From positions 62,001-126,000 of IMG/VR virus record IMGVR_UViG_3300012988_000016: 64,000 nucleotides of DNA; one strand, given 5' to 3'. The translations under genes and the position numbers were made by a program. Shown in pieces: positions 1 to 64,000 of the stretch. This DNA is from a virus. The notes below the pieces were generated by a model, which had not been told where the DNA came from, made no database searches, and saw only the letters and a program-made list of their open reading frames with translations. The first letter of the stretch is position 1. Every line of letters starts with the position of its first letter.

Positions 1-165
1 GGATTTGCAACTGCGGGGATGAACGGGCCAGCCTCCCTGCAGGCCGCCCGAGCGTTGGCGACAGGGCTAGATATAACTTTCGCTAGTTTGCTGATTCCCG
101 TGGCCATTGTAGGAAGTCCCTCTACGATAGGGGCATCCAGTACCGGCTTTGGTACCATAATATGA
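1..165 (+). CDS. C-terminal end of an unknown protein (partial)
   Basis: An open frame enters from the left edge and stops at TGA 163-165, giving the last 54 residues of a protein. The visible part is rich in Gly, Ala, Thr and Ser with a short hydrophobic stretch (LLIPVAIVG) and ends in GASTGFGTII. The next gene starts 15 nt later behind its own ribosome binding site, which suggests an operon. No function can be assigned. The position just upstream of virion genes makes a structural role possible, but that is inference only. Confidence 0.5.
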   Translation, partial: GFATAGMNGPASLQAARALATGLDITFASLLIPVAIVGSPSTIGASSTGFGTII

Positions 166-180
166 AATGGAGATAGCATC

Positions 181-384
181 ATGGCAAGAGCGACGTTTGG
201 AGTAGTGTCTGAGGTGGTGGAGAAGCGCGAAATAGACGCCGAGGGCAATATCGGCGATCTGAAAGTTCGGCTGAAACTAAATCTCAAGAACACCCTGAAT
301 CAGACCCTGGAAGTTTGGGTGGACGCCCCCACAGAGGTAAACGATTTCTTCGCACCGGCCAATGGCCTGCCTGAGGCCAAATGA
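181..384 (+). CDS. small protein, paralogue of the next gene
   Basis: A 67-residue protein of unknown function. The start is supported by GGAGA at 169-173, 7 nt before ATG. Its second half (LKVRLKL, then LEVWVDAPTEV) matches the middle of the next protein (LRLKLQM, then IEFWVDAPQEI), so the two are tandem paralogues sharing a small beta-rich domain. The stop codon overlaps the next start (ATGA), indicating translational coupling. Its place before the large tail proteins suggests a virion or tail-assembly role. Confidence 0.75.
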   Translation: MARATFGVVSEVVEKREIDAEGNIGDLKVRLKLNLKNTLNQTLEVWVDAPTEVNDFFAPANGLPEAK

Positions 385-803
385 GCAAGCGTGCTAGGAA
401 GAAGCGCCAGACTCCACAGCTTCTGGGCTACATCGTAGGTATGAGCGAGTCCAGGGACTTGCTGACCATCAAAGATACGTTAGGCAATGTGGCTGAGCTG
501 CGGCCGTTGAAAAACGACCCCATAACTTTGAGACTGAAACTACAGATGCCTCTGGCTTCTGGGCGTTCCATTGAATTCTGGGTGGATGCCCCTCAGGAAA
601 TCTCTCAATTGCTGGAAGAGTACGCTATGGTCCCCAGGTCTGTGCAAGAATTGCTGAATCAGTTTGAGAACGACTTGAAGGGGGTCAAAGACGATCACGA
701 TAAAGTGGTGGATGCACACGAGCAAGGTGCGGTCTATGCTGGAAATCCAGAATCTTTTGAGCGTCAGGAAGCTTTCGAGTCAAGACTGAAGTCAGGGGAG
801 TGA
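381..803 (+). CDS. small protein with duplicated WVDAP domain plus helical tail
   Basis: A 140-residue protein. A basic N-terminus (SKRARKKRQ) is followed by the domain shared with the upstream gene, including the WVDAPQEI motif near residue 68. A helical acidic tail of about 65 residues, absent from the upstream paralogue, completes it. It overlaps the preceding gene by 4 nt. The function is unknown. A tail chaperone or minor structural role is conceivable from its position but is not shown by sequence. Confidence 0.75.
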   Translation: MSKRARKKRQTPQLLGYIVGMSESRDLLTIKDTLGNVAELRPLKNDPITLRLKLQMPLASGRSIEFWVDAPQEISQLLEEYAMVPRSVQELLNQFENDLKGVKDDHDKVVDAHEQGAVYAGNPESFERQEAFESRLKSGE

Positions 804-806
804 TCT

Positions 807-3800
807 TTGGGCCTCTCGATACAAGGCTACGTCCTAGAACCTCCGCGAGTCGGTCAGGCGAATTCTCCGTTCACCTACACGCCCAACGTGTATTTGTCCA
901 ACCCGTCGGCCTTCAACACGGCCTATCCCTCAGATGAGTCGGTACCTAGGACGGAATACCATGTATTCGTTTTGGATGATGCTCAACTGCCAGGCACTGG
1001 TCCAAACAACCAATCCTCCTTCGTTGAGGCTAAGTTTGGTTGGACCAAGAACGAGGTGTTGCAGCGATTTGACTACCAAGGGGCTGACGGGCGGTTCAAG
1101 ACCTTGCCTGGCTCGGCCCCTACTCTGGTTGGAAAGCTGACGGCCACCGCCAACACGACACGGCTTCAGGTGGTGGCCCCCATCAGTCTAAACTTGGGGG
1201 CCTATCCGGTTCGACTGTATGTGGGTGATACCGGTTCAGGAACAGCCTTTACGGTTGTTCTGGTCTTGACAGACGGTGGGTTCAGCCCACCTCCTGCTGG
1301 GACGGTTCAAATCTCACTCGCAACCGGCAACCTCAATTGGAATGCTGGAGACTTGACGACTTTTGCTGGACAGTCGGTACACTTTCAGCGTCAGACATTC
1401 TATGCCTTTGCTGATTCGACTGGCCGCATTGGAGTGGTGGGGGACGTGTTGTTGCTCAGCCCATTGCCCGCCACAGGGCAATTCCCTCTGATCCGAATCG
1501 GATACGCTGAATACCTGACACCAATCGAGAAAGCGTCAGAGGCTGGCTTTTCCGTCAACCCAACCGCTGGGACGGTTGAATGGGCCGTCAGTACTGGTCG
1601 ATTGAAGCTAAATTCGGCTGATGTGTCGGCCAACACCGGCCGAGCTATCTATTATGATGGGGTAGCGTTCTCTTTTGGTCAGAATCTGGCCCCAATCAGC
1701 ATAGGGACGATCGCCAGTCCTACAGCCCTAGCTCCCATCCCTCCAGAAGAGAGCGACACTTTCTTCCGTGTGTCGGGGGTGGTTCAGTTCGGTCAAACAC
1801 AATGGGTCGACACCCTCACCACCCCTGGCAAGAAAGGGGTGGTACAGATCCGTCGAAGTGATGGTCAGGTTAGATTTTCCGATTCTGATGTGGGACGTTA
1901 CGGATCTCAACAGGCACAAGTTATCACAGCTGACCTGCTGATTGAACGTGGCATCTCACTCAGGATGTTTAGGAATCCTGTCAATCTAGATGATGCCGAC
2001 CCCACCCTGAAAGATGTTTCGGCCTTCTACGTCAGTGCGGGAGCCATTTGGGCTCAACCCATCATCGCTTCCCCCACCGTCAACTTGCCGGCCATACCGG
2101 TTGACACTCAACCTTTGACCATTCGAGTGGAGCAAGGCACAGGAACCTTCGTTGGCACCTTGCCTAGAATGGACGTGGCTTCACCTCCTACTGGTATCGG
2201 GTACATTCTTGACTACGACAACAAATCGCTGTTGTATGCTCAACACAAGTCCAATGTTGTGCTGCCTGCCCCTGTTCCTTATGGTGGGGTTCAGCTGCCT
2301 GACCCATTGGTATTCAGCTCAGGTCTGAAACTTGAGCTAGAAACCACACCTGGGAGTGGGGTCTACACCCAACTGACAGTAGGTGAAGATGCCCTGTTGG
2401 ATCCTGGCTCTGGTCTGGTGACGATGGTGGAGACAGACGGCGCCAATGTGGTGGACGGATCCAACGGTTCGATCGCAGGCAACGTCTTGACGGATACTAC
2501 TCAGAACTTCACTCTTGCGGGGGTGCAACCAGGGTACTTCCTGGTTGTCGACAGTGGCCCTGCCAAGGGGGTGTACCAAGTGACAGCTGTCAGCACCGCC
2601 ACTCTAACGCTAGATGTGGTGGGGGCCACTTCTTCGGGCTTCACCTATCGTGTATTGGAGGGTGTTGAGATCCTGGCTGACCGGTACTTTCGAGAAGTTC
2701 CCCCAGTAGACCCCAACACCAAGGTTGAACGAGTCAGGTCTTTGGGTACGATCACCAACTCGCCTCGTCTATCGATCAATCCAAGTCAAGCTAATTCGTA
2801 TCGCTTCAAGTATTCGAACGGCCACTTCTCTACCTCAACTGTGGTGGTGGCGACGGACGCAAACTTTACAGCCCCTGGCTTGATACCCGCTGGTATTGTT
2901 GAAGTGTCGATGTCAACTGGACATCTCAACTTCAGTCAAGCAGATGTTGCGCTTGGTGGCTTGGTATTTGGATCCAGGACATTGGTCTTGGGGTCAGAGT
3001 ACACGTTGCAACCCCCTCTAGGGTTCATTCAGTTTGCAGAACGTTTCCTGGAGTTGGAAGAGGCGCAGATAACGTACAAGAATTCGGATGGGGTTCTGGT
3101 TACCGAACGAGCCACGTTTCTGGTTCGCAAGGAGCTGTGCCAGCCTCACCCTGTTGAGACTTCAACCCTCCACTTCAATCCTTTGGGAAGAGAAGTGGCC
3201 TCAATCCCCACCCCCAAGGCTTTCCGTGGAGGCCGGCCTCAAACCTCAGATCAAGTCACCTTCGATGTTGACGCCTCCACAGTGACGTTCTTTGGGGCTC
3301 AAACCGCCACAGACGCCCTCCCGTCTGGCCCCGTGGTCAAGCCCAATGAGAACGTCTACATAGACTACTACATCTACCAGGCGATGGGTGGGGAACAGAA
3401 CATCACCGTACTGCAACCCCCCATTCAGACAATCCCAGTCATTGTCAACTCCGACACCAACAGCCTAGATTTGGTGGGCAACAGAACCTCAGACTTCAAA
3501 GCCAACTACCTGCTATTGGTGGATCGCACCGAGACTTACCTGATAGGAGGTTCGACTTACGATGGCGGGTCCAACACCACCACCGTCACGTTGGCTGGCC
3601 CTCAGCTGTTCAGGTCCGACTTTACCAACCCAGTGTTGGCTGTAACATCGGGCCCCACAGCCGTCACAGGAGCGGCCTATTTCACGACTGAACTGACTCC
3701 TTACGATCCAGTTCCTAGAGGCGGCCCTAGAGTTACGCTAACTGGAGATGTGACCAAACAGTACGTCTCTGGAACGGCTGTGCTGTTTACCGACAATAGC

Positions 3801-6689
3801 ACTTTCCTGGATCTGAATATCGTTTCCGGCTCGACCTATGATCAGGCTACCAACAAGACGACAGTAGTAATGATCGCCAATGGGGCAAGGCAATACTCTG
3901 GTGTGACGCTCAAGCGTTCGGTTCGCCCCATTCTATCTACCCCTGCTGTTAAGGTTCAGACTCAAAAGAGCCCAGAACTGGATCTAGGCTACACGGTATT
4001 TCGCAAAGTTCTGGGACAGGTGGGAATCATCCTGTCTAGTCCAGACCAGTACACGATTGACGCCTCTGGATCGGTGACGGTCACCCAACCCTTGGGCCTT
4101 GATGAAGAGATCGGGATCTTCTATACAGGAGATAGGATCATCGAGGCTGGTCGTTCACTACGGGCCAGCTACACGTTCAACATTGTCCCATCAGTGCAGA
4201 ATGGCCTGCTCAATCAGACTCTGAGGGCAGACTACACCACCTACGCTCCTGATACGTTCTTTTGGAGAGTCGAGACCTTCACCAATTTTCGTGGGGAATT
4301 GGCCCAACAGTATGAATCGGAAGCTCAATCGAGTGTCCCATCTGGCGGCCCCATTCTGGAGAATTCGTCCTCCCCCAAACTGTTCGAGCAGGGGCGGGAG
4401 TCGGTCTTCTTCCAAGAAGGGCATCTGGCGAACGAAGACTTGGTGGCCAGACCAACCCTCAAGTATTACAACGATTCGGTAAACTCTCTTGAAGATGCCC
4501 TACAGTCGATGGATGGGCGTGTGGTGGGGGATCATGATGGACGATTCTTGTTTGACGGCAACATAGACAATCCTGCCAGAAACACATTCACCTCGGTCAC
4601 GAACCAGATTGACGATCGTTTCAAGATCAGCCCTGCCCCCTACTCGGTGTCGGGGCCGCCCTTTGTCGTGACCTCAATAGGGACCTATCAGGAAGTCTAC
4701 AAGCCCGCCCCCACCAGTCGCTTCTACCCTACCAAGCGAGCACTCTATGGGGTGACTGTCCCGACCTCAGGCTTGTCGACGGGAGATCCGATTGCAGACT
4801 TGGGGCAAAAGAATCTGAAGACGGCTGAATTGATTCAGAGACGCTACCCATGGGCAGTTGTGACTGGGTATGCTGTCTCCAGTTCAACAGTTCTGCAGGT
4901 AGACGCCGCGCTAGGTTCCACAGATCTGTTGAGACCAGCATTCGTAGCAGGCATGCAGGTCGCCATAACAGCTCAGAACGGCACCATCTTGGTGGCCGAC
5001 AGTCCTGGTTTGACGGTGCAATCTGCCACCTCCACCAGTATCACTCTCACCTCTGCTTTGGGGGTAAACATCCCTGTGGGAGCTACCATCCGCTTGTCAA
5101 CAGCCGACACTTCTTACCTCAAACAGTATCGGCTGGGGATCGACATAGGGATCGATTTGGAAAACGGCCTTCTCACCTATCAGGCTCCTTCGGCTCCTTG
5201 GAACGATCCTTCAGTGCCGACCGTCCTACAGCCATCACCACCGAACTCTGGTGGGGGAGAGGTGCTGGATGCAACAGTCACTCTGCTCAACACCCTCACC
5301 ACCCCTGATCGATTTCCAGCCCTGGATGGTGGGACGGAGGATGACGATCACAACAGACAGTTCCCAATCCTTAACCCGAACGTGAGTGCTGAGGGAGGGG
5401 CGGCAGGCTTCTTGACAACCGAGCTGGGGATCATCAACACTTCTACGGGAACGCTGCGAGCTGTCACCACCTTTAGCTTTACCGGCACAGGCAGTTTGGA
5501 CGCCACCCGAACGATTATCACCAATTCGGTGGCTTGGCCATTGCCTGTTCCAAAGATCCATGAACTGGTTGAGATCCGTACAGGATTGAACGCTCTATCT
5601 GGATATCGCCGCATCACTGGCGTTACTGGCAACACCATTACGGTCAATTCCCCATTCGCTTCAGTAGACAGTGGATTTGGATTTAGTGTCACAATCTCGA
5701 ACGACTTGGTGGCCAGCACAGGGGCTATCCTCACCACCACTACATTGACCGACAATACGGTCGATTTCCTTGTCTTTGGGGTGGTGCCTGGGCATACAGT
5801 CGTCATTACGTCTGGGCCACATGTAGGACTTCGCCGGCAAGTAGTGAGTGTGGCTCAACATGTTTTGACCGTCACAGCATTCCCAAGCACCAATGCTAGT
5901 CAAAACTATCGTCTAGCCACTGCTCTTGAGACCTTTGGTGGGGCGGTGAACGATCTTGTGACCGCCAGTCTGATTCCGGCTGTGACGGGGGAAGGCCCGA
6001 TTGTCGCCAATCAGGTGACCTCGATTGACGCTTTCTTCAACACCGCTACCACCACTCTGATCTCAGATACGAATGGGGCCTCTTCAACCTCTACCTTTAC
6101 TTCTGTGGGACACACCTTCGTTACCTCTGGAGTGACGACCTCACACCTTCTTTTCATTCGGAACGGTACCAACGCTGGGGTGTACAAGATTCAGCAGGTG
6201 CTGAGCCAGACGTCCCTATTGATCGAAGGTACGTTTCCGGTCAACAGCACCGGCATCAGCTACAAGATCGTGTCAACGGTGGGTTTGACGGCTGAACCGT
6301 TGCAGGCCATCCTGACTACCGCTTTGGCGGCAGAGACTTTCTACCCAACCATCGCCCCCTTCTTGAGCCTCATTTCGACGCAGGTTGCCGTCACAGGGGA
6401 TGCGGGAGCGTTCGCGGTCAGGACCACCACTGAAGATCTGAACTCCAGAGAGACGATCGTATCAGCCAGAAGTGCCGCTCTTTCCGCGCCTACCGGATAT
6501 GTCGCTTCTTTGGAGGCAGAATTGTCATCTGGTGATAGACTTTACGATAGGAGGTTCACATGGATCGACACGAGGATCAATCTGACGAACGGGATATTGG
6601 TCAAAAAAAGTCTGGCCAAAGCCAATCGGATCAAGCAACAGGCGGATGTGCTGAACCAGCTGACCAAGCTTCTGTCGGTCCAGAATTGA
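807..6689 (+). CDS. giant modular beta-rich virion protein (1960 aa)
   Basis: A 1960-residue protein starting at TTG 807, chosen because AGGGGAG lies 6 nt upstream and no ATG fits. The composition (Thr, Ser, Val, Gly, Pro; few Cys) is that of an extracellular phage structural or adhesin protein. Two internal repeat families are visible. One is a short 'G-V-x-STG-x-L' strand motif near residues 165, 255, 343 and 697. The other is a roughly 60-residue beta module ending in a G-x-Y-x-I-x-x-V-x(4)-L-x-V core near residues 561-617, 1555-1630, 1646-1706 and 1763-1823; the 1942-residue fibre protein carries the same module. The last 40 residues are a basic helical tail. The 3' end overlaps the next gene by 130 nt. 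The exact role is not recognised; a tail or baseplate-attached decoration or adhesin is likely. Confidence 0.8.
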   Translation: MGLSIQGYVLEPPRVGQANSPFTYTPNVYLSNPSAFNTAYPSDESVPRTEYHVFVLDDAQLPGTGPNNQSSFVEAKFGWTKNEVLQRFDYQGADGRFKTLPGSAPTLVGKLTATANTTRLQVVAPISLNLGAYPVRLYVGDTGSGTAFTVVLVLTDGGFSPPPAGTVQISLATGNLNWNAGDLTTFAGQSVHFQRQTFYAFADSTGRIGVVGDVLLLSPLPATGQFPLIRIGYAEYLTPIEKASEAGFSVNPTAGTVEWAVSTGRLKLNSADVSANTGRAIYYDGVAFSFGQNLAPISIGTIASPTALAPIPPEESDTFFRVSGVVQFGQTQWVDTLTTPGKKGVVQIRRSDGQVRFSDSDVGRYGSQQAQVITADLLIERGISLRMFRNPVNLDDADPTLKDVSAFYVSAGAIWAQPIIASPTVNLPAIPVDTQPLTIRVEQGTGTFVGTLPRMDVASPPTGIGYILDYDNKSLLYAQHKSNVVLPAPVPYGGVQLPDPLVFSSGLKLELETTPGSGVYTQLTVGEDALLDPGSGLVTMVETDGANVVDGSNGSIAGNVLTDTTQNFTLAGVQPGYFLVVDSGPAKGVYQVTAVSTATLTLDVVGATSSGFTYRVLEGVEILADRYFREVPPVDPNTKVERVRSLGTITNSPRLSINPSQANSYRFKYSNGHFSTSTVVVATDANFTAPGLIPAGIVEVSMSTGHLNFSQADVALGGLVFGSRTLVLGSEYTLQPPLGFIQFAERFLELEEAQITYKNSDGVLVTERATFLVRKELCQPHPVETSTLHFNPLGREVASIPTPKAFRGGRPQTSDQVTFDVDASTVTFFGAQTATDALPSGPVVKPNENVYIDYYIYQAMGGEQNITVLQPPIQTIPVIVNSDTNSLDLVGNRTSDFKANYLLLVDRTETYLIGGSTYDGGSNTTTVTLAGPQLFRSDFTNPVLAVTSGPTAVTGAAYFTTELTPYDPVPRGGPRVTLTGDVTKQYVSGTAVLFTDNSTFLDLNIVSGSTYDQATNKTTVVMIANGARQYSGVTLKRSVRPILSTPAVKVQTQKSPELDLGYTVFRKVLGQVGIILSSPDQYTIDASGSVTVTQPLGLDEEIGIFYTGDRIIEAGRSLRASYTFNIVPSVQNGLLNQTLRADYTTYAPDTFFWRVETFTNFRGELAQQYESEAQSSVPSGGPILENSSSPKLFEQGRESVFFQEGHLANEDLVARPTLKYYNDSVNSLEDALQSMDGRVVGDHDGRFLFDGNIDNPARNTFTSVTNQIDDRFKISPAPYSVSGPPFVVTSIGTYQEVYKPAPTSRFYPTKRALYGVTVPTSGLSTGDPIADLGQKNLKTAELIQRRYPWAVVTGYAVSSSTVLQVDAALGSTDLLRPAFVAGMQVAITAQNGTILVADSPGLTVQSATSTSITLTSALGVNIPVGATIRLSTADTSYLKQYRLGIDIGIDLENGLLTYQAPSAPWNDPSVPTVLQPSPPNSGGGEVLDATVTLLNTLTTPDRFPALDGGTEDDDHNRQFPILNPNVSAEGGAAGFLTTELGIINTSTGTLRAVTTFSFTGTGSLDATRTIITNSVAWPLPVPKIHELVEIRTGLNALSGYRRITGVTGNTITVNSPFASVDSGFGFSVTISNDLVASTGAILTTTTLTDNTVDFLVFGVVPGHTVVITSGPHVGLRRQVVSVAQHVLTVTAFPSTNASQNYRLATALETFGGAVNDLVTASLIPAVTGEGPIVANQVTSIDAFFNTATTTLISDTNGASSTSTFTSVGHTFVTSGVTTSHLLFIRNGTNAGVYKIQQVLSQTSLLIEGTFPVNSTGISYKIVSTVGLTAEPLQAILTTALAAETFYPTIAPFLSLISTQVAVTGDAGAFAVRTTTEDLNSRETIVSARSAALSAPTGYVASLEAELSSGDRLYDRRFTWIDTRINLTNGILVKKSLAKANRIKQQADVLNQLTKLLSVQN

Positions 6690-6820
6690 AATGGGACTAT
6701 CGAGAGAAACTGGGAATCCACGATCGGATGACAGAGGTTGTCAAATTGTCGTTGGATGCCGCTAAAGCGGAGTTGGAAGCCACTAGGAAAAAGTTGAGGA
6801 AGTTGCAATACGGGAGCTGA
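6560..6820 (+). CDS. small charged protein, overlapping the giant gene's 3' end
   Basis: An 86-residue protein whose first 43 codons overlap the end of the 1960-residue gene in another frame. The start is well supported: AGGAGG at 6549-6554 lies 5 nt before ATG 6560. The next in-frame ATG (6728) has no ribosome binding site. The N-terminal half is low-complexity and hydrophilic (many Gln, Asp, Ser). The C-terminal half is a predicted helix (MTEVVKLSLDAAKAELEATR) ending in basic residues. It ends 3 nt before the next gene. Function unknown. Confidence 0.6.
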   Translation: MDRHEDQSDERDIGQKKSGQSQSDQATGGCAEPADQASVGPELKWDYREKLGIHDRMTEVVKLSLDAAKAELEATRKKLRKLQYGS

Positions 6821-6823
6821 TGT

Positions 6824-9013
6824 ATGGCGAACTGGCAGTCATTTGAAATACAAGTACCAGGCGAAGATCTGATTGAGCCTGTACGGAACGTCCTTGAGAC
6901 GTTGCTGGTGTTTCTTGACGTGCTGAAAGCCATCCTAGACACCATCAAGACCTTCCTCATCGACTTCGGCAATCCCATCAAAGCTTTGGTCGAAGCCCTG
7001 ATTCGACTGATTGAAGAACTGTTCCTATCCCTCAAAGTGTCGGGCATCTTTGCCTACTTTGATGTACCCGACCCAACGACCGATCCTGGATTCGATCGTA
7101 ATGTGGGAGGCTTCAAAGCATTCACAGAGCGATTTAAGGCAAGCCTGTACGATTCCAAGGACTTCAACCGTCCTCAGCCAAGAGTGGGATCCACCCAAAG
7201 TGGTTTCGTTCTTCTGGTGGTGGACGCTTCTTCACCCTACGCTCTGATCGCCCGAGTCAAGCAACTTCTCAGATTCTTTGGTAAAGAATTCACGTCGCCA
7301 CGATACGAAGCTCCAGTCAACTTCAAGTTACTCCCCACCAATTCAAAAGGAGACCCAATCCTTCGAGTGGCCTCCATCTTCGGTGGTGAAGCGGTTAATG
7401 GTTTAGGATTGCAGTGGAGTCTCCCTTCTTCCACCGAGACCCCTGATCCAGGCTATTCCGATATCGTGACCAAGATGGCGAAGGAGTTCGTACCTCCCAA
7501 CTACTTGATCGAAAAGTCGGTTGTCAACCCAGCGGCCCAAAAGATCGATCTGAGTGCGATGGGGGATTCAACAGCTTGTGGTACGGTGGAATTCAATAAC
7601 TCCACCTACACAAACATCGATCAGTCATCAGAGCCCGTTCTACGTCGCCAAACGTTGAGGGATGAGTACGGTGAGCCAGTGGTCAAATTCCAGCAATACA
7701 TCTTCCTGGATTCGACTGCCATCCAACTTCTTCTAAGTCAATTGGGTGTGATTCACTACGTCGACCTAGATGTAGTTCCAGGTACTACATATTACTACCG
7801 TGTGCGTGCCTTTAGTGGGGACTTGAAAAAGGCGGGGGATCAGCTTGTGTTCCCAACAACCTACAAGCAGCTGGACTTCAGTATTGAGTCTGACAGTAGA
7901 GTGATGCACTGGCCTTCCTCAATCCCCAACGAATCGGTCATCATGGGGAAACCGTCGGGGGTTCTTTCGGCGACGGTCCCTATCTCGATCAATCCTAAGA
8001 CTTTCGATATTTTGGGGGATTTGAACCATCTGATTCAAACCGCTTTCTCATTGGACTTCCAGCTCCAGGTCGACAGCGCCGCTACTTTTGGTCCGGACGG
8101 AGGTCCTACTGGTTCAACTTCCCCCATTCAGGTGGGGAGGGGCTCTCTTACTAGTCTGGCAGCTCAGATGGCAGCCTATGAGGCGTTTCCCATTGTGGGC
8201 AGACTGCTGGGGCATACGACAATTGCGGAAGCATTTAAGCCAGACCCTATCACAGGGTTGAGCCCAAGATTACCGTGGCAGAGCACCACCCTTCGTCGAC
8301 AATCTGCCAAATTGGCAGAATCGATCGCTTCAGCAATGCTTCAAGCGGGTGAGGACGCCTTGAATGGCTTCCGTAACTTGATGCAGGGAGGATTACCTGC
8401 AGGGGGGATTGATACCCAATATGAGCTCACTGGGGCCGACACTCTTGAAAAAGTAGTGCAGGCCTTCACCAAGTTGGATGAAGATGGTGAGGTGACGGTT
8501 AGAGGGGCACAGACGTTTGCTTTTGGCTACCGAGATACCAGTCTACGCCTAAATGTCTTGGCAGGGATAGAGTACGTCAAAGTCTACTCTTTGGGCGGTT
8601 CTCCAGTGGATTGGATCTCGGTTGTACCTTTGAGGGACATCATTCCCTGGTCTGGTCAGATCATCTACGACATGTTGGATAAGATCCAGGCCTTGTTGGA
8701 CGCTTTCAGTGGTGTGATGGCTGAAATCAAGGCCTATATCGATCAATTGGAGCGAAAGATAGCTGCTTTGGAGCGGTTCATTGAATTTTTGATCAACATC
8801 CTTGACTTTATCGCTCAATTGAAGATTGGGGCCTACGTGCTAAGTGTGCCTGAGCTGACGGGTTCGGCTCAATCGTGGATCAATGCTATCGATACGGCTG
8901 GTGGGACCAAGCCTCCAAGCGGTCCTGGAGGCTATTCGGCTGGAGTGGGGTTAGCCTATGTGGGCACCGACATCACAGCTTTCAAGGCAGCTTTCTCGAT
9001 AATCTTTGGGTGA
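6824..9013 (+). CDS. virion structural protein with helical N-terminus and FN3-like segment
   Basis: A 729-residue protein. Residues 15-75 form strongly hydrophobic or amphipathic helices (LLVFLDVLKAILDTIKTFLI). The central part contains a fibronectin type III-like strand pattern, with VVPGTTYYYRVRAFSG near residues 318-333. A second helical, coiled-coil-like stretch (EIKAYIDQLERKIAALERF) lies near residues 632-650. The C-terminus is Gly-rich. Placement between the giant beta protein and the baseplate genes suggests a tail or baseplate component. The start follows the previous stop closely. No specific family is recognised. Confidence 0.75.
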   Translation: MANWQSFEIQVPGEDLIEPVRNVLETLLVFLDVLKAILDTIKTFLIDFGNPIKALVEALIRLIEELFLSLKVSGIFAYFDVPDPTTDPGFDRNVGGFKAFTERFKASLYDSKDFNRPQPRVGSTQSGFVLLVVDASSPYALIARVKQLLRFFGKEFTSPRYEAPVNFKLLPTNSKGDPILRVASIFGGEAVNGLGLQWSLPSSTETPDPGYSDIVTKMAKEFVPPNYLIEKSVVNPAAQKIDLSAMGDSTACGTVEFNNSTYTNIDQSSEPVLRRQTLRDEYGEPVVKFQQYIFLDSTAIQLLLSQLGVIHYVDLDVVPGTTYYYRVRAFSGDLKKAGDQLVFPTTYKQLDFSIESDSRVMHWPSSIPNESVIMGKPSGVLSATVPISINPKTFDILGDLNHLIQTAFSLDFQLQVDSAATFGPDGGPTGSTSPIQVGRGSLTSLAAQMAAYEAFPIVGRLLGHTTIAEAFKPDPITGLSPRLPWQSTTLRRQSAKLAESIASAMLQAGEDALNGFRNLMQGGLPAGGIDTQYELTGADTLEKVVQAFTKLDEDGEVTVRGAQTFAFGYRDTSLRLNVLAGIEYVKVYSLGGSPVDWISVVPLRDIIPWSGQIIYDMLDKIQALLDAFSGVMAEIKAYIDQLERKIAALERFIEFLINILDFIAQLKIGAYVLSVPELTGSAQSWINAIDTAGGTKPPSGPGGYSAGVGLAYVGTDITAFKAAFSIIFG

Positions 9014-9015
9014 GG

Positions 9016-9078
9016 GGTTTCCTCCATACTTCTCTTTTGAAGGGCCTTAGGTGCCTTCAATAAGATGTAGAGGAAACC
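9016..9078 (+). promoter_or_regulatory. nested hairpin covering the ribosome binding site of the next gene
   Basis: GGTTTCCTC (9016-9024) is the exact reverse complement of GAGGAAACC (9070-9078). Inside it, TTGAAGG (9037-9043) pairs with CCTTCAA (9054-9060). The outer right arm contains the Shine-Dalgarno GAGG of the gene starting at 9082. If it forms, the fold would hide that site. It fills the only sizeable gap in this stretch. There is no T-run, so a terminator is less likely. Confidence 0.55.
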
Positions 9079-9081
9079 TTC

Positions 9082-9813
9082 ATGAGTTTCGAGTTCCTAG
9101 GCACATTCAACCGCAGTCAATTTGAGCGCTTTCTTGCTTTTGCAAGATCTCAGGTTGGGTTAGCCAATGAACGAATCCTACACCTTCAGGCCGAGGCAGA
9201 TAGGATCGGAACCATTACGTTTCGTTACAGTAATGGCGTTCCTCAGGGCTTCTCAGCCGACCCACCTGCTTCCTACTTGGGAAAACTCCTTCAGGCCTAC
9301 GAGGTACTGGGAGGCAACCCCTTCGTAGACTTGAGGGTGAGACTTCGAACTGACCCTATCTATTTGATTCGTGGGACTGAGGTTGACAGCCCCCAATACA
9401 TGAGCAATGGGGAGGTGATTGGGGCCAAGGGGTTGTCAGACAGCCCGACCGCAGAGTTGATGCGCCAGGCTCAGAGTTGGGTTGATGGTACGCTACAGGC
9501 TCGATTTGGCAATCTGGAACGTAAAATTCGTCGAGCGGTCGACTACTCAGACCAATTGCAGCTAGAGATAGCCAATCTCAAGACCATTCAGCTAGCTGCC
9601 ACTGTGGTTGGTAGCCTGGAGTACATCGCCTCTCAGATCAACCAATTTTTGGTCGATCAGAACTATCGAGCCGTTTTTGACGACAATGGGGGAGACCGAT
9701 TTGGTTTCAATGTCTACGCCCCCTTCAGCAGCTATGACGTGTTGAACGGTCAGGCCACTTCAGCACAACGTCAGAATTCAGGCTTTGTGGGTCCAGGAGG
9801 TAGTGGGACATGA
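9082..9813 (+). CDS. unknown virion-region protein (243 aa)
   Basis: A 243-residue protein upstream of the baseplate genes. The N-terminus (FLGTFNRSQFERFLAFARSQ) is helical. A second helical, coiled-coil-like region spans about residues 145-200. The ribosome binding site GAGGAA (9070-9075) sits inside a predicted hairpin. The stop overlaps the start of the gp25-like gene (ATGA). Given the neighbours it is probably a tail or baseplate component, but no family is recognised. Confidence 0.7.
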   Translation: MSFEFLGTFNRSQFERFLAFARSQVGLANERILHLQAEADRIGTITFRYSNGVPQGFSADPPASYLGKLLQAYEVLGGNPFVDLRVRLRTDPIYLIRGTEVDSPQYMSNGEVIGAKGLSDSPTAELMRQAQSWVDGTLQARFGNLERKIRRAVDYSDQLQLEIANLKTIQLAATVVGSLEYIASQINQFLVDQNYRAVFDDNGGDRFGFNVYAPFSSYDVLNGQATSAQRQNSGFVGPGGSGT

Positions 9814-10958
9814 GTTATGATCGCCGTATCGACAAAATTTGCCCACACATGGTCCGTGAAGAGGCCCTGTATCTAAATCCTGATCGCAGAACTGTACGCC
9901 CATTACGTCCAATTGCGGCGGCGGTATCGGTCAAAGTCCGTTCCAACGGTCTAGACCTGATCCCTTCGCAAGGGGTCTATCTCCCTGCCCAATCCACTAC
10001 CTTGAAGTCTAGTCCCTTTACGATCCAGGGAGGGGTTAATGATCAATTGGTGATTCGCATTGATGACTTGCAGGATCAGACGGTATCGATCCCTTCTGGA
10101 AACAAACTCTCGGTCACTCAGATCGTTAATGTGGTAAACCGTCAGATTAGGGGCGCCTCCTTTACGGTTACCCCTAAGAATCAGCTTCGCCTGGTGACGG
10201 CTTCTCAAGGTCCTAGCAGTAAGATTTTCATCAATACTGCGGGCAGCACAGCAGCCGCCACGTTGGGTTATGCGACCAACAGGGGGTGGATTGGTCGAAC
10301 CACTACTCCTGGCTGGTCGCTAATTAACGATCCCAACACCTTGAGCGACCGGCCTACCAGGCTGATCGTTTTCGACGAACCTTTGAAGGGTTACAGCGAT
10401 TACGTAGAAATCGACTACACAACCGTCCGAGAAGAATGCCGTCGATGTGGTGGATTGGGAGTGGAGAACGACTGGTCCTATGATGGCCGAGGTAAAATCG
10501 TCAAGGCTGAGAATGAGACTCTTCTGATCCAGGAGATGCTCAAAGCTACCTACACCATCCAAGGATCTAACCCGTTTTTCCCCTTGTATGGGACCAACAT
10601 CGTCAATTCAATAGGTACCAAATTGGCGTCGGGTGGGGTGACTCAAAATCTGATCTTGTCAGAGGTCTACAACGCTTTTCAACGCTGGCAACAGATCAAG
10701 CGTGAGCAAGAAGAGAAGGTCGGACAGGTAGTGACAGATGAGGAGTACCCTTTCCGTATCTTGGAGGTCATTCTTCAGCCTAGTGAGCAAGATGAGACGA
10801 TCGTCTTTCTCAATGCTACCATTCAGAGTCGCTCCAGTAAACCGATTCAGATCGATCGTGGGATTCGTGTCCCAGGTCCTGTAAATCTGTTGGGTTCCTC
10901 TCAGCAGGCGGAAATGTTTCAGCAACCCATCCCTAACAACAAGCTATTCGGCGGATAA
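9810..10958 (+). CDS. gp25/W-like baseplate wedge (sheath initiator) protein, extended
   Basis: A 382-residue protein. The C-terminal third has the hallmarks of the gp25/GpW baseplate family: a 'NPFFPLYGTNI' segment near residue 253, a helix, then alternating strands with FRILEVILQP and a polar end. The family is usually 100-150 residues, so this protein carries a long N-terminal extension. That extension includes a CxxC (CRRCGG, near residue 210) of unknown role. The order gp25-like, J-like, I-like directly downstream is the standard baseplate order and supports the call. In contractile tails this protein starts sheath assembly at the baseplate. The assignment rests on motif and gene order, not a search. 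Confidence 0.6.
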   Translation: MSYDRRIDKICPHMVREEALYLNPDRRTVRPLRPIAAAVSVKVRSNGLDLIPSQGVYLPAQSTTLKSSPFTIQGGVNDQLVIRIDDLQDQTVSIPSGNKLSVTQIVNVVNRQIRGASFTVTPKNQLRLVTASQGPSSKIFINTAGSTAAATLGYATNRGWIGRTTTPGWSLINDPNTLSDRPTRLIVFDEPLKGYSDYVEIDYTTVREECRRCGGLGVENDWSYDGRGKIVKAENETLLIQEMLKATYTIQGSNPFFPLYGTNIVNSIGTKLASGGVTQNLILSEVYNAFQRWQQIKREQEEKVGQVVTDEEYPFRILEVILQPSEQDETIVFLNATIQSRSSKPIQIDRGIRVPGPVNLLGSSQQAEMFQQPIPNNKLFGG

Positions 10959-10960
10959 CT

Positions 10961-13900
10961 ATGGCAACAGCACCACAAATAGCCCTACGCGATGGGGTTG
11001 GGTTTACTCAGAACTTGGTCCTGACTACCAATCTGGAGTTCATCACCATCACTGGTACGGTGGACATCAACACGGTTGATATTCAGGTCTCAATCAACGG
11101 GGCAGCCTTCGTCTCTGATTCCAGTTTGGTTGGCCTGAATGGCTCTGTCTTCACGATCCCCAATCCAGCTTCTTATCCTGACGGTTTGCCGCTAGATTTG
11201 GGGCTAAACACCGTCGCCATTCGAGCCATCGATATCGTGGGTGGGGTGAGCCCTGTCTCGTTGGCTTCTATCACGAGAGTCACTCAAATCAGTGGTGTGG
11301 ACGCCCTGATTCCAACGGGCATTCGGGTGAACCGTAAACGAGACTCTGTCGATATCTTGGCCAACATCCCAGTATCGACTAGCGGAGAATTTCAGTTCAT
11401 AGGCTTCAACTTCTACGCTTCTTCCAGTCCTGGCGGTACGACAGGGTACTTCAAAATCAACACCACACCCGTTACCAATCAGGCTACTCAGTATCAAGAA
11501 GATCTGATCGATGTGTCGGACGCCAATGTGGTGTTCCCTGTACAGAAGTCGGTGACGGTCAATGTGTCGACCCAAGACATCGACGGAAATTCCACCCCCA
11601 TCTATACAAAAACTACCGACACCTTCGGCTTTACGGGGGATCTTAAGTTCGTTAGTTCGGTTCAGAGTCGTAGTCTCGTACAGTTCATTTACCTGAATCA
11701 CGTTCGTTCATCTGGCCCGAATGCAGACCAATTCATCGATGTCGATTCAACAGCTCCGCTCTATTACGTTGTAACTGGAGTTTTCTATGATTCCAGTCTG
11801 GATCAAGAGTTGGAGACTCCTTACAGCCAAGAGATCCTTGGTACCCCGCTGATCATCGACACCTCGATCAAAGATCTGCCGGGTAGAACACAATTCCAAA
11901 TCCTACTTGACTACGTGGGTGCCGTACAGGCGGCTGATTCCCTCATTTCCTTGATCCCAGGGTCTACCACTAGAGATGTGTCGATCAATCCGTTCGCCAG
12001 CGAAGCAGATCGAATCTGGTTCATCATCGATTTTGTCCACAAATCCTCTAGCTTCCTGACTCTTTTGCAGATTGACGACACCAACAATGATGGGGTGTCA
12101 GACCCAGTAGCTGGCAGTCACTACAAGCAGGCTCTGAGATCCGCTCTAGGTCTTCAGACCGATACTTCAGTTCAACAGCTGATCGACACTCAGTTCGACA
12201 AGCTGGCCAACAATTTCATGAAGCCCAGGTTGCCAGGGCGACCTGCTGTCGGTCAAGTGGTCTTCTATACTACCATCAAGCCGATCCTTGACGTCAATAT
12301 CGCATCTGGGACTATCGTTTCAACTGATGCTGATGCTGCGAACGGCATCCCTTCCATCCGCTATTTGGTGGGAGGCACCTACACCCTACCTGCCGCTCAA
12401 GCGGACGCCTTCTACAACTTTAGCACGAGGCGCTATGAGATAACGGTAGACATCACGGCTGAAACGATTGGTGATGAGGGTAACCGTCCCGCGGGAGAAA
12501 TCACAAATGTGTCCTCCTCTGTAGGGGGTATGCAGGTAACCAATACTGAAGCGACAGTCTTCGGTACCGATCGGGAAAGCAATGCCGACCTGGCCGCCAG
12601 AGCAATGTTGGGTTTCGTGTCGGTTGATACTGGAACCGAGGGAGGATACACCGCCACTGCCGCAGCACAGATTGGTATCGTCAAAAACAAGATCGTCAAA
12701 TCAGGCGACCCTCTGATGATGCGAGATTATGACGAGGTACGGCACAAGCACATTGGGGGTAAGGTCGATGTATGGGTGCAGGGCTTGAGAGAACGCACAG
12801 TAGTGGAACGTTTCGCCTTCTCCTTCGACACGGCCCTCGACATCTACTGCCAGATCATTGACGCTACCAATCTCATATTCCGAGTCCTAGACAGTCGTGT
12901 GACTCCCAATAGCCCAATTGTGGAAATCCTCAACAATCCTACACAGGGACTAGGTGTGAGAAATATCACTCAGGGGTTGGACTACAATCTGACTGGTGTG
13001 TCGATCATCGACTATCAAACGTTTCAACTCAGTACGTTGGTGGCTCAACCAGTAACGGCTATCGACGATATCATCACTGCTGACTATAGGTTCAGGTCTT
13101 TGAACCAATTCAGATTCACCCTTCAGCCTGTTCGTCGAGTCGTTTCAGTTGTGGGGGAGGCCTCTGGGGCATTGGATGTTACGCAAGGCTTCAGTCTCTT
13201 CAAGACGGAAGACCCTTTGCTCAACGGAGAGAGTACCATAGCGAAGGACTATCTGGTCATCAACCAAATAGGTGGGGTCCCTTCTGGAGCCTCGATTGCG
13301 GTAAATGACGAAGAACACGTCATCATCGGCTTCTTCGAAGAATCCTTGGGCTCAATAGGCATCAATACGACCACCATTCGAGTCTTCAGTCAAGATCGTA
13401 CGGTAGAATATGAGGGTCCAGGATCGGCTACCCCTGACTTCGACATCATTGCCGGAACCGCCACCACCCCCGCAAAGATTGTAAGGACCAATCCGTCCGA
13501 CATTGTTAGTGGCCAGACGGTATCGGTAGATTACGTTCACGATGAGAATTTCACGGTGACGTATGTGATCAATGACTTGCTACAGCAGTTGCAGCGCACG
13601 ATCAACAGTCGGAGACATATCACAGCAGATGTATTGGTCAAGCAAGCCATTCTCAACGATATTGCGCTTGAAACCACTGTGCAGCTCAAGTCAGGTGCCT
13701 CTAAGGACAAGGTGGATCCTGCTATTCGTTCCTCGGTGTCGATTGAGTTGAATCAGAAGCTCATTGGTCAAGGGGAAGCTCAATCAGATGTCATCAATGC
13801 AGTGGACTCTACTGAGGGGGTAGACTTCCAGGTAGTGCCTCTGGCGAAGATGGGGTATGCAGACGGCTCCAGGAAACTACGAGAATCCATCCTCTCATCA

Positions 13901-14377
13901 TCGGTTAGAATCCCTAGCCTGGACATTGGCGGCAATCAGGTATTCATCCTGACCAACGCCCTCAAGTTCCCCACCACAGACGGGGGTGGTTTGGTTACAG
14001 AGCACAGAGGGGTGTTCTCTGACGATGAAGTGATGGTTCTGGCTCAGTCGTTAGACTTGGTAGGTCAGCATCAGAATCAGGCCTACATCATTGGGGCAGG
14101 TGGGGCGATCATCACCGGTTACTCGGATGACGCCACCCTGATCTCAGAAGGATTCGTCACTTCCACCGACATCCAAAAGCAACGTCTGGCCAGAACAGCC
14201 AACCACGTATTGCTCAGCTTGTCGGGGGCTGGGATCCCCCCTGACAGCCCTGGGAACCACGTCTACGCGGTAAGCTATATCGTTCGTGGCGATGTGGGGC
14301 CGCATGACATCACAGCTTCTCCCGTAGAAGCACTTGACCTAGGAGCCTTTACATTGACGATTCGCGGGGCTTCCTGA
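10961..14377 (+). CDS. baseplate J-like (gp6-type) wedge protein
   Basis: An 1138-residue protein. Around residues 480-600 it carries the Baseplate_J signature: a G-D-E-G-N-x-P-A-G-E-I stretch, then VTN-x-EA, then a G-T-D-x-E-S-x-x-D-L-x-x-R segment. This family forms the ring of the contractile-tail baseplate. P2 gpJ is about 300 residues and T4 gp6 about 660, so this is a much enlarged version with extra beta-rich N-terminal (1-440) and C-terminal parts. It starts 2 nt after the previous stop and overlaps the next gene by one base (TGATGG). Confidence 0.85.
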   Translation: MATAPQIALRDGVGFTQNLVLTTNLEFITITGTVDINTVDIQVSINGAAFVSDSSLVGLNGSVFTIPNPASYPDGLPLDLGLNTVAIRAIDIVGGVSPVSLASITRVTQISGVDALIPTGIRVNRKRDSVDILANIPVSTSGEFQFIGFNFYASSSPGGTTGYFKINTTPVTNQATQYQEDLIDVSDANVVFPVQKSVTVNVSTQDIDGNSTPIYTKTTDTFGFTGDLKFVSSVQSRSLVQFIYLNHVRSSGPNADQFIDVDSTAPLYYVVTGVFYDSSLDQELETPYSQEILGTPLIIDTSIKDLPGRTQFQILLDYVGAVQAADSLISLIPGSTTRDVSINPFASEADRIWFIIDFVHKSSSFLTLLQIDDTNNDGVSDPVAGSHYKQALRSALGLQTDTSVQQLIDTQFDKLANNFMKPRLPGRPAVGQVVFYTTIKPILDVNIASGTIVSTDADAANGIPSIRYLVGGTYTLPAAQADAFYNFSTRRYEITVDITAETIGDEGNRPAGEITNVSSSVGGMQVTNTEATVFGTDRESNADLAARAMLGFVSVDTGTEGGYTATAAAQIGIVKNKIVKSGDPLMMRDYDEVRHKHIGGKVDVWVQGLRERTVVERFAFSFDTALDIYCQIIDATNLIFRVLDSRVTPNSPIVEILNNPTQGLGVRNITQGLDYNLTGVSIIDYQTFQLSTLVAQPVTAIDDIITADYRFRSLNQFRFTLQPVRRVVSVVGEASGALDVTQGFSLFKTEDPLLNGESTIAKDYLVINQIGGVPSGASIAVNDEEHVIIGFFEESLGSIGINTTTIRVFSQDRTVEYEGPGSATPDFDIIAGTATTPAKIVRTNPSDIVSGQTVSVDYVHDENFTVTYVINDLLQQLQRTINSRRHITADVLVKQAILNDIALETTVQLKSGASKDKVDPAIRSSVSIELNQKLIGQGEAQSDVINAVDSTEGVDFQVVPLAKMGYADGSRKLRESILSSSVRIPSLDIGGNQVFILTNALKFPTTDGGGLVTEHRGVFSDDEVMVLAQSLDLVGQHQNQAYIIGAGGAIITGYSDDATLISEGFVTSTDIQKQRLARTANHVLLSLSGAGIPPDSPGNHVYAVSYIVRGDVGPHDITASPVEALDLGAFTLTIRGAS

Positions 14378-15183
14378 TGGCCAGATTCACCATAGACCCT
14401 AGCCGAATCAACTTCACTATTGATCGTAGCGGCAAAGAATACAACCTGAGGGTACTACAGCGTTCGCAAGCCATCTTCACTTCGCTGTTGAACCTGCTTC
14501 CATCCAACTACATCAGCGCCGTGCAGGGACCGAACTATACGGTTGAGCTCAAAGCGGTGGCGGTAGAGATAGCCAAGATTGAGCTAGCCCTCGAAGACGT
14601 CGATATGGATCGCGACTTCACCCGCACCCGATCAGACTTTCTTTACAGTATGATTGGATATTTGGTATTCCTGAACAATCGTCTGCCCCCACTGGAATTT
14701 GATGATACTGAATTCCGCTCCTTCCTCCTATCATTGATCCGGATCTACTTTCAGGGTTCGGTTCCAGATTCAATCAGAGACGCGGCAGCGTTGTTCATCA
14801 CCAACGACTTCAAAGTCCTGGAGAACTTCCTGCTGACTCGTGAGGGGGCGTCAGGGCTCGATATTTCGGACCAATTCGGCTTCCAGATCAACATTGAGCT
14901 GATCAATCAATTTCCCCCTGGGCTCTTTGACCTGCAAAGCTCGATCCGCATCATCCTGGACATCATCAGGCCAGCCCACACTCTGTTTAGGATTCGCTAC
15001 ATATTCAAGGACGATTACAACCCAAATGGCAATGGGAAGATCCTAGATGCCTTGAGGTGGAAGCTCTCAGATTACCGATACGAGGATTTTAGGTCTTATT
15101 GGACAGGTATTAGAGATCGCGATCGTTTGGGTCGTAAGATGAACAGACGGGTGTCGGACGAAGATCATTCGGACGACTTCTAA
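14377..15183 (+). CDS. gpI-like tail/baseplate protein
   Basis: A 268-residue protein directly after the J-like gene, in the position of P2 gpI. It is largely helical in the N-terminal two thirds (AIFTSLLNLLPSNYI) and contains 'DIIRPAHTLFRIRY' near residues 192-205. This resembles the 'PAHT' region common in gpI/YmfQ-like tail proteins. The C-terminus is basic, then acidic (DEDHSDDF). In myophages gpI links the baseplate to the tail fibres, which fits the fibre gene immediately downstream. Confidence 0.6.
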   Translation: MARFTIDPSRINFTIDRSGKEYNLRVLQRSQAIFTSLLNLLPSNYISAVQGPNYTVELKAVAVEIAKIELALEDVDMDRDFTRTRSDFLYSMIGYLVFLNNRLPPLEFDDTEFRSFLLSLIRIYFQGSVPDSIRDAAALFITNDFKVLENFLLTREGASGLDISDQFGFQINIELINQFPPGLFDLQSSIRIILDIIRPAHTLFRIRYIFKDDYNPNGNGKILDALRWKLSDYRYEDFRSYWTGIRDRDRLGRKMNRRVSDEDHSDDF

Positions 15184-15197
15184 GGAGATGTGAAGCG

Positions 15198-18100
15198 ATG
15201 GGACTCATCGACGTAACGGCGAGTGACAGCATTGGAGCTGTAGAAGATGTGTCCGGAGGTTTGGATAAGACGCTTGTCGCGGGCAACGATTCGATAGCCA
15301 TTTCGGATTCGACCGACATCTACAAGAACAATATCCACTACGACATCACTGCCGGTAACGACTCGATCTCCGTAACGGATATCAAATTCCTAGAATTCTA
15401 CGGGAATCGTGTCCTCTCTGATGCGGTCGCTATCGTAGATCAAGTCACAATTGATCGGGTATTCCTCTCTGACACCCTTTCTGTTACCGACTCGGTGACG
15501 ATAACGACCTTCAGAGACTCGGCTGATAGCGTTACAGTTGTTGATGCTCTTTCGCCGGCCACAGACTATGTTCGGTCTTCTACCGATACCCTGAACACGA
15601 CCGATGCCGCCACACTGGACAACCAATTCGGCAGGATTCTGAGTGATACGGCTGTACTGACTGATTCTACTTTGGTGGATCCGACCAAGGATCGTGCTCC
15701 GTTTGATGCTGTATCGGTCTCAGATTCGATAGCGATTGTCACCAATAGTACACGCCTACCCCAAGACACCTTCAGTCTAACAGACAGTGTGTCAGCTGGG
15801 GCTATTCGTGAGCGTGTTCCTGCCACCGATTCGATCGTAACTACTGATTCTGGCTTTGGAGACCTGACAAAAAGTCGAGAATCTGCAGACTCTATTCTGT
15901 CGACAGACTCGACTACCGTTGGGAGAGACATTTATCGTGCGCTCTCTGATTCGCCGTCGATTTCAGATCAGGCTATTGCGAGCAAGTCTCTCAGCATAAC
16001 GATCAACGATTCGTCCTTCTTGACAGACACTGTCACGGTAGAGGCTCTCCACGTAGATGTCTTTCTGTCAGACCAGATTTTCGATATTTCGGACAGTGTG
16101 GTTCGTGAAACCACTTTGGTTCGGCAGTTCAACGATACCCTGTCTGTAACCGATTCTGCACAAGCGGCCCGAGGAGGGTTGGTCGATCGAAGTCTTTCCG
16201 ACACGATCGCTCTCAGTGACTCAATCAAGCAGATTTTGTGGCCTGGGTTCATCGACAACCTGTCCCTGTTCGACATCGTTCAGGTTGAACAGCTGGGGGC
16301 ATTCTCGGCCATTCCCAGTGCGGACGGGATGAGCCTTACCGTCAATTTCTCTGCCCTTCTTAGCTACGATCATTTCTTCGACCTGAGAAATTATCACTTT
16401 GAGCCTCTCCCTGGCAGCAAAGGGGTATTGTTTCAAGTCGAGAGTTGTACTCCCATCACAACACCCATCGTCTCTGGTACGTTGGGGTATCTGCCGGATT
16501 TGACGGCTTCCGATTTTCTATCTAACACCTTTCAAATTGACAGCAGTCTCTACACATTCACAAGCTCAGACATTGGGCGCTATGTGACTGTCTCCAATGG
16601 GCGTACACCAGGGACTTTTAGAATCACTGGGATTGTCAGTTCCACCAAGGTAACCTTGGATCGCCCCCTGTATGTCTCTGATCCTCAAAATGGGTCATTT
16701 CATTGGAATTTAACAGGCGCCATACAAGGTGCTGTATTCGGTCTCACCAACAAGGCCACCAACCAGGCAGGGTACAGCTTCTCAGCCCAAAACCTGATCC
16801 AACAGAACGGCGCTCCATACGCGGTATCGTTCAATTTCATCACCACAGGTATTCTGGGACCCAAACTGGCAGGGGTGGATCTAACGGACGAAGGTGTGTT
16901 GGTAATCGACTATGACCAACCGATGCGAAACGACCAAGATCTTGTGTCGCCCTTCGAATACAGCATCACAGGGCCGTCCGCAGTCAAGATCACCAAGGTG
17001 TGGTGTGCTGGCCCAACCGAGGTGGCGTTGGAGCTGTTTGGTTTGGGTGTTGGATCCTACACGTTGGCGGTCAACATCTCTGGCACCCCGAAGGACCTTG
17101 CCGGTAATCCTTTGGAGCCGGCCTTTAATCAAGCTATCTTCACTGGCTCGATTCCCCTTACGAATCGTAGCGTATTCACCGATAAGGGGCCGATCTCCAA
17201 GCCACCTCTTACACTTCAGACAGGCACCAATGCGGTCCTGAATAGCTTTACTGAAATCAGCCTGCCCAGTGCCTCGTTGACCTCAGCTCTGGTTAACCAG
17301 TACATCACGTTGACCGGTTCCGCGGCGAACAGTGGTACCTACCGAATTACGGGTGTGTTGTCTCCCACTAAACTGAGGGTGCAGGCAAGTCTGACTTTGC
17401 CCGACCCTAGCACCATCAGTTGGGAAATCTTCAATCCACGTAATGGGGAGATTGCCGATGACCCTGCAGATGTAGAGGTTTTGATCAACGGTTCTCCCAT
17501 CACTCCAGTGACAGTTGTTGGATTGATGGGGCAAGTTGTCTTGCCCACCATGCCTCTGCCAGACGATGACGTCAAGGTCAACTACAGCTGGGTGTTGAAT
17601 CCCACAGTTGACTTTCGCCGCCTGAATTCGAAGGAATTCCGTCTAAATTCGTGGAATTCAGATCCACTGTACGGTATCAGTCCTAGCCAACATCGTTACC
17701 GCTATAACAACACGCTGGTTCGTCCCAGTGAATTTGAGCCAGACGAGTTGTTGGCTACGTTGGACCAGCCAAAGCTTCGAGACGCCTACTATAGGGCCTA
17801 TGAGAGAGCTTACACGGCTTCCCTCAACGACCCCAACACCCTGCTGTTGAACAGTCCGATCCACAAGATCGCTTTCCCTGCCCCTCAAAGGACCGTTAGC
17901 GAATCGTTCACCATCTACGAAGCCTCTGCCATTCCTTCGAGCTCCACTCCTGCTTGGGTCAAGCATGGTACTGGCTTAGAATCGGTTGCGGCTGATTTGT
18001 TGACCGCTACTGACAACACTGTAGGGCCTTTCCCAGTCGGTCAACCCCAGTTCTGGACTCAAGAGATAGACCTGACGTTTCCGCACAGTTTCGCTCTTTC

Positions 18101-21026
18101 GTGGAGGTTCTACGGATCCAGTGTAACGACTTACAATGGGGTTTTCTCTGGTTTGTCGGTCGGATACACGGACGAGACGTTGGCCTATGTGATTGGGTTC
18201 ATCCGCGAATCTGGCGTAAAGAAGATCGGTCTTCTCAAACGAGGGTTTGCAGACGATGCTTCAACTGTCGATTCGTGGGTGGGTGGTGTCGACAGTTTGG
18301 GGGTTGCTACTGGGTTGCCTGTTCCGTTCGATTGGGGCGTCCTTCACAGCTACCGTCTATTCAGGGACCGATCGGGCGTGGTTTCGGTCTATGTGGATGG
18401 TAACCTTTCCCCCACCCTTCGTATATTGCCCGAAGAAGCCCCTTTCTTGGAAGAAGTGAATGCTCCATTTTCCGAGCTACAAGGTGTGTTCTTTGGGTCT
18501 ATCTCCAGGGAAGCAGCAAACGTCTCGGTGTGGGACTTCGTACGTTATTTGATCATTCCCACCAATCCGCTACAGGTCAGTCCTTCATCCTTCGTCAGCT
18601 ACGAAGGGAGCGTCAAACCAGAGATATCGACAAGGCCGTGGACTCCGATTGGATACCACGGCACAGAAACTATTCTGGCCAATGATCACCTTTTGATCGA
18701 TTCCACCTCGGCAACCGATCTATCGACCGCATCAGCAGTGGGCGCTTTGGGCGGAGACTATCGAGGGTTCCTTCGATTGGAACCTCTGCTCTCATCAGCC
18801 TCTCAGATTGTCGTGGATGTAGCGCCTCAGCTACGAACCTACACTTACGGCATAGATCCTTACGGCATGATGACGGCTGTTGATGATGGCAACCGTTTGA
18901 TGCAACTGGCCTTTTTCCCTAGTCGATCCACTCCTAAGTTCAGCTACGGTGGCCGTTCTTTGCCTGGAGATTTCTCTCCAGATGTGTGGGACACAATGGG
19001 GTCTGGCAACGCTCACATGTTGGGGCGTGAGCTTAGAATTTCCGATACGACGGTAGGCGATGGCAAGATCTTTTTCATTCAGGATCTGTCTTCATTCGGT
19101 TCTGACAACCGAGTGGTGGCGTCGAATACGGACTACATCTTCGAATTCAGAAATCTAGTAGTTAGCTACACGGTAGACGGCGCCGGCTTTGCTGGTGTGT
19201 TCGGTCAAGTTGATGACGGTGCTAGAGCGGTCGGCTTGATGTTCGAAGAATTGTCGGGTGTTCGCTACGTAAGTCTGAATTCTGATGGCACCCCATTGGG
19301 CAGTCTGTATCGATTTGCTTTTGATTGGGGAGACGGGACCCCACACACGTATCGATTTGTCAAGAACACTACAGGAAATCTGGTGTCCTTGTTCATTGAC
19401 TCTATATTTGTCGGAAGCGCTGCCTACAGCTTGTTTGGGGCAACAGGCGGCACCCCCATCATCTCGTTCGGATCTGCCACTCCCTCAAGTGCTGGAGCTC
19501 TCTCGGAAGTTGATTGGAGCTACTGTAACGTTTGGAGAACACGAACCGATCTGAAGCATTACGTCGGCCTTTGGAAGGGTTATGACAAGGATTCTCTCAC
19601 TGGGTACCACCTTCCACTCAAAGCTTCTGGAACTGGGGCCCAGCTGGCAGGTAATGCGTTGGGAGACTCGAATGCCGACTTCTTATCCGCCAGCGTGACG
19701 GCAGGAGATTCCCTTGTCATAGATGAGGGCATGAACAAGGGTGTGTACGAAGTAGCGGCGGTGGTGGACGCCAACACGTTGACCATTTCCGGAATCTGGC
19801 CGTCTAGTCCAACCCTGACCAACTACCGAATCATCAGTGAAGTCGATTGGACTTCTCAGCACAAGTATCGTCTGATCAAAGATTCGGTGGGATTGGTGAG
19901 CGTGTTCTACGACAACGTTCCAGATCCGTTGATTCAAGTGGGGTACAATTCGATCGATCTCCCTCCCAGCCAAGTCAGCTTCATCCAAGGGATCGCTAAC
20001 GGGCTACCTTCAGTTGCCTTTGGTTCTTTCAATTCCGAGAACCTGTCTCAATCGTCTTGGGACTACGTTCGCTATGGGATTGTGGCCAATACTTCGATCA
20101 ACTTGGCAGCCCCTCATCATCAATTCCTCAATCAGCGCAATGTGATGGAGTCTCCAGAAAGACTCACCTCTCCAGTTCCCCACACATTGACCGATTTCTC
20201 GTCCAGCTCAACAGGGATTGTGCCCAAACAATCCCCAGAGTTCCTCACTCGTTCAAACCTTTTGGCCTACACGAGACTGAATGAGGGTACCCCTCTTGTA
20301 CCCAGCACTCAAAACTATCAAGTAAGGTCTCCTCAACCCGTTCAAGAGTATGTGTCGGCCATCAATGTGCCGGCCGATGTGTTGAATTCAAACAGCTTCG
20401 TCCTGAATGATGCTTCTGTCCGCTATCGTCTACTGGTGCCAGACGATGTCTTGTACTCGGCTTTGGACGTTATCGAAGAAACATCGGGCGATGATGCTCC
20501 GATCACACCGTTTGACGATGAATGCGCCGACACTTTTAGTGGTTTCCAGTACACCAAAGAGGTCTGCTTGACCTACACCGCCGATACTCTTCCGGAAGAC
20601 GACATTGCCTCGCCCACCCCTTGGGTTCGTCAGAGCGACAATCCTGGGCAAGTGACCGCTACTGTTGCTGGGGGAGTGTTGACCTACCACACTTCTGGAA
20701 GTGCGACCGTCTACAAGAACAACACGGCCTTGCCGGATGCCCCGGGATTGCAGACAGAGGCCAAGTTTAGACTCCGTCTCAAGGACGATGCCACTTTGGG
20801 GACGGGAGATACTCAGGTGCGGTTTGGTCTATCGGCTCCTGGGTTGACGGTAGCGCTGGCTTTCGTCACCACTCCTTTGGCTGAACGCTACGTTCTGGTG
20901 ACTGATCTGAACAACGGCAACAATCTGGGTTCTGTGAATTTCGACTTCCTTGACGGAAATTACCACACTTATCGTATAGTTAGAGACCCTGGTGCCGGTT
21001 TGGTTCGGGTTTTCATTGATTCTTGA
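15198..21026 (+). CDS. giant tail fibre/adhesin with DS-repeats and LamG-like modules
   Basis: A 1942-residue protein with the start supported by AAGGAGA upstream of ATG 15198. Residues 1-360 hold about 17 copies of a nine-residue motif, roughly s-D-s-l-s-v-t-D-S, spaced about 20 residues apart. Ig-like beta segments follow. Two copies of the roughly 60-residue beta module shared with the 1960-residue protein lie near residues 435-505 and 678-745, and a third near 1485-1546. Laminin-G/concanavalin-like modules recur near 960-1130, 1305-1470, 1470-1640 and 1850-1942, each with an H-(S/T/K)-Y-R-(L/F/I)-(F/V/I)-(R/K)-D/N core. The last module stops at VFIDS, where the others continue for about 50 residues, so the protein may be C-terminally truncated. 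Likely a receptor-binding fibre; glycan binding is inferred from the fold type. Confidence 0.8.
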   Translation: MGLIDVTASDSIGAVEDVSGGLDKTLVAGNDSIAISDSTDIYKNNIHYDITAGNDSISVTDIKFLEFYGNRVLSDAVAIVDQVTIDRVFLSDTLSVTDSVTITTFRDSADSVTVVDALSPATDYVRSSTDTLNTTDAATLDNQFGRILSDTAVLTDSTLVDPTKDRAPFDAVSVSDSIAIVTNSTRLPQDTFSLTDSVSAGAIRERVPATDSIVTTDSGFGDLTKSRESADSILSTDSTTVGRDIYRALSDSPSISDQAIASKSLSITINDSSFLTDTVTVEALHVDVFLSDQIFDISDSVVRETTLVRQFNDTLSVTDSAQAARGGLVDRSLSDTIALSDSIKQILWPGFIDNLSLFDIVQVEQLGAFSAIPSADGMSLTVNFSALLSYDHFFDLRNYHFEPLPGSKGVLFQVESCTPITTPIVSGTLGYLPDLTASDFLSNTFQIDSSLYTFTSSDIGRYVTVSNGRTPGTFRITGIVSSTKVTLDRPLYVSDPQNGSFHWNLTGAIQGAVFGLTNKATNQAGYSFSAQNLIQQNGAPYAVSFNFITTGILGPKLAGVDLTDEGVLVIDYDQPMRNDQDLVSPFEYSITGPSAVKITKVWCAGPTEVALELFGLGVGSYTLAVNISGTPKDLAGNPLEPAFNQAIFTGSIPLTNRSVFTDKGPISKPPLTLQTGTNAVLNSFTEISLPSASLTSALVNQYITLTGSAANSGTYRITGVLSPTKLRVQASLTLPDPSTISWEIFNPRNGEIADDPADVEVLINGSPITPVTVVGLMGQVVLPTMPLPDDDVKVNYSWVLNPTVDFRRLNSKEFRLNSWNSDPLYGISPSQHRYRYNNTLVRPSEFEPDELLATLDQPKLRDAYYRAYERAYTASLNDPNTLLLNSPIHKIAFPAPQRTVSESFTIYEASAIPSSSTPAWVKHGTGLESVAADLLTATDNTVGPFPVGQPQFWTQEIDLTFPHSFALSWRFYGSSVTTYNGVFSGLSVGYTDETLAYVIGFIRESGVKKIGLLKRGFADDASTVDSWVGGVDSLGVATGLPVPFDWGVLHSYRLFRDRSGVVSVYVDGNLSPTLRILPEEAPFLEEVNAPFSELQGVFFGSISREAANVSVWDFVRYLIIPTNPLQVSPSSFVSYEGSVKPEISTRPWTPIGYHGTETILANDHLLIDSTSATDLSTASAVGALGGDYRGFLRLEPLLSSASQIVVDVAPQLRTYTYGIDPYGMMTAVDDGNRLMQLAFFPSRSTPKFSYGGRSLPGDFSPDVWDTMGSGNAHMLGRELRISDTTVGDGKIFFIQDLSSFGSDNRVVASNTDYIFEFRNLVVSYTVDGAGFAGVFGQVDDGARAVGLMFEELSGVRYVSLNSDGTPLGSLYRFAFDWGDGTPHTYRFVKNTTGNLVSLFIDSIFVGSAAYSLFGATGGTPIISFGSATPSSAGALSEVDWSYCNVWRTRTDLKHYVGLWKGYDKDSLTGYHLPLKASGTGAQLAGNALGDSNADFLSASVTAGDSLVIDEGMNKGVYEVAAVVDANTLTISGIWPSSPTLTNYRIISEVDWTSQHKYRLIKDSVGLVSVFYDNVPDPLIQVGYNSIDLPPSQVSFIQGIANGLPSVAFGSFNSENLSQSSWDYVRYGIVANTSINLAAPHHQFLNQRNVMESPERLTSPVPHTLTDFSSSSTGIVPKQSPEFLTRSNLLAYTRLNEGTPLVPSTQNYQVRSPQPVQEYVSAINVPADVLNSNSFVLNDASVRYRLLVPDDVLYSALDVIEETSGDDAPITPFDDECADTFSGFQYTKEVCLTYTADTLPEDDIASPTPWVRQSDNPGQVTATVAGGVLTYHTSGSATVYKNNTALPDAPGLQTEAKFRLRLKDDATLGTGDTQVRFGLSAPGLTVALAFVTTPLAERYVLVTDLNNGNNLGSVNFDFLDGNYHTYRIVRDPGAGLVRVFIDS
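15285..16270 (+). repeat. about 17-copy degenerate DSxSxxDS coding repeat
   Basis: The stretch encodes about 17 degenerate copies of a nine-residue acidic/hydroxyl motif (for example NDSIAISDS, SDTLSVTDS, FDAVSVSDS, TDSIVTTDS, NDTLSVTDS, SDTIALSDS), spaced about 20 residues apart. DNA copies have diverged but keep 'gattc'/'gactcg' blocks. This looks like an extended, possibly metal-binding, stalk built by tandem duplication. Binding is inference. Confidence 0.8.
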
Positions 21027-21079
21027 ACCTAAGGTGAGATGATAGGCATGTCCGCAACAGCTCTAATTGAAGGTGTCAG

Positions 21080-22396
21080 ATGAGTGGTGGGCTGGGCGGT
21101 TCGCCGTGGGGTGGTGGCCCTTGGGGCGGAAGTCTATTTGATGTTGGTGCGCCTGTCCCATCCATCATTGATGTGGTGGTGGGAGATAGTCTCACGATCA
21201 ATGACTTGGGGGCGTCGTACAACACTCCGCTGCGAGTAGATAACGCGGTAGCGGTCAACCCATTGGCGGTTAGGGTCATTTTCTCTAACGAGCTAGACCT
21301 TTCGTTCCCAGCTCTACTGAACGTAGCCAACTACACCATCCCAGGACTGACCGTCACAGACGTCTCTATCCTCAATGCTTTTGAAGTGTTGCTCACTACT
21401 GAGCCGTCTCAACTCGATATCGTCTACACGGTTACGGTGGGTGACGCTGTTTCGATCAATGGGGACTCACTGGGGGTAGACGATAGCGCAAACTTTAGAG
21501 GGTATGTACAGACTACTTCATTCATCGCAGGTGCAGAATCTTCCACAAAAGTGGAGTTGATTTTCTCCACAGCTATGACGGTGAATGCCGCCCTTACGAC
21601 CCCCTCTAGCTACACCATTCAGGCTACAGACGGTGGGCATCTGATCCCTGTCATCTCTGCTTTCGTTTCGGGTTCAACACCCTACCAAAGGGTAGTGTTG
21701 GTTTTGGGGGAAGCGTTGCTTTCCAAGCAGTTCTATGCTGTGACGGTTGGCAGCACTGTGTTTAGCCTACTTGGGCTGAATGTCACCCCTCCAACCTATA
21801 TCCTGCAGTGGGCGGATATGACTCAGCCAGTCCTCATCGCCCCTTTGGAGATCCCGATCAAGGATTTCTCAGGAGAGGTTCGTGGGGGATTGCTGGGTCA
21901 GCCGGACGGACAGGTGTTCTTCTCTCCTGCTTTTAGCACGGTTTCTGCCCAGTCGACTATCGAACTAGAGGAACTGTCGGTCTGTACCAAGGCATATGAT
22001 GAATATCTGCTACCTGTTGATCCTGACCCTGAACCTTTGAGGACGTTCTCACCCAATGGAGGGACGTCCCTTCTGGGCATTTCTACCGTCCTTTGGGCAC
22101 CAGCCGCTCGATTGGGTCGGGCAGTGATGGTGCTGGGCAGACACGAGACAGATGCTTGCCAGCAGGCGGCCGATGGGCCCTCCTATGCCACCCTGGTAGA
22201 AACAATCAATACCAATCGAGCAGCGTTCCTTAACGATCCCAGGTGGAAGACCTACCCAAATACGTCGGCCTTGGTATTCAGGACAGCTGATAATCAGACC
22301 TCGATAGGTCCAGGCCCTACCACCAACAAGACGTTGGATTGGCCTAAGATTGAGGTTAGGGACGATTTGGCGATAGGGGATACGGTACAAACCTAA
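21080..22396 (+). CDS. fibre-associated protein with Gly-rich N-terminus and Ig-like repeats
   Basis: A 438-residue protein starting at ATG 21080 behind GAAGGTG. The first 18 residues are Gly/Trp-rich (GGLGGSPWGGGPWGG). A single DSLTIND motif resembles the DS-repeats of the upstream fibre. Two Ig-like segments (AVRVIFSNEL...NYTI and KVELIFSTAM...SYTI, near residues 55 and 155) match two segments of the fibre (LTVNFSALL...NYHF and LVIDYDQPM...EYSI). Shared building blocks suggest it belongs to the same fibre complex. No enzymatic motif is seen. Confidence 0.7.
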   Translation: MSGGLGGSPWGGGPWGGSLFDVGAPVPSIIDVVVGDSLTINDLGASYNTPLRVDNAVAVNPLAVRVIFSNELDLSFPALLNVANYTIPGLTVTDVSILNAFEVLLTTEPSQLDIVYTVTVGDAVSINGDSLGVDDSANFRGYVQTTSFIAGAESSTKVELIFSTAMTVNAALTTPSSYTIQATDGGHLIPVISAFVSGSTPYQRVVLVLGEALLSKQFYAVTVGSTVFSLLGLNVTPPTYILQWADMTQPVLIAPLEIPIKDFSGEVRGGLLGQPDGQVFFSPAFSTVSAQSTIELEELSVCTKAYDEYLLPVDPDPEPLRTFSPNGGTSLLGISTVLWAPAARLGRAVMVLGRHETDACQQAADGPSYATLVETINTNRAAFLNDPRWKTYPNTSALVFRTADNQTSIGPGPTTNKTLDWPKIEVRDDLAIGDTVQT

Positions 22397-22450
22397 GTGA
22401 CTGAGGTTCTCTTTATGCGGTGGCTCTTGTGAAAACGAGAGGATATGAGC

Positions 22451-23101
22451 ATGAAGATAGCCGAAGAAACCCCAAGGCCTGAGAATCAAGTGTCTTCCGC
22501 TTTTGGCGTATGTCCCGCTGACAGTTTTGGCGAAAAAGGCTATTACATTCGAGGAGATGTATTCTTCGAGATGCGTGACGGAAAGACCGGCGAACTCCAA
22601 ATGGTGATGGAGCTTCGGAATCTGGTTATGCTCGATGCCAGTATCTTGATTGCTCGCTTGATGAAGGACAGCCAAGAGCCTCCACACGGGATCTTTGCCT
22701 TGGCGGTAGGGACTGGGAATGTAGGTTGGAACCCTATGACTCCTCCAGCTCCGAGCAATACCCAGAGAGCTTTGTATTCGGAGATCACCCGTAAAACCTT
22801 CTCAACCACTCAGTTCGTAGACGGTAATGGCGTCCCAGTAGCGTATCCGACCAGAGTTGTGGATTTCACCACGATCTTTACCGAGTCGGAAGCGGTAGGC
22901 CCGCTGGTAGAGATGGGTTTGATTGGCGGCAACGTCAACACGAATCTTTCGATTCGTAACCCCGTCACCCCTCCGAACGGTTCCTATGACCCTACCGTGA
23001 ACCTGAGTAATTACGATACGTTGGTCAACTATTTGACATTTCCAGTTGTCAACAAGCCACCTACATCCACCTTCGCGATTACGTGGCGCTTGAGCTTTTG
23101 A
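22451..23101 (+). CDS. unknown virion-region protein (216 aa)
   Basis: A 216-residue protein. Two ATGs are possible (22445 and 22451). GAGAGG at 22437-22442 lies 8 nt from the second and only 2 nt from the first, so 22451 is preferred. The protein has mixed alpha/beta character with Gly/Pro-rich loops (GTGNVGWNPMTPPAPSN). It sits within the fibre gene block and is probably structural. No family is recognised. Confidence 0.7.
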   Translation: MKIAEETPRPENQVSSAFGVCPADSFGEKGYYIRGDVFFEMRDGKTGELQMVMELRNLVMLDASILIARLMKDSQEPPHGIFALAVGTGNVGWNPMTPPAPSNTQRALYSEITRKTFSTTQFVDGNGVPVAYPTRVVDFTTIFTESEAVGPLVEMGLIGGNVNTNLSIRNPVTPPNGSYDPTVNLSNYDTLVNYLTFPVVNKPPTSTFAITWRLSF

Positions 23102-23113
23102 TCCGGAGATAGC

Positions 23114-25732
23114 ATGACCGTCAAGAATTACGGAGCAGCGACGTCAGGTTACTTGGATCCTTCGGGTAGGGGTTGGGAGACTGCGGTCTATCAAGCCAGT
23201 AAGCCTGTCTTGGATAAAGAACTGAATCTGATTCAGGACATCGAGCAGGACGCCTTCTTGCGTCTTTCTCGACGAACTTTCCCTTCTGGTTGGTTGGGGG
23301 ACGACTTTTTGGGCACCTCCGATACGGTTGGTCCGTTTGGGGGAGCTTCCACAACCCCTAATTTGCTTCAACTGAGTTCTTTGAAGGCCTATGTGAACGG
23401 TTGGCTGCTCAATGTGGTCAACACCGGCACATCCTCGAATCTCAATCAGATCGATTTGGGTGCCTCCCCTTCTGGTGCGGGCGCTCAGAGAACCGACTTG
23501 GTGATTCTTGAAGTGTGGCGTCGTCTGATTCCTGCTTCGCCAACCACAACTGGAAAGAGTCCTGCTGGTCGAATCTGGCGAGAAGGCAACGTCAAGATCG
23601 CTTCGGCTGATGATTTGACGTTGAACTATGCAGACGACCTGTTGGATACCAATGTTGGAGCTGAGACCACCAAGCGAGTTCAGATCCAATACCGTCTTCG
23701 AGCCATTCAAGGCGTAGACCTGTTTACCTATTCGTACGGGATCGACGATCCTTCTGTAGTGGCCCGTTCGGTTCCTGCAAGTGCTGCCGCTCCTGACGGA
23801 AGCTCTACCGTCTACACCTACGGCAACCAATCTTCTGCTGGAGACCCTGGCTTGTGGCGTGCTGGCAACGGAGACCCCAACAACACCTTGGGGACGGTTG
23901 ATGGGTACATGTACGCCCTACCGCTGACTGCAGTGCTTCGACGCAATACAGCAGCATTTGCCCGCAACACGAATCAGAACGGTGGGGTAGCGTTGGCAGC
24001 CGTCAACTCGACTCGGCCCGACGGGTTGTTCTACGACATCATCAATGTCAGAGATTTGCTGGACTTGCGTCGTGGCACCTCTCCCACAGGTTGGGACTTA
24101 AGTGAGGTGCTTCAGAAAAATCTGAATCTCCTGTTGGACAACCAAAACGTAACCGAGATCGGAACATTGACTATTGGGGGTGGATCGACTGGGCACACCA
24201 TCATGCAAGCCGATGAGATCGGTGTTTCGAATGCAAACGGTGGGGACGGTGTGATCACCGGAGATACTCCTGGGGCCGACTTTATTGGGGAGTTCGATTC
24301 AGTTCGAAGAAGCTTCTCTGATAAGAGTGTGTTTGAGACGATGGTTCTTCGTTACACGCCTTCTGGAGCCAGTTGGGCGAGTGGCGAGACTTTCACTATC
24401 AGTCCCTCCAACTTGCCGATTTGGCCGTATGCCAACACCAATTGGGCCGCACATGCTCCTTCGAACATTACGTTCGTCGATATCACTCGTGTGATGTTCT
24501 TGGGTGAGGCGGGGGGCACTAATTCAACTGACATCACTACTGTGACTGATGGTTGGTCCGCCACAGGAGTGGGAAGCGCTCCTCAAGGGAACGTCACTAT
24601 CAGGATAGGAGCTGCGGGTGCTACCGCTGGAGGTTCTTCTCCAATCTACATTTGGGTGGTGGTGGAATACCCTCCTGGGGTGGGGTTGACCAAGACTCCT
24701 ACCAACATCTTGCCCGACAATGCGACCGTACCCACCAAATCAGGTGTGTTCATCAATAATGCTGGACAATTGCCGGCCAGCAGTCCTATCTACTTCAATA
24801 GTCTGAACGCTCCGGTTTTCGCCAAGGCAAATCGTGAAATATCTCTCACGTACGGCACTGTGCAGCATTCTCGAACTTTCCGAACCACTGTGGCGACCAC
24901 CAAACTCTGGCTTCCAGAGAAGGTGGATTCAACTCAAACCTACACGGTGACAATCAATAGTGTGGTTTACGGCGGATCGAAATCGGTCACCGATAATGGC
25001 TACTCCATCACCATCAGTTCTGGGGCTGTTACGGGTGGGGAGACGATTGTGATCGACTACAAGTCGAATCGACCGTTGCCTCAGAACGGGGAACAGTTGA
25101 CGGTCTACTATGAGGCTAGATTGCCTCAAACTGTTCGAGACGGCCTCTTGGGGACATCGTTGTCGGTCAATCCTAGATTGGTCTCTCAAAGCATGTATTG
25201 TTTGACTGCTGGTTCAGGCACTACAGGGGAGGGGTATCCTTTCCCGTATGCGTACGTTCAATCAGGGGGTGTGTACCCCACGTCTGGTGGAACCTTTGCG
25301 GGTGATCACGAATTAGACGGTGACCTTAGGGTGTCGACCACTGCATTGACGGCCGACACAGGATTCATGCAACTTGCTGTCCAGGTACCCGTCGTGCCGG
25401 CCCCAGATGGGGCGGTCTTCAGCAGATCGGTTGGGGCCAAGGACATAGAGGGTAGAACCTACTTCAATTCAGTAGGCAACTCATACTATCATGTTGGTAT
25501 TGCTCAGACACTTAGCGATCCAAAACGACACAAGAACATGATTCCTATGTTATGTGAATTGACCTCTGATGGGCTGTTTGGGCATAAGGGGCAACTTGTT
25601 TTGATCTTGTTGAGTAGATGGGCTTCTGACGATTCAAACTCTGTTGGATTCAACCCTAATCTGGCTCAAAATTCTACCTCAGTCAGCGTCTATAGGCTCA
25701 AGGGCAACCTGCTGAGCAACAGGAGAAGCTAA
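23114..25732 (+). CDS. large structural protein, paralogue of the 28234-32280 product
   Basis: An 872-residue protein with CGGAGA ahead of ATG 23114. Its first 60 residues and a block around residues 250-290 (GDPGLWRAGNG, then LGTVDGYMYALPL) match the 1348-residue protein encoded 2.5 kb downstream (GDPGLWRAGDG, LGTVDGYTYAIPL, and a shared N-terminus with NYG, K/RP-x-LD-x-EL and PSGW). The two are diverged paralogues. Both are Gly/Ser/Thr-rich and beta-rich, as expected of virion surface or fibre proteins. The stop overlaps the next start (TAATG). Specific role unknown. Confidence 0.75.
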   Translation: MTVKNYGAATSGYLDPSGRGWETAVYQASKPVLDKELNLIQDIEQDAFLRLSRRTFPSGWLGDDFLGTSDTVGPFGGASTTPNLLQLSSLKAYVNGWLLNVVNTGTSSNLNQIDLGASPSGAGAQRTDLVILEVWRRLIPASPTTTGKSPAGRIWREGNVKIASADDLTLNYADDLLDTNVGAETTKRVQIQYRLRAIQGVDLFTYSYGIDDPSVVARSVPASAAAPDGSSTVYTYGNQSSAGDPGLWRAGNGDPNNTLGTVDGYMYALPLTAVLRRNTAAFARNTNQNGGVALAAVNSTRPDGLFYDIINVRDLLDLRRGTSPTGWDLSEVLQKNLNLLLDNQNVTEIGTLTIGGGSTGHTIMQADEIGVSNANGGDGVITGDTPGADFIGEFDSVRRSFSDKSVFETMVLRYTPSGASWASGETFTISPSNLPIWPYANTNWAAHAPSNITFVDITRVMFLGEAGGTNSTDITTVTDGWSATGVGSAPQGNVTIRIGAAGATAGGSSPIYIWVVVEYPPGVGLTKTPTNILPDNATVPTKSGVFINNAGQLPASSPIYFNSLNAPVFAKANREISLTYGTVQHSRTFRTTVATTKLWLPEKVDSTQTYTVTINSVVYGGSKSVTDNGYSITISSGAVTGGETIVIDYKSNRPLPQNGEQLTVYYEARLPQTVRDGLLGTSLSVNPRLVSQSMYCLTAGSGTTGEGYPFPYAYVQSGGVYPTSGGTFAGDHELDGDLRVSTTALTADTGFMQLAVQVPVVPAPDGAVFSRSVGAKDIEGRTYFNSVGNSYYHVGIAQTLSDPKRHKNMIPMLCELTSDGLFGHKGQLVLILLSRWASDDSNSVGFNPNLAQNSTSVSVYRLKGNLLSNRRS

Positions 25733-27510
25733 TGCCGTCCTCTTCAAATGCCGGTCAAGTTTCGTCGAGTTCAGGCAAACTTCACACTGATGTGGCGACT
25801 GCCGCAGCAGAGCTGTTCAATGCAGCTGCCAGTTCAGGTGGTGGAGTATCGCCAGACTTTCTTACACAAACGTTCGCTGTTCCAGCAGTTTCCGGAACAC
25901 TGACTTCAACTTCTACTCCTCCAGGCTCCAGCTCTGCGTCTCTTTCAGGAACCGTTTGGACTGGCAATTCTCCTAGTGAGAGTTTGGACGATCTGTTTCA
26001 GGTCGTCAATGCAGCAGATGATACTGCAGTGTTCAATAATTCAACCCATCTGTACGTCCGTGTAGCATCGATGGGTAGCGCTTCGGTGGGAGACGGCTTC
26101 GTCAGTGGTACGTTGGTTGTAAATTTCAATACGCCAGTCCCTCCTAACGTACAGTTCAAAATCTTTTACAGCAAGCAAGGGACCTTATCGGCAATCCCTG
26201 CTGAACTAGCCAGCTTCCCAGCTATCCGTAGATCAGCCAACCAGGTGCGTTTTCCTGAGTTTGATCGTACCAGTCTAGCTCCCACCAGTGTGGCGACGCC
26301 CATCGATACGGTCAATAACGCCTACCCTGACCCCTATATGGCTCAATGGAAAGCCATTACACGAGGTACAACAGGCACTATCACACAAGCGTACTCTGGA
26401 ACCAATGGCTTCGTCTATGTGGGACGGAAGAAAAATGTTCCCGACACCAACGATGCGTCATTGTTGGGGCACCAGTCTTCGGCATTCCTTGCCGTGTACG
26501 AGAAGGAAATCAAGTCCTCCATCCTCAACGGTCAGGCGGCGTTGACTAAGATTGATCCTGCCTTGTCGGCAACAGTCAATCCAACGGGAGCTGCAGATGT
26601 GTTGCAGTTGAATGCCTCGGATTACTTTCGTACTGTAGTATCCACTGTCAACAAGACAGCCATTCGATGTGGAATCGACATGGTGGAGCTTACTTTCGCG
26701 AGTGGTCTGAAAGAGGTATTCATCATCTATGGTCTGGATGTGTCGGACCCCAGGAAGGCTAAGTTGGTAACGTTGGGTGGTGCGACAGCTAGCTTCACCA
26801 ACCAACAAGTCAACGTCAAATGGATTAGACCTGCCTTCTTTGTTGGTGGTGACAATGAAGCCACTGCAGGGATCAACAACCTTAGAAACTTCGGCTCTAT
26901 GGTGGCAGGGTCTATCACGAATGACCCTAATGCAGAAATTGAGCAGTCGTCGGCCTTCTTTGGTGCTGGCACAGATGAGTTGGCAAGGGCGCCTAGTCTT
27001 TCCAATCCCTGGAACCTAAAAGCATTGACTTGGGGTGGTTACAATCAATCGGCCCCTACTGTCGGTACATTGGGCTTGCGCAATGTTCATGGAGAGCTTT
27101 GGGGAGACGGCTCGGTACAATCGTTTGGTGGTCGGATCGTCGGCCTACCAAACTTTCGAACCTTAGGGGTGTCGGTCGGCTCAACCACATCGATCAACAT
27201 CGACCCCAGTTACTACAACATGTACGTAGTGACATTCACAGGCAGTCTAACTTGCGTGGTGACTGTCAACATCTCGGGGAGCGTCGTAGGAGGTCTTCCT
27301 TACTCTGCTGTGGATGGGGACACTTTGATGTTCATGGTGGTTTACGGGGGCACCGCAGCGTCGCCAAGTGAGCAAAGCACCATAGTGTGGCCCGCCAGTT
27401 TCAAGTTCAGCGGAAATGATGCATACACTCCGTCGCCCACCAATTCAGTAATCAAGTACCAAGGAACCTACCTCAATGGGTCGTTCTACATGACCCGCAC
27501 TGACTTCTGA
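25732..27510 (+). CDS. Ser/Gly-rich structural protein, probable tail fibre component
   Basis: A 592-residue protein starting right at the previous stop, behind AGGAGAAG. The N-terminal 100 residues are Ser/Ala/Thr/Gly low-complexity (GTLTSTSTPPGSSSASL). The rest is beta-rich, with Asn/Gly-rich turns near the C-terminus. No catalytic motif is seen. The composition and its place between the two paralogous large structural genes suggest a fibre or tip protein. Confidence 0.7.
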   Translation: MPSSSNAGQVSSSSGKLHTDVATAAAELFNAAASSGGGVSPDFLTQTFAVPAVSGTLTSTSTPPGSSSASLSGTVWTGNSPSESLDDLFQVVNAADDTAVFNNSTHLYVRVASMGSASVGDGFVSGTLVVNFNTPVPPNVQFKIFYSKQGTLSAIPAELASFPAIRRSANQVRFPEFDRTSLAPTSVATPIDTVNNAYPDPYMAQWKAITRGTTGTITQAYSGTNGFVYVGRKKNVPDTNDASLLGHQSSAFLAVYEKEIKSSILNGQAALTKIDPALSATVNPTGAADVLQLNASDYFRTVVSTVNKTAIRCGIDMVELTFASGLKEVFIIYGLDVSDPRKAKLVTLGGATASFTNQQVNVKWIRPAFFVGGDNEATAGINNLRNFGSMVAGSITNDPNAEIEQSSAFFGAGTDELARAPSLSNPWNLKALTWGGYNQSAPTVGTLGLRNVHGELWGDGSVQSFGGRIVGLPNFRTLGVSVGSTTSINIDPSYYNMYVVTFTGSLTCVVTVNISGSVVGGLPYSAVDGDTLMFMVVYGGTAASPSEQSTIVWPASFKFSGNDAYTPSPTNSVIKYQGTYLNGSFYMTRTDF

Positions 27511-27525
27511 TTGGGAGAAATTTAG

Positions 27526-28182
27526 ATGGGAACGCTATATCTGATCGATCGACACAATCCTACCGTATCGTCGTCTGTCATAAAAGACACATTCGTTATG
27601 AATGGCGGTACACGCGAAATCAGGGGGACGTTCCCCGTCAACCTTCCGTTTGACGTACCGATTGACGGCACTCCTGCGACAGTTGGGGATTTGATAACTC
27701 AGAAGTATGCTGGGCTTTTGAGTCTATACCCTGGACATTCCCACATCCTTTATGACGAACAGTTGGATGGTTCAGGATGGGACACGACCAAAACCAATAC
27801 TGACTGGTCTACGGGCGGCTACACTGTCGGATCTAGGAAAACGACCAAGATCTCAGAGAATACCAATCTACCTCTACTGACAAATGCCGTCACTTTGGCG
27901 ACAACACCCACGAACTTCATTTTTCGGTACGAGATCTTCAAGTATCTGGATACTGATGGGACACAGTATAGTCGGTTGTATTCCGAGGACCCCCCTACAA
28001 CTAATGGTGGGATTGGGGTGTCGGTTACCGTTACTTTTAACGATAGTGTCTATACGGATGTGGTGAGTGGGGCCGCCACGGCAATTCCCACCCCCTCTCA
28101 GGGCAATACCTTTCGGGCTGGATTTCGAAAGGTGGGGTCTCCAGGCAGTTATTACATAGGTTCTTGGGCACTCATTTACTGA
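27526..28182 (+). CDS. unknown beta-rich structural protein (218 aa)
   Basis: A 218-residue protein with GGGAGAAA upstream of ATG 27526. It is beta-rich with many Thr, Gly and Tyr residues. Segments such as PLLTNAVTLATTPTNFIFRY and the closing YYIGSWALIY resemble the C-terminal beta domain of small phage fibre-tip proteins, but no family is certain. It lies between the 592-residue protein and the 1348-residue paralogue and is likely part of the fibre complex. Confidence 0.7.
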   Translation: MGTLYLIDRHNPTVSSSVIKDTFVMNGGTREIRGTFPVNLPFDVPIDGTPATVGDLITQKYAGLLSLYPGHSHILYDEQLDGSGWDTTKTNTDWSTGGYTVGSRKTTKISENTNLPLLTNAVTLATTPTNFIFRYEIFKYLDTDGTQYSRLYSEDPPTTNGGIGVSVTVTFNDSVYTDVVSGAATAIPTPSQGNTFRAGFRKVGSPGSYYIGSWALIY

Positions 28183-28233
28183 TTAGCTGACCCAATCAGG
28201 AGCCCCCAGTAGCTCAAAAAATGTGGAGAAGTG

Positions 28234-31200
28234 ATGACTGACAACTACGGTCCGAATGTTTCGAGAGTTCTGAGCCCTGTCCAAACCTCCTATAAAACAG
28301 TGGTGTGGCAAGCTGGCCGACCTCCACTGGACAGTGAACTGTCGCTGTCTCAACAGATTGCGGCCGAGTGGGACCGCCTCCATGTTTTGACGGCTACCCC
28401 CTCGGGCTGGATCGATGATGCGATCAATCCTCAGGATTCGTACGTAACCAACGTCAATTACTCGAATTGGTTCCAGTTTGGGGCCCAACAGACTGGCGAG
28501 AAGCAAGCCGTCATGTGGGCGGTCGTCAATGGCTGGATCGTTCCAGTGACGGGCACTCTGACGGGTACCCCTCCAGGTAACCCGAACAATGTGGATACTT
28601 GGAATCGTATCGCCCTTCCGCCACCTCCTGCCAACACAGGTGATGCTAGGATCGACTTCGCTTTCCTCGAAGTTTGGCTTGCTAGAGTGGCCCCCAATCC
28701 TTCAACCACCAACAAACCCGCCGCTTCAGCTGTCTATCGTTACGGTAACGTTGAGGGTGGGGCTAGCTTCATCGCAGATGATATGCAAGACCCTCAAATA
28801 GGGTTTGAGACCACACAACGCATTCAGCTTCAGTACCGTGTCCGTGTGGTGTCTGGATTGGTCGGCCTTACGTCTTACCCAGACGGGTTCGATCCGTCTG
28901 TCGTCAAAGGGCAAGGCGCCGCCTCCACAGCTTCCAGCTACGTCTTCACCAACATGCGAAATGAGTTGGGGGACCCTGGCTTGTGGCGTGCTGGCGATGG
29001 TACCCAGAACGCCCTAGGGACGGTTGATGGGTACACCTACGCCATCCCGCTCTGTGCTGTGTTCCGACGAAACAGCGTCGGTTGGGGTGGGGACCCTAGC
29101 CAGAACCTGAATGGTGCGTTCAACCGCAATCCTACAGCAGTAGACCGCACGGGGTACAAGACTTTCGCCGCCGCCCCCACCATCACGGGCAACATCACCG
29201 CTTCCGCCACCACATTGGTGTTGAGCTCGGTAGCCAGCCTATCGTTACCTCTCACACCAGCTACTCCTGTGGCGATTCAGATTGGGGATGAGATCCTCTA
29301 CTACTCATCCATCACTGGTTCGACGATGAATCTTAGCACTAGAGGTGCTTTTGGCTCTAAGGCTGAACCTCACAAGGCAGGATCGGTCGTTAAGGTGTTG
29401 TCTGGTCGTCCAGACGGCTTGTTTGCGGATCAGGTGGCAAAGACCGATATCTTCGATCTTCGTCACGTCGTCAACCCCAATGGGTTTGACTATCAAGCTC
29501 TGTTGAAGGGCAATCTCGACAAATTGCTTCGAGGTCAACTTCACTCAACTTGGAAACGATCTGGTGGAGGCCCTCAAGGACCTTTCGTAGCGTATCAGGA
29601 TAAAGTGTCAGCCACCCCAGGTGCTTTGGGTGTCACTAAACTTGACGCTCCGGACGGAATTCGACAAATATTTGCCGAGCCGGCGGCATTGCAACCTGTT
29701 GTCATTCCAATCTCTGCCCCACCTTCTACAGGTGCTTCTGTGGCGATTGGCGGTACGTTGGGTGCTGCGTTCAATACTGTGACGGTCAATCACCCAACAG
29801 GTTCTGGGTTTCAGCCGAACGATGTGATCACCATCCCTAAGAGTCTGTTCCTAAATTCATTGCCTGGCAGTGATACAGATCAACTACGATTGATCCCTGA
29901 TCAGTCATTTGTTTCTCTGCGTTTCATGGGCGAGACAACGGATCTCCCGAACGTTCAGTATTCGGTTTCCAACGACGGATCGGGCAATCTCCTGGTCACC
30001 TTCTCAGGCGGATTCGTTGCTAGAAATCTAGGAGCTTTCATCACCTTACACATTCAGTATGGTGCTGGTCGTGGTATGAGTCGAAAGCCTGATGCCATAC
30101 ACAGTGTGGCATACCTCTCAGCTTCACCCAACATTTTGGTGCAGCAACAGGGCTTGCCAGCTGACAATCAACCGCTCCGTACCACCTGGGCAGCCCTTTG
30201 GTCCAAGTATCAGGTGGGGATGTTCAATGGTCATCTGGCCTCTACGTCTGAAGCCTATGTGGACCCAGGTAGCAAGAGCGTGATCTTGACGCCTTTCCGC
30301 CTACATGACTTCTCAGGTCCTGTTTTCCGCAGCATTCAGAAATACGTCAACACCGGTAATCCAACAGACGCTGTCAATGGAGCGATGCCCGCATCGACTC
30401 CTACAGGTGGTGCCAAGTGGGGGACCACTGATCCTCTTTCCGTATTCTCTGGGTATTCAGACCCTATCACTTCTAGGGCCAACATGGTGGTGGTGGTTCC
30501 ACGACGCTTCATGCCTGGATACGGTGAAGTGCGGGTACCCACCTTGTACTCGGACTCTGGCAACTTCGCTGAAGGAATCAACTTCGGATTCAATGCTCCA
30601 AAGGGTTCTGGTTTGGGTAACGGAGTCACCAACTTTGTGCCATTGACGAGTGGTGGAGGCTCGGCAACATATGCCGTTTTCTCAACTCTAAATCTCAACA
30701 CCAATTCGCCTGCAACCTACAATACCTCTTTCACGTTTGGTAATCTGATTGCAGGGCTCCGACAGTTCACTGAAACTCGTGGGTTGAACCGTAAAGGGTT
30801 GGAACTCCCTCCATTTTACGGTATTGCCCGCCTGTTTGCCGTCTACGAGGCTCAAGACTACAAGGCAAACGGCAGCGCCTACAACCCCACCACTCGTGCC
30901 TATGTGGGGACTGGTGCAGTCAACTTGCTTCGTCAGAACTTCTCTGGACCGACCTTTTGGATCGAATCAGATGTGGATGGGGACCCCACCTTCATCCTCA
31001 ACGCAGATGCGATCGACATCACTAAGTCGCCCAACGCCATCGCGTCTTTCAGTGCTGGACACTATGTTGTTGAATCTTCGATCTTCGGGTGTGACCGTGG
31101 GTCTTTCGATTTGACGCAGGATTGTCGTATTGTTTTGAGCCGTACCCGCAATGAAGGTACGACCGCTCAAGTCAACATGCCGACCAACCCAGACTTCATT

Positions 31201-32280
31201 CTCCCAGGTGCTCCTGAAATTGGGGATGAAATTGCGATCAACTATAGTCGTACCCCATATCAGGGTGATGCGTGGGGGTCTCAACAGGCTCAATCGGACA
31301 TTGGTTACAAGCCAGGTCCCTTGACTACCTCGGTCCGCTATCAACTGCTAAACAGCCGGCTGGACCCTACGGCTTTGACACGTCCAAATCAGAAGCCGTT
31401 GGAAGTACTGGCTGGCCTACACTTCGTCACCACACTAGGGACGGGTCGTTTCTCTGGCTCAGTGCCGTCTAACAATGCAGACTTCCGGAATGTTGGATAT
31501 GAGAGTTGGCTACCTCTACCTACCAGTCCAGTGGACACTCGTCCAGAAATTCTACCCACAGCACTCAATAGCTTGGAACGGCCATTGAGTTTGGGTACGG
31601 AGTATCTGGGGTGCACCGAACGTTTGCCGTTGGGAGCCTTGTTCCGTGATAAGGATTTCCGTGGGAACTTCATTTCTGGGTTGACGTACACTCAAGCAGG
31701 AGTCTCTGGCCCATTCGTAATGGGCTCTGGAGCACCAGGTTTGATGGCCGCCAGTTTGGCTCCAGACAATAACTTGGAGTATGCGGTGGTGCCGGTCCAC
31801 ACAGTCTCAATCGCATCAGGTAATGCGGGTGAAGTGGTGGTTCATGTGGACGGGGAAGCTGGCAACTACAATGTGTTGACCAACTTCCGTACCAATCGAG
31901 GCGGCTCAGCCTTCACGGCTTCAGGGTTTGCCGGCGGCGACTTGGGGGGAGTGTTGCCTGCTACCAGCCAAAACGGAACCTCGGGTGGCGTCTTGTCGGC
32001 TATCGCCTTGTTGGTTCGCAATGTGCCAACCAACATTGGTTCTACTGAGGTGAGTGCGGGCCAGGAATTGATGCTCTTGGTGGCCACCACAGCTAGAACC
32101 ATGAGTAATGACGGTAATCTCAATACCGTACAAGTCAGTACATCGGGTACGGGTGAAGGTTACAGTGCGGTAGACCTTTATCGTATCAGCGGACATCCAA
32201 TCACCAATGACTCATCCCGCGAAGTGATCGATCCATCCGCCATACGGTTGGCTCGTCCATCCGATATTCTTTCTGTCTGA
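28234..32280 (+). CDS. very large structural protein, paralogue of the 23114-25732 product
   Basis: A 1348-residue protein. ATG 28234 is preferred over GTG 28231 because GGAG (28225-28228) is 5 nt away and the resulting N-terminus (MTDNYG) aligns with the paralogue's MTVKNYG. It shares the N-terminal 60 residues and the GDPGLWRAG/LGTVDGY block with the 872-residue protein, and has about 480 extra residues. It is rich in Gly, Asn, Ser and Thr with no enzyme motif. Probably a tail-fibre or virion surface protein. Confidence 0.75.
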   Translation: MTDNYGPNVSRVLSPVQTSYKTVVWQAGRPPLDSELSLSQQIAAEWDRLHVLTATPSGWIDDAINPQDSYVTNVNYSNWFQFGAQQTGEKQAVMWAVVNGWIVPVTGTLTGTPPGNPNNVDTWNRIALPPPPANTGDARIDFAFLEVWLARVAPNPSTTNKPAASAVYRYGNVEGGASFIADDMQDPQIGFETTQRIQLQYRVRVVSGLVGLTSYPDGFDPSVVKGQGAASTASSYVFTNMRNELGDPGLWRAGDGTQNALGTVDGYTYAIPLCAVFRRNSVGWGGDPSQNLNGAFNRNPTAVDRTGYKTFAAAPTITGNITASATTLVLSSVASLSLPLTPATPVAIQIGDEILYYSSITGSTMNLSTRGAFGSKAEPHKAGSVVKVLSGRPDGLFADQVAKTDIFDLRHVVNPNGFDYQALLKGNLDKLLRGQLHSTWKRSGGGPQGPFVAYQDKVSATPGALGVTKLDAPDGIRQIFAEPAALQPVVIPISAPPSTGASVAIGGTLGAAFNTVTVNHPTGSGFQPNDVITIPKSLFLNSLPGSDTDQLRLIPDQSFVSLRFMGETTDLPNVQYSVSNDGSGNLLVTFSGGFVARNLGAFITLHIQYGAGRGMSRKPDAIHSVAYLSASPNILVQQQGLPADNQPLRTTWAALWSKYQVGMFNGHLASTSEAYVDPGSKSVILTPFRLHDFSGPVFRSIQKYVNTGNPTDAVNGAMPASTPTGGAKWGTTDPLSVFSGYSDPITSRANMVVVVPRRFMPGYGEVRVPTLYSDSGNFAEGINFGFNAPKGSGLGNGVTNFVPLTSGGGSATYAVFSTLNLNTNSPATYNTSFTFGNLIAGLRQFTETRGLNRKGLELPPFYGIARLFAVYEAQDYKANGSAYNPTTRAYVGTGAVNLLRQNFSGPTFWIESDVDGDPTFILNADAIDITKSPNAIASFSAGHYVVESSIFGCDRGSFDLTQDCRIVLSRTRNEGTTAQVNMPTNPDFILPGAPEIGDEIAINYSRTPYQGDAWGSQQAQSDIGYKPGPLTTSVRYQLLNSRLDPTALTRPNQKPLEVLAGLHFVTTLGTGRFSGSVPSNNADFRNVGYESWLPLPTSPVDTRPEILPTALNSLERPLSLGTEYLGCTERLPLGALFRDKDFRGNFISGLTYTQAGVSGPFVMGSGAPGLMAASLAPDNNLEYAVVPVHTVSIASGNAGEVVVHVDGEAGNYNVLTNFRTNRGGSAFTASGFAGGDLGGVLPATSQNGTSGGVLSAIALLVRNVPTNIGSTEVSAGQELMLLVATTARTMSNDGNLNTVQVSTSGTGEGYSAVDLYRISGHPITNDSSREVIDPSAIRLARPSDILSV

Positions 32281-32290
32281 TGAGGGATTT

Positions 32291-32497
32291 GTGGCAATCG
32301 AATCTTTACACTATCTAGACATTCCAGCAGAGAAGAGAGCTCTTTCTGCTGCGAAAGCGATTAATCGCATCACGGAGCAATTGAACACTCCTGGATTGTC
32401 GGTTGAAGCCAGAAAAGAATTACAGCTTTCTATGACTCGTATCCAAAAGTGGGCGAGTGGGAGACTTGAGGAAGACAATGGACCAAGCACTGACTGA
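32291..32497 (+). CDS. small helical protein
   Basis: A 68-residue protein with GTG start at 32291 preceded by TGAGGG. It is helical and charged (EKRALSAAKAINRITEQL, ARKELQLSMTRIQKWASGRL). It overlaps the next gene by 20 nt. Function unknown. It opens the short run of genes between the fibre block and the helicase. Confidence 0.6.
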   Translation: MAIESLHYLDIPAEKRALSAAKAINRITEQLNTPGLSVEARKELQLSMTRIQKWASGRLEEDNGPSTD

Positions 32498-32999
32498 TTT
32501 TTTGAGCAAAGGTACGCTGATCATCGCGGTCTTGGTGGTGATCATCAATTTCTTCGTACGTCGTATCGTCCTATTGATTAGGCCAGATTTCAAACCATTG
32601 GGATCGGCGATGGACAAGAAGGCCATGTACAGCAACACAGCTGCTATGTGGTGGAACGAAATAGGCCTCTACGCTTTGCCGGTCATCATCGGTGCTAACC
32701 TGGGTCTCTTCAAAGGGTTGAGCTTCGCGTTTGACACTTCGATCAAGACAGCTTCTGGTCGAGTCTTCTACGCTGCGATCGTGGGTTGGTTCGCCGATTT
32801 CCTCTATGAAGTGGTTCAGAAGATGCTCTACAAGAGCACAGGTGTGACGCTTCCAAGTGCAGAGAGTCTGGGCTCTGAGGTATCGGTTACGGTTGTTCAT
32901 GAAGACACCAAGCCAGCCGTCACAGCAGTGTCGGTTCAAGTCCCTCCAGGGCCCGCTCCTTCTGCTCTGGGTGGTGGTGAAGAACCGAAAGACAACTGA
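32478..32999 (+). CDS. membrane protein with about three membrane segments (holin candidate)
   Basis: A 173-residue protein. ATG 32478 is chosen because GAGG (32468-32471) is 6 nt upstream; an in-frame GTG at 32457 lacks such a site. Hydrophobic stretches lie near residues 12-33 (LIIAVLVVIINFFV), 57-75 (LYALPVIIGANLGLF) and 92-110, followed by a Pro-rich soluble tail (VQVPPGPAPSALGGG). It is followed by a one-span protein and a secreted protein. Size and topology would allow a holin, but no family signature is visible and no endolysin was found nearby. Confidence 0.6.
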   Translation: MDQALTDFLSKGTLIIAVLVVIINFFVRRIVLLIRPDFKPLGSAMDKKAMYSNTAAMWWNEIGLYALPVIIGANLGLFKGLSFAFDTSIKTASGRVFYAAIVGWFADFLYEVVQKMLYKSTGVTLPSAESLGSEVSVTVVHEDTKPAVTAVSVQVPPGPAPSALGGGEEPKDN

Positions 33000-33514
33000 T
33001 GGCTGAGCCAACATTCTGGTCTTCTGCTTGGACTTGGATCAAGAAAGCGGCTCGTTCTCTGTTGGCTTTCTTGCCAGCCATTCTGATCGTCATGATAGCC
33101 ATCGTCCTGGTGGTGTTGGGGGTCAAGAACGTTCAGATAGGCGGGTTGTTGGGTAAGTTGTTTGGTCATAAGGAACCAGGCGGCAAGGCGATTGATGTGG
33201 CCAACACAATTCCGGAACATCGGGTAGATTCCAACGGGGCCGTCATTCCCATCGGGACTCCCGATTCGAGCGGCCAGACACAAGCCAAAGTGGTTCCGAT
33301 TGAACCTCCCAGCATCTTTTCCAATCCCAACACCGTCACCATCACCCCTCCGGATGCGGCTCCTGTAGTGATCGCACTGCCCGACGGTGTCAAAGCAAAG
33401 GACGTCGACAAGGTGGTGATCATCAAGCCAGAAGTTTTTACCGTAACGGTGAAAGACTCCTCGCCTGTGACAGGCCAGCATATCGATGACCTGATCAAGA
33501 AGTATGGCGGATGA
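32999..33514 (+). CDS. single-span membrane-anchored protein
   Basis: A 171-residue protein overlapping the previous stop (TGATGG). A basic N-terminus (WIKKAAR) precedes one hydrophobic span at about residues 21-43 (LLAFLPAILIVMIAIVLVVLG). A soluble, beta-prone, Pro/Val-rich domain follows, probably outside the cytoplasm. The layout resembles a membrane-anchored periplasmic protein, for instance an i-spanin-like one, but spanin coiled coils are not obvious. Function unknown. Confidence 0.6.
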   Translation: MAEPTFWSSAWTWIKKAARSLLAFLPAILIVMIAIVLVVLGVKNVQIGGLLGKLFGHKEPGGKAIDVANTIPEHRVDSNGAVIPIGTPDSSGQTQAKVVPIEPPSIFSNPNTVTITPPDAAPVVIALPDGVKAKDVDKVVIIKPEVFTVTVKDSSPVTGQHIDDLIKKYGG

Positions 33515-34116
33515 AAAACCTACTCGTTCTCCTTGTGTTTTTCCTGATGTTGATCTCCAGACCTGCTGTTGCGCAGGAGTGTGGGGTGGGCAACCGCTGT
33601 ATCTCTGAAGAAGACCTGAAGGCTCTAATCACTGTCACCAAAGAGAAGCAGTGTCTGCTCAACACACAACCAGCCATCGACTTAGACCCAGTGGTGTTGA
33701 CGATCGATCGGGATGGGCGAGTCTTCTTCACAGGTGCCGAGCCGAAGCCGTACACGCTTAGGATGAAGTGGTGCAATTTCGACCTTCAGGCTAAGGGTAA
33801 GGTCAATGTGGTGGCGGCAATGCAGGAACCGCCAGAATGGGGCTTTCGCTTCCGTCCCAAGGCATATCTGGGCTTCTTGCCTGGAGAGGCGTTGCGCAAA
33901 GACGGTACTGCCAAGAGTGCGGTGGATGCGGGCTTGATGCTTGATCCGTTCTACTACAAATTTCTGAATCTCAACGTACATGTTGGTTTCAGGGCAGTGG
34001 GGGTCGGGATAGGGGTTGACATTTTTCGTTCCTTCGGAGTGTATGGGGGGTATGCTGCTACGTGGGATGGCTTCCGTTCCAACGGAGAATTGTCCACCTG
34101 GTTCTCTTTTTGGTGA
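33511..34116 (+). CDS. secreted protein with signal peptide, beta-rich
   Basis: A 201-residue protein overlapping the previous gene by 4 nt. Residues 1-21 are a classic type I signal peptide (MKNLLVLLVFFLMLISRPAVA) with cleavage after AVA. There is no lipobox, so it is not a typical o-spanin lipoprotein. The mature part has several Cys residues (QECGVGNRC) and, near the end, alternating Gly/Val/Tyr strands resembling a small beta-barrel or envelope protein. A phage-encoded exported protein here suggests a role at the host envelope (lysis or superinfection exclusion), by inference. Confidence 0.65.
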   Translation: MKNLLVLLVFFLMLISRPAVAQECGVGNRCISEEDLKALITVTKEKQCLLNTQPAIDLDPVVLTIDRDGRVFFTGAEPKPYTLRMKWCNFDLQAKGKVNVVAAMQEPPEWGFRFRPKAYLGFLPGEALRKDGTAKSAVDAGLMLDPFYYKFLNLNVHVGFRAVGVGIGVDIFRSFGVYGGYAATWDGFRSNGELSTWFSFW

Positions 34117-34151
34117 AATGATAGCTGTTTTTGCCTAGCTGACGGATCGGC

Positions 34152-34160
34152 CGGTGTACT
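34152..34160 (+). promoter_or_regulatory. extended -10-like promoter element of the helicase gene
   Basis: CGGTGTACT ends 8 nt before ATG 34169, and TTGCCT at 34131-34136 could serve as a -35 (18-nt spacer). No Shine-Dalgarno lies between, so the predicted mRNA begins about at the start codon. It belongs to the recurring GGTGTA family of this genome. Confidence 0.45.
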
Positions 34161-34168
34161 GAACGCCG

Positions 34169-35950
34169 ATGCCCGAAGAAATCAAGCTTAGTGCCGAGCA
34201 GCAAAAACTATATGACGAACTGAAATCCGTACGATCACGGACAGACGTCAAGTTACCGCCCTCACCCCTTCTGAAGCAGCAAATAGTTGGGCTGGACGGT
34301 GAGCTCCAGCCTTTGGTCCCTAGATACTATCAAGTCCAAGGCATCTACCACATGCTTCGATTGAAGCGTATGGTGCTTGGTGACAGCACTGGTACGGGGA
34401 AGACATTTCAAACACTAGGCACACTCTGTTACCTTTGGGAGAAACGCCCAGAGACCAAGGTGGTGGTGGTTGCTCCCAAATCAGCCATCCGACAGTGGGC
34501 TGAAGAAATAGACCGCTTTACCAAGGGTGTGCAGGTCTACATCGCCACGGCCCCCAAGCAGAAGGGGGAGACCCCATTGGAGGCTCGGCAACGTGTCTAC
34601 GAGGCGTGGGCGGCCGCCCCTTCTGGGCCCAATGATCCAAAGGCAGTCCTGATTCTGAACTATGCCTTGCTGGTTAGGGATTGGAATCAAGGAGGTTTCC
34701 AACCATTGAAACCCAATGGTCAGCCAGACCCGAAGGCTCCTGTCCTGCCTGGATTGTTGGACAAAATAACCAAGCAGGTGGGTGAACATCTGACGGTCAT
34801 CTTCGATGAGGCGACTGCTTTCAAGTCGATGAAGACCAAGACTTGGGAAGTGGCTAGGTATCTGTCCGATCGTTCGAACCGAGTCTACGCCCTGACGGCC
34901 ACACTGCTCAAGAACAACCTCATGGAAGGCTATTGCATCTACAAGGCCATCTTGCCCTCCCTGTTTGGGGCGAAGACCAAGTTCATGGAGGACTACACCT
35001 TCTTCGAACTCAAGAGTGTGGGAAAGGCCAAAGTGCCGGTCGTCAAGGGCTACAAGAACTTGGATCACTTCAAGTCCAAGATCGATCTCTACTTCTTGGG
35101 TCGTCAGAAGCACGTCATCTCCAATGAGCTGCCCACTCTGACTACCCGAGAAATAACCTGCGAGCTGAATGGTGCGGAGACGTTGAAGTACAGAGAAGCT
35201 CTGTCAGGCCTTTTGGAGTTGGGGGATGGCCAGATCAAGGAGTTCGAGGAAACCAAGGCGCTGACCTCACTCATCTACTGTCAGCAAATAGTCAACTCCT
35301 TGTCGCTACTAAAGTTCAATGAGGGTGATGAGGTAGGTGGATTTAACTTAGACTTGACCAGCTCCAAAATAGGTTCGCTGTGCAGCAAAGAGCAGGCCTT
35401 GTTGGATCTGCTATCCGAGGAATTGGAGGATGAAAAGGTCATCGTCTACACTCGGTTTGAGAGTCTGGTCGGAAGACTGCAAGAAATACTCAAGAAGAAC
35501 GGTATCAAGTCGGTCCGAATCACCGGTAAAGAGAAGGACGTGGATCGCCAGAAGGCCAAGGTGGCCTTCCAAAATCTCAAGTCTGATGTTCGGGTGGTGT
35601 TCATCACCGACGCTGGTAGCGAAGCGATCAATCTTCAGGCAGCAGCCGGCATGGTGTTCTATGACCAACCCTGGTCATGGGGCGCTTACGTCCAAATACT
35701 AGGGCGCATGATCCGTATCGGTTCCCCTCACAAGGGGGTGATGGCCTACCATCTGTTGGCCGAACTGCCAGAAATATCGGTTAAAGACCGAAAAACTATT
35801 GACCATCACGTTCTGGGGATGCTCCGGAAAAAGAAAAACCTAATCGACAAGGTGTTGGGCGAGGCCGCCATTGGAGCTCTCGAATTCGAGAGCGAGGGTG
35901 GTTCATCTCTCAAGGATCTTGTTCGAGCTATGCAAGGAAAAGCAGCGTAA
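34169..35950 (+). CDS. SNF2-like superfamily 2 DNA helicase/translocase
   Basis: A 593-residue protein with the SF2/SNF2 motif set. Motif I is GDSTGTGKTF (near residue 70). Motif Ia is VVVAPKSAIRQW. Motif II is TVIFDEAT (DEAx box, near 212). Motif III is ALTATL. In the C-terminal lobe there are VIVYTRF, motif V (TDAGSEAINLQAA) and motif VI (QILGRMIRIGS, near 510). All key residues for ATP hydrolysis appear intact. Such helicases remodel protein-DNA complexes or take part in phage replication and recombination. It opens the replication block and its stop overlaps the next start (TAATGG). Confidence 0.9.
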   Translation: MPEEIKLSAEQQKLYDELKSVRSRTDVKLPPSPLLKQQIVGLDGELQPLVPRYYQVQGIYHMLRLKRMVLGDSTGTGKTFQTLGTLCYLWEKRPETKVVVVAPKSAIRQWAEEIDRFTKGVQVYIATAPKQKGETPLEARQRVYEAWAAAPSGPNDPKAVLILNYALLVRDWNQGGFQPLKPNGQPDPKAPVLPGLLDKITKQVGEHLTVIFDEATAFKSMKTKTWEVARYLSDRSNRVYALTATLLKNNLMEGYCIYKAILPSLFGAKTKFMEDYTFFELKSVGKAKVPVVKGYKNLDHFKSKIDLYFLGRQKHVISNELPTLTTREITCELNGAETLKYREALSGLLELGDGQIKEFEETKALTSLIYCQQIVNSLSLLKFNEGDEVGGFNLDLTSSKIGSLCSKEQALLDLLSEELEDEKVIVYTRFESLVGRLQEILKKNGIKSVRITGKEKDVDRQKAKVAFQNLKSDVRVVFITDAGSEAINLQAAAGMVFYDQPWSWGAYVQILGRMIRIGSPHKGVMAYHLLAELPEISVKDRKTIDHHVLGMLRKKKNLIDKVLGEAAIGALEFESEGGSSLKDLVRAMQGKAA

Positions 35951-36882
35951 TGGATATATGCACACGCTGTGGTCTCAAACCACTAACAGGATGTATGCCG
36001 AATGGCACCCTGTTGGGCGAAGGCGATTTGATGCGTCATTGCCCAAATATGGCCAGGAAACTGAAAATCGAACATGTGAGGGAACGGCTGGACCTCGACA
36101 TTAGAGAATCCAAATCAATCCCTTCCAGCCCTCTCTTCTCACCCTCTACCAATGGTCCGCCATTGGTAGATCTGACTCAGCAAAATCTTCTGATCAGAGG
36201 TGTGACTCGTGCGGGGTTCTTACCTCATCTCAAACTTGCTTTGGTGGGCAAGATTTGGACCAACCCCACCTACGCATACAAGGTGGTGGGCGACGCTCGA
36301 TTGCGTGACGTGTATGTCGGCAATGAAGCGTATCGGAGTCGTGCCGCCACCGCTAGAGAGCAGACAGAGAACAACAACGCCATCGCTGACTTGGTGGGCA
36401 AGGATTACGACCTAGTGGTCATCCTTCTAGGGACGTTGGGGCATAAGAATGTGGCGGCCCCCGGGATCCTCAGAGAAGCGTTGATGCATCGTGAAATGCT
36501 GGGCAAGCCAACGTGGCTTTTCCAGAGCAGTGACCCTAGGTACGAATGGCGACACTCAAAGGATGCTGAGTCAGAGCTGTTCATTGAGCACTTCCAGGTC
36601 ATCAGATTAACCTCTGACGATCAAACCCCCGATGATGAGCGTGAACTGGAGAACAGCCACATTACGGTCGATGACGGCAAAACAGAGCCGGCGGACCTCA
36701 ATGAGTTGGTTGAGGAATACGAAGAACCAGTAGTCAATGTCCCTTCCCGCAGCAAAAAACCCTCGGTCAAGCCTCCTATCAAAGAACCAGTTACGCCTCA
36801 ATCCGACGAGATTGTGGCCGGCTTCGGTGGCGGCCCAGGTGGCAACCGCAAGAAGAAGTACAACAACAAGGGAGGTTGGTGA
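35950..36882 (+). CDS. zinc-finger protein, candidate helicase loader
   Basis: A 310-residue protein. The N-terminus has CTRCGLKPLTGC (residues 4-15) and a further Cys near 31, a likely zinc site. The middle (residues 80-220) is alpha/beta with strands like LKLALVGKIW and DLVVILLGTLG. It lacks a Walker A, so it is not an AAA+ DnaC-type ATPase. The tail is acidic, then basic and Gly-rich (GGGPGGNRKKKYNNKGG). It sits immediately before the DnaB-like helicase, with which it shares a TGATG junction. That is where loaders or helicase accessory proteins are common; the role is inferred from position only. Confidence 0.55.
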   Translation: MDICTRCGLKPLTGCMPNGTLLGEGDLMRHCPNMARKLKIEHVRERLDLDIRESKSIPSSPLFSPSTNGPPLVDLTQQNLLIRGVTRAGFLPHLKLALVGKIWTNPTYAYKVVGDARLRDVYVGNEAYRSRAATAREQTENNNAIADLVGKDYDLVVILLGTLGHKNVAAPGILREALMHREMLGKPTWLFQSSDPRYEWRHSKDAESELFIEHFQVIRLTSDDQTPDDERELENSHITVDDGKTEPADLNELVEEYEEPVVNVPSRSKKPSVKPPIKEPVTPQSDEIVAGFGGGPGGNRKKKYNNKGGW

Positions 36883-38357
36883 TGTCTAACAGTAAGAGTG
36901 TATTGCGGGGGGTCATCGATTTCGGAGACGGGAAGCTTTCCGAAAAAGCCATCGGAAGCAACTTCAGCTTCTTGAAAAATTCTAGGTACGAGTGGAGCAA
37001 TCCGGATGAACGGAAGATCTACGATTTCATCATCAAGTATCACCAGGAAAGTCTCGAACCTCCCAACGCTTTGACGCTCAGAGACTATTTTGGTCCAGAG
37101 CGAGCTGCCGATTATGCGGTGATCGAGAAGCTGAAAGACATTCATTCAGCAGCCATCTACGAACGTTCGGCGTACCGTACTCTCGTAAACTCCTTGTTGG
37201 AGGCTCAGAATCAGAACAAGTATCTGGTCCTTTTGACGGAGACCCAAGAGATCGTCACCAAAGGGCGGATCGTCGATAAAGAACAACTGAAAGGCCTGGT
37301 AGACGGCAAGAAGTACTACGAGCAGAAGATCATTGACCTGATCCCCGCCAATTCCAACGCCATCACCTTTGGCGATGTGACGCAGGACGTCCAAAAAGAA
37401 CGTGATGCTTACAAGGTAGCCAAGAGCAATCAGACCAAAGTGTGGGGCAGGTTCACTGGTTTGGAGCATATTGACCTTGCGTTTCACGGTATCAAGCCTG
37501 GCGAACTATGGATCCATGCGGCTGAGCCTGGCAATCTGAAGACCGCTTTCGCGACCAATTGGTCCTACAACCTGATTACCCGCTATCGTGCGAACGTGCT
37601 CTATGTCAGTCTTGAGATGAAGTACGAGCATCTTCGGAAGATTATGTGTGCCATGCACACATCGAACGGTATCTTCACCAAGCAAGGGTATGCTCCCTTG
37701 GACTACACCAAAATACGTGATGGTGAACTGACCCCAGAACAGGAACAGTTCTACGATCTAGCGTTGAATGACTTCGAGTCCAATCGGGACTACTGTCGTA
37801 TGCACATCTGGGTCCCAGACAGGGATGTGACGGTGGCCGATATCCGCAACTATGCGGAACAGCTACACAAGAACCTGGAAATAGGCCTGATTGTCATTGA
37901 TCAGGGTGAATTGGTCAAACCTCCTAGGGCCTACAAGGATTTGACCAGCGAGCAAAATGCCGTCATCCGTGAGATGAAGTTGATGGCGATGCATTTCAAT
38001 GGTGGTGAAAGCATCCCCATCCTGGATCTTCACCAGATTAACCGTACTGGTATGACCGCTAACGAGAAGAACAAGAGTACCCCCGAGGAACTTGGCCAGT
38101 ACAAATACCGTGATTTGTCGTACGCCAATCAGGCGGAACGTTCGGCGGACTACATCACCACCACCTACGCCCCCAAGGAATTGATCGAGCAGGGCTACGC
38201 CATCATCAGCTGTATGAAGTCTCGCGACAATCGAAAGTTTGACCTAGGCCGAATCGGCGTCGACATGACGTGTCACCGACTCAGGAATTGGGACCCCAGT
38301 GTGACAGGGTTCGGGGCCGATATGACGCAAGACGATTACGCCAACTCGGGGCTCTAA
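36882..38357 (+). CDS. DnaB-like replicative helicase with degenerate Walker A
   Basis: A 491-residue protein. ATG 36882 is preferred over upstream TTG/GTG because GGAGG (36871-36875) is 6 nt away. The RecA-like domain starts near residue 195 with FTGLEHIDLAFHGIKPGELW, as in DnaB. The P-loop position reads AAEPGNLKTAF instead of GxxxxGKT: Lys and Thr are kept but both flanking glycines are changed. Later motifs are present: YVSLEM, a Walker B-like IGLIVIDQ, and DLHQINRTG. It should unwind the fork as a hexamer. The altered P-loop makes its ATPase activity worth testing. A primase zinc domain is encoded 1 nt downstream. Confidence 0.85.
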   Translation: MSNSKSVLRGVIDFGDGKLSEKAIGSNFSFLKNSRYEWSNPDERKIYDFIIKYHQESLEPPNALTLRDYFGPERAADYAVIEKLKDIHSAAIYERSAYRTLVNSLLEAQNQNKYLVLLTETQEIVTKGRIVDKEQLKGLVDGKKYYEQKIIDLIPANSNAITFGDVTQDVQKERDAYKVAKSNQTKVWGRFTGLEHIDLAFHGIKPGELWIHAAEPGNLKTAFATNWSYNLITRYRANVLYVSLEMKYEHLRKIMCAMHTSNGIFTKQGYAPLDYTKIRDGELTPEQEQFYDLALNDFESNRDYCRMHIWVPDRDVTVADIRNYAEQLHKNLEIGLIVIDQGELVKPPRAYKDLTSEQNAVIREMKLMAMHFNGGESIPILDLHQINRTGMTANEKNKSTPEELGQYKYRDLSYANQAERSADYITTTYAPKELIEQGYAIISCMKSRDNRKFDLGRIGVDMTCHRLRNWDPSVTGFGADMTQDDYANSGL

Positions 38358-38358
38358 G

Positions 38359-38973
38359 ATGGCCAATAACGAAGCAGCCATCAAGGCATGGTTCGCCATG
38401 CGGCGTGAAGCGATCCATGAAATGATAACGGCCCATGATGTGTTGAGGCTACATGGGGTATCGTTCCGCCACTCTACCGACAGGGAGGAGCAGTTCAGCT
38501 GCCCATTCCATGGTCAGGACAACAAGCCGTCTGCCAGGGTGTATACGGCAAAGGCTGATAGTCGATCTCATGTTTGGTGCTTTGTTTGCCAACAACCGTG
38601 GGATGCCATCAGTCTTTGGAAGAAATTCTCTGGAGAGGAGAAAAAACACAACCAGATCCTCATCGAGATGGAGCGTCATCTCGGGATCAAGACCCCAGAA
38701 GTACCGGAAGGCGTGCACGCTGTTGCTCAAGTCGACGATACCGACAAGACCAGTTATGCGATCTTCTTGGACTTATGCGAACATCGTCTCAAAGAAGCAC
38801 GGGAAAATTATCTGGCTCAAGACGATATGAATGGGTTCTTGATCGCAGGGTCCATTCTTGACAAGTTGATCTCCAGAGTGTCGGATGGGCGGCTTCAGTA
38901 CGTGAAGGCGATCGAGTTGCTCAAGCAGTTGATAGACAAGATCGGTGACCGTATCCGTGGTGAGACGGCTTAA
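38359..38973 (+). CDS. primase zinc-binding (CHC2-type) domain protein, lacking TOPRIM
   Basis: A 204-residue protein. Residues 48-95 match the DnaG-type zinc ribbon: CPFHGQDNKPSARVY, then VWCFVCQQPWDAISLW. The remaining 110 residues are helical. A complete DnaG has a catalytic TOPRIM/RNA polymerase core of about 300 residues after this domain. None is present here or elsewhere in the window, so either priming is split between genes or this is only a template-recognition subunit. It is tightly linked to the DnaB-like helicase. Confidence 0.75.
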   Translation: MANNEAAIKAWFAMRREAIHEMITAHDVLRLHGVSFRHSTDREEQFSCPFHGQDNKPSARVYTAKADSRSHVWCFVCQQPWDAISLWKKFSGEEKKHNQILIEMERHLGIKTPEVPEGVHAVAQVDDTDKTSYAIFLDLCEHRLKEARENYLAQDDMNGFLIAGSILDKLISRVSDGRLQYVKAIELLKQLIDKIGDRIRGETA

Positions 38974-39397
38974 GCTACCCACTAGAGAGATGGGGGACGT
39001 CAGGCTGTTGGTAATCGAACAGCAGCCTGACGGCTCTTGGGAAGATGAATGGGAGCTCCTTAGGAAAACCCCATTCGGTGCACAATTCAGCGTAATCTCC
39101 AAAGAGGTGCTGGATCATGCGTTGTACCGATTGTCCCGCCCATTGGTAGACGCCTTGGGGATCCCTCCGGCGGGAGCGTTGAAGAAAATACCGAAAGCCT
39201 CGAAAGAATGTTTTCGACGTGAACGGTGCATCTACCACGATAGCAAGAATTGCCATCCTGAAGGCAAGCAAATGCCGTGGTGTTACGAGCCTGACGGTGT
39301 AGAAGGTGAAGAGATCCGTCAAACGGCCACGAGGGCAATTCAGGAGTGGCGTGATGGGGTCTATTTGGTTGTGATTCAAGAGGATCAAGATGTCTGA
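38945..39397 (+). CDS. unknown protein with C-terminal cysteine cluster
   Basis: Up to 150 residues. The start is uncertain: GTG 38945, 38957 or 38960 overlap the primase gene, and ATG 38990 follows it but with a poorly spaced AGAGAG. A compact N-terminal domain (VRLLVIEQQPDG) is followed by a cluster CFRRERC...NC...WC (four Cys within 30 residues), possibly a metal site. The stop overlaps the polymerase start by 8 nt. The position within the replication operon suggests a replication accessory role. Confidence 0.6.
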   Translation: MTVSVVRRLKLPTREMGDVRLLVIEQQPDGSWEDEWELLRKTPFGAQFSVISKEVLDHALYRLSRPLVDALGIPPAGALKKIPKASKECFRRERCIYHDSKNCHPEGKQMPWCYEPDGVEGEEIRQTATRAIQEWRDGVYLVVIQEDQDV

Positions 39398-42197
39398 AGA
39401 CATAGATTTCGACGATATTGAGAGTTCACTGGGTAGTGTCCCCCAGGTAGCATTGACTGCAAAAAACACTAAAACGACCGTCATTGAGGGAGATGACCTG
39501 GAGTTCTTTGCTGAGAATTCCGGCATCAAATCCGATGATGTGGCGGCCTCCGAAGACTTGACCAAGCCGTGGATGAAATTCCACCAGTTCGTGCTGGTCA
39601 AGACCCCTGAGCAGGTGACCGAAATAGTTAATCAGATGCTAGCCCATGGCAGAGGCAGCATCGATCTTGAGACTGAGGGGTTGGACAACCGTATCTACTA
39701 CGATGAGGCAGATAAGCCCTACACGGTCCACAAGATCGTCGGTTTCTGTCTAGGTTACAGAGGGATTGGGCATTACATCCCTGTTCGACACAACTTCAAG
39801 ACCATCTATGGGGAGACAGACCCCAATGTCAATGTCGAGCATGTGGAGGCCGAAATACGTCGCCTGTGCCAAGCTAGTCAGCCGGTCCTGACTGAGGAGG
39901 GCTTGGCCGAGGATGCCTTGTCGTCCAACAAAATGGCAACACCCCCTAGGATTGTCTTGTATTTCTGGAACTCTAAGTTCGATCAAGAGTTCCTATTCCC
40001 GATCACTGGGATCGATTGGTGGCACCCAAATTCGTTCAAAGATGGGATGCTGGCTGCCTACACCGTCTATTCAGACGACGTGTTGAGCTTGAAAGAGAAG
40101 GCTTTCGAAAGGCTTTCGATCGAAGATCCAGAGCATAAGACGGACGGTAAACCCACCCTCCATCGTTATGAGATGATCAAGTTCAAGGAGCTGTTTCCCA
40201 AGGGCACGCCTAACAAGGAGATGCGGTTCGCAGATCTGTATCCGGAAGAGGGAAGCGCGGTTGTCAAGTACGCTTGCTCGGATGCGATCTGCACCGAGGC
40301 CTTGTGTGAGACCAAGCCTGATTGGCTGCTGGCTAGACCAGACCTGAAGGTGCACTTTCAGGAAGTGGAGTCCGCCACTGAGGATAAGAAATACGCTTTC
40401 ACCTACCGGCTAGAGAAGCAGACCACTCAAGCTGGTAGGGTGATGGAACGCCCGAGGGTGAAGATCGACAAGAAGAAGATCGTCGATCTGCTCAAACGTG
40501 CTGAAGAGGAACGGGAGAAGTACGACAACCTTATCCGAGCGATGGCGGAGAAACGGGGGTTTAAAGACTTCAATACAGGCTCTACCAAGCAACTGTCAGA
40601 CTTCCTCTTCTCTGCTGACGGTCTAAACATTAGCCCCAAGCCAGAGATGAATGCTGCCAGTGGTCAGTACAAGACCGATGCGGCCACTCTTGAGAAGATG
40701 CTGGAAGCCGACGATGCTCCAGAGGTGTTGGTCTGGATCGTGAAGTATCGCCAAATAGACAAAATCATCGGTACCTACCTGGCCAGCATGGCGGCCAATT
40801 GTGATGCCAATGACGAGCTCAGGTTCGGTTTCAATCAGACTGGGGCTGCTACTGGACGCTTCACCGCATCCGCGGGTCAGCCTGAGCAAGGTTACTCAGG
40901 CATTCCGATCCACGGCATTCCTGCTAGGAGCGACCCGAAGAAGCCTGAGGTGGCCCACTCACTCCGTCAGGCTTTCGTAGCACGGCCTGGATACACGATA
41001 GTGAAGGTCGACTACGCCGGCCAAGAGTTGCGGGTGGTTACCAACATCTCTGGGGAGAAGGTGTGGGTTGAAGAATTCATCCATGGGTCAGGAGATTTGC
41101 ACACCATCACCGCCAAGGCTTTCTTCGGACAACACATCACCAAGGAAGACAAGATTGAACGAGCGGCCGGCAAAGTGGCCAATTTTGCCCTGATTTACGG
41201 GGGTGGCCCGTCGGCCATCATGCGTGCAACCAAGTGCGATAAGGTGGAAGCGGCTCGTAGGAAGGCCAACTTCGACAAGTCGGTACCTACCTTTGCTGGA
41301 TGGGTCAAGAATCAGCACCAGTTGGTGAAGAAGACCAAAGGGGTGACGACCGCCTTTGGCCGTTTCATCGCCATTCCAGACGCTGCCGTGAAGACTGGGG
41401 ACTTGGACCCCAAAGGAGTGCCCTACACGGAGCAAGACGCTAGGAAGATTGCCGCCGCCTGTGAGCGAAAATCAACCAACTTCCCTATCCAAGGGTCGGG
41501 CGCCGACATCATGAAGATCAGCATGGTCAAGTTGGTGAAGGAATTTACCAAGTACGGCTGGTTGCGTAATGGTGGGGACGATAGCGTCCGGATGCTGATG
41601 ACAGTGCACGATGAAATTGTGTTCGAGATTCGTCATGACCGGCTCACTCAGGCAGTCCCAATCATCATCGAAATAATGGAATTCCCCAGCCGGATGGTCA
41701 GGTGGCAGGTTCCGTTGATTGTGGAACCGTTGATCAGCCAGACTTGGGAAGCCAAGATTGATTGGCATGAGGTTCAAAACGGCAAGAAACCGGTTCCTGA
41801 TTGGTTGGAAGGGATATTGGTCCCAGGGCAGCATCAATCGCCTGAGATGGTCCCTCACAAGACCTCTCAACCTGAGCAGGGGGGCCAATCTTCCAAGCCC
41901 TCCCCCCTTCAAGAATCTGGGCCTCACAACCCTACGAAAGGCACCCTTCCGGTCTACATCTTCGCCTTGAGCGACGCATTCCTTACCCGCCGATCGGTAG
42001 ACCTGGTGTTTGAAGCGGTTGCAGCCTCAATAGAACCGGACAGCAGGGTGTTCCTTTGCCTAAAAGATGCGTCAGATAACGTCTTGATTGACCCAACCAA
42101 GCGGAAAATACCAATCAATCCAAAGACATTCTCGATGAAGCTCAAGGACAAGAACTTGGGGTCTGGGGATTACCTGTACAAGGAAGAGCCCTTATAA
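39390..42197 (+). CDS. family A DNA polymerase with 3'-5' exonuclease and extra C-terminal domain
   Basis: A 935-residue protein. The DEDDy exonuclease appears intact: SIDLETEG near residue 91, NSKFDQEF near 195, and YACSD near 293. The polymerase domain carries motif A (VKVDYAGQELRVV, near 537), the O-helix (RAAGKVANFALIYG, near 591, with Arg, Lys, Phe and Tyr in place) and motif C (MTVHDEIVFEI, near 737). There is no 5' nuclease domain. After the core (about residue 810) comes a Pro/Gln/Ser-rich linker and a further domain of about 80 residues (852-935), which is unusual for this family. Phe in the O-helix is the residue linked to dideoxynucleotide discrimination in the family. It replicates the phage genome. 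The start follows GAGGATCAAG. Confidence 0.92.
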   Translation: MSEDIDFDDIESSLGSVPQVALTAKNTKTTVIEGDDLEFFAENSGIKSDDVAASEDLTKPWMKFHQFVLVKTPEQVTEIVNQMLAHGRGSIDLETEGLDNRIYYDEADKPYTVHKIVGFCLGYRGIGHYIPVRHNFKTIYGETDPNVNVEHVEAEIRRLCQASQPVLTEEGLAEDALSSNKMATPPRIVLYFWNSKFDQEFLFPITGIDWWHPNSFKDGMLAAYTVYSDDVLSLKEKAFERLSIEDPEHKTDGKPTLHRYEMIKFKELFPKGTPNKEMRFADLYPEEGSAVVKYACSDAICTEALCETKPDWLLARPDLKVHFQEVESATEDKKYAFTYRLEKQTTQAGRVMERPRVKIDKKKIVDLLKRAEEEREKYDNLIRAMAEKRGFKDFNTGSTKQLSDFLFSADGLNISPKPEMNAASGQYKTDAATLEKMLEADDAPEVLVWIVKYRQIDKIIGTYLASMAANCDANDELRFGFNQTGAATGRFTASAGQPEQGYSGIPIHGIPARSDPKKPEVAHSLRQAFVARPGYTIVKVDYAGQELRVVTNISGEKVWVEEFIHGSGDLHTITAKAFFGQHITKEDKIERAAGKVANFALIYGGGPSAIMRATKCDKVEAARRKANFDKSVPTFAGWVKNQHQLVKKTKGVTTAFGRFIAIPDAAVKTGDLDPKGVPYTEQDARKIAAACERKSTNFPIQGSGADIMKISMVKLVKEFTKYGWLRNGGDDSVRMLMTVHDEIVFEIRHDRLTQAVPIIIEIMEFPSRMVRWQVPLIVEPLISQTWEAKIDWHEVQNGKKPVPDWLEGILVPGQHQSPEMVPHKTSQPEQGGQSSKPSPLQESGPHNPTKGTLPVYIFALSDAFLTRRSVDLVFEAVAASIEPDSRVFLCLKDASDNVLIDPTKRKIPINPKTFSMKLKDKNLGSGDYLYKEEPL

Positions 42198-42214
42198 AAT
42201 AGCTCTAGAGAGCC

Positions 42215-42796
42215 ATGAAACGTCGAGACGTCCTCCAAGAATGTGTTCTTGAGCAGTTGATTCCTGCTCAAGAGGTATTGTCCAATTGGTGTCATCGTTG
42301 CATAAATCCTGAATGCACACGAAGCCAACACGGGACAACCAAGTTTGATGACCGAGTCCTTCATTGGGAGGAGCGTCTTTTCCTAAATCCAGCTAAACTG
42401 GAACCTTCCGATCCTCGTTATCAAGAGATAGCTTCCAAGCGATTTCTGACGGTTGTCCCTGGCACTCCTAGCGCTCCTGGTGAGTGGTTAGACCCCAGGG
42501 TAGATCGTCCGGAACCGAAGATGGTACAGGTTCCAGTTCAGCTCACCCCGCCTGCTTTCGCGCCTCAGGCGGCACTCCCTCAAGAGGTGGCACCTACCCC
42601 TACCCCTACCCCTCAAATACCCAGCAATCCGTCTGTTGTTCGAAATACTCCCGCCAGGCCTCAACAAATGATCGGGGAAGCCCCCCAAACGATGCCCTCC
42701 TCGGTGTCTGATCCTTGGGCACAGAAGTCCGTCCCAGCCAGCCCGGGAGACCAGGTGGTCAAGCCTGGTGTCAAGATCAAACTTGGCGGACAATGA
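42215..42796 (+). CDS. unknown protein with Cys/His N-terminus and Pro-rich linker
   Basis: A 193-residue protein. The N-terminus holds CHRCINPECTRSQHG (near residues 26-40), a probable small zinc site. The middle and C-terminus are Pro/Gln-rich and disordered, including PTPTPTPQIP encoded by three CTACCC units. The protein ends with a basic hydrophobic stretch (VKPGVKIKLGGQ). Not recognised. The linker style resembles that of the polymerase C-terminal extension just upstream. Confidence 0.65.
   Translation: MKRRDVLQECVLEQLIPAQEVLSNWCHRCINPECTRSQHGTTKFDDRVLHWEERLFLNPAKLEPSDPRYQEIASKRFLTVVPGTPSAPGEWLDPRVDRPEPKMVQVPVQLTPPAFAPQAALPQEVAPTPTPTPQIPSNPSVVRNTPARPQQMIGEAPQTMPSSVSDPWAQKSVPASPGDQVVKPGVKIKLGGQ
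42594..42611 (+). repeat. (CTACCC)x3 microsatellite
   Basis: Three perfect tandem copies of CTACCC lie in the Pro-rich region of the preceding gene and encode Pro-Thr pairs. Because the unit is 6 nt, changes in copy number would keep the frame. Confidence 0.9.
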
Positions 42797-42811
42797 ATCC
42801 GCAGCTATAAT
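42783..42811 (+). promoter_or_regulatory. sigma70-like promoter TTGGCG-N17-TATAAT
   Basis: TTGGCG (42783-42788), a 17-nt spacer and a perfect TATAAT (42806-42811) form the best consensus promoter in the window. Transcription would begin at about 42818, 4 nt before ATG 42822, so the AGGAG just upstream would be excluded from this transcript. Confidence 0.6.
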
Positions 42812-42821
42812 AGGAGCCATC

Positions 42822-42989
42822 ATGAAATTCGAAGTTTTGATTCACTTGGACGGTCGTCGTGAGCATGTTGTGACAGAGCGTGCTGAGGGCGAGAATTGCG
42901 ATAGGATTTTCCAGTACAACGCGGGGACGATGGTCTCTGACGAGCGTACCGGTCCCGATTGCGACACGGTCCAAGAAATCACCACCTGA
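42822..42989 (+). CDS. DUF2997-like small protein
   Basis: A 55-residue protein. ATG 42822 is preferred over an in-frame upstream ATG because AGGAG lies 6 nt before it. The layout resembles DUF2997: a beta strand (KFEVLIHLDGRRE), a second strand, a Cys (ENCDRI), and a tail with RTGPDCDTVQEI. DUF2997 genes are often next to DUF1257 and Ycf46-like AAA genes in cyanobacteria and large phages, which matches this location. The family match is by eye and tentative. Confidence 0.55.
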   Translation: MKFEVLIHLDGRREHVVTERAEGENCDRIFQYNAGTMVSDERTGPDCDTVQEITT

Positions 42990-43023
42990 TCAGTCAAGAA
43001 ATTCACAAGGAAAGGATACCTAC

Positions 43024-43356
43024 ATGTCTCACAAGGTGACGTTTACGTCGACATTCACAAATCCGGATTTGGTCGCTTCTGCCCTGACCCTCTCCAAGTA
43101 CTCCTTCGATCGCAATGGGAACAATTTCCGCATCACAAGCGGTCCGTTCAGCAATGCTACGATCGATGCTGATACGGGAACCATCACGGGCGATTCGGAC
43201 TACAAGAATCACAAGTCCGAAGCCTTCGCTGCCTTCCGTCAAACGTACAGCGAAGCTGAATTCGTCACCAAGGCGAAGCAGACGGGCGTCGACATCGAGA
43301 GTCGTGAGGTGCTCAAGAATGGCACCATTCGCCTCCGTTGCGCTACGTTGGGCTGA
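43024..43356 (+). CDS. DUF1257 (Ycf35)-like protein
   Basis: A 110-residue protein. ATG 43024 has AAGGAAAGG upstream; longer readings into the previous gene have no support. It starts MSHKVTF, as DUF1257/Ycf35 proteins typically start MSH. It ends in the family-like pattern of a helix with Tyr, then 'GV-x-IESREVLKNGTIRLR', comparable to the family's closing DGSIRL strand. In plastids and cyanobacteria Ycf35 has no established biochemical activity. It lies before a Ycf46-type AAA ATPase, a known neighbour pair, with a strong terminator between them. Confidence 0.65.
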   Translation: MSHKVTFTSTFTNPDLVASALTLSKYSFDRNGNNFRITSGPFSNATIDADTGTITGDSDYKNHKSEAFAAFRQTYSEAEFVTKAKQTGVDIESREVLKNGTIRLRCATLG

Positions 43357-43380
43357 TCTGAGTTAGCCCAGGCACTTGCA

Positions 43381-43415
43381 AACGGGCTCTATCCTTTGAG
43401 GATGGGGCCCGTTTT
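43381..43415 (+). terminator. rho-independent terminator
   Basis: A 14-bp stem (43381-43394 with 43400-43413, including AACGGGC/GCCCGTT and ATCC/GGAT) encloses a TTTGA loop and runs into TTTT. It separates the DUF1257-like gene from the AAA ATPase gene, which has its own promoter-like element. Confidence 0.88.
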
Positions 43416-43425
43416 GCTTCCATCT

Positions 43426-43434
43426 TGGTGTAGA
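43426..43434 (+). promoter_or_regulatory. extended -10-like element before the AAA ATPase
   Basis: TGGTGTAGA ends 10 nt before ATG 43445, directly after a terminator. AGAGGA (43432-43437) overlaps it and could act as a Shine-Dalgarno if transcription begins further upstream. A member of the GGTGTA family. Confidence 0.4.
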
Positions 43435-43444
43435 GGATAGAATC

Positions 43445-45010
43445 ATGAACGAAGACCTGAAGTTCCATCTGCGATCAATCACTCGATTCATCTACTTCGT
43501 CACTGACGAAGAAGACCTCTTCATCGAAGACATGAAGAAATCGCTTGAAGACCTCAAACAGCAGACTTTCGTCTACAACAGTGCCTTTGGGTTGCAGCCG
43601 ATCAAGAATGTGACGGACGATTGGAGGCTCAGAAGCCATAATACGGACGATAAGACCGAGAACATTCAGGCGGCACTGACGAAGATCTATACTGATGATC
43701 CGATGCAGTTCCGTAACTTCTACATCATCACCGATCCAGATCGTTGGTTGAAAGAGGAGTATCTGGTCCGCCGATTCCTCAACATCGCCCACCAGCTGAC
43801 CAGTGATGACAAGAACATCAAGATCCTGATTTTCGTTGGACCCCGACTGGTGATCCCTCAGAAGCTTCGCCGATACATTGAAGTGGTGCACGACAAGGGG
43901 ATGGCTGAAGAGCAGACGACAGAGATCCTGCAGAACATCTGCACACATTTGGAAATGCCTTTGCCAGATGTACGCCCTTTCAAAGGGCTGACCAGGTACG
44001 AGATCGATGCTGCGGTGGCGCAAAGCGTGATCAAGAATCGAGTCAAAGACCCAACCAAGAAGGTCGTTTTTTCCAAGGACATTTTGGATTACAAGCGACG
44101 TCAACTTAAGAAGACAGATCTGCTAGAATACCAGGATACGACGGGATTCACGTTCGATGCTTTGGGGGGTGCGGATCGCTTCAAAGCTTGGGCCATGGAG
44201 ACCAAAGACGCTTGGACTGAAGAAGGGCAGGCGTTCGGACTTACTCCGCCGAGAGGTGTCCTGTTGGCTGGCATCTGGGGATGTGGCAAATCCCTTGCCG
44301 TCAAGGCATTGGCCAACGCCTGGGGTTTGCAGGTTGTTCGTTTGGAACTGGGCAAACTTCGTAGCAGCGGCGTGGGCGATTCAGAAGCCAATGTCTACAA
44401 GGCGTTGCATTTGATCGAAGCGGTCGCCCCCTGTGTGGTGATGATCGATGAAGCTGAGAAGTCTCTCTCTGGAGCAGCCTCATCGGCTCAAACTGATTCA
44501 GGAACCACTAGCCGCATGTTGGCTAGCCTGTCGACTTGGATTCAAGAAACCAATGCGCCAGTATGCCTGGCATTGACGGCCAATACCCTCAATGGTTTGC
44601 CGACCGAGATCATCAATCGTATGGACGAACGCTTCTTCTTCGATCTGCCAACTGAAGATGAGCGAATGGATATTCTCAAGATCCATCTGCGAAAGACCAA
44701 GCAAGACCTGAAGCGATTCAACTTCGCCATCCTGGCTGAGGCGGCCAACAACCTGGTTGGTCGAGAGATCGAACAAGCCATCAGAGCTGCTATGCGGCGT
44801 TCGTACAACCTCCAGAAGGAAAGCCTGGATCCGGAAGTCTTGTTGGATCAGTTGAAGACCAAACCTCGTTTGCTCAGGACAATGGGGGATGCGGTCAAGG
44901 AATTGCTCGATTGGGTTGGCTTCGATCCTGAGGTTGGGGAAGGCGTGCGGGCCAAGTTCGCCTCTTCTGACAGGGTTAAGATGTTTTCAGGTCGTGTCAA
45001 AAATGACTGA
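43445..45010 (+). CDS. Ycf46-type AAA+ ATPase
   Basis: A 521-residue protein. The N-terminal 200 residues form an alpha/beta domain ending before LEYQDTTGFTFDALGG. The AAA+ core follows: GLTPPRGVLLAGIWGCGKS (Walker A, near residues 263-281), then ELGKLRSSGVGDSEANVY, Walker B VAPCVVMIDEAEKSL (near 330), sensor 1 LALTANT and an arginine-finger region NRMDERFFFDLP (near 391). The 'PPRGVLL', 'GDSEANV' and 'APCV-x-x-IDE-x-EK' wording is characteristic of Ycf46. All catalytic residues look intact. Together with the DUF2997-like and DUF1257-like genes it forms a conserved but poorly understood set. The partner or substrate is unknown; the 389-residue neighbour and the VWA protein are candidates. Confidence 0.85.
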   Translation: MNEDLKFHLRSITRFIYFVTDEEDLFIEDMKKSLEDLKQQTFVYNSAFGLQPIKNVTDDWRLRSHNTDDKTENIQAALTKIYTDDPMQFRNFYIITDPDRWLKEEYLVRRFLNIAHQLTSDDKNIKILIFVGPRLVIPQKLRRYIEVVHDKGMAEEQTTEILQNICTHLEMPLPDVRPFKGLTRYEIDAAVAQSVIKNRVKDPTKKVVFSKDILDYKRRQLKKTDLLEYQDTTGFTFDALGGADRFKAWAMETKDAWTEEGQAFGLTPPRGVLLAGIWGCGKSLAVKALANAWGLQVVRLELGKLRSSGVGDSEANVYKALHLIEAVAPCVVMIDEAEKSLSGAASSAQTDSGTTSRMLASLSTWIQETNAPVCLALTANTLNGLPTEIINRMDERFFFDLPTEDERMDILKIHLRKTKQDLKRFNFAILAEAANNLVGREIEQAIRAAMRRSYNLQKESLDPEVLLDQLKTKPRLLRTMGDAVKELLDWVGFDPEVGEGVRAKFASSDRVKMFSGRVKND

Positions 45011-46172
45011 TGATCTGGCAAAGGTCGAATATGGGGGTCTGGTACAAAGACTGGACCCCCAGGTTCTCACCAAAGCAAATCCTGAACCGGTAGACTTGCT
45101 CCAAGCAAGAGCCGATATTCAGAGAGATGCCCCTTTACAACAGATCTTCAGAGACTCTGTCACTGAGCAGTGGCCAGAGGGGCGGCTGGAATCAGAAGTG
45201 ACGTCTGCCCTCAAGAAGCTTTGGCCCTCAGGAGACCCAACCGAAGCAGCTCAATATCTGGCGGACGAATATCGTCAGTTGGGTGAGGGTCTGCACCTCA
45301 TTTCCACTGAGACGGGAAAGGTTCTGATAGCCTTCAAAGAGGAAGATCTGTACCAACCTTCTATGGTGCCTCGTACAGATGGGACGATGGCTACCCCTTT
45401 GCCAAAGATTCGCCCTGACTTGATGTCCGCGTTGGTGACCTGGCAGCATGAGCGGGCTAGCGAAAAGGTTGTCCTGAGGCAATTGGCCGAAAAAGGGTGT
45501 CAGACCGAGCTGTTGCGGGAGCTGGGCGATCCCAGGCTTCTGGTGGCCTCCAGGGCAGGCCGGAAGCACATCGTCAAGTCCTTGGCTGAGCTGGCTCCAA
45601 GAAGCCTCCTAGAAGCGGCTGGTGGCTCATCCGCCGCTTTCCTGAAGTTGTTCACCCTGGTGGACCAACCTTTCTCGGAAAGTCCTGTCGGATATACGTA
45701 CATCAGAGGTTCCGCCCAAGCTACATCGGTACAGTCGATTGCCGATCTGTCTACCACCAACCTACGGCACAACCGTGTTCAGGCTCTACAAGGGGCGATC
45801 ACCCAAGGTTGGATCCGAGAGATGGCCAGGCAGTTGTCCGATTTCTCTGGTTGGATGGCGCCCGAAGAAGTGACGCTTGATGACCTGGTGTCGCTGCCAG
45901 CCAGCTTTTGGATCCTACCTCCTGATTTGGTCCGGCCATTCCGAAGCCTAGATTCCAAGATTATCGTCTTGGTGGCAGAGAACGCTCGGCCGATGGGACT
46001 GACGGGCCATTTGGGTTACCTCTATGTTCCTGAAATGTTTCAGGCCAAAGACAGGGAATTCTTTAGCCGCTGGGAATCGGTAGCTAGATTGGAATTTGAG
46101 ATGTGGGTCAAGGAAGACGCCCTCAGACCACTGAACGTGACAGGAATGTCCCATGAGGCACATTTGGTCTGA
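45003..46172 (+). CDS. unknown protein coupled to the AAA ATPase (389 aa)
   Basis: A 389-residue protein whose ATG (45003) overlaps the ATPase stop by 8 nt, so the two are translationally coupled. The sequence is mostly helical with many Leu, Ala, Glu and Arg residues (LRQLAEKGCQTELLREL, then KSLAELAPRSLLEAAGG), and a C-terminal alpha/beta part (SKIIVLVAENARPMG). No membrane span or enzyme motif is visible. The tight coupling suggests it is a partner or substrate adaptor of the Ycf46-type ATPase. Confidence 0.7.
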   Translation: MTDDLAKVEYGGLVQRLDPQVLTKANPEPVDLLQARADIQRDAPLQQIFRDSVTEQWPEGRLESEVTSALKKLWPSGDPTEAAQYLADEYRQLGEGLHLISTETGKVLIAFKEEDLYQPSMVPRTDGTMATPLPKIRPDLMSALVTWQHERASEKVVLRQLAEKGCQTELLRELGDPRLLVASRAGRKHIVKSLAELAPRSLLEAAGGSSAAFLKLFTLVDQPFSESPVGYTYIRGSAQATSVQSIADLSTTNLRHNRVQALQGAITQGWIREMARQLSDFSGWMAPEEVTLDDLVSLPASFWILPPDLVRPFRSLDSKIIVLVAENARPMGLTGHLGYLYVPEMFQAKDREFFSRWESVARLEFEMWVKEDALRPLNVTGMSHEAHLV

Positions 46173-46474
46173 TGGGCCTTTATCGAAGGATGTACGGTTC
46201 GACCATTGAGCCGGTCTTCTTGTCAAAATGTCAATTTCATGGGTCTGAGGTAAGGGATGCCCTCATCAATTTGGCCAAGGGCTCTTACTTTGTCGACGAT
46301 CAGGCAGAGAAGTTGATTCGAGAGTGGGTGGAAGAAGGCGTGGTGCAAACCCTGCAGAAAGCCCCCACTCACTCTCAAGCGGCTTTTATTGGGCTTCAGT
46401 ACTCAAACAAGACCTACAAGGAGGCTGTTTGGGGACCTGGGATAATTGAGCACTATTGGTATAAAGTCCTTTGA
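46172..46474 (+). CDS. small winged-helix-like protein
   Basis: A 100-residue protein overlapping the previous stop. After a short basic start, a helix-helix-wing arrangement is suggested by VRDALINLAKG, then AEKLIREWVEEGVVQTL and two strands. The recognition segment resembles that of the 46715-46966 product (TEALFQELVEEGAIQQS), so the two may be related DNA-binding proteins. Role unknown. Confidence 0.6.
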   Translation: MGLYRRMYGSTIEPVFLSKCQFHGSEVRDALINLAKGSYFVDDQAEKLIREWVEEGVVQTLQKAPTHSQAAFIGLQYSNKTYKEAVWGPGIIEHYWYKVL

Positions 46475-46491
46475 TTGAACCGATAAGGGTG

Positions 46492-46734
46492 ATGGCCCTT
46501 TACAGTTTGATTGTCGTGGCTCAGCGGCCTAGCGGTTTGATGGACCCCATGGTGATGCTCGACAAGGGGATGAACGTCTTCACAGCCGAGATAGCCGACT
46601 TGGACGAGTTTTTGAAACAACTCAAAGACGAAGGGGTGGAGGTTAAGACTGTCAACCGGCTCGACGATTTTGAAGCTACTGATGCTTCGGATCTTTTGCT
46701 AGGTGAGGGCTTTGATGGCGAAATCGAAATATGA
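46492..46734 (+). CDS. unknown small acidic protein
   Basis: An 80-residue protein. ATG 46492 follows ATAAGGGTG and is preferred to an in-frame TTG at 46471. One beta strand (LYSLIVVAQ) and helices (IADLDEFLKQLKDEGV) suggest a small alpha/beta fold, and the C-terminus is strongly acidic. It sits between two winged-helix-like genes. Function unknown. Confidence 0.6.
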   Translation: MALYSLIVVAQRPSGLMDPMVMLDKGMNVFTAEIADLDEFLKQLKDEGVEVKTVNRLDDFEATDASDLLLGEGFDGEIEI

Positions 46735-46966
46735 GTCATACCCGCCCCCTCCTGGGCCAAAGATTACCAAGGAGGACGCCAAAGCAGAAATACTCAAACT
46801 CTTCGGGAGGAGCGTCCGCCCTCTGTTGATCGGTACTGCGGCCATCCATCTGGGTAGCATTTGGTCTATCGATAAGACCGAGGCTCTGTTTCAAGAGCTT
46901 GTTGAAGAAGGAGCTATCCAGCAATCATCAGACGGAGAACTCTCGTTTGTACGGGTAAAGCCGTGA
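46715..46966 (+). CDS. small winged-helix-like protein
   Basis: An 83-residue protein. ATG 46715 has GAGGG 5 nt upstream. A Pro-rich N-terminus (YPPPPGPK) is followed by helices and a wing: AKAEILKLFG, TAAIHLGSIW, TEALFQELVEEGAIQQS and the strand ELSFVRVKP. It resembles the 46172-46474 product in the second helix. Probably DNA-binding, by fold only. Confidence 0.6.
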   Translation: MAKSKYESYPPPPGPKITKEDAKAEILKLFGRSVRPLLIGTAAIHLGSIWSIDKTEALFQELVEEGAIQQSSDGELSFVRVKP

Positions 46967-47130
46967 ATGACGATGACTTCAAATCAGAACCCCCTACCGA
47001 ACCTTTCAGTATGCAGTACAGAGCTGCTAGACTGATCAAGTGGTGGGCTGCCTGTACACCCGACAGTCAGAAAATAATCGAACGTATGGCTGCCAGATTG
47101 GCTAGCTTGGTCAAGCCAGACCTCAAGTGA
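46963..47130 (+). CDS. short basic/aromatic protein (55 aa)
   Basis: A 55-residue open frame with GTG start overlapping the previous stop (GTGA). The N-terminus is acidic (NDDDFKSEPP). The rest is a basic amphipathic helix pair (QYRAARLIKWWAACTPDS, then ERMAARLASLVK). It ends exactly where the macro-domain gene's promoter element begins. The tight junctions support a real gene, but the start codon and ribosome binding site are weak. Confidence 0.5.
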   Translation: MNDDDFKSEPPTEPFSMQYRAARLIKWWAACTPDSQKIIERMAARLASLVKPDLK

Positions 47131-47139
47131 TGGTGTAAT
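47131..47139 (+). promoter_or_regulatory. extended -10 element (TGGTGTAAT) of the macro-domain gene
   Basis: TGGTGTAAT ends 11 nt before ATG 47151 and immediately follows the upstream stop. The closest family member to the consensus TGnTATAAT. No Shine-Dalgarno precedes the start, so a leader of about 5 nt is predicted. Confidence 0.5.
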
Positions 47140-47150
47140 GTGACGGCATC

Positions 47151-47639
47151 ATGCCGATCACATATCTGGAAGGCGATGCCACCTGCCCACAAATAGATGG
47201 CCCTAAGATTATTGCACACGTCGTCAACAGCAGTGGCGGTTGGGGCCGCGGTTTCGTCTTAGCGGTCTCCGACAGATGGTTGGGCCCTGAGCAACGGTAC
47301 CGCAAATGGTATGCCAGCAAGAAGAATTTCAAGTTAGGCGCCGTTCAGACCCTCCAAGTTGAGCCAGACATTTGGGTCTGCAACATGTTGGCTCAAGAGG
47401 GGTATCTGACTACCAAGAAACATGGGCCGCCGCTACGGCTGCCCCGCCTCAAAGAATGTTTGGACCTGTTGAAGGAAGCTGCCATTGAGAGGCATGCTTC
47501 CGTCCATATGCCTCGTATAGGATGCGGATTAGGTGGCTCTGATTGGGATGTGGTCGGCCTGATGGTCGAACAATCTTTGGGTGAAGTGCCGGTCTATGTG
47601 TACGATCTTTATCCTCAATCTGTAGTTCGCCAAACCTGA
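47151..47639 (+). CDS. macro-domain protein (ADP-ribose binding/hydrolase)
   Basis: A 162-residue, single-domain protein. Macro-domain signatures are present: YLEGDAT at the start, KIIAHVVNSSGGWGRGF (near residues 19-35, with the conserved Asn and Gly loop), WVCNMLAQ, and MPRIGCGLGGSDWD (near 120-133, the phosphate-binding loop). This form resembles the ADP-ribose phosphatase/hydrolase branch. It may remove ADP-ribose from proteins or nucleic acids or process its derivatives, possibly against host defence; that use is inference. Transcribed from its own near-leaderless promoter. Confidence 0.88.
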   Translation: MPITYLEGDATCPQIDGPKIIAHVVNSSGGWGRGFVLAVSDRWLGPEQRYRKWYASKKNFKLGAVQTLQVEPDIWVCNMLAQEGYLTTKKHGPPLRLPRLKECLDLLKEAAIERHASVHMPRIGCGLGGSDWDVVGLMVEQSLGEVPVYVYDLYPQSVVRQT

Positions 47640-47660
47640 CATAGATTGTCCTAGCTGAGG

Positions 47661-47688
47661 TTGACTCAGATGTGCCGCACGGTGTAAG
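47661..47688 (+). promoter_or_regulatory. promoter TTGACT-N16-TGTAAG before the VWA gene
   Basis: TTGACT (47661-47666) and CGGTGTAAG (ending 47688) lie 7 nt before ATG 47696. This member of the GGTGTA family has a recognisable -35, which supports reading the motif as a -10. Transcription would start about at the ATG. Confidence 0.55.
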
Positions 47689-47695
47689 ATGGGGC

Positions 47696-50188
47696 ATGTA
47701 TGATGACGGCACTCCCTTTTGCGCTACCTGTCACTTGGTAGTCGTTGCCTGTTTGTGTGGTCATCCAAAGGAGAATTCAATGGATCCGTTTAGTTACAAA
47801 GTTTCAGACAAGCTCTTTTTGGTCCGTCAAGCGGTCGCTACCGAGAAGCCGAAGACGATCGCTGTAACGCCGCCCACCAACCACGTGATGGTGATCGACT
47901 GCTCCGGCTCAATGTACGGAGAATTGCCGAGGATTCGTGAGCAGTTGAAGAAGAAGCTCCCCAAGTTGCTCAAGGCGGAGGACACCATCAGTATCATCTG
48001 GTTCTCGGGCCGGAGAGAGTGCGGTATCTTGCTCGAAGCAGAGCCGGTCGCAAGCTTGAAGGAGCTACAGACAGTCGAAGCTGCGATTGATCGTTGGCTC
48101 CGGCCAGTCGGCTTGACGGGTTTCAAAGACCCGTTGGAGCTCGTTCCAGGCTTGACGAAGAAGATTTCAGCAGCTCGTCCTAACAGCGTGTTCTCGTTGT
48201 TCTTCATGTCGGACGGTTGCGACAATTGCTCCTCTCGCCCTGAGATCATCAAGGCTGTGGAAGCTGCTGGCCAAAGTGTGGCGTCGGCTACTTTCGTCGA
48301 GTATGGCTACTACGCTGATCGTCAATTGCTGGCTCAGATGGCAGAGAAGGCCGGTGGTTCGACCATCTTTGCTCAAGACTTCGATCAATTCGAGCCAGCC
48401 CTGGAAGCCAGCTTGCTGAAGCGAACCTCTGGCGCCCCCAAGATTGAACTGAAGATCGCAGGCGACGCAATCTGTGGTTTCGCTTTCGGCTTCTCTGGCG
48501 ATGATCTGTTGACCTTCGCAGTAGAAGGCTCGGTCATTCATGTCCCCAAGGATCAGCACGACATCTGGTATCTCTCACCCAACAGTGTAGGGACCCAGGG
48601 TGTCGATCTGTTGACCATTTCGGCCGAAGCGGTGGATCCCAATGTGACGGCTTCCTCAAATGCCGAGGTCATGCATCCAGCCTACGCCGCCATCAGCCTT
48701 TTCGCCAACCGTATGAAGTCGGATGTGGTGTTGGCGACGCTCAAGGCGTTGGGGGATGTGACGTTCATCGAGCAATTCTCGACCTGTTTTGGTAAGCAGA
48801 AATACAGCGAGTTCGTGGCCGCTACCCAAAAGGCGGCTTTTGATCGTAGCGTTCGGTTCACCAACGGCCGAGATCTGAACCGTATTCCGAAGGACGATGC
48901 CTTCACGGTGCTGGATCTGCTTCGTGTCTTGTCGAGTGATGACTCAAATCGCTTGCTACTTGAAAGTAAAGACTTTAGGTACAATCGAATCGGGCGTGGT
49001 CAGATCGATTCCAGTTCGGTCCTGACTGATGAAGAACAAGCCGAGGTGGCCCGCCTGACGGCTGAAATGGCCAAGACCAAAGACAGCAATAAGGTGAAGG
49101 AATTCACTGCAAAGATTGCTGCCATCACGGATGCGAAGGACAAGCCCCTCAAGTTCGACGCCACCCCGATTCCGGATGGTGTCGAGATCAATGGTCTGGT
49201 CTACAACGAAGAACGTCCCAATGTGAGCGTTCGCGTCTTGCGTGGAGGTTCGGTCGACCTGAGCGACCGTTTGGCGAAAGCCGATCAGGCCGTGGCCAGC
49301 AAGATCCCGCACACCTTCCCGACCAACATTTGGCGCAACTACACCCTCATCAAGGACGGCTTGGTCAATGTCGAACGCTTGCCGGTCCGCTTGACGGCTG
49401 GTACGATCCGCACGCTCAAAGCACAAGGGATGCCGATCGAGACCATCTTGGGTGTCGATGGTGAGGATGCTGCCCAGGCTCGCATCCGTGCCGCCAAAGC
49501 GTCTGACGGTCGTGACGTCAGTGTGGTGTTCGACCTCAAGAGTCTGCCGATCATCAATCGCCAGATGATCAAAGAGGCGAGTGCTCAGGTCCTGTTCGAG
49601 AAAGAGTTCGAGCTCTGCAAAGCTCGGGCGGCTCAGAAGGTCTACAAGTGGTACTTGGAGCAAAACTTCAAGAAAGTGTCCAAGGGCCTGGCTGAACAAT
49701 ACGGCACAGAAAGTGCCGACTGGCTCAAAGAACAGGGCATCACGGACGGGGGCTTCAACCCCAAGTCGGTCCAAGCAGAGTCTGTGGACGTCTACATGGG
49801 CAAGGAACTGAAGACCAGCCTCAAGGGTCTCTCTACGATCCCCTCTGTGAACGAGGCCAAGAAGAAGATCGCGGCGGCTGGCAAGCTGACCCCCTCGGTC
49901 TCTTTGCTGGTTCCCTACATTGCTGAAGTGGACGCCTACCTGGCCAGTGCTGAGCACAAGGCTGATGAGGCGGCTTTGGAGAAGTGGCTGGGGGATCGAG
50001 CCAAGCAGGCCACTCAGAAGGTGCGAGGGCTGTTGTTCGAACTCTCCAACATCAAGTTCTCGATCATTGTCGGTCAGATCTGGCCAATTGAGTTCAAATC
50101 TTTGGACGAAAACACCCTCACCATTACGGTGGACGGAAACCAGATCGTAGGGACCTTGGAGCAACGGGAAGTAGAGATCAAGATTTGA
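47696..50188 (+). CDS. large VWA-domain protein with Cys-rich N-terminal extension
   Basis: An 830-residue reading from ATG 47696. An internal ATG at 47780 with AAAGGAG (47767-47773) 6 nt upstream would give 802 residues. Both starts look usable: the first by leaderless initiation, the second by Shine-Dalgarno. Only the long form has FCATCH...CLCGH, a possible zinc site. The VWA domain has an intact MIDAS: VIDCSGSM near residue 69, a Thr in GLTGF, and FMSDGCD. The C-terminal 450 residues are alpha/beta and helical without a known family. VWA proteins commonly pair with AAA+ ATPases (MoxR/CoxE, chelatase types). The Ycf46-type ATPase 2.7 kb upstream is an obvious candidate partner, by inference. 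Confidence 0.85.
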   Translation: MYDDGTPFCATCHLVVVACLCGHPKENSMDPFSYKVSDKLFLVRQAVATEKPKTIAVTPPTNHVMVIDCSGSMYGELPRIREQLKKKLPKLLKAEDTISIIWFSGRRECGILLEAEPVASLKELQTVEAAIDRWLRPVGLTGFKDPLELVPGLTKKISAARPNSVFSLFFMSDGCDNCSSRPEIIKAVEAAGQSVASATFVEYGYYADRQLLAQMAEKAGGSTIFAQDFDQFEPALEASLLKRTSGAPKIELKIAGDAICGFAFGFSGDDLLTFAVEGSVIHVPKDQHDIWYLSPNSVGTQGVDLLTISAEAVDPNVTASSNAEVMHPAYAAISLFANRMKSDVVLATLKALGDVTFIEQFSTCFGKQKYSEFVAATQKAAFDRSVRFTNGRDLNRIPKDDAFTVLDLLRVLSSDDSNRLLLESKDFRYNRIGRGQIDSSSVLTDEEQAEVARLTAEMAKTKDSNKVKEFTAKIAAITDAKDKPLKFDATPIPDGVEINGLVYNEERPNVSVRVLRGGSVDLSDRLAKADQAVASKIPHTFPTNIWRNYTLIKDGLVNVERLPVRLTAGTIRTLKAQGMPIETILGVDGEDAAQARIRAAKASDGRDVSVVFDLKSLPIINRQMIKEASAQVLFEKEFELCKARAAQKVYKWYLEQNFKKVSKGLAEQYGTESADWLKEQGITDGGFNPKSVQAESVDVYMGKELKTSLKGLSTIPSVNEAKKKIAAAGKLTPSVSLLVPYIAEVDAYLASAEHKADEAALEKWLGDRAKQATQKVRGLLFELSNIKFSIIVGQIWPIEFKSLDENTLTITVDGNQIVGTLEQREVEIKI
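47767..47773 (+). promoter_or_regulatory. strong internal ribosome binding site in the VWA gene
   Basis: AAAGGAG sits 6 nt before the in-frame ATG 47780. It is the best Shine-Dalgarno in this region and probably drives the short form of the VWA protein. Confidence 0.65.
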
Positions 50189-50213
50189 TCCTGCCCCTGC
50201 TCTGAGGGTCATG

Positions 50214-50248
50214 GGCCCTCTCTCAACTAGGTTGGGGGAGGGCCTTTT
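50214..50248 (+). terminator. rho-independent terminator after the VWA gene
   Basis: A 14-bp stem (50214-50227 with 50231-50244, including GGCCCTC/GAGGGCC) with a 3-nt loop is followed by TTTTGCTTTT. It closes the AAA/VWA transcription block. Confidence 0.9.
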
Positions 50249-50269
50249 GCTTTTCTACTTATCAGATCC

Positions 50270-50288
50270 TCCCTAGTGGTTCTAGGGA
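50270..50288 (+). promoter_or_regulatory. inverted repeat TCCCTAG-N5-CTAGGGA, possible operator
   Basis: A perfect 7-bp inverted repeat with a 5-nt spacer lies about 50 nt before ATG 50341, in the gap after the terminator. CTAGGG also occurs close to the starts at 53300, 54077, 57476 and 58317, so it may be a protein binding site. Confidence 0.35.
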
Positions 50289-50340
50289 TAGTCCAGAGCC
50301 AGCCCGCACAACAAACCCGGGCAAACGATTGGAAAATACA

Positions 50341-51882
50341 ATGAATCTACGAATTGTCACGGACGGCCTACGTTCGGCCAAGGAGTACGCTAGCCGCATG
50401 TTCTCATTTGACCGCCTCTCCAAGAATGTCGAGGCAGGGTTGTATGCTGCTACCGTCAAAGGGATCTTGCTCTACAAGATCGAGATCGATAAGCGGCTGA
50501 TTTCCTACGGTGATTTGGCTCAAGCTACGAGTCAATTGCCAAAAGGAGGTCAGTTGGCTCAAGCATTGCAGAAGATTGCAGAAGATGACCAGACCCATGG
50601 TCGCCCCCTGTCGACCTGTATCGTGGTCAATGAGGCAACCAAGATGCCAGGTGATGGCTTCTTTCGTCAATGTTTGGACCTAGGGCACAAGTTCGAGGAG
50701 ACCCCTACAGGACGTCTGTTGTTCTGGCGAGCAATGTTGAAGTCATTGGGTGTAGTGACCGACAGGGGGTCCGATGAGTGGGTCTCGGTGTGTGGGGCCC
50801 TTGACCTAAATATCGAGAAATCGTCTGAAATAGACACCCTTCAGAGCCTATGGTCCTTGGAGGAATTGCAAGAGGCCAAAGCAGCCGCTGAGGCGACTGA
50901 GAGACAGCTCAAGCAATATCGTTCTGACCCTCACACGAAAGGAGCAGGGCGTCCCGCCATTTCCACACTTTTTAACGATCGCCCACAACCTGACCGGGAT
51001 TCTCCCCCTCCCCCTGATCCTGTAGTTCGTAGGCTTTCTGGCTTTGGTGATTGGGAACAACAGAAGAAGCGAGCCTTCGCTAGTGGGGTGTTGCGCGTCC
51101 CGCCTCGCAACCTGCAGAAGGGTGACGTGGTGTTGGGAGTCGACAATCAGGAGCTGGTGGTAGCTTCAGTGACGACCCAGGGAGAAACTGGTGGCCCTGA
51201 CATCGTTATCTGGACCGACACTACTGGCCGTCAGCACCGCGAATTAGCGGTGGGGAGTCACAGAAGGGTAAAGCGAGCGGCTGAGCCTAGCGTGGCGGTT
51301 GAAACTGAGCCTCAAGATTCTGGGCCAGCAAGATCAGAGGAAGGCCACTCAATCGTAGCTTCAGTAGAAATGCCAGGTGGTTTGTTGTGGGATCCGTATC
51401 GATTGAGTCCGTACGACTCTCTCAAGAGGACGTTCCCCACTGTGGCAGGGTTGACGTTTCGATACATCCATCCCGCCACTAGTCGGATCGATCCTACGAA
51501 CGATCAGTTGGTTGAACATACGATGAGCGAGAAGTCCGCCATGCTGTTGTGCATCTCGGCGCCACCCAACGTCAAAATCCCTAAGGACAAGCTACCAGGT
51601 GCCCTAAACTACCCTCAAAGGGGTGTGCCTACCATGGATGTGCCGTTGGAAGAGTATGGTTACGCGATAACTTTTCGAGATCGCCTTCCTACCGAAGGAG
51701 AGATCAAGAGCTGGACGGTGGTTCCGACTGTAGAAGAGTTGGCAAAACGAGACCGTGGAAGGACTTTAGATCCAAAGCCTTCTCTGGAAGACGTGGCTTG
51801 GCGTGCCGCCGAGCACGCACGCAATACGGTCCTTAGGAACCGTAAGCCTGCTACGCCTAAGCGTAAGCCTGCTAAGAAGTGA
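50341..51882 (+). CDS. unknown multidomain protein (513 aa)
   Basis: A 513-residue protein. ATG 50341 is preferred to an in-frame TTG at 50329; no good ribosome binding site is seen. Residues 1-150 form an alpha/beta domain (GDLAQATSQL, then RPLSTCIVVNEATKMPGDGF). Then come a helical stretch, a Pro-rich linker (SPPPPDPVVRR), a small beta-barrel-like segment (LQKGDVVLGVDNQELVVASV, near 260-300), and another alpha/beta domain. The tail is very basic with repeated RKPA units (TPKRKPAKK). The basic tail suggests nucleic-acid contact. It converges tail-to-tail with the leftward island, overlapping by 11 nt. Confidence 0.7.
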   Translation: MNLRIVTDGLRSAKEYASRMFSFDRLSKNVEAGLYAATVKGILLYKIEIDKRLISYGDLAQATSQLPKGGQLAQALQKIAEDDQTHGRPLSTCIVVNEATKMPGDGFFRQCLDLGHKFEETPTGRLLFWRAMLKSLGVVTDRGSDEWVSVCGALDLNIEKSSEIDTLQSLWSLEELQEAKAAAEATERQLKQYRSDPHTKGAGRPAISTLFNDRPQPDRDSPPPPDPVVRRLSGFGDWEQQKKRAFASGVLRVPPRNLQKGDVVLGVDNQELVVASVTTQGETGGPDIVIWTDTTGRQHRELAVGSHRRVKRAAEPSVAVETEPQDSGPARSEEGHSIVASVEMPGGLLWDPYRLSPYDSLKRTFPTVAGLTFRYIHPATSRIDPTNDQLVEHTMSEKSAMLLCISAPPNVKIPKDKLPGALNYPQRGVPTMDVPLEEYGYAITFRDRLPTEGEIKSWTVVPTVEELAKRDRGRTLDPKPSLEDVAWRAAEHARNTVLRNRKPATPKRKPAKK

Positions 51883-52120
51883 CCCCACCCAAGATGGGCG
51901 GCAGATAGTCGTCATCATCGTCGTCAACGTCCACATCGAGAACCACATAGAGCGGCTGGCTCCGATGACCCCCATGGACGTTGACGACGATCGCTATCGT
52001 GAAACCGAGCTTCTTGACCGCCGAGTTGGCAATCGATTTGGCGACTTCGAGTTTGGATCGATTCCAAACACGCTCTGACCCATCGTTTGCCTTCGCTTTG
52101 ATCTCGAATTCATCAGTCAT
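51872..52120 (-). CDS. small protein of the leftward island with acidic Asp run
   Basis: An 82-residue leftward protein. It has an N-terminal strand/helix (FEIKAKANDGSERVWN, then LEVAKSIANSAVKK), a beta strand (FTIAIVVNVHG), and a run of Asp (DVDVDDDDDDY) near the C-terminus. The start overlaps the stop of the upstream leftward gene (ATGA), and the end overlaps the convergent rightward gene by 11 nt. Function unknown. Confidence 0.65.
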   Translation of the reverse strand: MTDEFEIKAKANDGSERVWNRSKLEVAKSIANSAVKKLGFTIAIVVNVHGGHRSQPLYVVLDVDVDDDDDDYLPPILGGVTS

Positions 52121-52419
52121 TTTTGAGACCTGAAATAATTGCGTTGAACTCGTTTTGGCTTTGGAGGCTCTTCCGGATCGCGTGGGATGTTGCCGTTACT
52201 GACAGCTTCTTTGACTTGTTGTTCGGCCGCTTCCCACAAGCCAATGCCAGTCAGCCAGAAGGGCTCCGCATTGGAGCTGCACCAATCCTGCAGTTCCATC
52301 TGCTGTTGATCCGTCAAATCCCTTGATCCGTACCCTTTCACGAAAGCAGGAGGTTCCTTGCCAGTCATCGCTTTGAGGACATCTCGGAACGGGTCTTTTG
52401 GTTGTGCCAGATAGGACAT
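52117..52419 (-). CDS. unknown leftward protein (100 aa)
   Basis: A 100-residue protein. Its start is 3 nt after the stop of the 56-residue gene, and its stop overlaps the start of the next gene, so this is a coupled leftward operon. It is helical with several Trp (LQDWCSSNAEPFWLTGIGLW) and a basic Pro-rich end (PPKPKRVQRNYFRSQK). The Trp-rich centre is unusual. No family recognised. Confidence 0.65.
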   Translation of the reverse strand: MSYLAQPKDPFRDVLKAMTGKEPPAFVKGYGSRDLTDQQQMELQDWCSSNAEPFWLTGIGLWEAAEQQVKEAVSNGNIPRDPEEPPKPKRVQRNYFRSQK

Positions 52420-52422
52420 GCT

Positions 52423-52593
52423 TCAGGCCGCCTCTTCGATGGATTCACGGTTGAGACGGCGAGCACGCTTGCGAGAGCGGCGGATGTGCTGCTTGTCGAC
52501 GTTGGGGCGGTGACGGGTCTTGATGGTGCCGAGGGTGCAGCAGCCGTAGCGGCAGGTCTGATTTTCGCTGGGGGTATTGCCGTAGGGTTTCAT
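52423..52593 (-). CDS. small highly basic Cys-containing protein (56 aa)
   Basis: A 56-residue leftward protein beginning MKPYGNTPSENQ. The start is supported by TAGGAG 6 nt upstream on the minus strand. CRYGCC near residues 14-19 is followed by a basic stretch (HIRRSRKRARRLNRE). The charge suggests nucleic-acid binding. Tight spacing to the next leftward gene (3 nt) supports it as real. The overlapping rightward frame is Ala/Gly-rich and lacks a ribosome binding site. Confidence 0.65.
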   Translation of the reverse strand: MKPYGNTPSENQTCRYGCCTLGTIKTRHRPNVDKQHIRRSRKRARRLNRESIEEAA

Positions 52594-52620
52594 GGGTGTC
52601 TCCTACCAGATAGAACGGAT

Positions 52621-52815
52621 TCAGGGGTTTTGAATTAAGGCTTCGTCAGCTTTTTGTTCTTCGGCTAGCTCAGCCTCGATGCCTTTGAGGAACACTTTGG
52701 CTGCCGCCACTTCGTAAGGATTGAACTGATCGACCGGCTGGTCGCGAACAAGGTATTGGACGATTCGATCGATTCGTTGATTGAATTCGGGGTCCGTGTA
52801 GGTTTGGGCGGCCAT
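52621..52815 (-). CDS. small helical protein, first gene of the leftward island
   Basis: A 64-residue protein from ATG at 52815 (MAAQTYTDPEF). A longer reading from 52899 would run across the divergent promoter region and is less likely. It is helical and acidic at the end (IEAELAEEQKADEALIQ). No Shine-Dalgarno is visible. It is divergent from the rightward gene at 52887, so 52816-52886 probably holds two promoters. Function unknown. Confidence 0.6.
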   Translation of the reverse strand: MAAQTYTDPEFNQRIDRIVQYLVRDQPVDQFNPYEVAAAKVFLKGIEAELAEEQKADEALIQNP

Positions 52816-52871
52816 GATGATTGAACGGATGGTTCGAGAAATAGTTAAGACGCCGCAATTAGTCTTTTGTT

Positions 52872-52880
52872 TGGTGTAAC
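52872..52880 (+). promoter_or_regulatory. extended -10 element (TGGTGTAAC), leaderless type
   Basis: TGGTGTAAC ends 6 nt before ATG 52887, placing the predicted transcription start on the A of the ATG. It lies in the divergent gap between the leftward island and the rightward genes. No Shine-Dalgarno. Confidence 0.5.
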
Positions 52881-52886
52881 TGGACG

Positions 52887-53267
52887 ATGACAATGACATT
52901 TGTAGCAGTTCAGTTCAAAGAGAGTGAAACGTCGCACCAACTGGTCGAACGTTTCATGCAGACCTCCGCCGCCAAGGAGCTAAAGTTCACCCAATTGGAG
53001 GTGTTGGGCGTGCTTCTGTTGGGGAAGAACAAGTACTTGCGGTTCAGAACCGACAGCAGACACGTTCCAGAAATACTGGGCCAGCTGTTACTTGATGGTC
53101 GAGGTGTGGTGCACCAGGACGGGGGAGGCTATTCGGTCAAGTTGCCGTCAGGTAAGAAAGGTATCGCCTCAGCTGCCGCCATGCAGGCCATCGGAGACCC
53201 GACGCTGAAGAGGGTCTACAAGGGGACGGCCATCAAGCTGTGGGATCGGCAGTTTATGCCGTCTTAA
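52887..53267 (+). CDS. unknown protein, winged-helix-like centre
   Basis: A 126-residue protein. Residues 33-85 suggest a helix-helix-wing arrangement (FTQLEVLGVLLLG, VPEILGQLLLDGRGVVHQ, then GGGYSVKL). A small basic C-terminal part follows. It resembles the small winged-helix-like proteins at 46.2-47.0 kb in layout only. It may be a DNA-binding regulator and is transcribed from a leaderless-type promoter facing away from the leftward island. Confidence 0.6.
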   Translation: MTMTFVAVQFKESETSHQLVERFMQTSAAKELKFTQLEVLGVLLLGKNKYLRFRTDSRHVPEILGQLLLDGRGVVHQDGGGYSVKLPSGKKGIASAAAMQAIGDPTLKRVYKGTAIKLWDRQFMPS

Positions 53268-53299
53268 AGCTTTCATCGGTTCCCCTAGGGTGGACGCCT

Positions 53300-54049
53300 A
53301 TGAAAATAGCTACAATTCAGTTCGCTCCCGTACTCAAGGATGTGGAAGGCAACCTTAGGACGGTAGCTAGGATGATCATTGAGGCCGCTGAAAAAGGGGC
53401 TGAATTGATCGTGTGCCCTGAATTGTGCACAACTGGCTACAGCTTCATGAGCTCTGAAGATGCTGAGCCATATGCAGAGGTGATCTCTAACTACATGAGA
53501 TCCGGATCCCCGCCTCGTTCTATGGAGGTGATGGGGGCGTTGGCCAAGAAGTACCAGATAGCCATCGCTTGGGGGGTGATGGAGAAGGATTATGTCTCTG
53601 GTAAACTCTACAATAGCCAAGTTCTGATGTTGCCCAACCAGACCTTCGTACAGGTAGCCAAACTGAACCGATGGGGGAACGACTACCTCTGGGCAGAAGC
53701 TGGTACAGCCAGTCCCCCCATCATCGATTTCTTGGGCAAACGCATAGGATTGCTGATTTGCCGCGACATTCGGAACAAGTCATCCAAACTAACGGACCTT
53801 TACGAAGCAGGAGACGCCGATATCGTCTGCTTCAGCTCGAACTTTGGGGACGGCGGCTTCCCCAGCACAACGTGGATGGACTTCGCAGTCGATAATCGAG
53901 TGTGGTTAGCTGTCAGTAACCGATACGGTCAAGAGACCTGCAACAATTTCGGTGAGGGTGGAATATGCGTGATTTCACCCAAGGGTAAAGTCTACTGTGA
54001 TGGCGTAGAGTGGAACAAGCCTTGCATCGTCTACGCTGATATCCTTTGA
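53300..54049 (+). CDS. nitrilase-superfamily carbon-nitrogen hydrolase
   Basis: A 249-residue protein starting MKIATIQFAP, the family's usual first strand, so ATG 53300 is chosen over upstream readings. The Glu-Lys-Cys catalytic triad is intact: E41 in CPELCTTGY, K121 in AKLNRWGND and C154 in LLICRDIRN. The length is that of a single-domain amidase. The substrate cannot be read from sequence; relatives include carbamoylputrescine amidases, omega-amidases and the glutaminase part of NAD synthetases, but no synthetase domain is attached. A TAGGGT 8 nt before the start may be a weak -10. Rare in phages, so probably a host-metabolism or anti-defence gene. Confidence 0.88.
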   Translation: MKIATIQFAPVLKDVEGNLRTVARMIIEAAEKGAELIVCPELCTTGYSFMSSEDAEPYAEVISNYMRSGSPPRSMEVMGALAKKYQIAIAWGVMEKDYVSGKLYNSQVLMLPNQTFVQVAKLNRWGNDYLWAEAGTASPPIIDFLGKRIGLLICRDIRNKSSKLTDLYEAGDADIVCFSSNFGDGGFPSTTWMDFAVDNRVWLAVSNRYGQETCNNFGEGGICVISPKGKVYCDGVEWNKPCIVYADIL

Positions 54050-54054
54050 GTTCT

Positions 54055-54076
54055 AGGGGTTGGTGTAAAGACCCCT
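54055..54076 (+). promoter_or_regulatory. promoter element TGGTGTAAA within an inverted repeat, before clpX
   Basis: TGGTGTAAA (54061-54069) ends 7 nt before ATG 54077. It is enclosed by AGGGGT (54055-54060) and ACCCCT (54071-54076), a perfect 6-bp inverted repeat abutting the start codon. It could be a repressor site over the promoter or, if transcribed from upstream, a hairpin at the start. No Shine-Dalgarno. Confidence 0.5.
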
Positions 54077-55318
54077 ATGAGAAGCTGCGATCTTTGCCAA
54101 CGGCCTGAGAACGAAGTCAAGCAAATCGTCGAACTGATCAAGGATGGTCCTTGCATTTGCAATCGTTGTTTCGGCACAGCCGCCGGCTTGATGAATGCGG
54201 CTCAGAAGCCTAAAGAAGAGCCGCTACTTCTAAAACCCAAAGCAATTTACTCCCGTTTGGGCGATTATGTGGTGGGGCAAGATGCCTCCCGTCAAGATCT
54301 GTCAGTAGCGGTCTACAACCACTACAAGCGGCGTGACGCTGCTAAACGAGGCTTGTTGTTGCAGGATGTTGAGATTCAGAAGAGCAACATCCTGATCCTG
54401 GGTCCTAGCGGAACCGGCAAAACCCAGATGGCACGCACGCTAGCTAGACTGCTGAAGGTGCCATTCTTTGTCGGAGACGCCACTCGATTGACCCAGACGG
54501 GCTATGTGGGTGAGGATGTCGAAACGTTGGTTGAAGGCCTCGTAACAGCAGCTGGCAATGACCCTGAGAAGGCCGAGTGGGGGATCATCTTCCTGGATGA
54601 AGTGGACAAGATTGCTCGAAAGAGTGGTCGGGAAGCGGCTGGTTACCGAGACATCTCAGGAGAGGCGGTCCAGCAAGCACTGTTGAAGCTGCTGGAAGGT
54701 ACACAGTTGACGCTATCCAAAGGTGGCCTCAATGGTATGGGGAACGAGACCTACACGATCGATACCAGTAATATCCTGTTCATTTGTGCAGGATCGTTTG
54801 CTGGAATTGAGGAGTCGGTCAACCGTCGAAAGAATAAGCATGTGAAGGTGGGATTTGGTTCGGAATCCCGCCAACAGCACACCTCTGCAGAGGCCTATCT
54901 AGCGATTGAGGAAGAAGATTTGCTGGATTTCGGCCTGATTCCTGAAATGTTGGGCCGCATCCCTGTCAGGACTACCACCATCCCATTGACGGAAGATGAG
55001 ATGGTCAGGATTCTGACTGAACCCAAGGACGCCATCATTCGACAGGTCAAAGCCTTGTTTGAGATGGACGGTATCGATCTTCATTTTGATGATGAGGCGC
55101 TCCGAGCTATTGGCCAAAAAGCGATCAAGAGCCAGACAGGTGCGAGAGCGTTGCGGACTATCGTTGAACGGATCCTCAAAACCTATGCTTTTGAATGCCC
55201 CAGTGATCCTACCGTAAAAGGCATCATGATCACCAAGGCAGCGGTAGAGGGGACGGCTGAGGCGGCCATTTTGCGGGAACCTTTGGAAGTGCAGCCTCTT
55301 GCCATCCAGGCAGGCTGA
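54077..55318 (+). CDS. clpX: ClpX-like AAA+ unfoldase
   Basis: A 413-residue protein (E. coli ClpX is 424). The N-terminal C4 zinc domain is intact (C4, C7, C28, C31). The AAA+ core has GPSGTGKT (near 109), the GYVG pore loop (near 142), IIFLDEVDKIARKS (near 170), YRDISGEAVQQALLKLLEGT, IPEMLGRIPV with the arginine finger, and TGARALR (sensor 2). The ClpP-docking loop position reads VGFG (near 257), compatible with the (I/L/V)GF tripeptide, so docking to a host ClpP is plausible. The RKH loop of cellular ClpX is replaced by GGLNGMGN, suggesting altered substrate choice. No phage ClpP gene is in the window. Confidence 0.92.
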   Translation: MRSCDLCQRPENEVKQIVELIKDGPCICNRCFGTAAGLMNAAQKPKEEPLLLKPKAIYSRLGDYVVGQDASRQDLSVAVYNHYKRRDAAKRGLLLQDVEIQKSNILILGPSGTGKTQMARTLARLLKVPFFVGDATRLTQTGYVGEDVETLVEGLVTAAGNDPEKAEWGIIFLDEVDKIARKSGREAAGYRDISGEAVQQALLKLLEGTQLTLSKGGLNGMGNETYTIDTSNILFICAGSFAGIEESVNRRKNKHVKVGFGSESRQQHTSAEAYLAIEEEDLLDFGLIPEMLGRIPVRTTTIPLTEDEMVRILTEPKDAIIRQVKALFEMDGIDLHFDDEALRAIGQKAIKSQTGARALRTIVERILKTYAFECPSDPTVKGIMITKAAVEGTAEAAILREPLEVQPLAIQAG

Positions 55319-55324
55319 TAGTCC

Positions 55325-55360
55325 ACTCATAGGGTCTCCCCTAGCAGGGAACCTATGAGT
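55325..55360 (+). promoter_or_regulatory. inverted repeat enclosing ribosome binding site and start codon
   Basis: ACTCATAGG (55325-55333) is the exact reverse complement of CCTATGAGT (55352-55360), and CCC/GGG can extend the stem inward. The right arm contains ATG 55355, and its ribosome binding site AGGGAA lies in the inner part. The fold would block translation of the 239-residue protein. There is no T-run. Confidence 0.6.
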
Positions 55361-56074
55361 CTTACCAAACGCATCCTCAGTCGCCATAAAGAAGCTGCTT
55401 TGACCTCCAGAGTGGCGCTCCGATTCAAGCAAGCTGACTATGACGGCAAGTTTTTGGGGAAGGACGCCCGACTTCAGTGGGGCCGCCATCAGTGGTTCCT
55501 GGAGGAGTTGCCGCAAAAGGGTAAGAAGAAGCTCAAGTCGAAGACCTTGCAAAATCCGTCTAGTTACGGAGCCTTCGATATGTGGATCCCTGAGAACATC
55601 CTTCACTTTGCCAAGCTGACCTCTTCAGACGACTTCGAAGCCATTGAGAAGAAGTTGTTGGAAGCCTACGATGAGGCGTACAAGCGCACCGCATCTCCTG
55701 ATCATAGGAATCAGAAAGAGACGGCCGCCCTTGAGCAGAACGACTGGATCAAAGGGATCAAGTGGTATGGTCAGGACGTCTTTTACCTCAATGTCATCCC
55801 TGAAGGGGTGGACGAGTTCGTGGCTGAGGGTAAGAATTTCAGTGTCAAGGTGAAGTGGGGGGAATTCGCGTCTTTCTCCCCTGATTCTGATTTTCAGCAA
55901 GCAGACCCGCACTATACCAAGTACGTCTCCAAGAGTCCGACCGCTGCTCGCAAGTTTTACATGATGCTGAAGCAGGATCCCAAGCAACTATCTAGCGTAT
56001 CGTGGGACCAATTTGGCGCTTGGCTGGATAAGAATAAGATCCCCTACGACACTCGTTTCTCTAGCTGGCACTGA
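55355..56074 (+). CDS. unknown protein (239 aa)
   Basis: A 239-residue, soluble alpha/beta protein with a basic N-terminus (SLTKRILSRHKEAAL). AGGGAA lies just ahead of ATG 55355, but both are within a perfect inverted repeat. The sequence is rich in Lys, Trp and Tyr (GIKWYGQDVFYLNVIPEG; PHYTKYVSKS). Downstream of clpX, possibly co-transcribed. No family recognised. Confidence 0.7.
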   Translation: MSLTKRILSRHKEAALTSRVALRFKQADYDGKFLGKDARLQWGRHQWFLEELPQKGKKKLKSKTLQNPSSYGAFDMWIPENILHFAKLTSSDDFEAIEKKLLEAYDEAYKRTASPDHRNQKETAALEQNDWIKGIKWYGQDVFYLNVIPEGVDEFVAEGKNFSVKVKWGEFASFSPDSDFQQADPHYTKYVSKSPTAARKFYMMLKQDPKQLSSVSWDQFGAWLDKNKIPYDTRFSSWH

Positions 56075-56077
56075 CCC

Positions 56078-57454
56078 ATGCGCAACCCTTCTCAATTGGT
56101 AGCTAGGTACCGGTTCTCTATGGAGCACTCCTCCGAGAAGGAGATGGGGCATTACCTGAAGCTCCATCCTCACGCCAACCCAAAGAACCACAAGGTCAAG
56201 AAAGACCAGGATGGGGGTAAGGCGGAAGAGGAAGAAAAGTCTGATAAGGGTGGTAGCCCCAAAGATGAAAAGGGGCACGGCCAGCACCATGAGGACGATG
56301 AAGAGGTGGCGGTATCGAACAAGCAGAAGGTGGTGAACGTCTTCAATCGCTTGTCTGACAAGGCCAAAGCACTGATCACCTCAGCTCCAGCGGCTGTGCA
56401 GAAGTTCGTGGCAGATGAAGGTCACCGCAAGAAGGTGCTGAAAGATGCCACCTTGTCGGTCCTTAAAAGTCCCAAGGCTTACGCCAAAAACTTGGTCAAC
56501 ACTGCCAAGGAAGAGGTTCACGAATTCAAAGAGGCCGGTAAGGCGATCAAGGATGTGATTGCTGGCAAGAAGCTGGACGCACATCAGAAGAAAGCAGTCA
56601 AGACGGTGGCGATCCACATGGCTATTACCGCTGCTGCGGCTGCCCTGTCGACAACCGGCGTCTTCACAGGGGCGGCTTTTGTCGGTAAGGCGATGGCCAA
56701 AAAGGTAGCGATGAAGGCTGCCACCAAAGCACTGGAGAAGGTGCATCTCTTTGGGGAGCTTCACCACATCAGCCATGAGGCGATCCATGGTTTGGCAGAG
56801 ATGCTGGAAAGGGTGGCGTCAGAACAAGACGAGGATGATGAGGAAGAGCTCAGCCCTGAGGAAGCGCTGGCTGCTCTGGTGATGAAGAGCTTGTCGGATG
56901 TGTTGGAAGATTTCGAGGGGCAGGATATCGTAGAGGCGTTGGATGAAGCCTCAGATGAGAAGCAAAAAACTGCCTGGAAAATGACCACCGCTACAGCCTC
57001 TGATTTGCCAGGCCTTATCGCTAGAGCGCTTCAAACCGTCAAAGAGGTGCAAGGCATCCTGTCTGGCTTTGACCGCACCTTGATCGCTTCCCGTCACGAG
57101 TCTGATTTTGGAGACGGTAGGGTGGCTCAGACCTTCTGGGTCAAGTTCTTCAAAGATCTAGGCAAACCTCTGGCTACCCTTGAAGACGTGTCTTTTGACC
57201 TTGAAGGGATCTACCTGGAGAGTCGTGATCTTGCTGATGTGGCGAACGAGGCCAGGAATTTGCTGGTCTTGCCCAGGCGAGCCCTCATCACCTATGCGAT
57301 CTCGGACATTGACTTTTCGACCAACCCAACCACAGGGCAGGACGTCATTACCTACAGTGTGGCTGTATTGAAGGATTGGGCCAAGAATTTGGAGAGTTGG
57401 GTCAAGTCTGCTTCGACCAAACTTTCAGGATTGGCCCGTAAAGCTAAGGATTGA
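56078..57454 (+). CDS. unknown charged protein with one hydrophobic segment (458 aa)
   Basis: A 458-residue protein 3 nt after the previous stop. Residues 20-85 are extremely charged and His/Lys/Glu-rich (GKAEEEEKSDKGG; GHGQHHEDDEE). Helical Lys-rich segments follow, then one Ala-rich hydrophobic stretch near residues 187-208 (MAITAAAAALSTTGVFTGAA). An acidic patch (EQDEDDEEELS) and an alpha/beta C-terminal half complete it. It could be a virion-internal or scaffolding-like protein, but nothing specific is recognised. Confidence 0.7.
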   Translation: MRNPSQLVARYRFSMEHSSEKEMGHYLKLHPHANPKNHKVKKDQDGGKAEEEEKSDKGGSPKDEKGHGQHHEDDEEVAVSNKQKVVNVFNRLSDKAKALITSAPAAVQKFVADEGHRKKVLKDATLSVLKSPKAYAKNLVNTAKEEVHEFKEAGKAIKDVIAGKKLDAHQKKAVKTVAIHMAITAAAAALSTTGVFTGAAFVGKAMAKKVAMKAATKALEKVHLFGELHHISHEAIHGLAEMLERVASEQDEDDEEELSPEEALAALVMKSLSDVLEDFEGQDIVEALDEASDEKQKTAWKMTTATASDLPGLIARALQTVKEVQGILSGFDRTLIASRHESDFGDGRVAQTFWVKFFKDLGKPLATLEDVSFDLEGIYLESRDLADVANEARNLLVLPRRALITYAISDIDFSTNPTTGQDVITYSVAVLKDWAKNLESWVKSASTKLSGLARKAKD

Positions 57455-57458
57455 GTTT

Positions 57459-57467
57459 TGGTGTAAG
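57459..57467 (+). promoter_or_regulatory. extended -10 element (TGGTGTAAG), leaderless type
   Basis: TGGTGTAAG ends 8 nt before GTG 57476, with ATCTAGGG between. The GTG start and lack of a properly spaced Shine-Dalgarno fit a leaderless mRNA. Confidence 0.5.
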
Positions 57468-57475
57468 ATCTAGGG

Positions 57476-58324
57476 GTGAATCCTATCCAAAGTGGCGCCG
57501 CCGAGCTGATCCCCTATAGTTTGTCCAGGTGGACTGATGTTCCAGCTTCGAAATGGAACTGGTTCTTGATCCAGCTCAGTCAAGGGTGGATGACGGCTTT
57601 CGATCAGCGGACCTCCATCCCTCAGAAGTGGAGTCTCAAACCTGAGGACACGTTGGGGCTCATCTTCTGGACCAAGGATCCGACCAATCTGATCCTGTCT
57701 AGAGGCCTGCTTGCCCCTTACAATGTGAAGATTCATGTGACGGCGACCGGCTGGGAAGAGGTTGAGAAAGGGGCTCCTAACAGGTTGGAATCAGCTTTGC
57801 TGCTCAAAGAGACGGTCAAAGAATTTGGAGCCGCCAATGTGACGTGGCGTTTCTCTCCTGTACCGATCGTTCCAGATGTGTTGGAGAGGTTTCAAGTCCT
57901 TGCTCAAGCGGCCTGTGCGGCCGGCTTGGATGCGGTCTATCTGTCGTTTCTTCAGCCCAACGATTTGGTTCCAGAGACCCGCACTCCAGCCGAACGGCTA
58001 GAGTTGTTGCAACAGATGGCCGCTTTGGGCCGCATGTATGGGATTGAGGTTCGGCTCTGCAATGAGGATCGTCTCCTTGAGGGGGTAGACCCATACCCCA
58101 ACCTGACCTCCGGAGTTTGTGCAGATCCGAAAGACTTTGCCCTATCCTCCAGAGAGGTGCCGCCCTCAGAGGGGTGTGGGTGTGTGATGGCGGTCGACCC
58201 TTTCACGGCCAATGAGTCGTGTGGATTTGGCTGCACCTACTGTTATGCCGCCGATAAGAGTCAAGCACCTAAGAAGTACAATACCACTCGTAATTTACCT
58301 GTGATACAATCTAGGGATGGTTGA
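57476..58324 (+). CDS. DUF1848-type Fe-S (radical-SAM-like) protein
   Basis: A 282-residue protein with GTG start. The N-terminus has SRWTDVPASKWNWF, as the family's 'S-R-x-T-D-I-P-A' opening. LIFWTKDPTNL follows near residue 62. The C-terminus has the family's cysteine cluster: GCGC near residue 235, then SCGFGCTYCYA near 251. DUF1848 proteins are regarded as radical-SAM-like Fe-S proteins whose cluster motif sits at the C-terminus; their reaction is not established. Full length for the family, so not truncated. The end overlaps the next gene by 8 nt. Confidence 0.8.
   Translation: MNPIQSGAAELIPYSLSRWTDVPASKWNWFLIQLSQGWMTAFDQRTSIPQKWSLKPEDTLGLIFWTKDPTNLILSRGLLAPYNVKIHVTATGWEEVEKGAPNRLESALLLKETVKEFGAANVTWRFSPVPIVPDVLERFQVLAQAACAAGLDAVYLSFLQPNDLVPETRTPAERLELLQQMAALGRMYGIEVRLCNEDRLLEGVDPYPNLTSGVCADPKDFALSSREVPPSEGCGCVMAVDPFTANESCGFGCTYCYAADKSQAPKKYNTTRNLPVIQSRDG
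58302..58310 (+). promoter_or_regulatory. extended -10 promoter TGATACAAT
   Basis: TGATACAAT ends 6 nt before ATG 58317, placing transcription start on the ATG. It lies inside the end of the DUF1848 gene. It is near consensus and shows the same geometry as the GGTGTA sites. Confidence 0.55.
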
Positions 58325-58586
58325 ACTAGAAGATTCGGAGGATTTCAGCTTAGAAGAGGCCGATCAGGCCGTATTGGTTGACAATCCAGGCAGTTTTGCA
58401 CAGCAGGTCAGCAGACAGGTGGGTGATTGGTTGGCCGCCAATCCTTTGCCTGTTGGACAATCCCCCAAGTTGTCATACGAATTGCTGCGGAAAAAACCCC
58501 ATCTGTACAGCCGAGTCACGATAGGTTCTCATAAAGTCTTGGTTTATCGGCTCAATTGGCTGAAGGAGGATCAAGATGGCGTGTGA
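58317..58586 (+). CDS. unknown small protein (89 aa)
   Basis: An 89-residue protein. The N-terminus is acidic (ELEDSEDFSLEEADQ), the C-terminus basic with strands (SRVTIGSHKVLVYRLNW). It starts behind TGATACAAT without a usable Shine-Dalgarno and overlaps both neighbours (8 and 11 nt). Function unknown. Confidence 0.65.
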   Translation: MVELEDSEDFSLEEADQAVLVDNPGSFAQQVSRQVGDWLAANPLPVGQSPKLSYELLRKKPHLYSRVTIGSHKVLVYRLNWLKEDQDGV

Positions 58587-59007
58587 AAATGGCGGCTGTA
58601 GTTGTAGTGGATCTTGTCAAGAGAAATTCCACGATACATGCGGCTGCACACTGGAGGGTATTCCGGTCACCTACGGAACCGACCTGCCACCCTATATGAC
58701 GACGGCTTGCGATCGAGATCGCAAGAATAACGTTTGGGTTGAAGGTCCGGTTGATAGCAACGGTCAGGGAGGGATCTGTTTGCTTGATACTCTCTGTGAA
58801 CAACAAGTCGTCGATGTGTTGCAGCGGGACGATCGGGCTCGTGCCGATTTGGTTAGAGTGACCTCTCACCCCAGATTGTTGGAACTGGCTGCCACTGTCC
58901 CACATTTGCCAAAAACTAATGATGGCGATGTGTTGCAGAAAGAAATGAATCAGAACACCATCCCTTTCTACGCCATATTTCGTGGTCAGCCACCCTTTGC
59001 TCAGTGA
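58576..59007 (+). CDS. Cys-rich N-terminus protein (143 aa)
   Basis: A 143-residue protein with AAGGAGG 7 nt before ATG 58576. The first 25 residues contain seven Cys (CENGGCSCSGSC, then CGC), a likely metal or disulfide site, and two more lie near residues 45 and 68. The C-terminal half is helical. No family recognised. The Cys pattern is not a classic zinc ribbon. Confidence 0.7.
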   Translation: MACENGGCSCSGSCQEKFHDTCGCTLEGIPVTYGTDLPPYMTTACDRDRKNNVWVEGPVDSNGQGGICLLDTLCEQQVVDVLQRDDRARADLVRVTSHPRLLELAATVPHLPKTNDGDVLQKEMNQNTIPFYAIFRGQPPFAQ

Positions 59008-59013
59008 AATCAG

Positions 59014-59340
59014 ATGAGTTTTGGTCGTAAAATTCAGCGTAAAAATCGCCCTGATCTGATGCGGGCCTCCAACCAATTGTCGCGAGCACTCGATTCTCTG
59101 AAGACGATCGAGGCGGCGGGACAACTGACCGAGCTGGGTCCTGTCATCAAACAAACCCATCAGCTGATCCTAACCGCCTCAGAAGATGTGAGGGACGTCG
59201 CCGTAGAAATGGCCCGCCATCGGGCAGTGTTGGAGATCCTGACAAGGCATAACCAGGAGGCCAGGGTGCTTCTCCTCAAAGACCCCGAGGAAGACGTGGT
59301 TATGCCGGAGTTGAAATTGGAACTAGCAGAGGTCAAGTGA
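59014..59340 (+). CDS. unknown helical protein (108 aa)
   Basis: A 108-residue protein, almost entirely helical (ASNQLSRALDSLKTIEAAG; VRDVAVEMARHRAVLEIL), with a basic start (GRKIQRKNR) and acidic end. Possibly a small coiled-coil. The last codons overlap the next GTG start. Function unknown. Confidence 0.65.
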   Translation: MSFGRKIQRKNRPDLMRASNQLSRALDSLKTIEAAGQLTELGPVIKQTHQLILTASEDVRDVAVEMARHRAVLEILTRHNQEARVLLLKDPEEDVVMPELKLELAEVK

Positions 59341-59864
59341 AAACCAATGAAAACCAGATTGTTGATCCAGCCAGTCGTCCGACGCGCCCCCTCATCTCCG
59401 CTCGAATGGGAGACGCTGATGCAGGTAGCTCTGACGAGAGCTCAGGCGGTTCAGGATCGGAGAGCCTTGATGTTGCAGACCGCCATCCCCCAGGGCAGGA
59501 GCGAGCAAGTGTTGAGGAGCCTGGGAATCATTTGCGAAAACGACGTATTGCGGGAATTTCCACTCCCCACGACGTAGCCAAAATAGAAGAGGCCTTGCTT
59601 GAGGCCTTCAAGCAAGGCCTGCCTGAAGAAGCTTTCAGGTTGTCGAGGGACTTGGCTGAGCTGGCCTACACGGCAGTAAAAGAGGCCGCCAAAGCTCGTT
59701 TTCACTCGAACTTTGGATCAAAGGCTTGCACTTCTTGTGAGGGGTTGCGGGCTGGCCCTGGGGTGGTGGCAACCTGTGTTCAGGTAAGTCTGTGCTATTA
59801 CACGAACTTCAAGGAAGGGGATCTGACTCCCAAGCAAGCAAGAATGCTTCGAGTATTGGGGTGA
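59337..59864 (+). CDS. unknown protein with disordered N-terminus and Cys pairs
   Basis: A 175-residue protein from GTG 59337 (AGAGG just upstream). Residues 1-65 are disordered and Ser/Asp/Gly-rich. Residues 75-120 are helical (IEEALLEAFKQGLPEEAF). CTSC near residue 130, with further Cys near 145 and 151, suggests a metal site. A competing frame at 59347-59577 is shorter and lacks a ribosome binding site. Function unknown. Confidence 0.6.
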   Translation: MKTNENQIVDPASRPTRPLISARMGDADAGSSDESSGGSGSESLDVADRHPPGQERASVEEPGNHLRKRRIAGISTPHDVAKIEEALLEAFKQGLPEEAFRLSRDLAELAYTAVKEAAKARFHSNFGSKACTSCEGLRAGPGVVATCVQVSLCYYTNFKEGDLTPKQARMLRVLG

Positions 59865-59886
59865 GGGGTTGCGATCTTTGGATTCG

Positions 59887-59895
59887 TGGTGTAAG
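59887..59895 (+). promoter_or_regulatory. extended -10 element (TGGTGTAAG) before the HARE-HTH gene
   Basis: TGGTGTAAG ends 10 nt before an in-frame ATG at 59906. The more conventional start is 59963. It lies in the gap after the upstream stop. Confidence 0.45.
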
Positions 59896-59962
59896 TTGGG
59901 ATAGAATGGTGCTGGGAAGACCCCTGCACCCAAATGAAAATGAGAATCGGAGAAATCGACAG

Positions 59963-60628
59963 ATGACATTAGAGAAAGTGTTTCTTCAGGTGGGGCGTGA
60001 ACTGGACAGTTATATTGCCCAAGCACGTCGCACCATCAATCAAGCAATTGCGGCAGATTTGAACAATTTGGTGGCGGAGGGCAATGGTCTTCCGAAGCGT
60101 CGTGGGCCAGCACCCAAGTTCACCGTTCGAGGCAAGCCTGGACCAAAGCCAAAGAATCCTCAAGTGACGGCCGCCGTCAAAGGCAAACCAGGTCCGAAGC
60201 CCAAGGCACAAACGACCGATAGTCCGGTAGCTCGGGGTCGTAGGGCTGTGGCGAATGGGAATCGTCCCAAGGTGGTGGATGCGGTAGCGTCGGTGATTGG
60301 CCACGGTCAAACGATGACCGCAAAGGAAGTGGTGGATGCTCTGGCATCTCGTGGTTGGATGCCCGATAGTGAGAAGCCGCAGAACTACATCAATTTCATC
60401 CTCAGTTCACACAGGGACGTGTTCGAACGTGTGTCGCATGGGAATTACCGAGTCATCAAGGGGGTGAAGGTGTCTCGCCAGGGAAAAGCCCAGGGGGACA
60501 CTAGCCAGACCGAATCCTCTGAAGAAGAAGAGGTTTCGGCTGCTGGTGTCCCCGCTGTGGACGAAGAGCTAGATGCCTTGGGGATTGGTCAGGACGGGAA
60601 AGTCGCCCCCAATCCGTTCCCTGGTTGA
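59963..60628 (+). CDS. DNA-binding protein with AT-hooks and HARE-HTH domain
   Basis: A 221-residue protein from ATG 59963 (GGAG 10 nt upstream). The promoter geometry would instead favour ATG 59906 with 19 extra residues. The N-terminal helix (LEKVFLQVGRELDSYIAQAR) resembles an oligomerisation segment. Two AT-hook-like cores GKPGPKPK follow at about residues 56 and 74. A HARE-HTH (winged helix) domain lies near 97-165, with the MTAKEVVDALASRGW helix and the closing VFERVSHGNYRVI strand. The tail is acidic. Such proteins bind AT-rich or modified DNA. A nucleoid-like or transcription-regulating role is inferred. Confidence 0.75.
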   Translation: MTLEKVFLQVGRELDSYIAQARRTINQAIAADLNNLVAEGNGLPKRRGPAPKFTVRGKPGPKPKNPQVTAAVKGKPGPKPKAQTTDSPVARGRRAVANGNRPKVVDAVASVIGHGQTMTAKEVVDALASRGWMPDSEKPQNYINFILSSHRDVFERVSHGNYRVIKGVKVSRQGKAQGDTSQTESSEEEEVSAAGVPAVDEELDALGIGQDGKVAPNPFPG

Positions 60629-61007
60629 GCAAATTGGAGATCTTTCGTTCGACAACCATTTGGTGATGGACGATCTCCTATTTCAGACAACCATTTGGAC
60701 TGCTAGACGGCTGCTCAAAAGCCGTCTTCGTCTTCACCTAGGCCGTCTTTTGATGGCAGAGGAGTTGGAAAACAACTGGTCCTCAGTTTTGACGCTTGAG
60801 GAAGGTGTAGAGGAGGAGGCCAAGCAGGCGTGGCGAAATGTTCGCGAGCGTTGGACCTCCTCTGCTACATCTAAAGAGATGCTGGAATACGCTGCTAAAC
60901 AAGCCTATCGCGAAGCCAAGCGTGAGGTGGTGAGCCTGTTTCAGGGCGAAGTGGACGCCAAGTGGTTGAAAGAGTCTCTAAAAAGCTATCGCCCCACTCT
61001 GGAATGA
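60573..61007 (+). CDS. unknown helical protein (up to 144 aa)
   Basis: The start is uncertain. ATG 60573 overlaps the upstream gene by 56 nt; ATG 60666 (113 aa) would avoid overlap, but neither has a clear ribosome binding site. It is helical and charged throughout (EEEAKQAWRNVRERW; EMLEYAAKQAYREAKREV). Function unknown. Confidence 0.6.
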   Translation: MPWGLVRTGKSPPIRSLVEQIGDLSFDNHLVMDDLLFQTTIWTARRLLKSRLRLHLGRLLMAEELENNWSSVLTLEEGVEEEAKQAWRNVRERWTSSATSKEMLEYAAKQAYREAKREVVSLFQGEVDAKWLKESLKSYRPTLE

Positions 61008-61008
61008 T

Positions 61009-61512
61009 ATGAAAATAGGCGACATTCTCTTCTATCAAGACCGTTACTGGAAGCTGGAGACCAGTAATCGGGAATTCCGCACCTGTCAGCTGGTCAGTTT
61101 TGACGGCACCAAGCAAGAGGTGGCGGACGATCTAGATGAAAACAACAGCACGGTGTTGATAGTTTGCAATCCAGCCGAGCAGTGGCCCTTTTGCAGCATC
61201 GCCATCAAGGTCAAGGCCGGACCTTTGAGAGGCATCACACGAGCCGGCACTGTCTTGACCCCCATGGTGGATTGGATTCCCAGCGATTTTCAACGTCCAG
61301 GCGGGGCCATCTTTTTCAATCCACGTTTGCGATTAAAAGTGGGTGAGATCTTGGTGGCGACCCATCAGGATGGTTCGTTCAGCCGGATCACCATCACCCC
61401 TGGTTTTGGAACGCTCAAGCGCAAAGCCGCTCGGGCGAAGGCCAAAGAACCAAAGCCCCAACAATCGGTTTACGACCAACTGATGGATGACAGTCTGTTC
61501 AGGCTCAAATGA
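61009..61512 (+). CDS. unknown beta-rich protein (167 aa)
   Basis: A 167-residue protein 1 nt after the previous stop. Beginning MKIGDILFYQDRYWKLE, it looks like a small beta-barrel domain with strands such as STVLIVCNP and SIAIKVKAG. A basic linker (LKRKAARAKAKEPKPQ) precedes a short helical end. It overlaps the next gene by 4 nt. Function unknown. Confidence 0.65.
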   Translation: MKIGDILFYQDRYWKLETSNREFRTCQLVSFDGTKQEVADDLDENNSTVLIVCNPAEQWPFCSIAIKVKAGPLRGITRAGTVLTPMVDWIPSDFQRPGGAIFFNPRLRLKVGEILVATHQDGSFSRITITPGFGTLKRKAARAKAKEPKPQQSVYDQLMDDSLFRLK

Positions 61513-62123
61513 GACGCCAGCTTCCCATAGCGGTGGAAGTCTCGATTGATCGATTCAGAGCGCAATCGCAGATATTGGCCTCTGAACTGGAGACTGAGGT
61601 TCGGCCACTAGCTAGTTGTCTCAAAGGCTGCCATAATTGCTGCTATCATCCCGTATTGGTGACGATCCTTGAAGGTCTGCATATTTACGGTTGGCTGGTC
61701 GAACAACACCTGTGGACTACCGAGCTTCGCAATCGACTTTCGGAGCATTCTGACCATACGTTCGGTCTATCGCTGCCAGTTTGGCTGATGAGCCGAATCG
61801 CTTGTCCGTTGTTGGATGGGGGACTGTGCAGTATCTATCCCGCTCGCCCTTTCGCCTGTAAGATAACGTTCTCTACGGGTGACCCGGAAGATTGCGACCC
61901 ACATCGATTGGCTGGTAATCCCAATATGACGCCCAAACGAGAAGCTTTGGAAGCCTTGGGCTTGACTGAATCTAGCTTATTGAGGCAACACAGTCTACCT
62001 CATGTTCGACTACCGCTCTCAACCGCATTGCTGTATGGGGAGCGGATTGTCAAAGATCAGATCAGCATTGAGGATCTCCAACGTGAGATCGGGAAGGACT
62101 TGGATGCCATCAACCAAAGTTAG
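61509..62123 (+). CDS. YkgJ-family CxxxCxxCC protein
   Basis: A 204-residue protein. The cysteine pattern of the zinc/iron-chelating YkgJ family is present: CLKGCHNCC near residues 37-45, then CPLLDGGLCSIYPARPFAC near 101-119 (the 'C-x-IY-x-x-RP-x-x-C' signature), and a further Cys near 131. The family's role is unproven, but it binds a metal or Fe-S cluster. Its combination with the DUF1848 protein gives this phage two cluster-type proteins. It overlaps the next gene by 20 nt. Confidence 0.8.
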   Translation: MRRQLPIAVEVSIDRFRAQSQILASELETEVRPLASCLKGCHNCCYHPVLVTILEGLHIYGWLVEQHLWTTELRNRLSEHSDHTFGLSLPVWLMSRIACPLLDGGLCSIYPARPFACKITFSTGDPEDCDPHRLAGNPNMTPKREALEALGLTESSLLRQHSLPHVRLPLSTALLYGERIVKDQISIEDLQREIGKDLDAINQS

Positions 62124-62388
62124 GTGCCTGATCTGCTCTGGAGAGCGTGATCGTACAGCTTGTGAGATTGTGGTGTTGACCCCAGAGGAGAAGGCCGTGA
62201 TGCCAAATCCTCTTGAGGAATACCCTTACTGCAAAACTTGCTGGAAAGTGATGCAGAATCCTGCCACAGCTACCGATTTGATGCGTGGGATTGCTTATGC
62301 ACACCTACAGGCCAGCGGTGTATTGACAGCTAGTCAGTTGGCGGATCAATACAAGCAGGCTTTGTTGAGCCAAACCAGGAAAACCTGA
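62104..62388 (+). CDS. small zinc-finger-like protein (94 aa)
   Basis: A 94-residue protein from ATG 62104, with AAGGA 5 nt upstream. CLICSGERDRTAC (near residues 8-20) and CKTC (near 43-46) could form a four-Cys zinc site. The rest is helical (LMRGIAYAHLQASGVLTASQ). The stop overlaps the next start (TGATG). Probably a nucleic-acid or protein-binding zinc protein. Confidence 0.6.
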   Translation: MPSTKVRCLICSGERDRTACEIVVLTPEEKAVMPNPLEEYPYCKTCWKVMQNPATATDLMRGIAYAHLQASGVLTASQLADQYKQALLSQTRKT

Positions 62389-63026
62389 TGCCGAAAATGC
62401 ATGTGGAAGAAGTCAGAGCTCAGCTGAACCAGATCCGTGAGCAACAAGGAGAACAGGCCTTCACCAAAGCCCGTGATGCCGTGATCGGCATGTTGATTCA
62501 CCAGCCCAAGGGCGAGGATTTCCTGAAACTTGCGTTCCCTGATGTGGACTTGGAACCATTTAGGAAGGCCAACACCCCCAACCACATGCTGGAGTTATTG
62601 AAGGCGCAGACTCCGAACCTGAAGAACGACATCCAGCTTCAGTTATTGTTGGCTGGTAGTGAGACCTATCTGACCGCCATGAACGCCCTCTTTGCAGGCG
62701 ATAAACCGACCGCCGAGAAGGCCATCGAAGCCTTGATGGATTGCTTCGATATGGCCGAGAAGTCGGTCCAGGTGGCCGAACAGGTGGCCAACATCCCCGC
62801 TGAAGAGCGGTCCGTTCAAGCGGACGCCTTCACCAGACCATGTGGAGAGCCTCAGATCTCTGTTTTTAGTCGACTGATGGAAGGTTTGACGGCCGTCAGT
62901 ACGGTGGCCGAATTGAACACTTGGTACGGGCAGAATCGCCAAGACCTCGATCTGGTGATCGACAGGGTCCTCAGAGACTCTATTTTCGACCAGATTCGAG
63001 CGAAGAAGAGCAGTTTCGAGAACTGA
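62388..63026 (+). CDS. unknown helical protein (212 aa)
   Basis: A 212-residue protein, mostly helical (VEEVRAQLNQIREQQGEQAF; MDCFDMAEKSVQVAEQVANI), with no membrane span or enzyme motif. It is coupled to both neighbours by TGATG junctions. Function unknown. Confidence 0.7.
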   Translation: MPKMHVEEVRAQLNQIREQQGEQAFTKARDAVIGMLIHQPKGEDFLKLAFPDVDLEPFRKANTPNHMLELLKAQTPNLKNDIQLQLLLAGSETYLTAMNALFAGDKPTAEKAIEALMDCFDMAEKSVQVAEQVANIPAEERSVQADAFTRPCGEPQISVFSRLMEGLTAVSTVAELNTWYGQNRQDLDLVIDRVLRDSIFDQIRAKKSSFEN

Positions 63027-63490
63027 TGTCAGAGCGTGGTTACAGGGTCAGGATCCAATATCCGACCGTCAGTCGATATCGCTATCTTGGATTAGACCAG
63101 AATGGGTGGTTCACCAGCAGTCGAGACAAGGCTAGGGTGTTTGAGACCCAGGATAGTGCTGAGATGGCTCTCAAACACTATTTGCCAGGACTACCTGATA
63201 GTCTGGTCAAGCAGCTGGCGATCGAGTTAGAGCCCATCCCAGACTTCGACCCCGATTGGGTGACTCGCCCTAGCTCGCATCTTCGGGACCTGTTGGAATT
63301 TCGACAAGTCGATACTCAGGTGTTCGAAGACCGCGAAGCTGAGGTTAGGGCGGTGTTGTTAGATGAGTGCCCCATCACCGACGAGTTGGCTGAACTTTTG
63401 AGTCAGAAGCTTGACACTCCGAAGCAATACTGGCTAAATCTTGAACATCTCTACAGAGAAGGCCTCAAAAAAGGCTTGAAAGTCCTATGA
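63026..63490 (+). CDS. unknown protein with HigA-like C-terminal helices
   Basis: A 154-residue protein from ATG 63026, the TGATG junction. The longer in-frame reading from 62921 would overlap by 106 nt. The C-terminus (DELAELLSQKLDTPKQYWLN) resembles the HigA-type helix-turn-helix ending 'LA-x-x-LG-T-x-x-x-WLNL'. The N-terminal half is a small alpha/beta domain. No toxin gene is adjacent. Possibly a regulator. Confidence 0.6.
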   Translation: MSERGYRVRIQYPTVSRYRYLGLDQNGWFTSSRDKARVFETQDSAEMALKHYLPGLPDSLVKQLAIELEPIPDFDPDWVTRPSSHLRDLLEFRQVDTQVFEDREAEVRAVLLDECPITDELAELLSQKLDTPKQYWLNLEHLYREGLKKGLKVL

Positions 63491-64000
63491 TCGAAACATC
63501 CAAACTACTGGCAGTCGACGAAATTATTGTACATGACAACTGTTCGGACGGGACCGCCAGCGCGATGATCCTGCACGACTGTCTGCCTAACGCCAAAGTG
63601 ACGTTCTTGCAGCACGGTACTGAGCCCTATCGGATGTTGGAACCACGGCCAGGACAACTGTTCTGTGACATCAGCCCCGACCCAGCAAGGATCAAAGAAT
63701 TCCTCGATGTAGGAGTTTTGGTGCTTGACCATCACAAGAAAGTCAAAAATGCGGTCATGCCGTTCGTAGAAGCGGGCTTGGGCGCATTCGGAGATGAGGT
63801 GGCGGACCCAGGCGTCAGTGGGGCGATGCTGGCCTTTAGGGAAGTGTGGTTGCCTCTAGATAGGGTTCAGGCAGAACTTGTTCTTTCAGAACAAGAATGG
63901 GCCAGACGAGAGATGTTGCGCCGGAATCGCTGGATCCAAGATCAAGCTGGTAAGTCAGCCGCCCTGCAAGACTTCGCCACCCTGATCGGTATTCGTGACA
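63487..64000 (+). CDS. DHH-family phosphoesterase (partial, runs off the window)
   Basis: An open frame from ATG 63487 (overlapping the previous stop, ATGA) to the right edge, at least 171 residues with no stop. The first motif is HDNCSDGTASAMI near residues 16-28, replacing the usual D-x-D-G with N-C-S-D-G. The DHH motif follows as LVLDHHKKV near residues 79-87. The family includes NrnA-type nano-RNases, RecJ and related phosphodiesterases. The C-terminal DHHA1 domain, if any, is outside the window. Confidence 0.75.
   Translation, partial: MIETSKLLAVDEIIVHDNCSDGTASAMILHDCLPNAKVTFLQHGTEPYRMLEPRPGQLFCDISPDPARIKEFLDVGVLVLDHHKKVKNAVMPFVEAGLGAFGDEVADPGVSGAMLAFREVWLPLDRVQAELVLSEQEWARREMLRRNRWIQDQAGKSAALQDFATLIGIRD

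Follow-up and report, generated by a model that had tools for sequence, protein, structure and literature searches.

Which of the genes in a row spanning 42.8-50.2 kb of a phage sequence belong together, and what might their products do? The DNA analysed was a 64,000-nt window (positions 62,001-126,000 of record IMGVR_UViG_3300012988_000016, a jumbo-phage of 308,895 bp), for which a first-pass annotation had proposed one molecular machine combining a DUF2997-like protein, a DUF1257/Ycf35-like protein, a Ycf46-type AAA+ ATPase, a 389-residue protein (u389), several small proteins, a macro-domain protein and a VWA protein. All of these genes were open, on the plus strand (as is every feature given below in window coordinates) and in the order listed in that annotation. 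Since the protein products of most of them recur in further phage contigs, chance open reading frames can be ruled out. A gene-neighbourhood survey of phage contigs likewise confirmed that the Ycf35/DUF2997/Ycf46-like set is present and conserved.

The conserved block was, however, smaller than the row. It comprises the DUF2997, DUF1257/Ycf35, Ycf46-like ATPase, u389 and u87 genes and adjoins the gene for DNA polymerase (39390-42197; phrog_17, 1e-94), which forms its upstream edge and is syntenic in all 15 contigs in which the order of the block is kept. A further gene, g193 (42215-42796), lies between the polymerase and DUF2997 genes and has tblastn matches in the syntenic contigs. On grounds of co-occurrence and linkage, we rejected the 42.8-50.2 kb row as a single machine, as neither the macro nor the VWA protein is a consistent member. 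The unit is better drawn as DUF2997-DUF1257-AAA ATPase-u389, perhaps with u87. It is part of the replication region in jumbo-phages of one clade, whose capsid protein resembles that of phage G; we give an even chance to the full explanation of which this redrawing is part.

The two small families at the start of the block were recognisable largely through their homologues. The DUF2997-like protein (55 aa, 42822-42989) aligned with 12 syntenic homologues (alignment A4) and had no match to PF11211 in Pfam, while the homologue at the syntenic position in contig G010 passed the PF11211 cut-off (24.7 versus 24.1 bits). The DUF1257/Ycf35-like protein (110 aa, 43024-43356) fell below the Pfam gathering cut-off for PF06868 (17.5 versus 22.2 bits), and an iterated profile built from it reached siphophage DUF1257 proteins that do pass Pfam, as well as the DUF1257 protein of Sporomusa (L119). 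Judged by sequence, the family labels given in the first-pass annotation hold for the two window proteins only via these relatives, not for the window copies taken singly. Both of the strong terminators that it had called, at 43381 and 50214, fold as stem-loops. The first (43378-43417) is terminator-like, with a T-rich tail, and lies between the DUF1257 and ATPase genes (RNA fold -29.3 kcal/mol, z -5.3), so these two genes may not share a transcript; the second (50213-50245) is an intrinsic terminator after the VWA gene with a 15-pair stem (-31.1 kcal/mol, z -4.3).

The ATPase (521 aa, 43445-45010) consists of an N-terminal domain, alignable across phages, and a single AAA domain with Walker A and B motifs and an invariant R392 (alignment A5). 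Ycf46 of plastids and cyanobacteria apparently has this architecture as well. The phage protein matched classical AAA proteins (PF00004, 4e-22), phrog_8638 (2e-87) and CDC48, with no match to the MoxR family, and by these matches it is a classical AAA ATPase of the Cdc48 class. With CDC48/p97 it shares the AAA domain class and Walker A/B, although it has one AAA domain and an N-terminal domain that is not of the p97 type. Comparison with defence-system profiles gave nothing beyond weak similarities, those of the AAA protein to IetA and that of the macro protein to DarG.

The class of the ATPase bears on how the macro and VWA genes should be read, because the first-pass annotation had invoked the pairing of AAA+ and VWA proteins known from MoxR/chelatase systems. 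The identities of both neighbours were upheld. The macro-domain protein (47151-47639) is sub-threshold in Pfam, yet matches the BT1257 structures 2afc and 2fg1 at E 1e-43, and it is similar in sequence to the TARG1/ALC1-type family (4j5r, 3e-6). Of the TARG1 catalytic Lys and Asp, the Asp, that of the CGLD motif, appears by eye to be replaced (CGLGGSDW). The VWA protein (802 aa, 47780-50188) is a full-length member of phrog_2426 (9e-176), and its MIDAS residues (DCSGS, T, D) are present, as had been claimed, although its match to PF00092 is barely above the cut-off (24.0 versus 23.8 bits).

A reading in which the ATPase and VWA proteins form a MoxR/chelatase-type pair, with the macro and Ycf35 proteins as accessories, draws on their adjacency in the window and its closest relative, L026, probably also in L057, where macro-VWA lies behind u389, and on the co-occurrence of the two genes in about ten large contigs. 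The outcome that the first-pass annotation had named as refuting, VWA and ATPase genes that never co-occur, was thus not observed, but most of these co-occurrences are unlinked. Outside that one sublineage the VWA gene lies 36-238 kb from the ATPase gene, is missing, or is present without an ATPase (in large contigs and in Ackermannviridae), and the macro gene is sited elsewhere in G006, G008, G011 and G013. In structure the VWA model is similar to the core of Sec23/24 (ArnA/ArnB), and its listed matches include no VWA protein of the MoxR-associated or chelatase kind. In another clade the VWA gene adjoins a class II ribonucleotide reductase-like gene, a gene that was not found in the phage of the window. 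The protein is near full length in 480 isolate phages, being 47-79% identical to the window copy in the nearest viral contigs and about 33-35% identical in isolates. Together with the CDC48 class of the ATPase, these observations largely refute the MoxR/chelatase pairing, to which we assign hardly any probability. Only in one sublineage are the macro and VWA genes grouped with that of the ATPase; part of the explanation that we hold at even weight is that both are phage genes independent of the block and have become its neighbours there.

In contrast with these neighbours, u389 (389 aa, 45003-46172) adjoined the ATPase gene in all 25 contigs checked. The two genes overlap by 8 bp (u389 ATG at 45003, ATPase stop at 45008-45010), in keeping with the translational coupling noted previously, and both are missing from phage G, Tunturi_5 and LR745208. 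Thus u389 is a constant partner of the ATPase, one that the first-pass annotation had overlooked. The small open reading frames downstream were less uniform. Recognised by iterated profile and alignment, u87 (46492-46734, starting at ATG 46492 or TTG 46471) was conserved in 15/15 syntenic contigs and is a probable member of the module. Iterated profiles placed u83 (46715-46966) in most syntenic contigs and u55 (46963-47130) in the window and L026 only, while u100 (46172-46474) is an orphan specific to the phage, with homologues absent from the fetched loci. Neither Pfam nor PHROGs supported the winged-helix-like label that the small proteins had been given.

Sequence searches with u389 were uniformly negative: there was no significant match to Pfam, PHROG or PDB sequence families, none in Pfam for 13 members of the family (including to PF04454, encapsulin, and PF05065), none by tblastn against 50,697 isolate-phage records, and none in viral contigs when u389 alone was the query. 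The AlphaFold2 (AF2) model (pLDDT 85.6, pTM 0.64), on the other hand, matched almost exclusively HK97-fold capsid and encapsulin proteins in Foldseek searches of both PDB and BFVD, with probability 1.00 and E of about 1e-6 (down to 7.5e-7) for the best matches, and with phage G gp27 among them (E 2.8e-6). The TM-scores were only 0.2-0.45 and the rmsd about 6-25 A, so the similarity lies in local structural elements and their order and does not amount to a tight superposition. The order of helix-strand-helix-strand at the C-terminus would fit the A and P domains of the HK97 fold.

A contrary reading is that u389 is not HK97-like but an alpha/beta protein unrelated to that fold, which serves the ATPase as partner or substrate adaptor, with the Foldseek result reflecting partial local similarity. 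The low TM-scores, the pTM of the model and the lack of detectable similarity to known HK97 families by sequence profile speak for it, and hhalign of u389 against major capsid protein (MCP), encapsulin and Phage_capsid profiles likewise gave nothing. The missing profile match says little, though, since profiles made by the same procedure for encapsulin, Phage_capsid and gp27-type proteins also miss one another. Given the near-unanimity of the HK97 matches in two libraries and the C-terminal element order in the model, we consider this reading unlikely, though a serious alternative.

If u389 has the predicted fold, it could be the capsid protein of the phage itself. This candidate was rejected, since the true MCP gene was found at G000:6317-7198 (phrog_2522, 4e-51; PDB 6wkk, 9e-61), whereas u389, the one open reading frame of its kind in G000, belongs to the replication region, with about 100 kb between it and the MCP and other head genes. 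The MCP is 91-94% identical in G002, G008, G010, G022 and G024, while alignment identities for u389 across the clade outside L026 are 26-34%, and u389 has no sequence likeness to the MCP of its own phage. Pentons of phages such as T4 are built from a distinct subunit with the fold of the capsid protein (PMC13185644), and u389 might by its predicted fold be such a minor virion protein at penton or vertex (T4 gp24-like), the ATPase set then being unrelated. We regard this as improbable: a subunit joining so conserved a lattice would not be expected to diverge to this degree or to be encoded so far from the head genes, phage G lacks u389 despite having the same MCP type, and u389 always adjoins the ATPase. 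The fast divergence relative to the MCP, the predicted fold and the separation from the head cluster are also what a decoy or sink would display that mimics capsid protein to blunt capsid-triggered host defences and whose complexes the ATPase would turn over; the absence of likeness to the MCP it would mimic makes this very improbable. Our preferred reading is that u389 probably represents a further HK97-fold protein, one that is not part of the virion and is coupled to a remodeller of the AAA type.

Related gene sets place the block in a wider context. In cyanobacteria, a DUF2997-ycf35-fed7 cluster likewise places genes of both small families next to each other (PMC4284462), although in the phage the ATPase is directly attached, the ferredoxin is absent and u389 is added. 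Siphophages (Rhizobium RHph_I4 and L338C, Aeromonas HJ05, Pseudomonas SM1 and Rhodobacter RcKickapoo) carry ATPase-X-DUF1257-DUF2997 sets that share the three families and also adjoin replication genes; the order differs, X is a protein of 200-245 aa with no evident relation to u389, and the ATPases are 23-27% identical to that of the window, whose arginine-finger segment is two residues shorter. Ycf46-like ATPase, DUF1257 and DUF2997 genes adjoin in cells as well, in Sporomusa (L119, as DUF1257-ATPase-DUF2997) and Actinomadura (L120); unlike in the phage, no HK97-fold partner was seen there, and Hsp70-like, HEAT-like and NrdG-like radical-SAM genes are added. With encapsulins and HK97-fold phage capsid proteins (3dkt, 7rwz, 6wkk), u389 shares the predicted fold, but it differs from them in matching neither PF04454 nor PF05065, in its AAA partner, in being about 100 residues longer and in its low TM-scores.

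One mechanism appears the most likely from these features. The ATPase would be a remodeller of the Ycf46 type and Cdc48 class, presumably hexameric, and DUF1257 and DUF2997, from their constant linkage to it in phages and bacteria, may be its small adaptors. Translated right after the ATPase, fast-evolving and distinct from the virion capsid protein, u389 would be its dedicated partner or client, self-assembling in the replication phase to give a shell, ring or lattice that is not part of the virion and that the ATPase and adaptors assemble, load or dismantle using ATP. That u389 is a second HK97-fold protein forming such a non-virion assembly is a model-based proposal whose chances we see as evenly balanced. 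More tentatively, and on the doubtful side, the block may amount to an ATP-driven encapsulin-like system separate from the capsid, in which the Ycf46-type ATPase with its Ycf35 and DUF2997 adaptors builds or dismantles an intracellular shell or lattice of the HK97-fold protein.

Our literature search found no paper on the phage DUF1257/DUF2997/Ycf46 set, none on a phage-encoded AAA/HK97 pair, and no established biochemical role for Ycf46, Ycf35 or DUF2997 in cyanobacteria, plastids or bacteria. The six-part gene row is mostly the neighbourhood of one sublineage, and VWA and macro should not be counted as one machine with the ATPase. In its phage form the set is compact and its partner protein is evident, so that the function of these families becomes testable. 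If u389 is indeed an HK97-fold protein additional to the MCP and served by a dedicated AAA remodeller, the capsid fold would here be used in a way of which we have found no description, and the evolution of phage capsids would be linked with encapsulins and with remodellers of the AAA type.

All ORFs named in the first-pass annotation were found on the + strand of the window (G000:C1:62001-126000 of a 308,895-bp virus record) and in the order claimed, with refined limits, in window positions, of 42822-42989 for DUF2997, 43024-43356 for DUF1257, 43445-45010 for the Ycf46-like ATPase, 45003-46172 for u389 (the 389-aa protein), 46492-46734 and 46715-46966 for the small proteins u87 and u83, 47151-47639 for the macro protein, and 47780-50188 for the VWA protein. 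Its two terminator-like hairpins also folded strongly in an RNA fold check. Downstream, a complete ClpX-like AAA+ ATPase gene (54077-55318; PRK05342, 4.8e-137) is present in many relatives as well. Outside the window, the phage (record G000) encodes Cas9 (G000:205573-208635, L207:2073-5132; TIGR01865, 5e-156), directly followed by an array (about G000:208741-209675, L207:5241-6175) of a 36-nt repeat, GTTGTGACCCCTTTTGATCTCTCGATCCATTCTCCC, spaced by ~72 nt, and, judging from DIGTMN and GQDPYHG motifs, a putative actin-like protein (G000:34548-35600) and a uracil-DNA glycosylase-like protein (G000:10425-11075).

The gene order polymerase, g193, DUF2997, DUF1257, ATPase, u389, u87 was preserved in 15 related contigs (L007-L020 and L026, several of them near-duplicates). 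u389 adjoined the ATPase in 25/25 contigs with both that were checked (these 15 and G000, G022, G024, G041, G060, G066, G071, G073, G075 and G076), with spacing ranging from overlap to a gap of about 1.1 kb. Neither gene was found in phage G, Tunturi_5 or LR745208, which have the same capsid protein family as the window phage. The DNA polymerase match in L015, L018 and L020 is broken into two or three pieces across several kb, suggesting inteins or introns.

The VWA gene, which had been proposed to form one machine with this block, co-occurred with the ATPase in ten large contigs, at distances of about 36-238 kb (G002, G006, G008, G011, G013, G022, G024, G041, G060 and G066), but its direct adjacency to the block was confined to the window, L026 and probably L057, a contig that begins within u389 and continues with u87, u83, macro and VWA. 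No VWA match was found in two large ATPase-bearing contigs, G005 (251 kb) and G010 (416 kb), and eight contigs >300 kb carry VWA without a close ATPase, although such absences are weaker evidence than presences because compared records may be fragments. Among isolate phages, VWA occurs in 499 records with mostly Klebsiella, Salmonella and Escherichia names; those inspected were Ackermannviridae, and two Ackermannviridae records tested gave no ATPase match. In at least 15 loci of a distant viral clade (L084-L110), VWA has two genes upstream of it, one resembling a class II ribonucleotide reductase (named from sequence; about 850-1250 aa) and the other a second VWA gene (~250 aa). The window's VWA protein belongs to phrog_2426 over its full length, and its structure model resembles ArnA/ArnB and Sec24 (Sec23/24 core) rather than the suggested MoxR/chelatase type, with no MoxR-associated or chelatase VWA among the matches listed. 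The macro protein, which matches BT1257 structures best (1e-43) and has TARG1/ALC1 among its relatives, is encoded separately in G006, G008, G011 and G013.

The ATPase carries an AAA domain of the classical type (Pfam PF00004, 4e-22), matches phrog_8638 (PHROGs, 2e-87) and CDC48-class entries in NCBIfam and PDB, and retains invariant R392 and Walker A and B residues across jumbo and siphophage homologues. In-frame inserts lie immediately before Walker B in two relatives (L020:10514-11863, G014; G022:C1:292081-293385); that of L020 (~450 aa) looks like an intein, with a VTGETLV start after Cys, a THN end before Cys and LAGLIDADG-like motifs. The window DUF1257 protein fell below the Pfam threshold (17.5 vs 22.2 bits) and its DUF2997 protein had no Pfam match. 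However, a clade-built DUF1257 profile retrieved siphophage proteins exceeding the cut-off and a Sporomusa protein (6e-14), and the G010 DUF2997, at the matching position, scored above its cut-off; since syntenic or profile-linked homologues pass, we consider the DUF1257 identity settled and the DUF2997 identity probable. The three genes recur as a set, because they occur together in siphophages (ATPase, 200-245 aa protein, DUF1257, DUF2997), Sporomusa (Hsp70-like, DUF1257, ATPase, DUF2997, NrdG-like radical-SAM) and Actinomadura (DUF1257, DUF2997, ATPase, large protein, Hsp70-like), and cyanobacteria pair two of them in a DUF2997-ycf35-fed7 cluster (PMC4284462). From these neighbours we infer that the set acts in remodelling or as a chaperone. 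Bacterial Ycf46-like ATPase genes repeatedly have Hsp70-like, HEAT-like and NrdG-like radical-SAM genes in their neighbourhoods (L119:2187-8355, L120:4470-11687, L121, L122, L123).

An AlphaFold2 model of u389 from 13 sequences (pLDDT 85.6, pTM 0.64) predicted an HK97 fold. Its best 50 Foldseek matches in PDB were all capsid or encapsulin entries, led by the SaPIbov5 capsid (4.3e-6, probability 1.00), and most of the named BFVD matches were major capsid proteins, phage G gp27 (2.8e-6) among them. TM-scores to HK97-fold matches were low (0.2-0.45), making the likeness a fold-level lead rather than a proven superposition. Pfam, PHROGs, PDB sequences and hhalign gave no sequence-level match to HK97 families, which neither supports nor contradicts the fold, since encapsulin, Phage_capsid and gp27-type profiles find no match among one another by hhalign either.

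That u389 is itself the major capsid protein (MCP) was ruled out, as the MCP, which matches phrog_2522 (4e-51) and the structure of phage G gp27 (6wkk, 9e-61), is encoded at G000:6317-7198, after a gene resembling head maturation proteases. An ORF following the MCP gene (G000:7282-8229) has the look of a homing endonuclease. A protein sharing a lattice with so conserved an MCP should itself vary little, yet MCP identity is 91-94% in G002, G008, G010, G022 and G024 and that of u389 is 26-34% across aligned clade members except L026 (64%); its gene also lies ~100 kb away, among replication genes, so such a partnership is unlikely. The simplest reading is that u389 would be a second HK97-fold protein and no virion building block.

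Most likely, the ATPase would be an ATP-driven remodeller with two adaptors, working on a self-assembling HK97-fold partner; u389 assembly, the adaptor role and ATP dependence are the parts we infer. We give the unit as described roughly even chances, and consider a shell-forming system rather unlikely.
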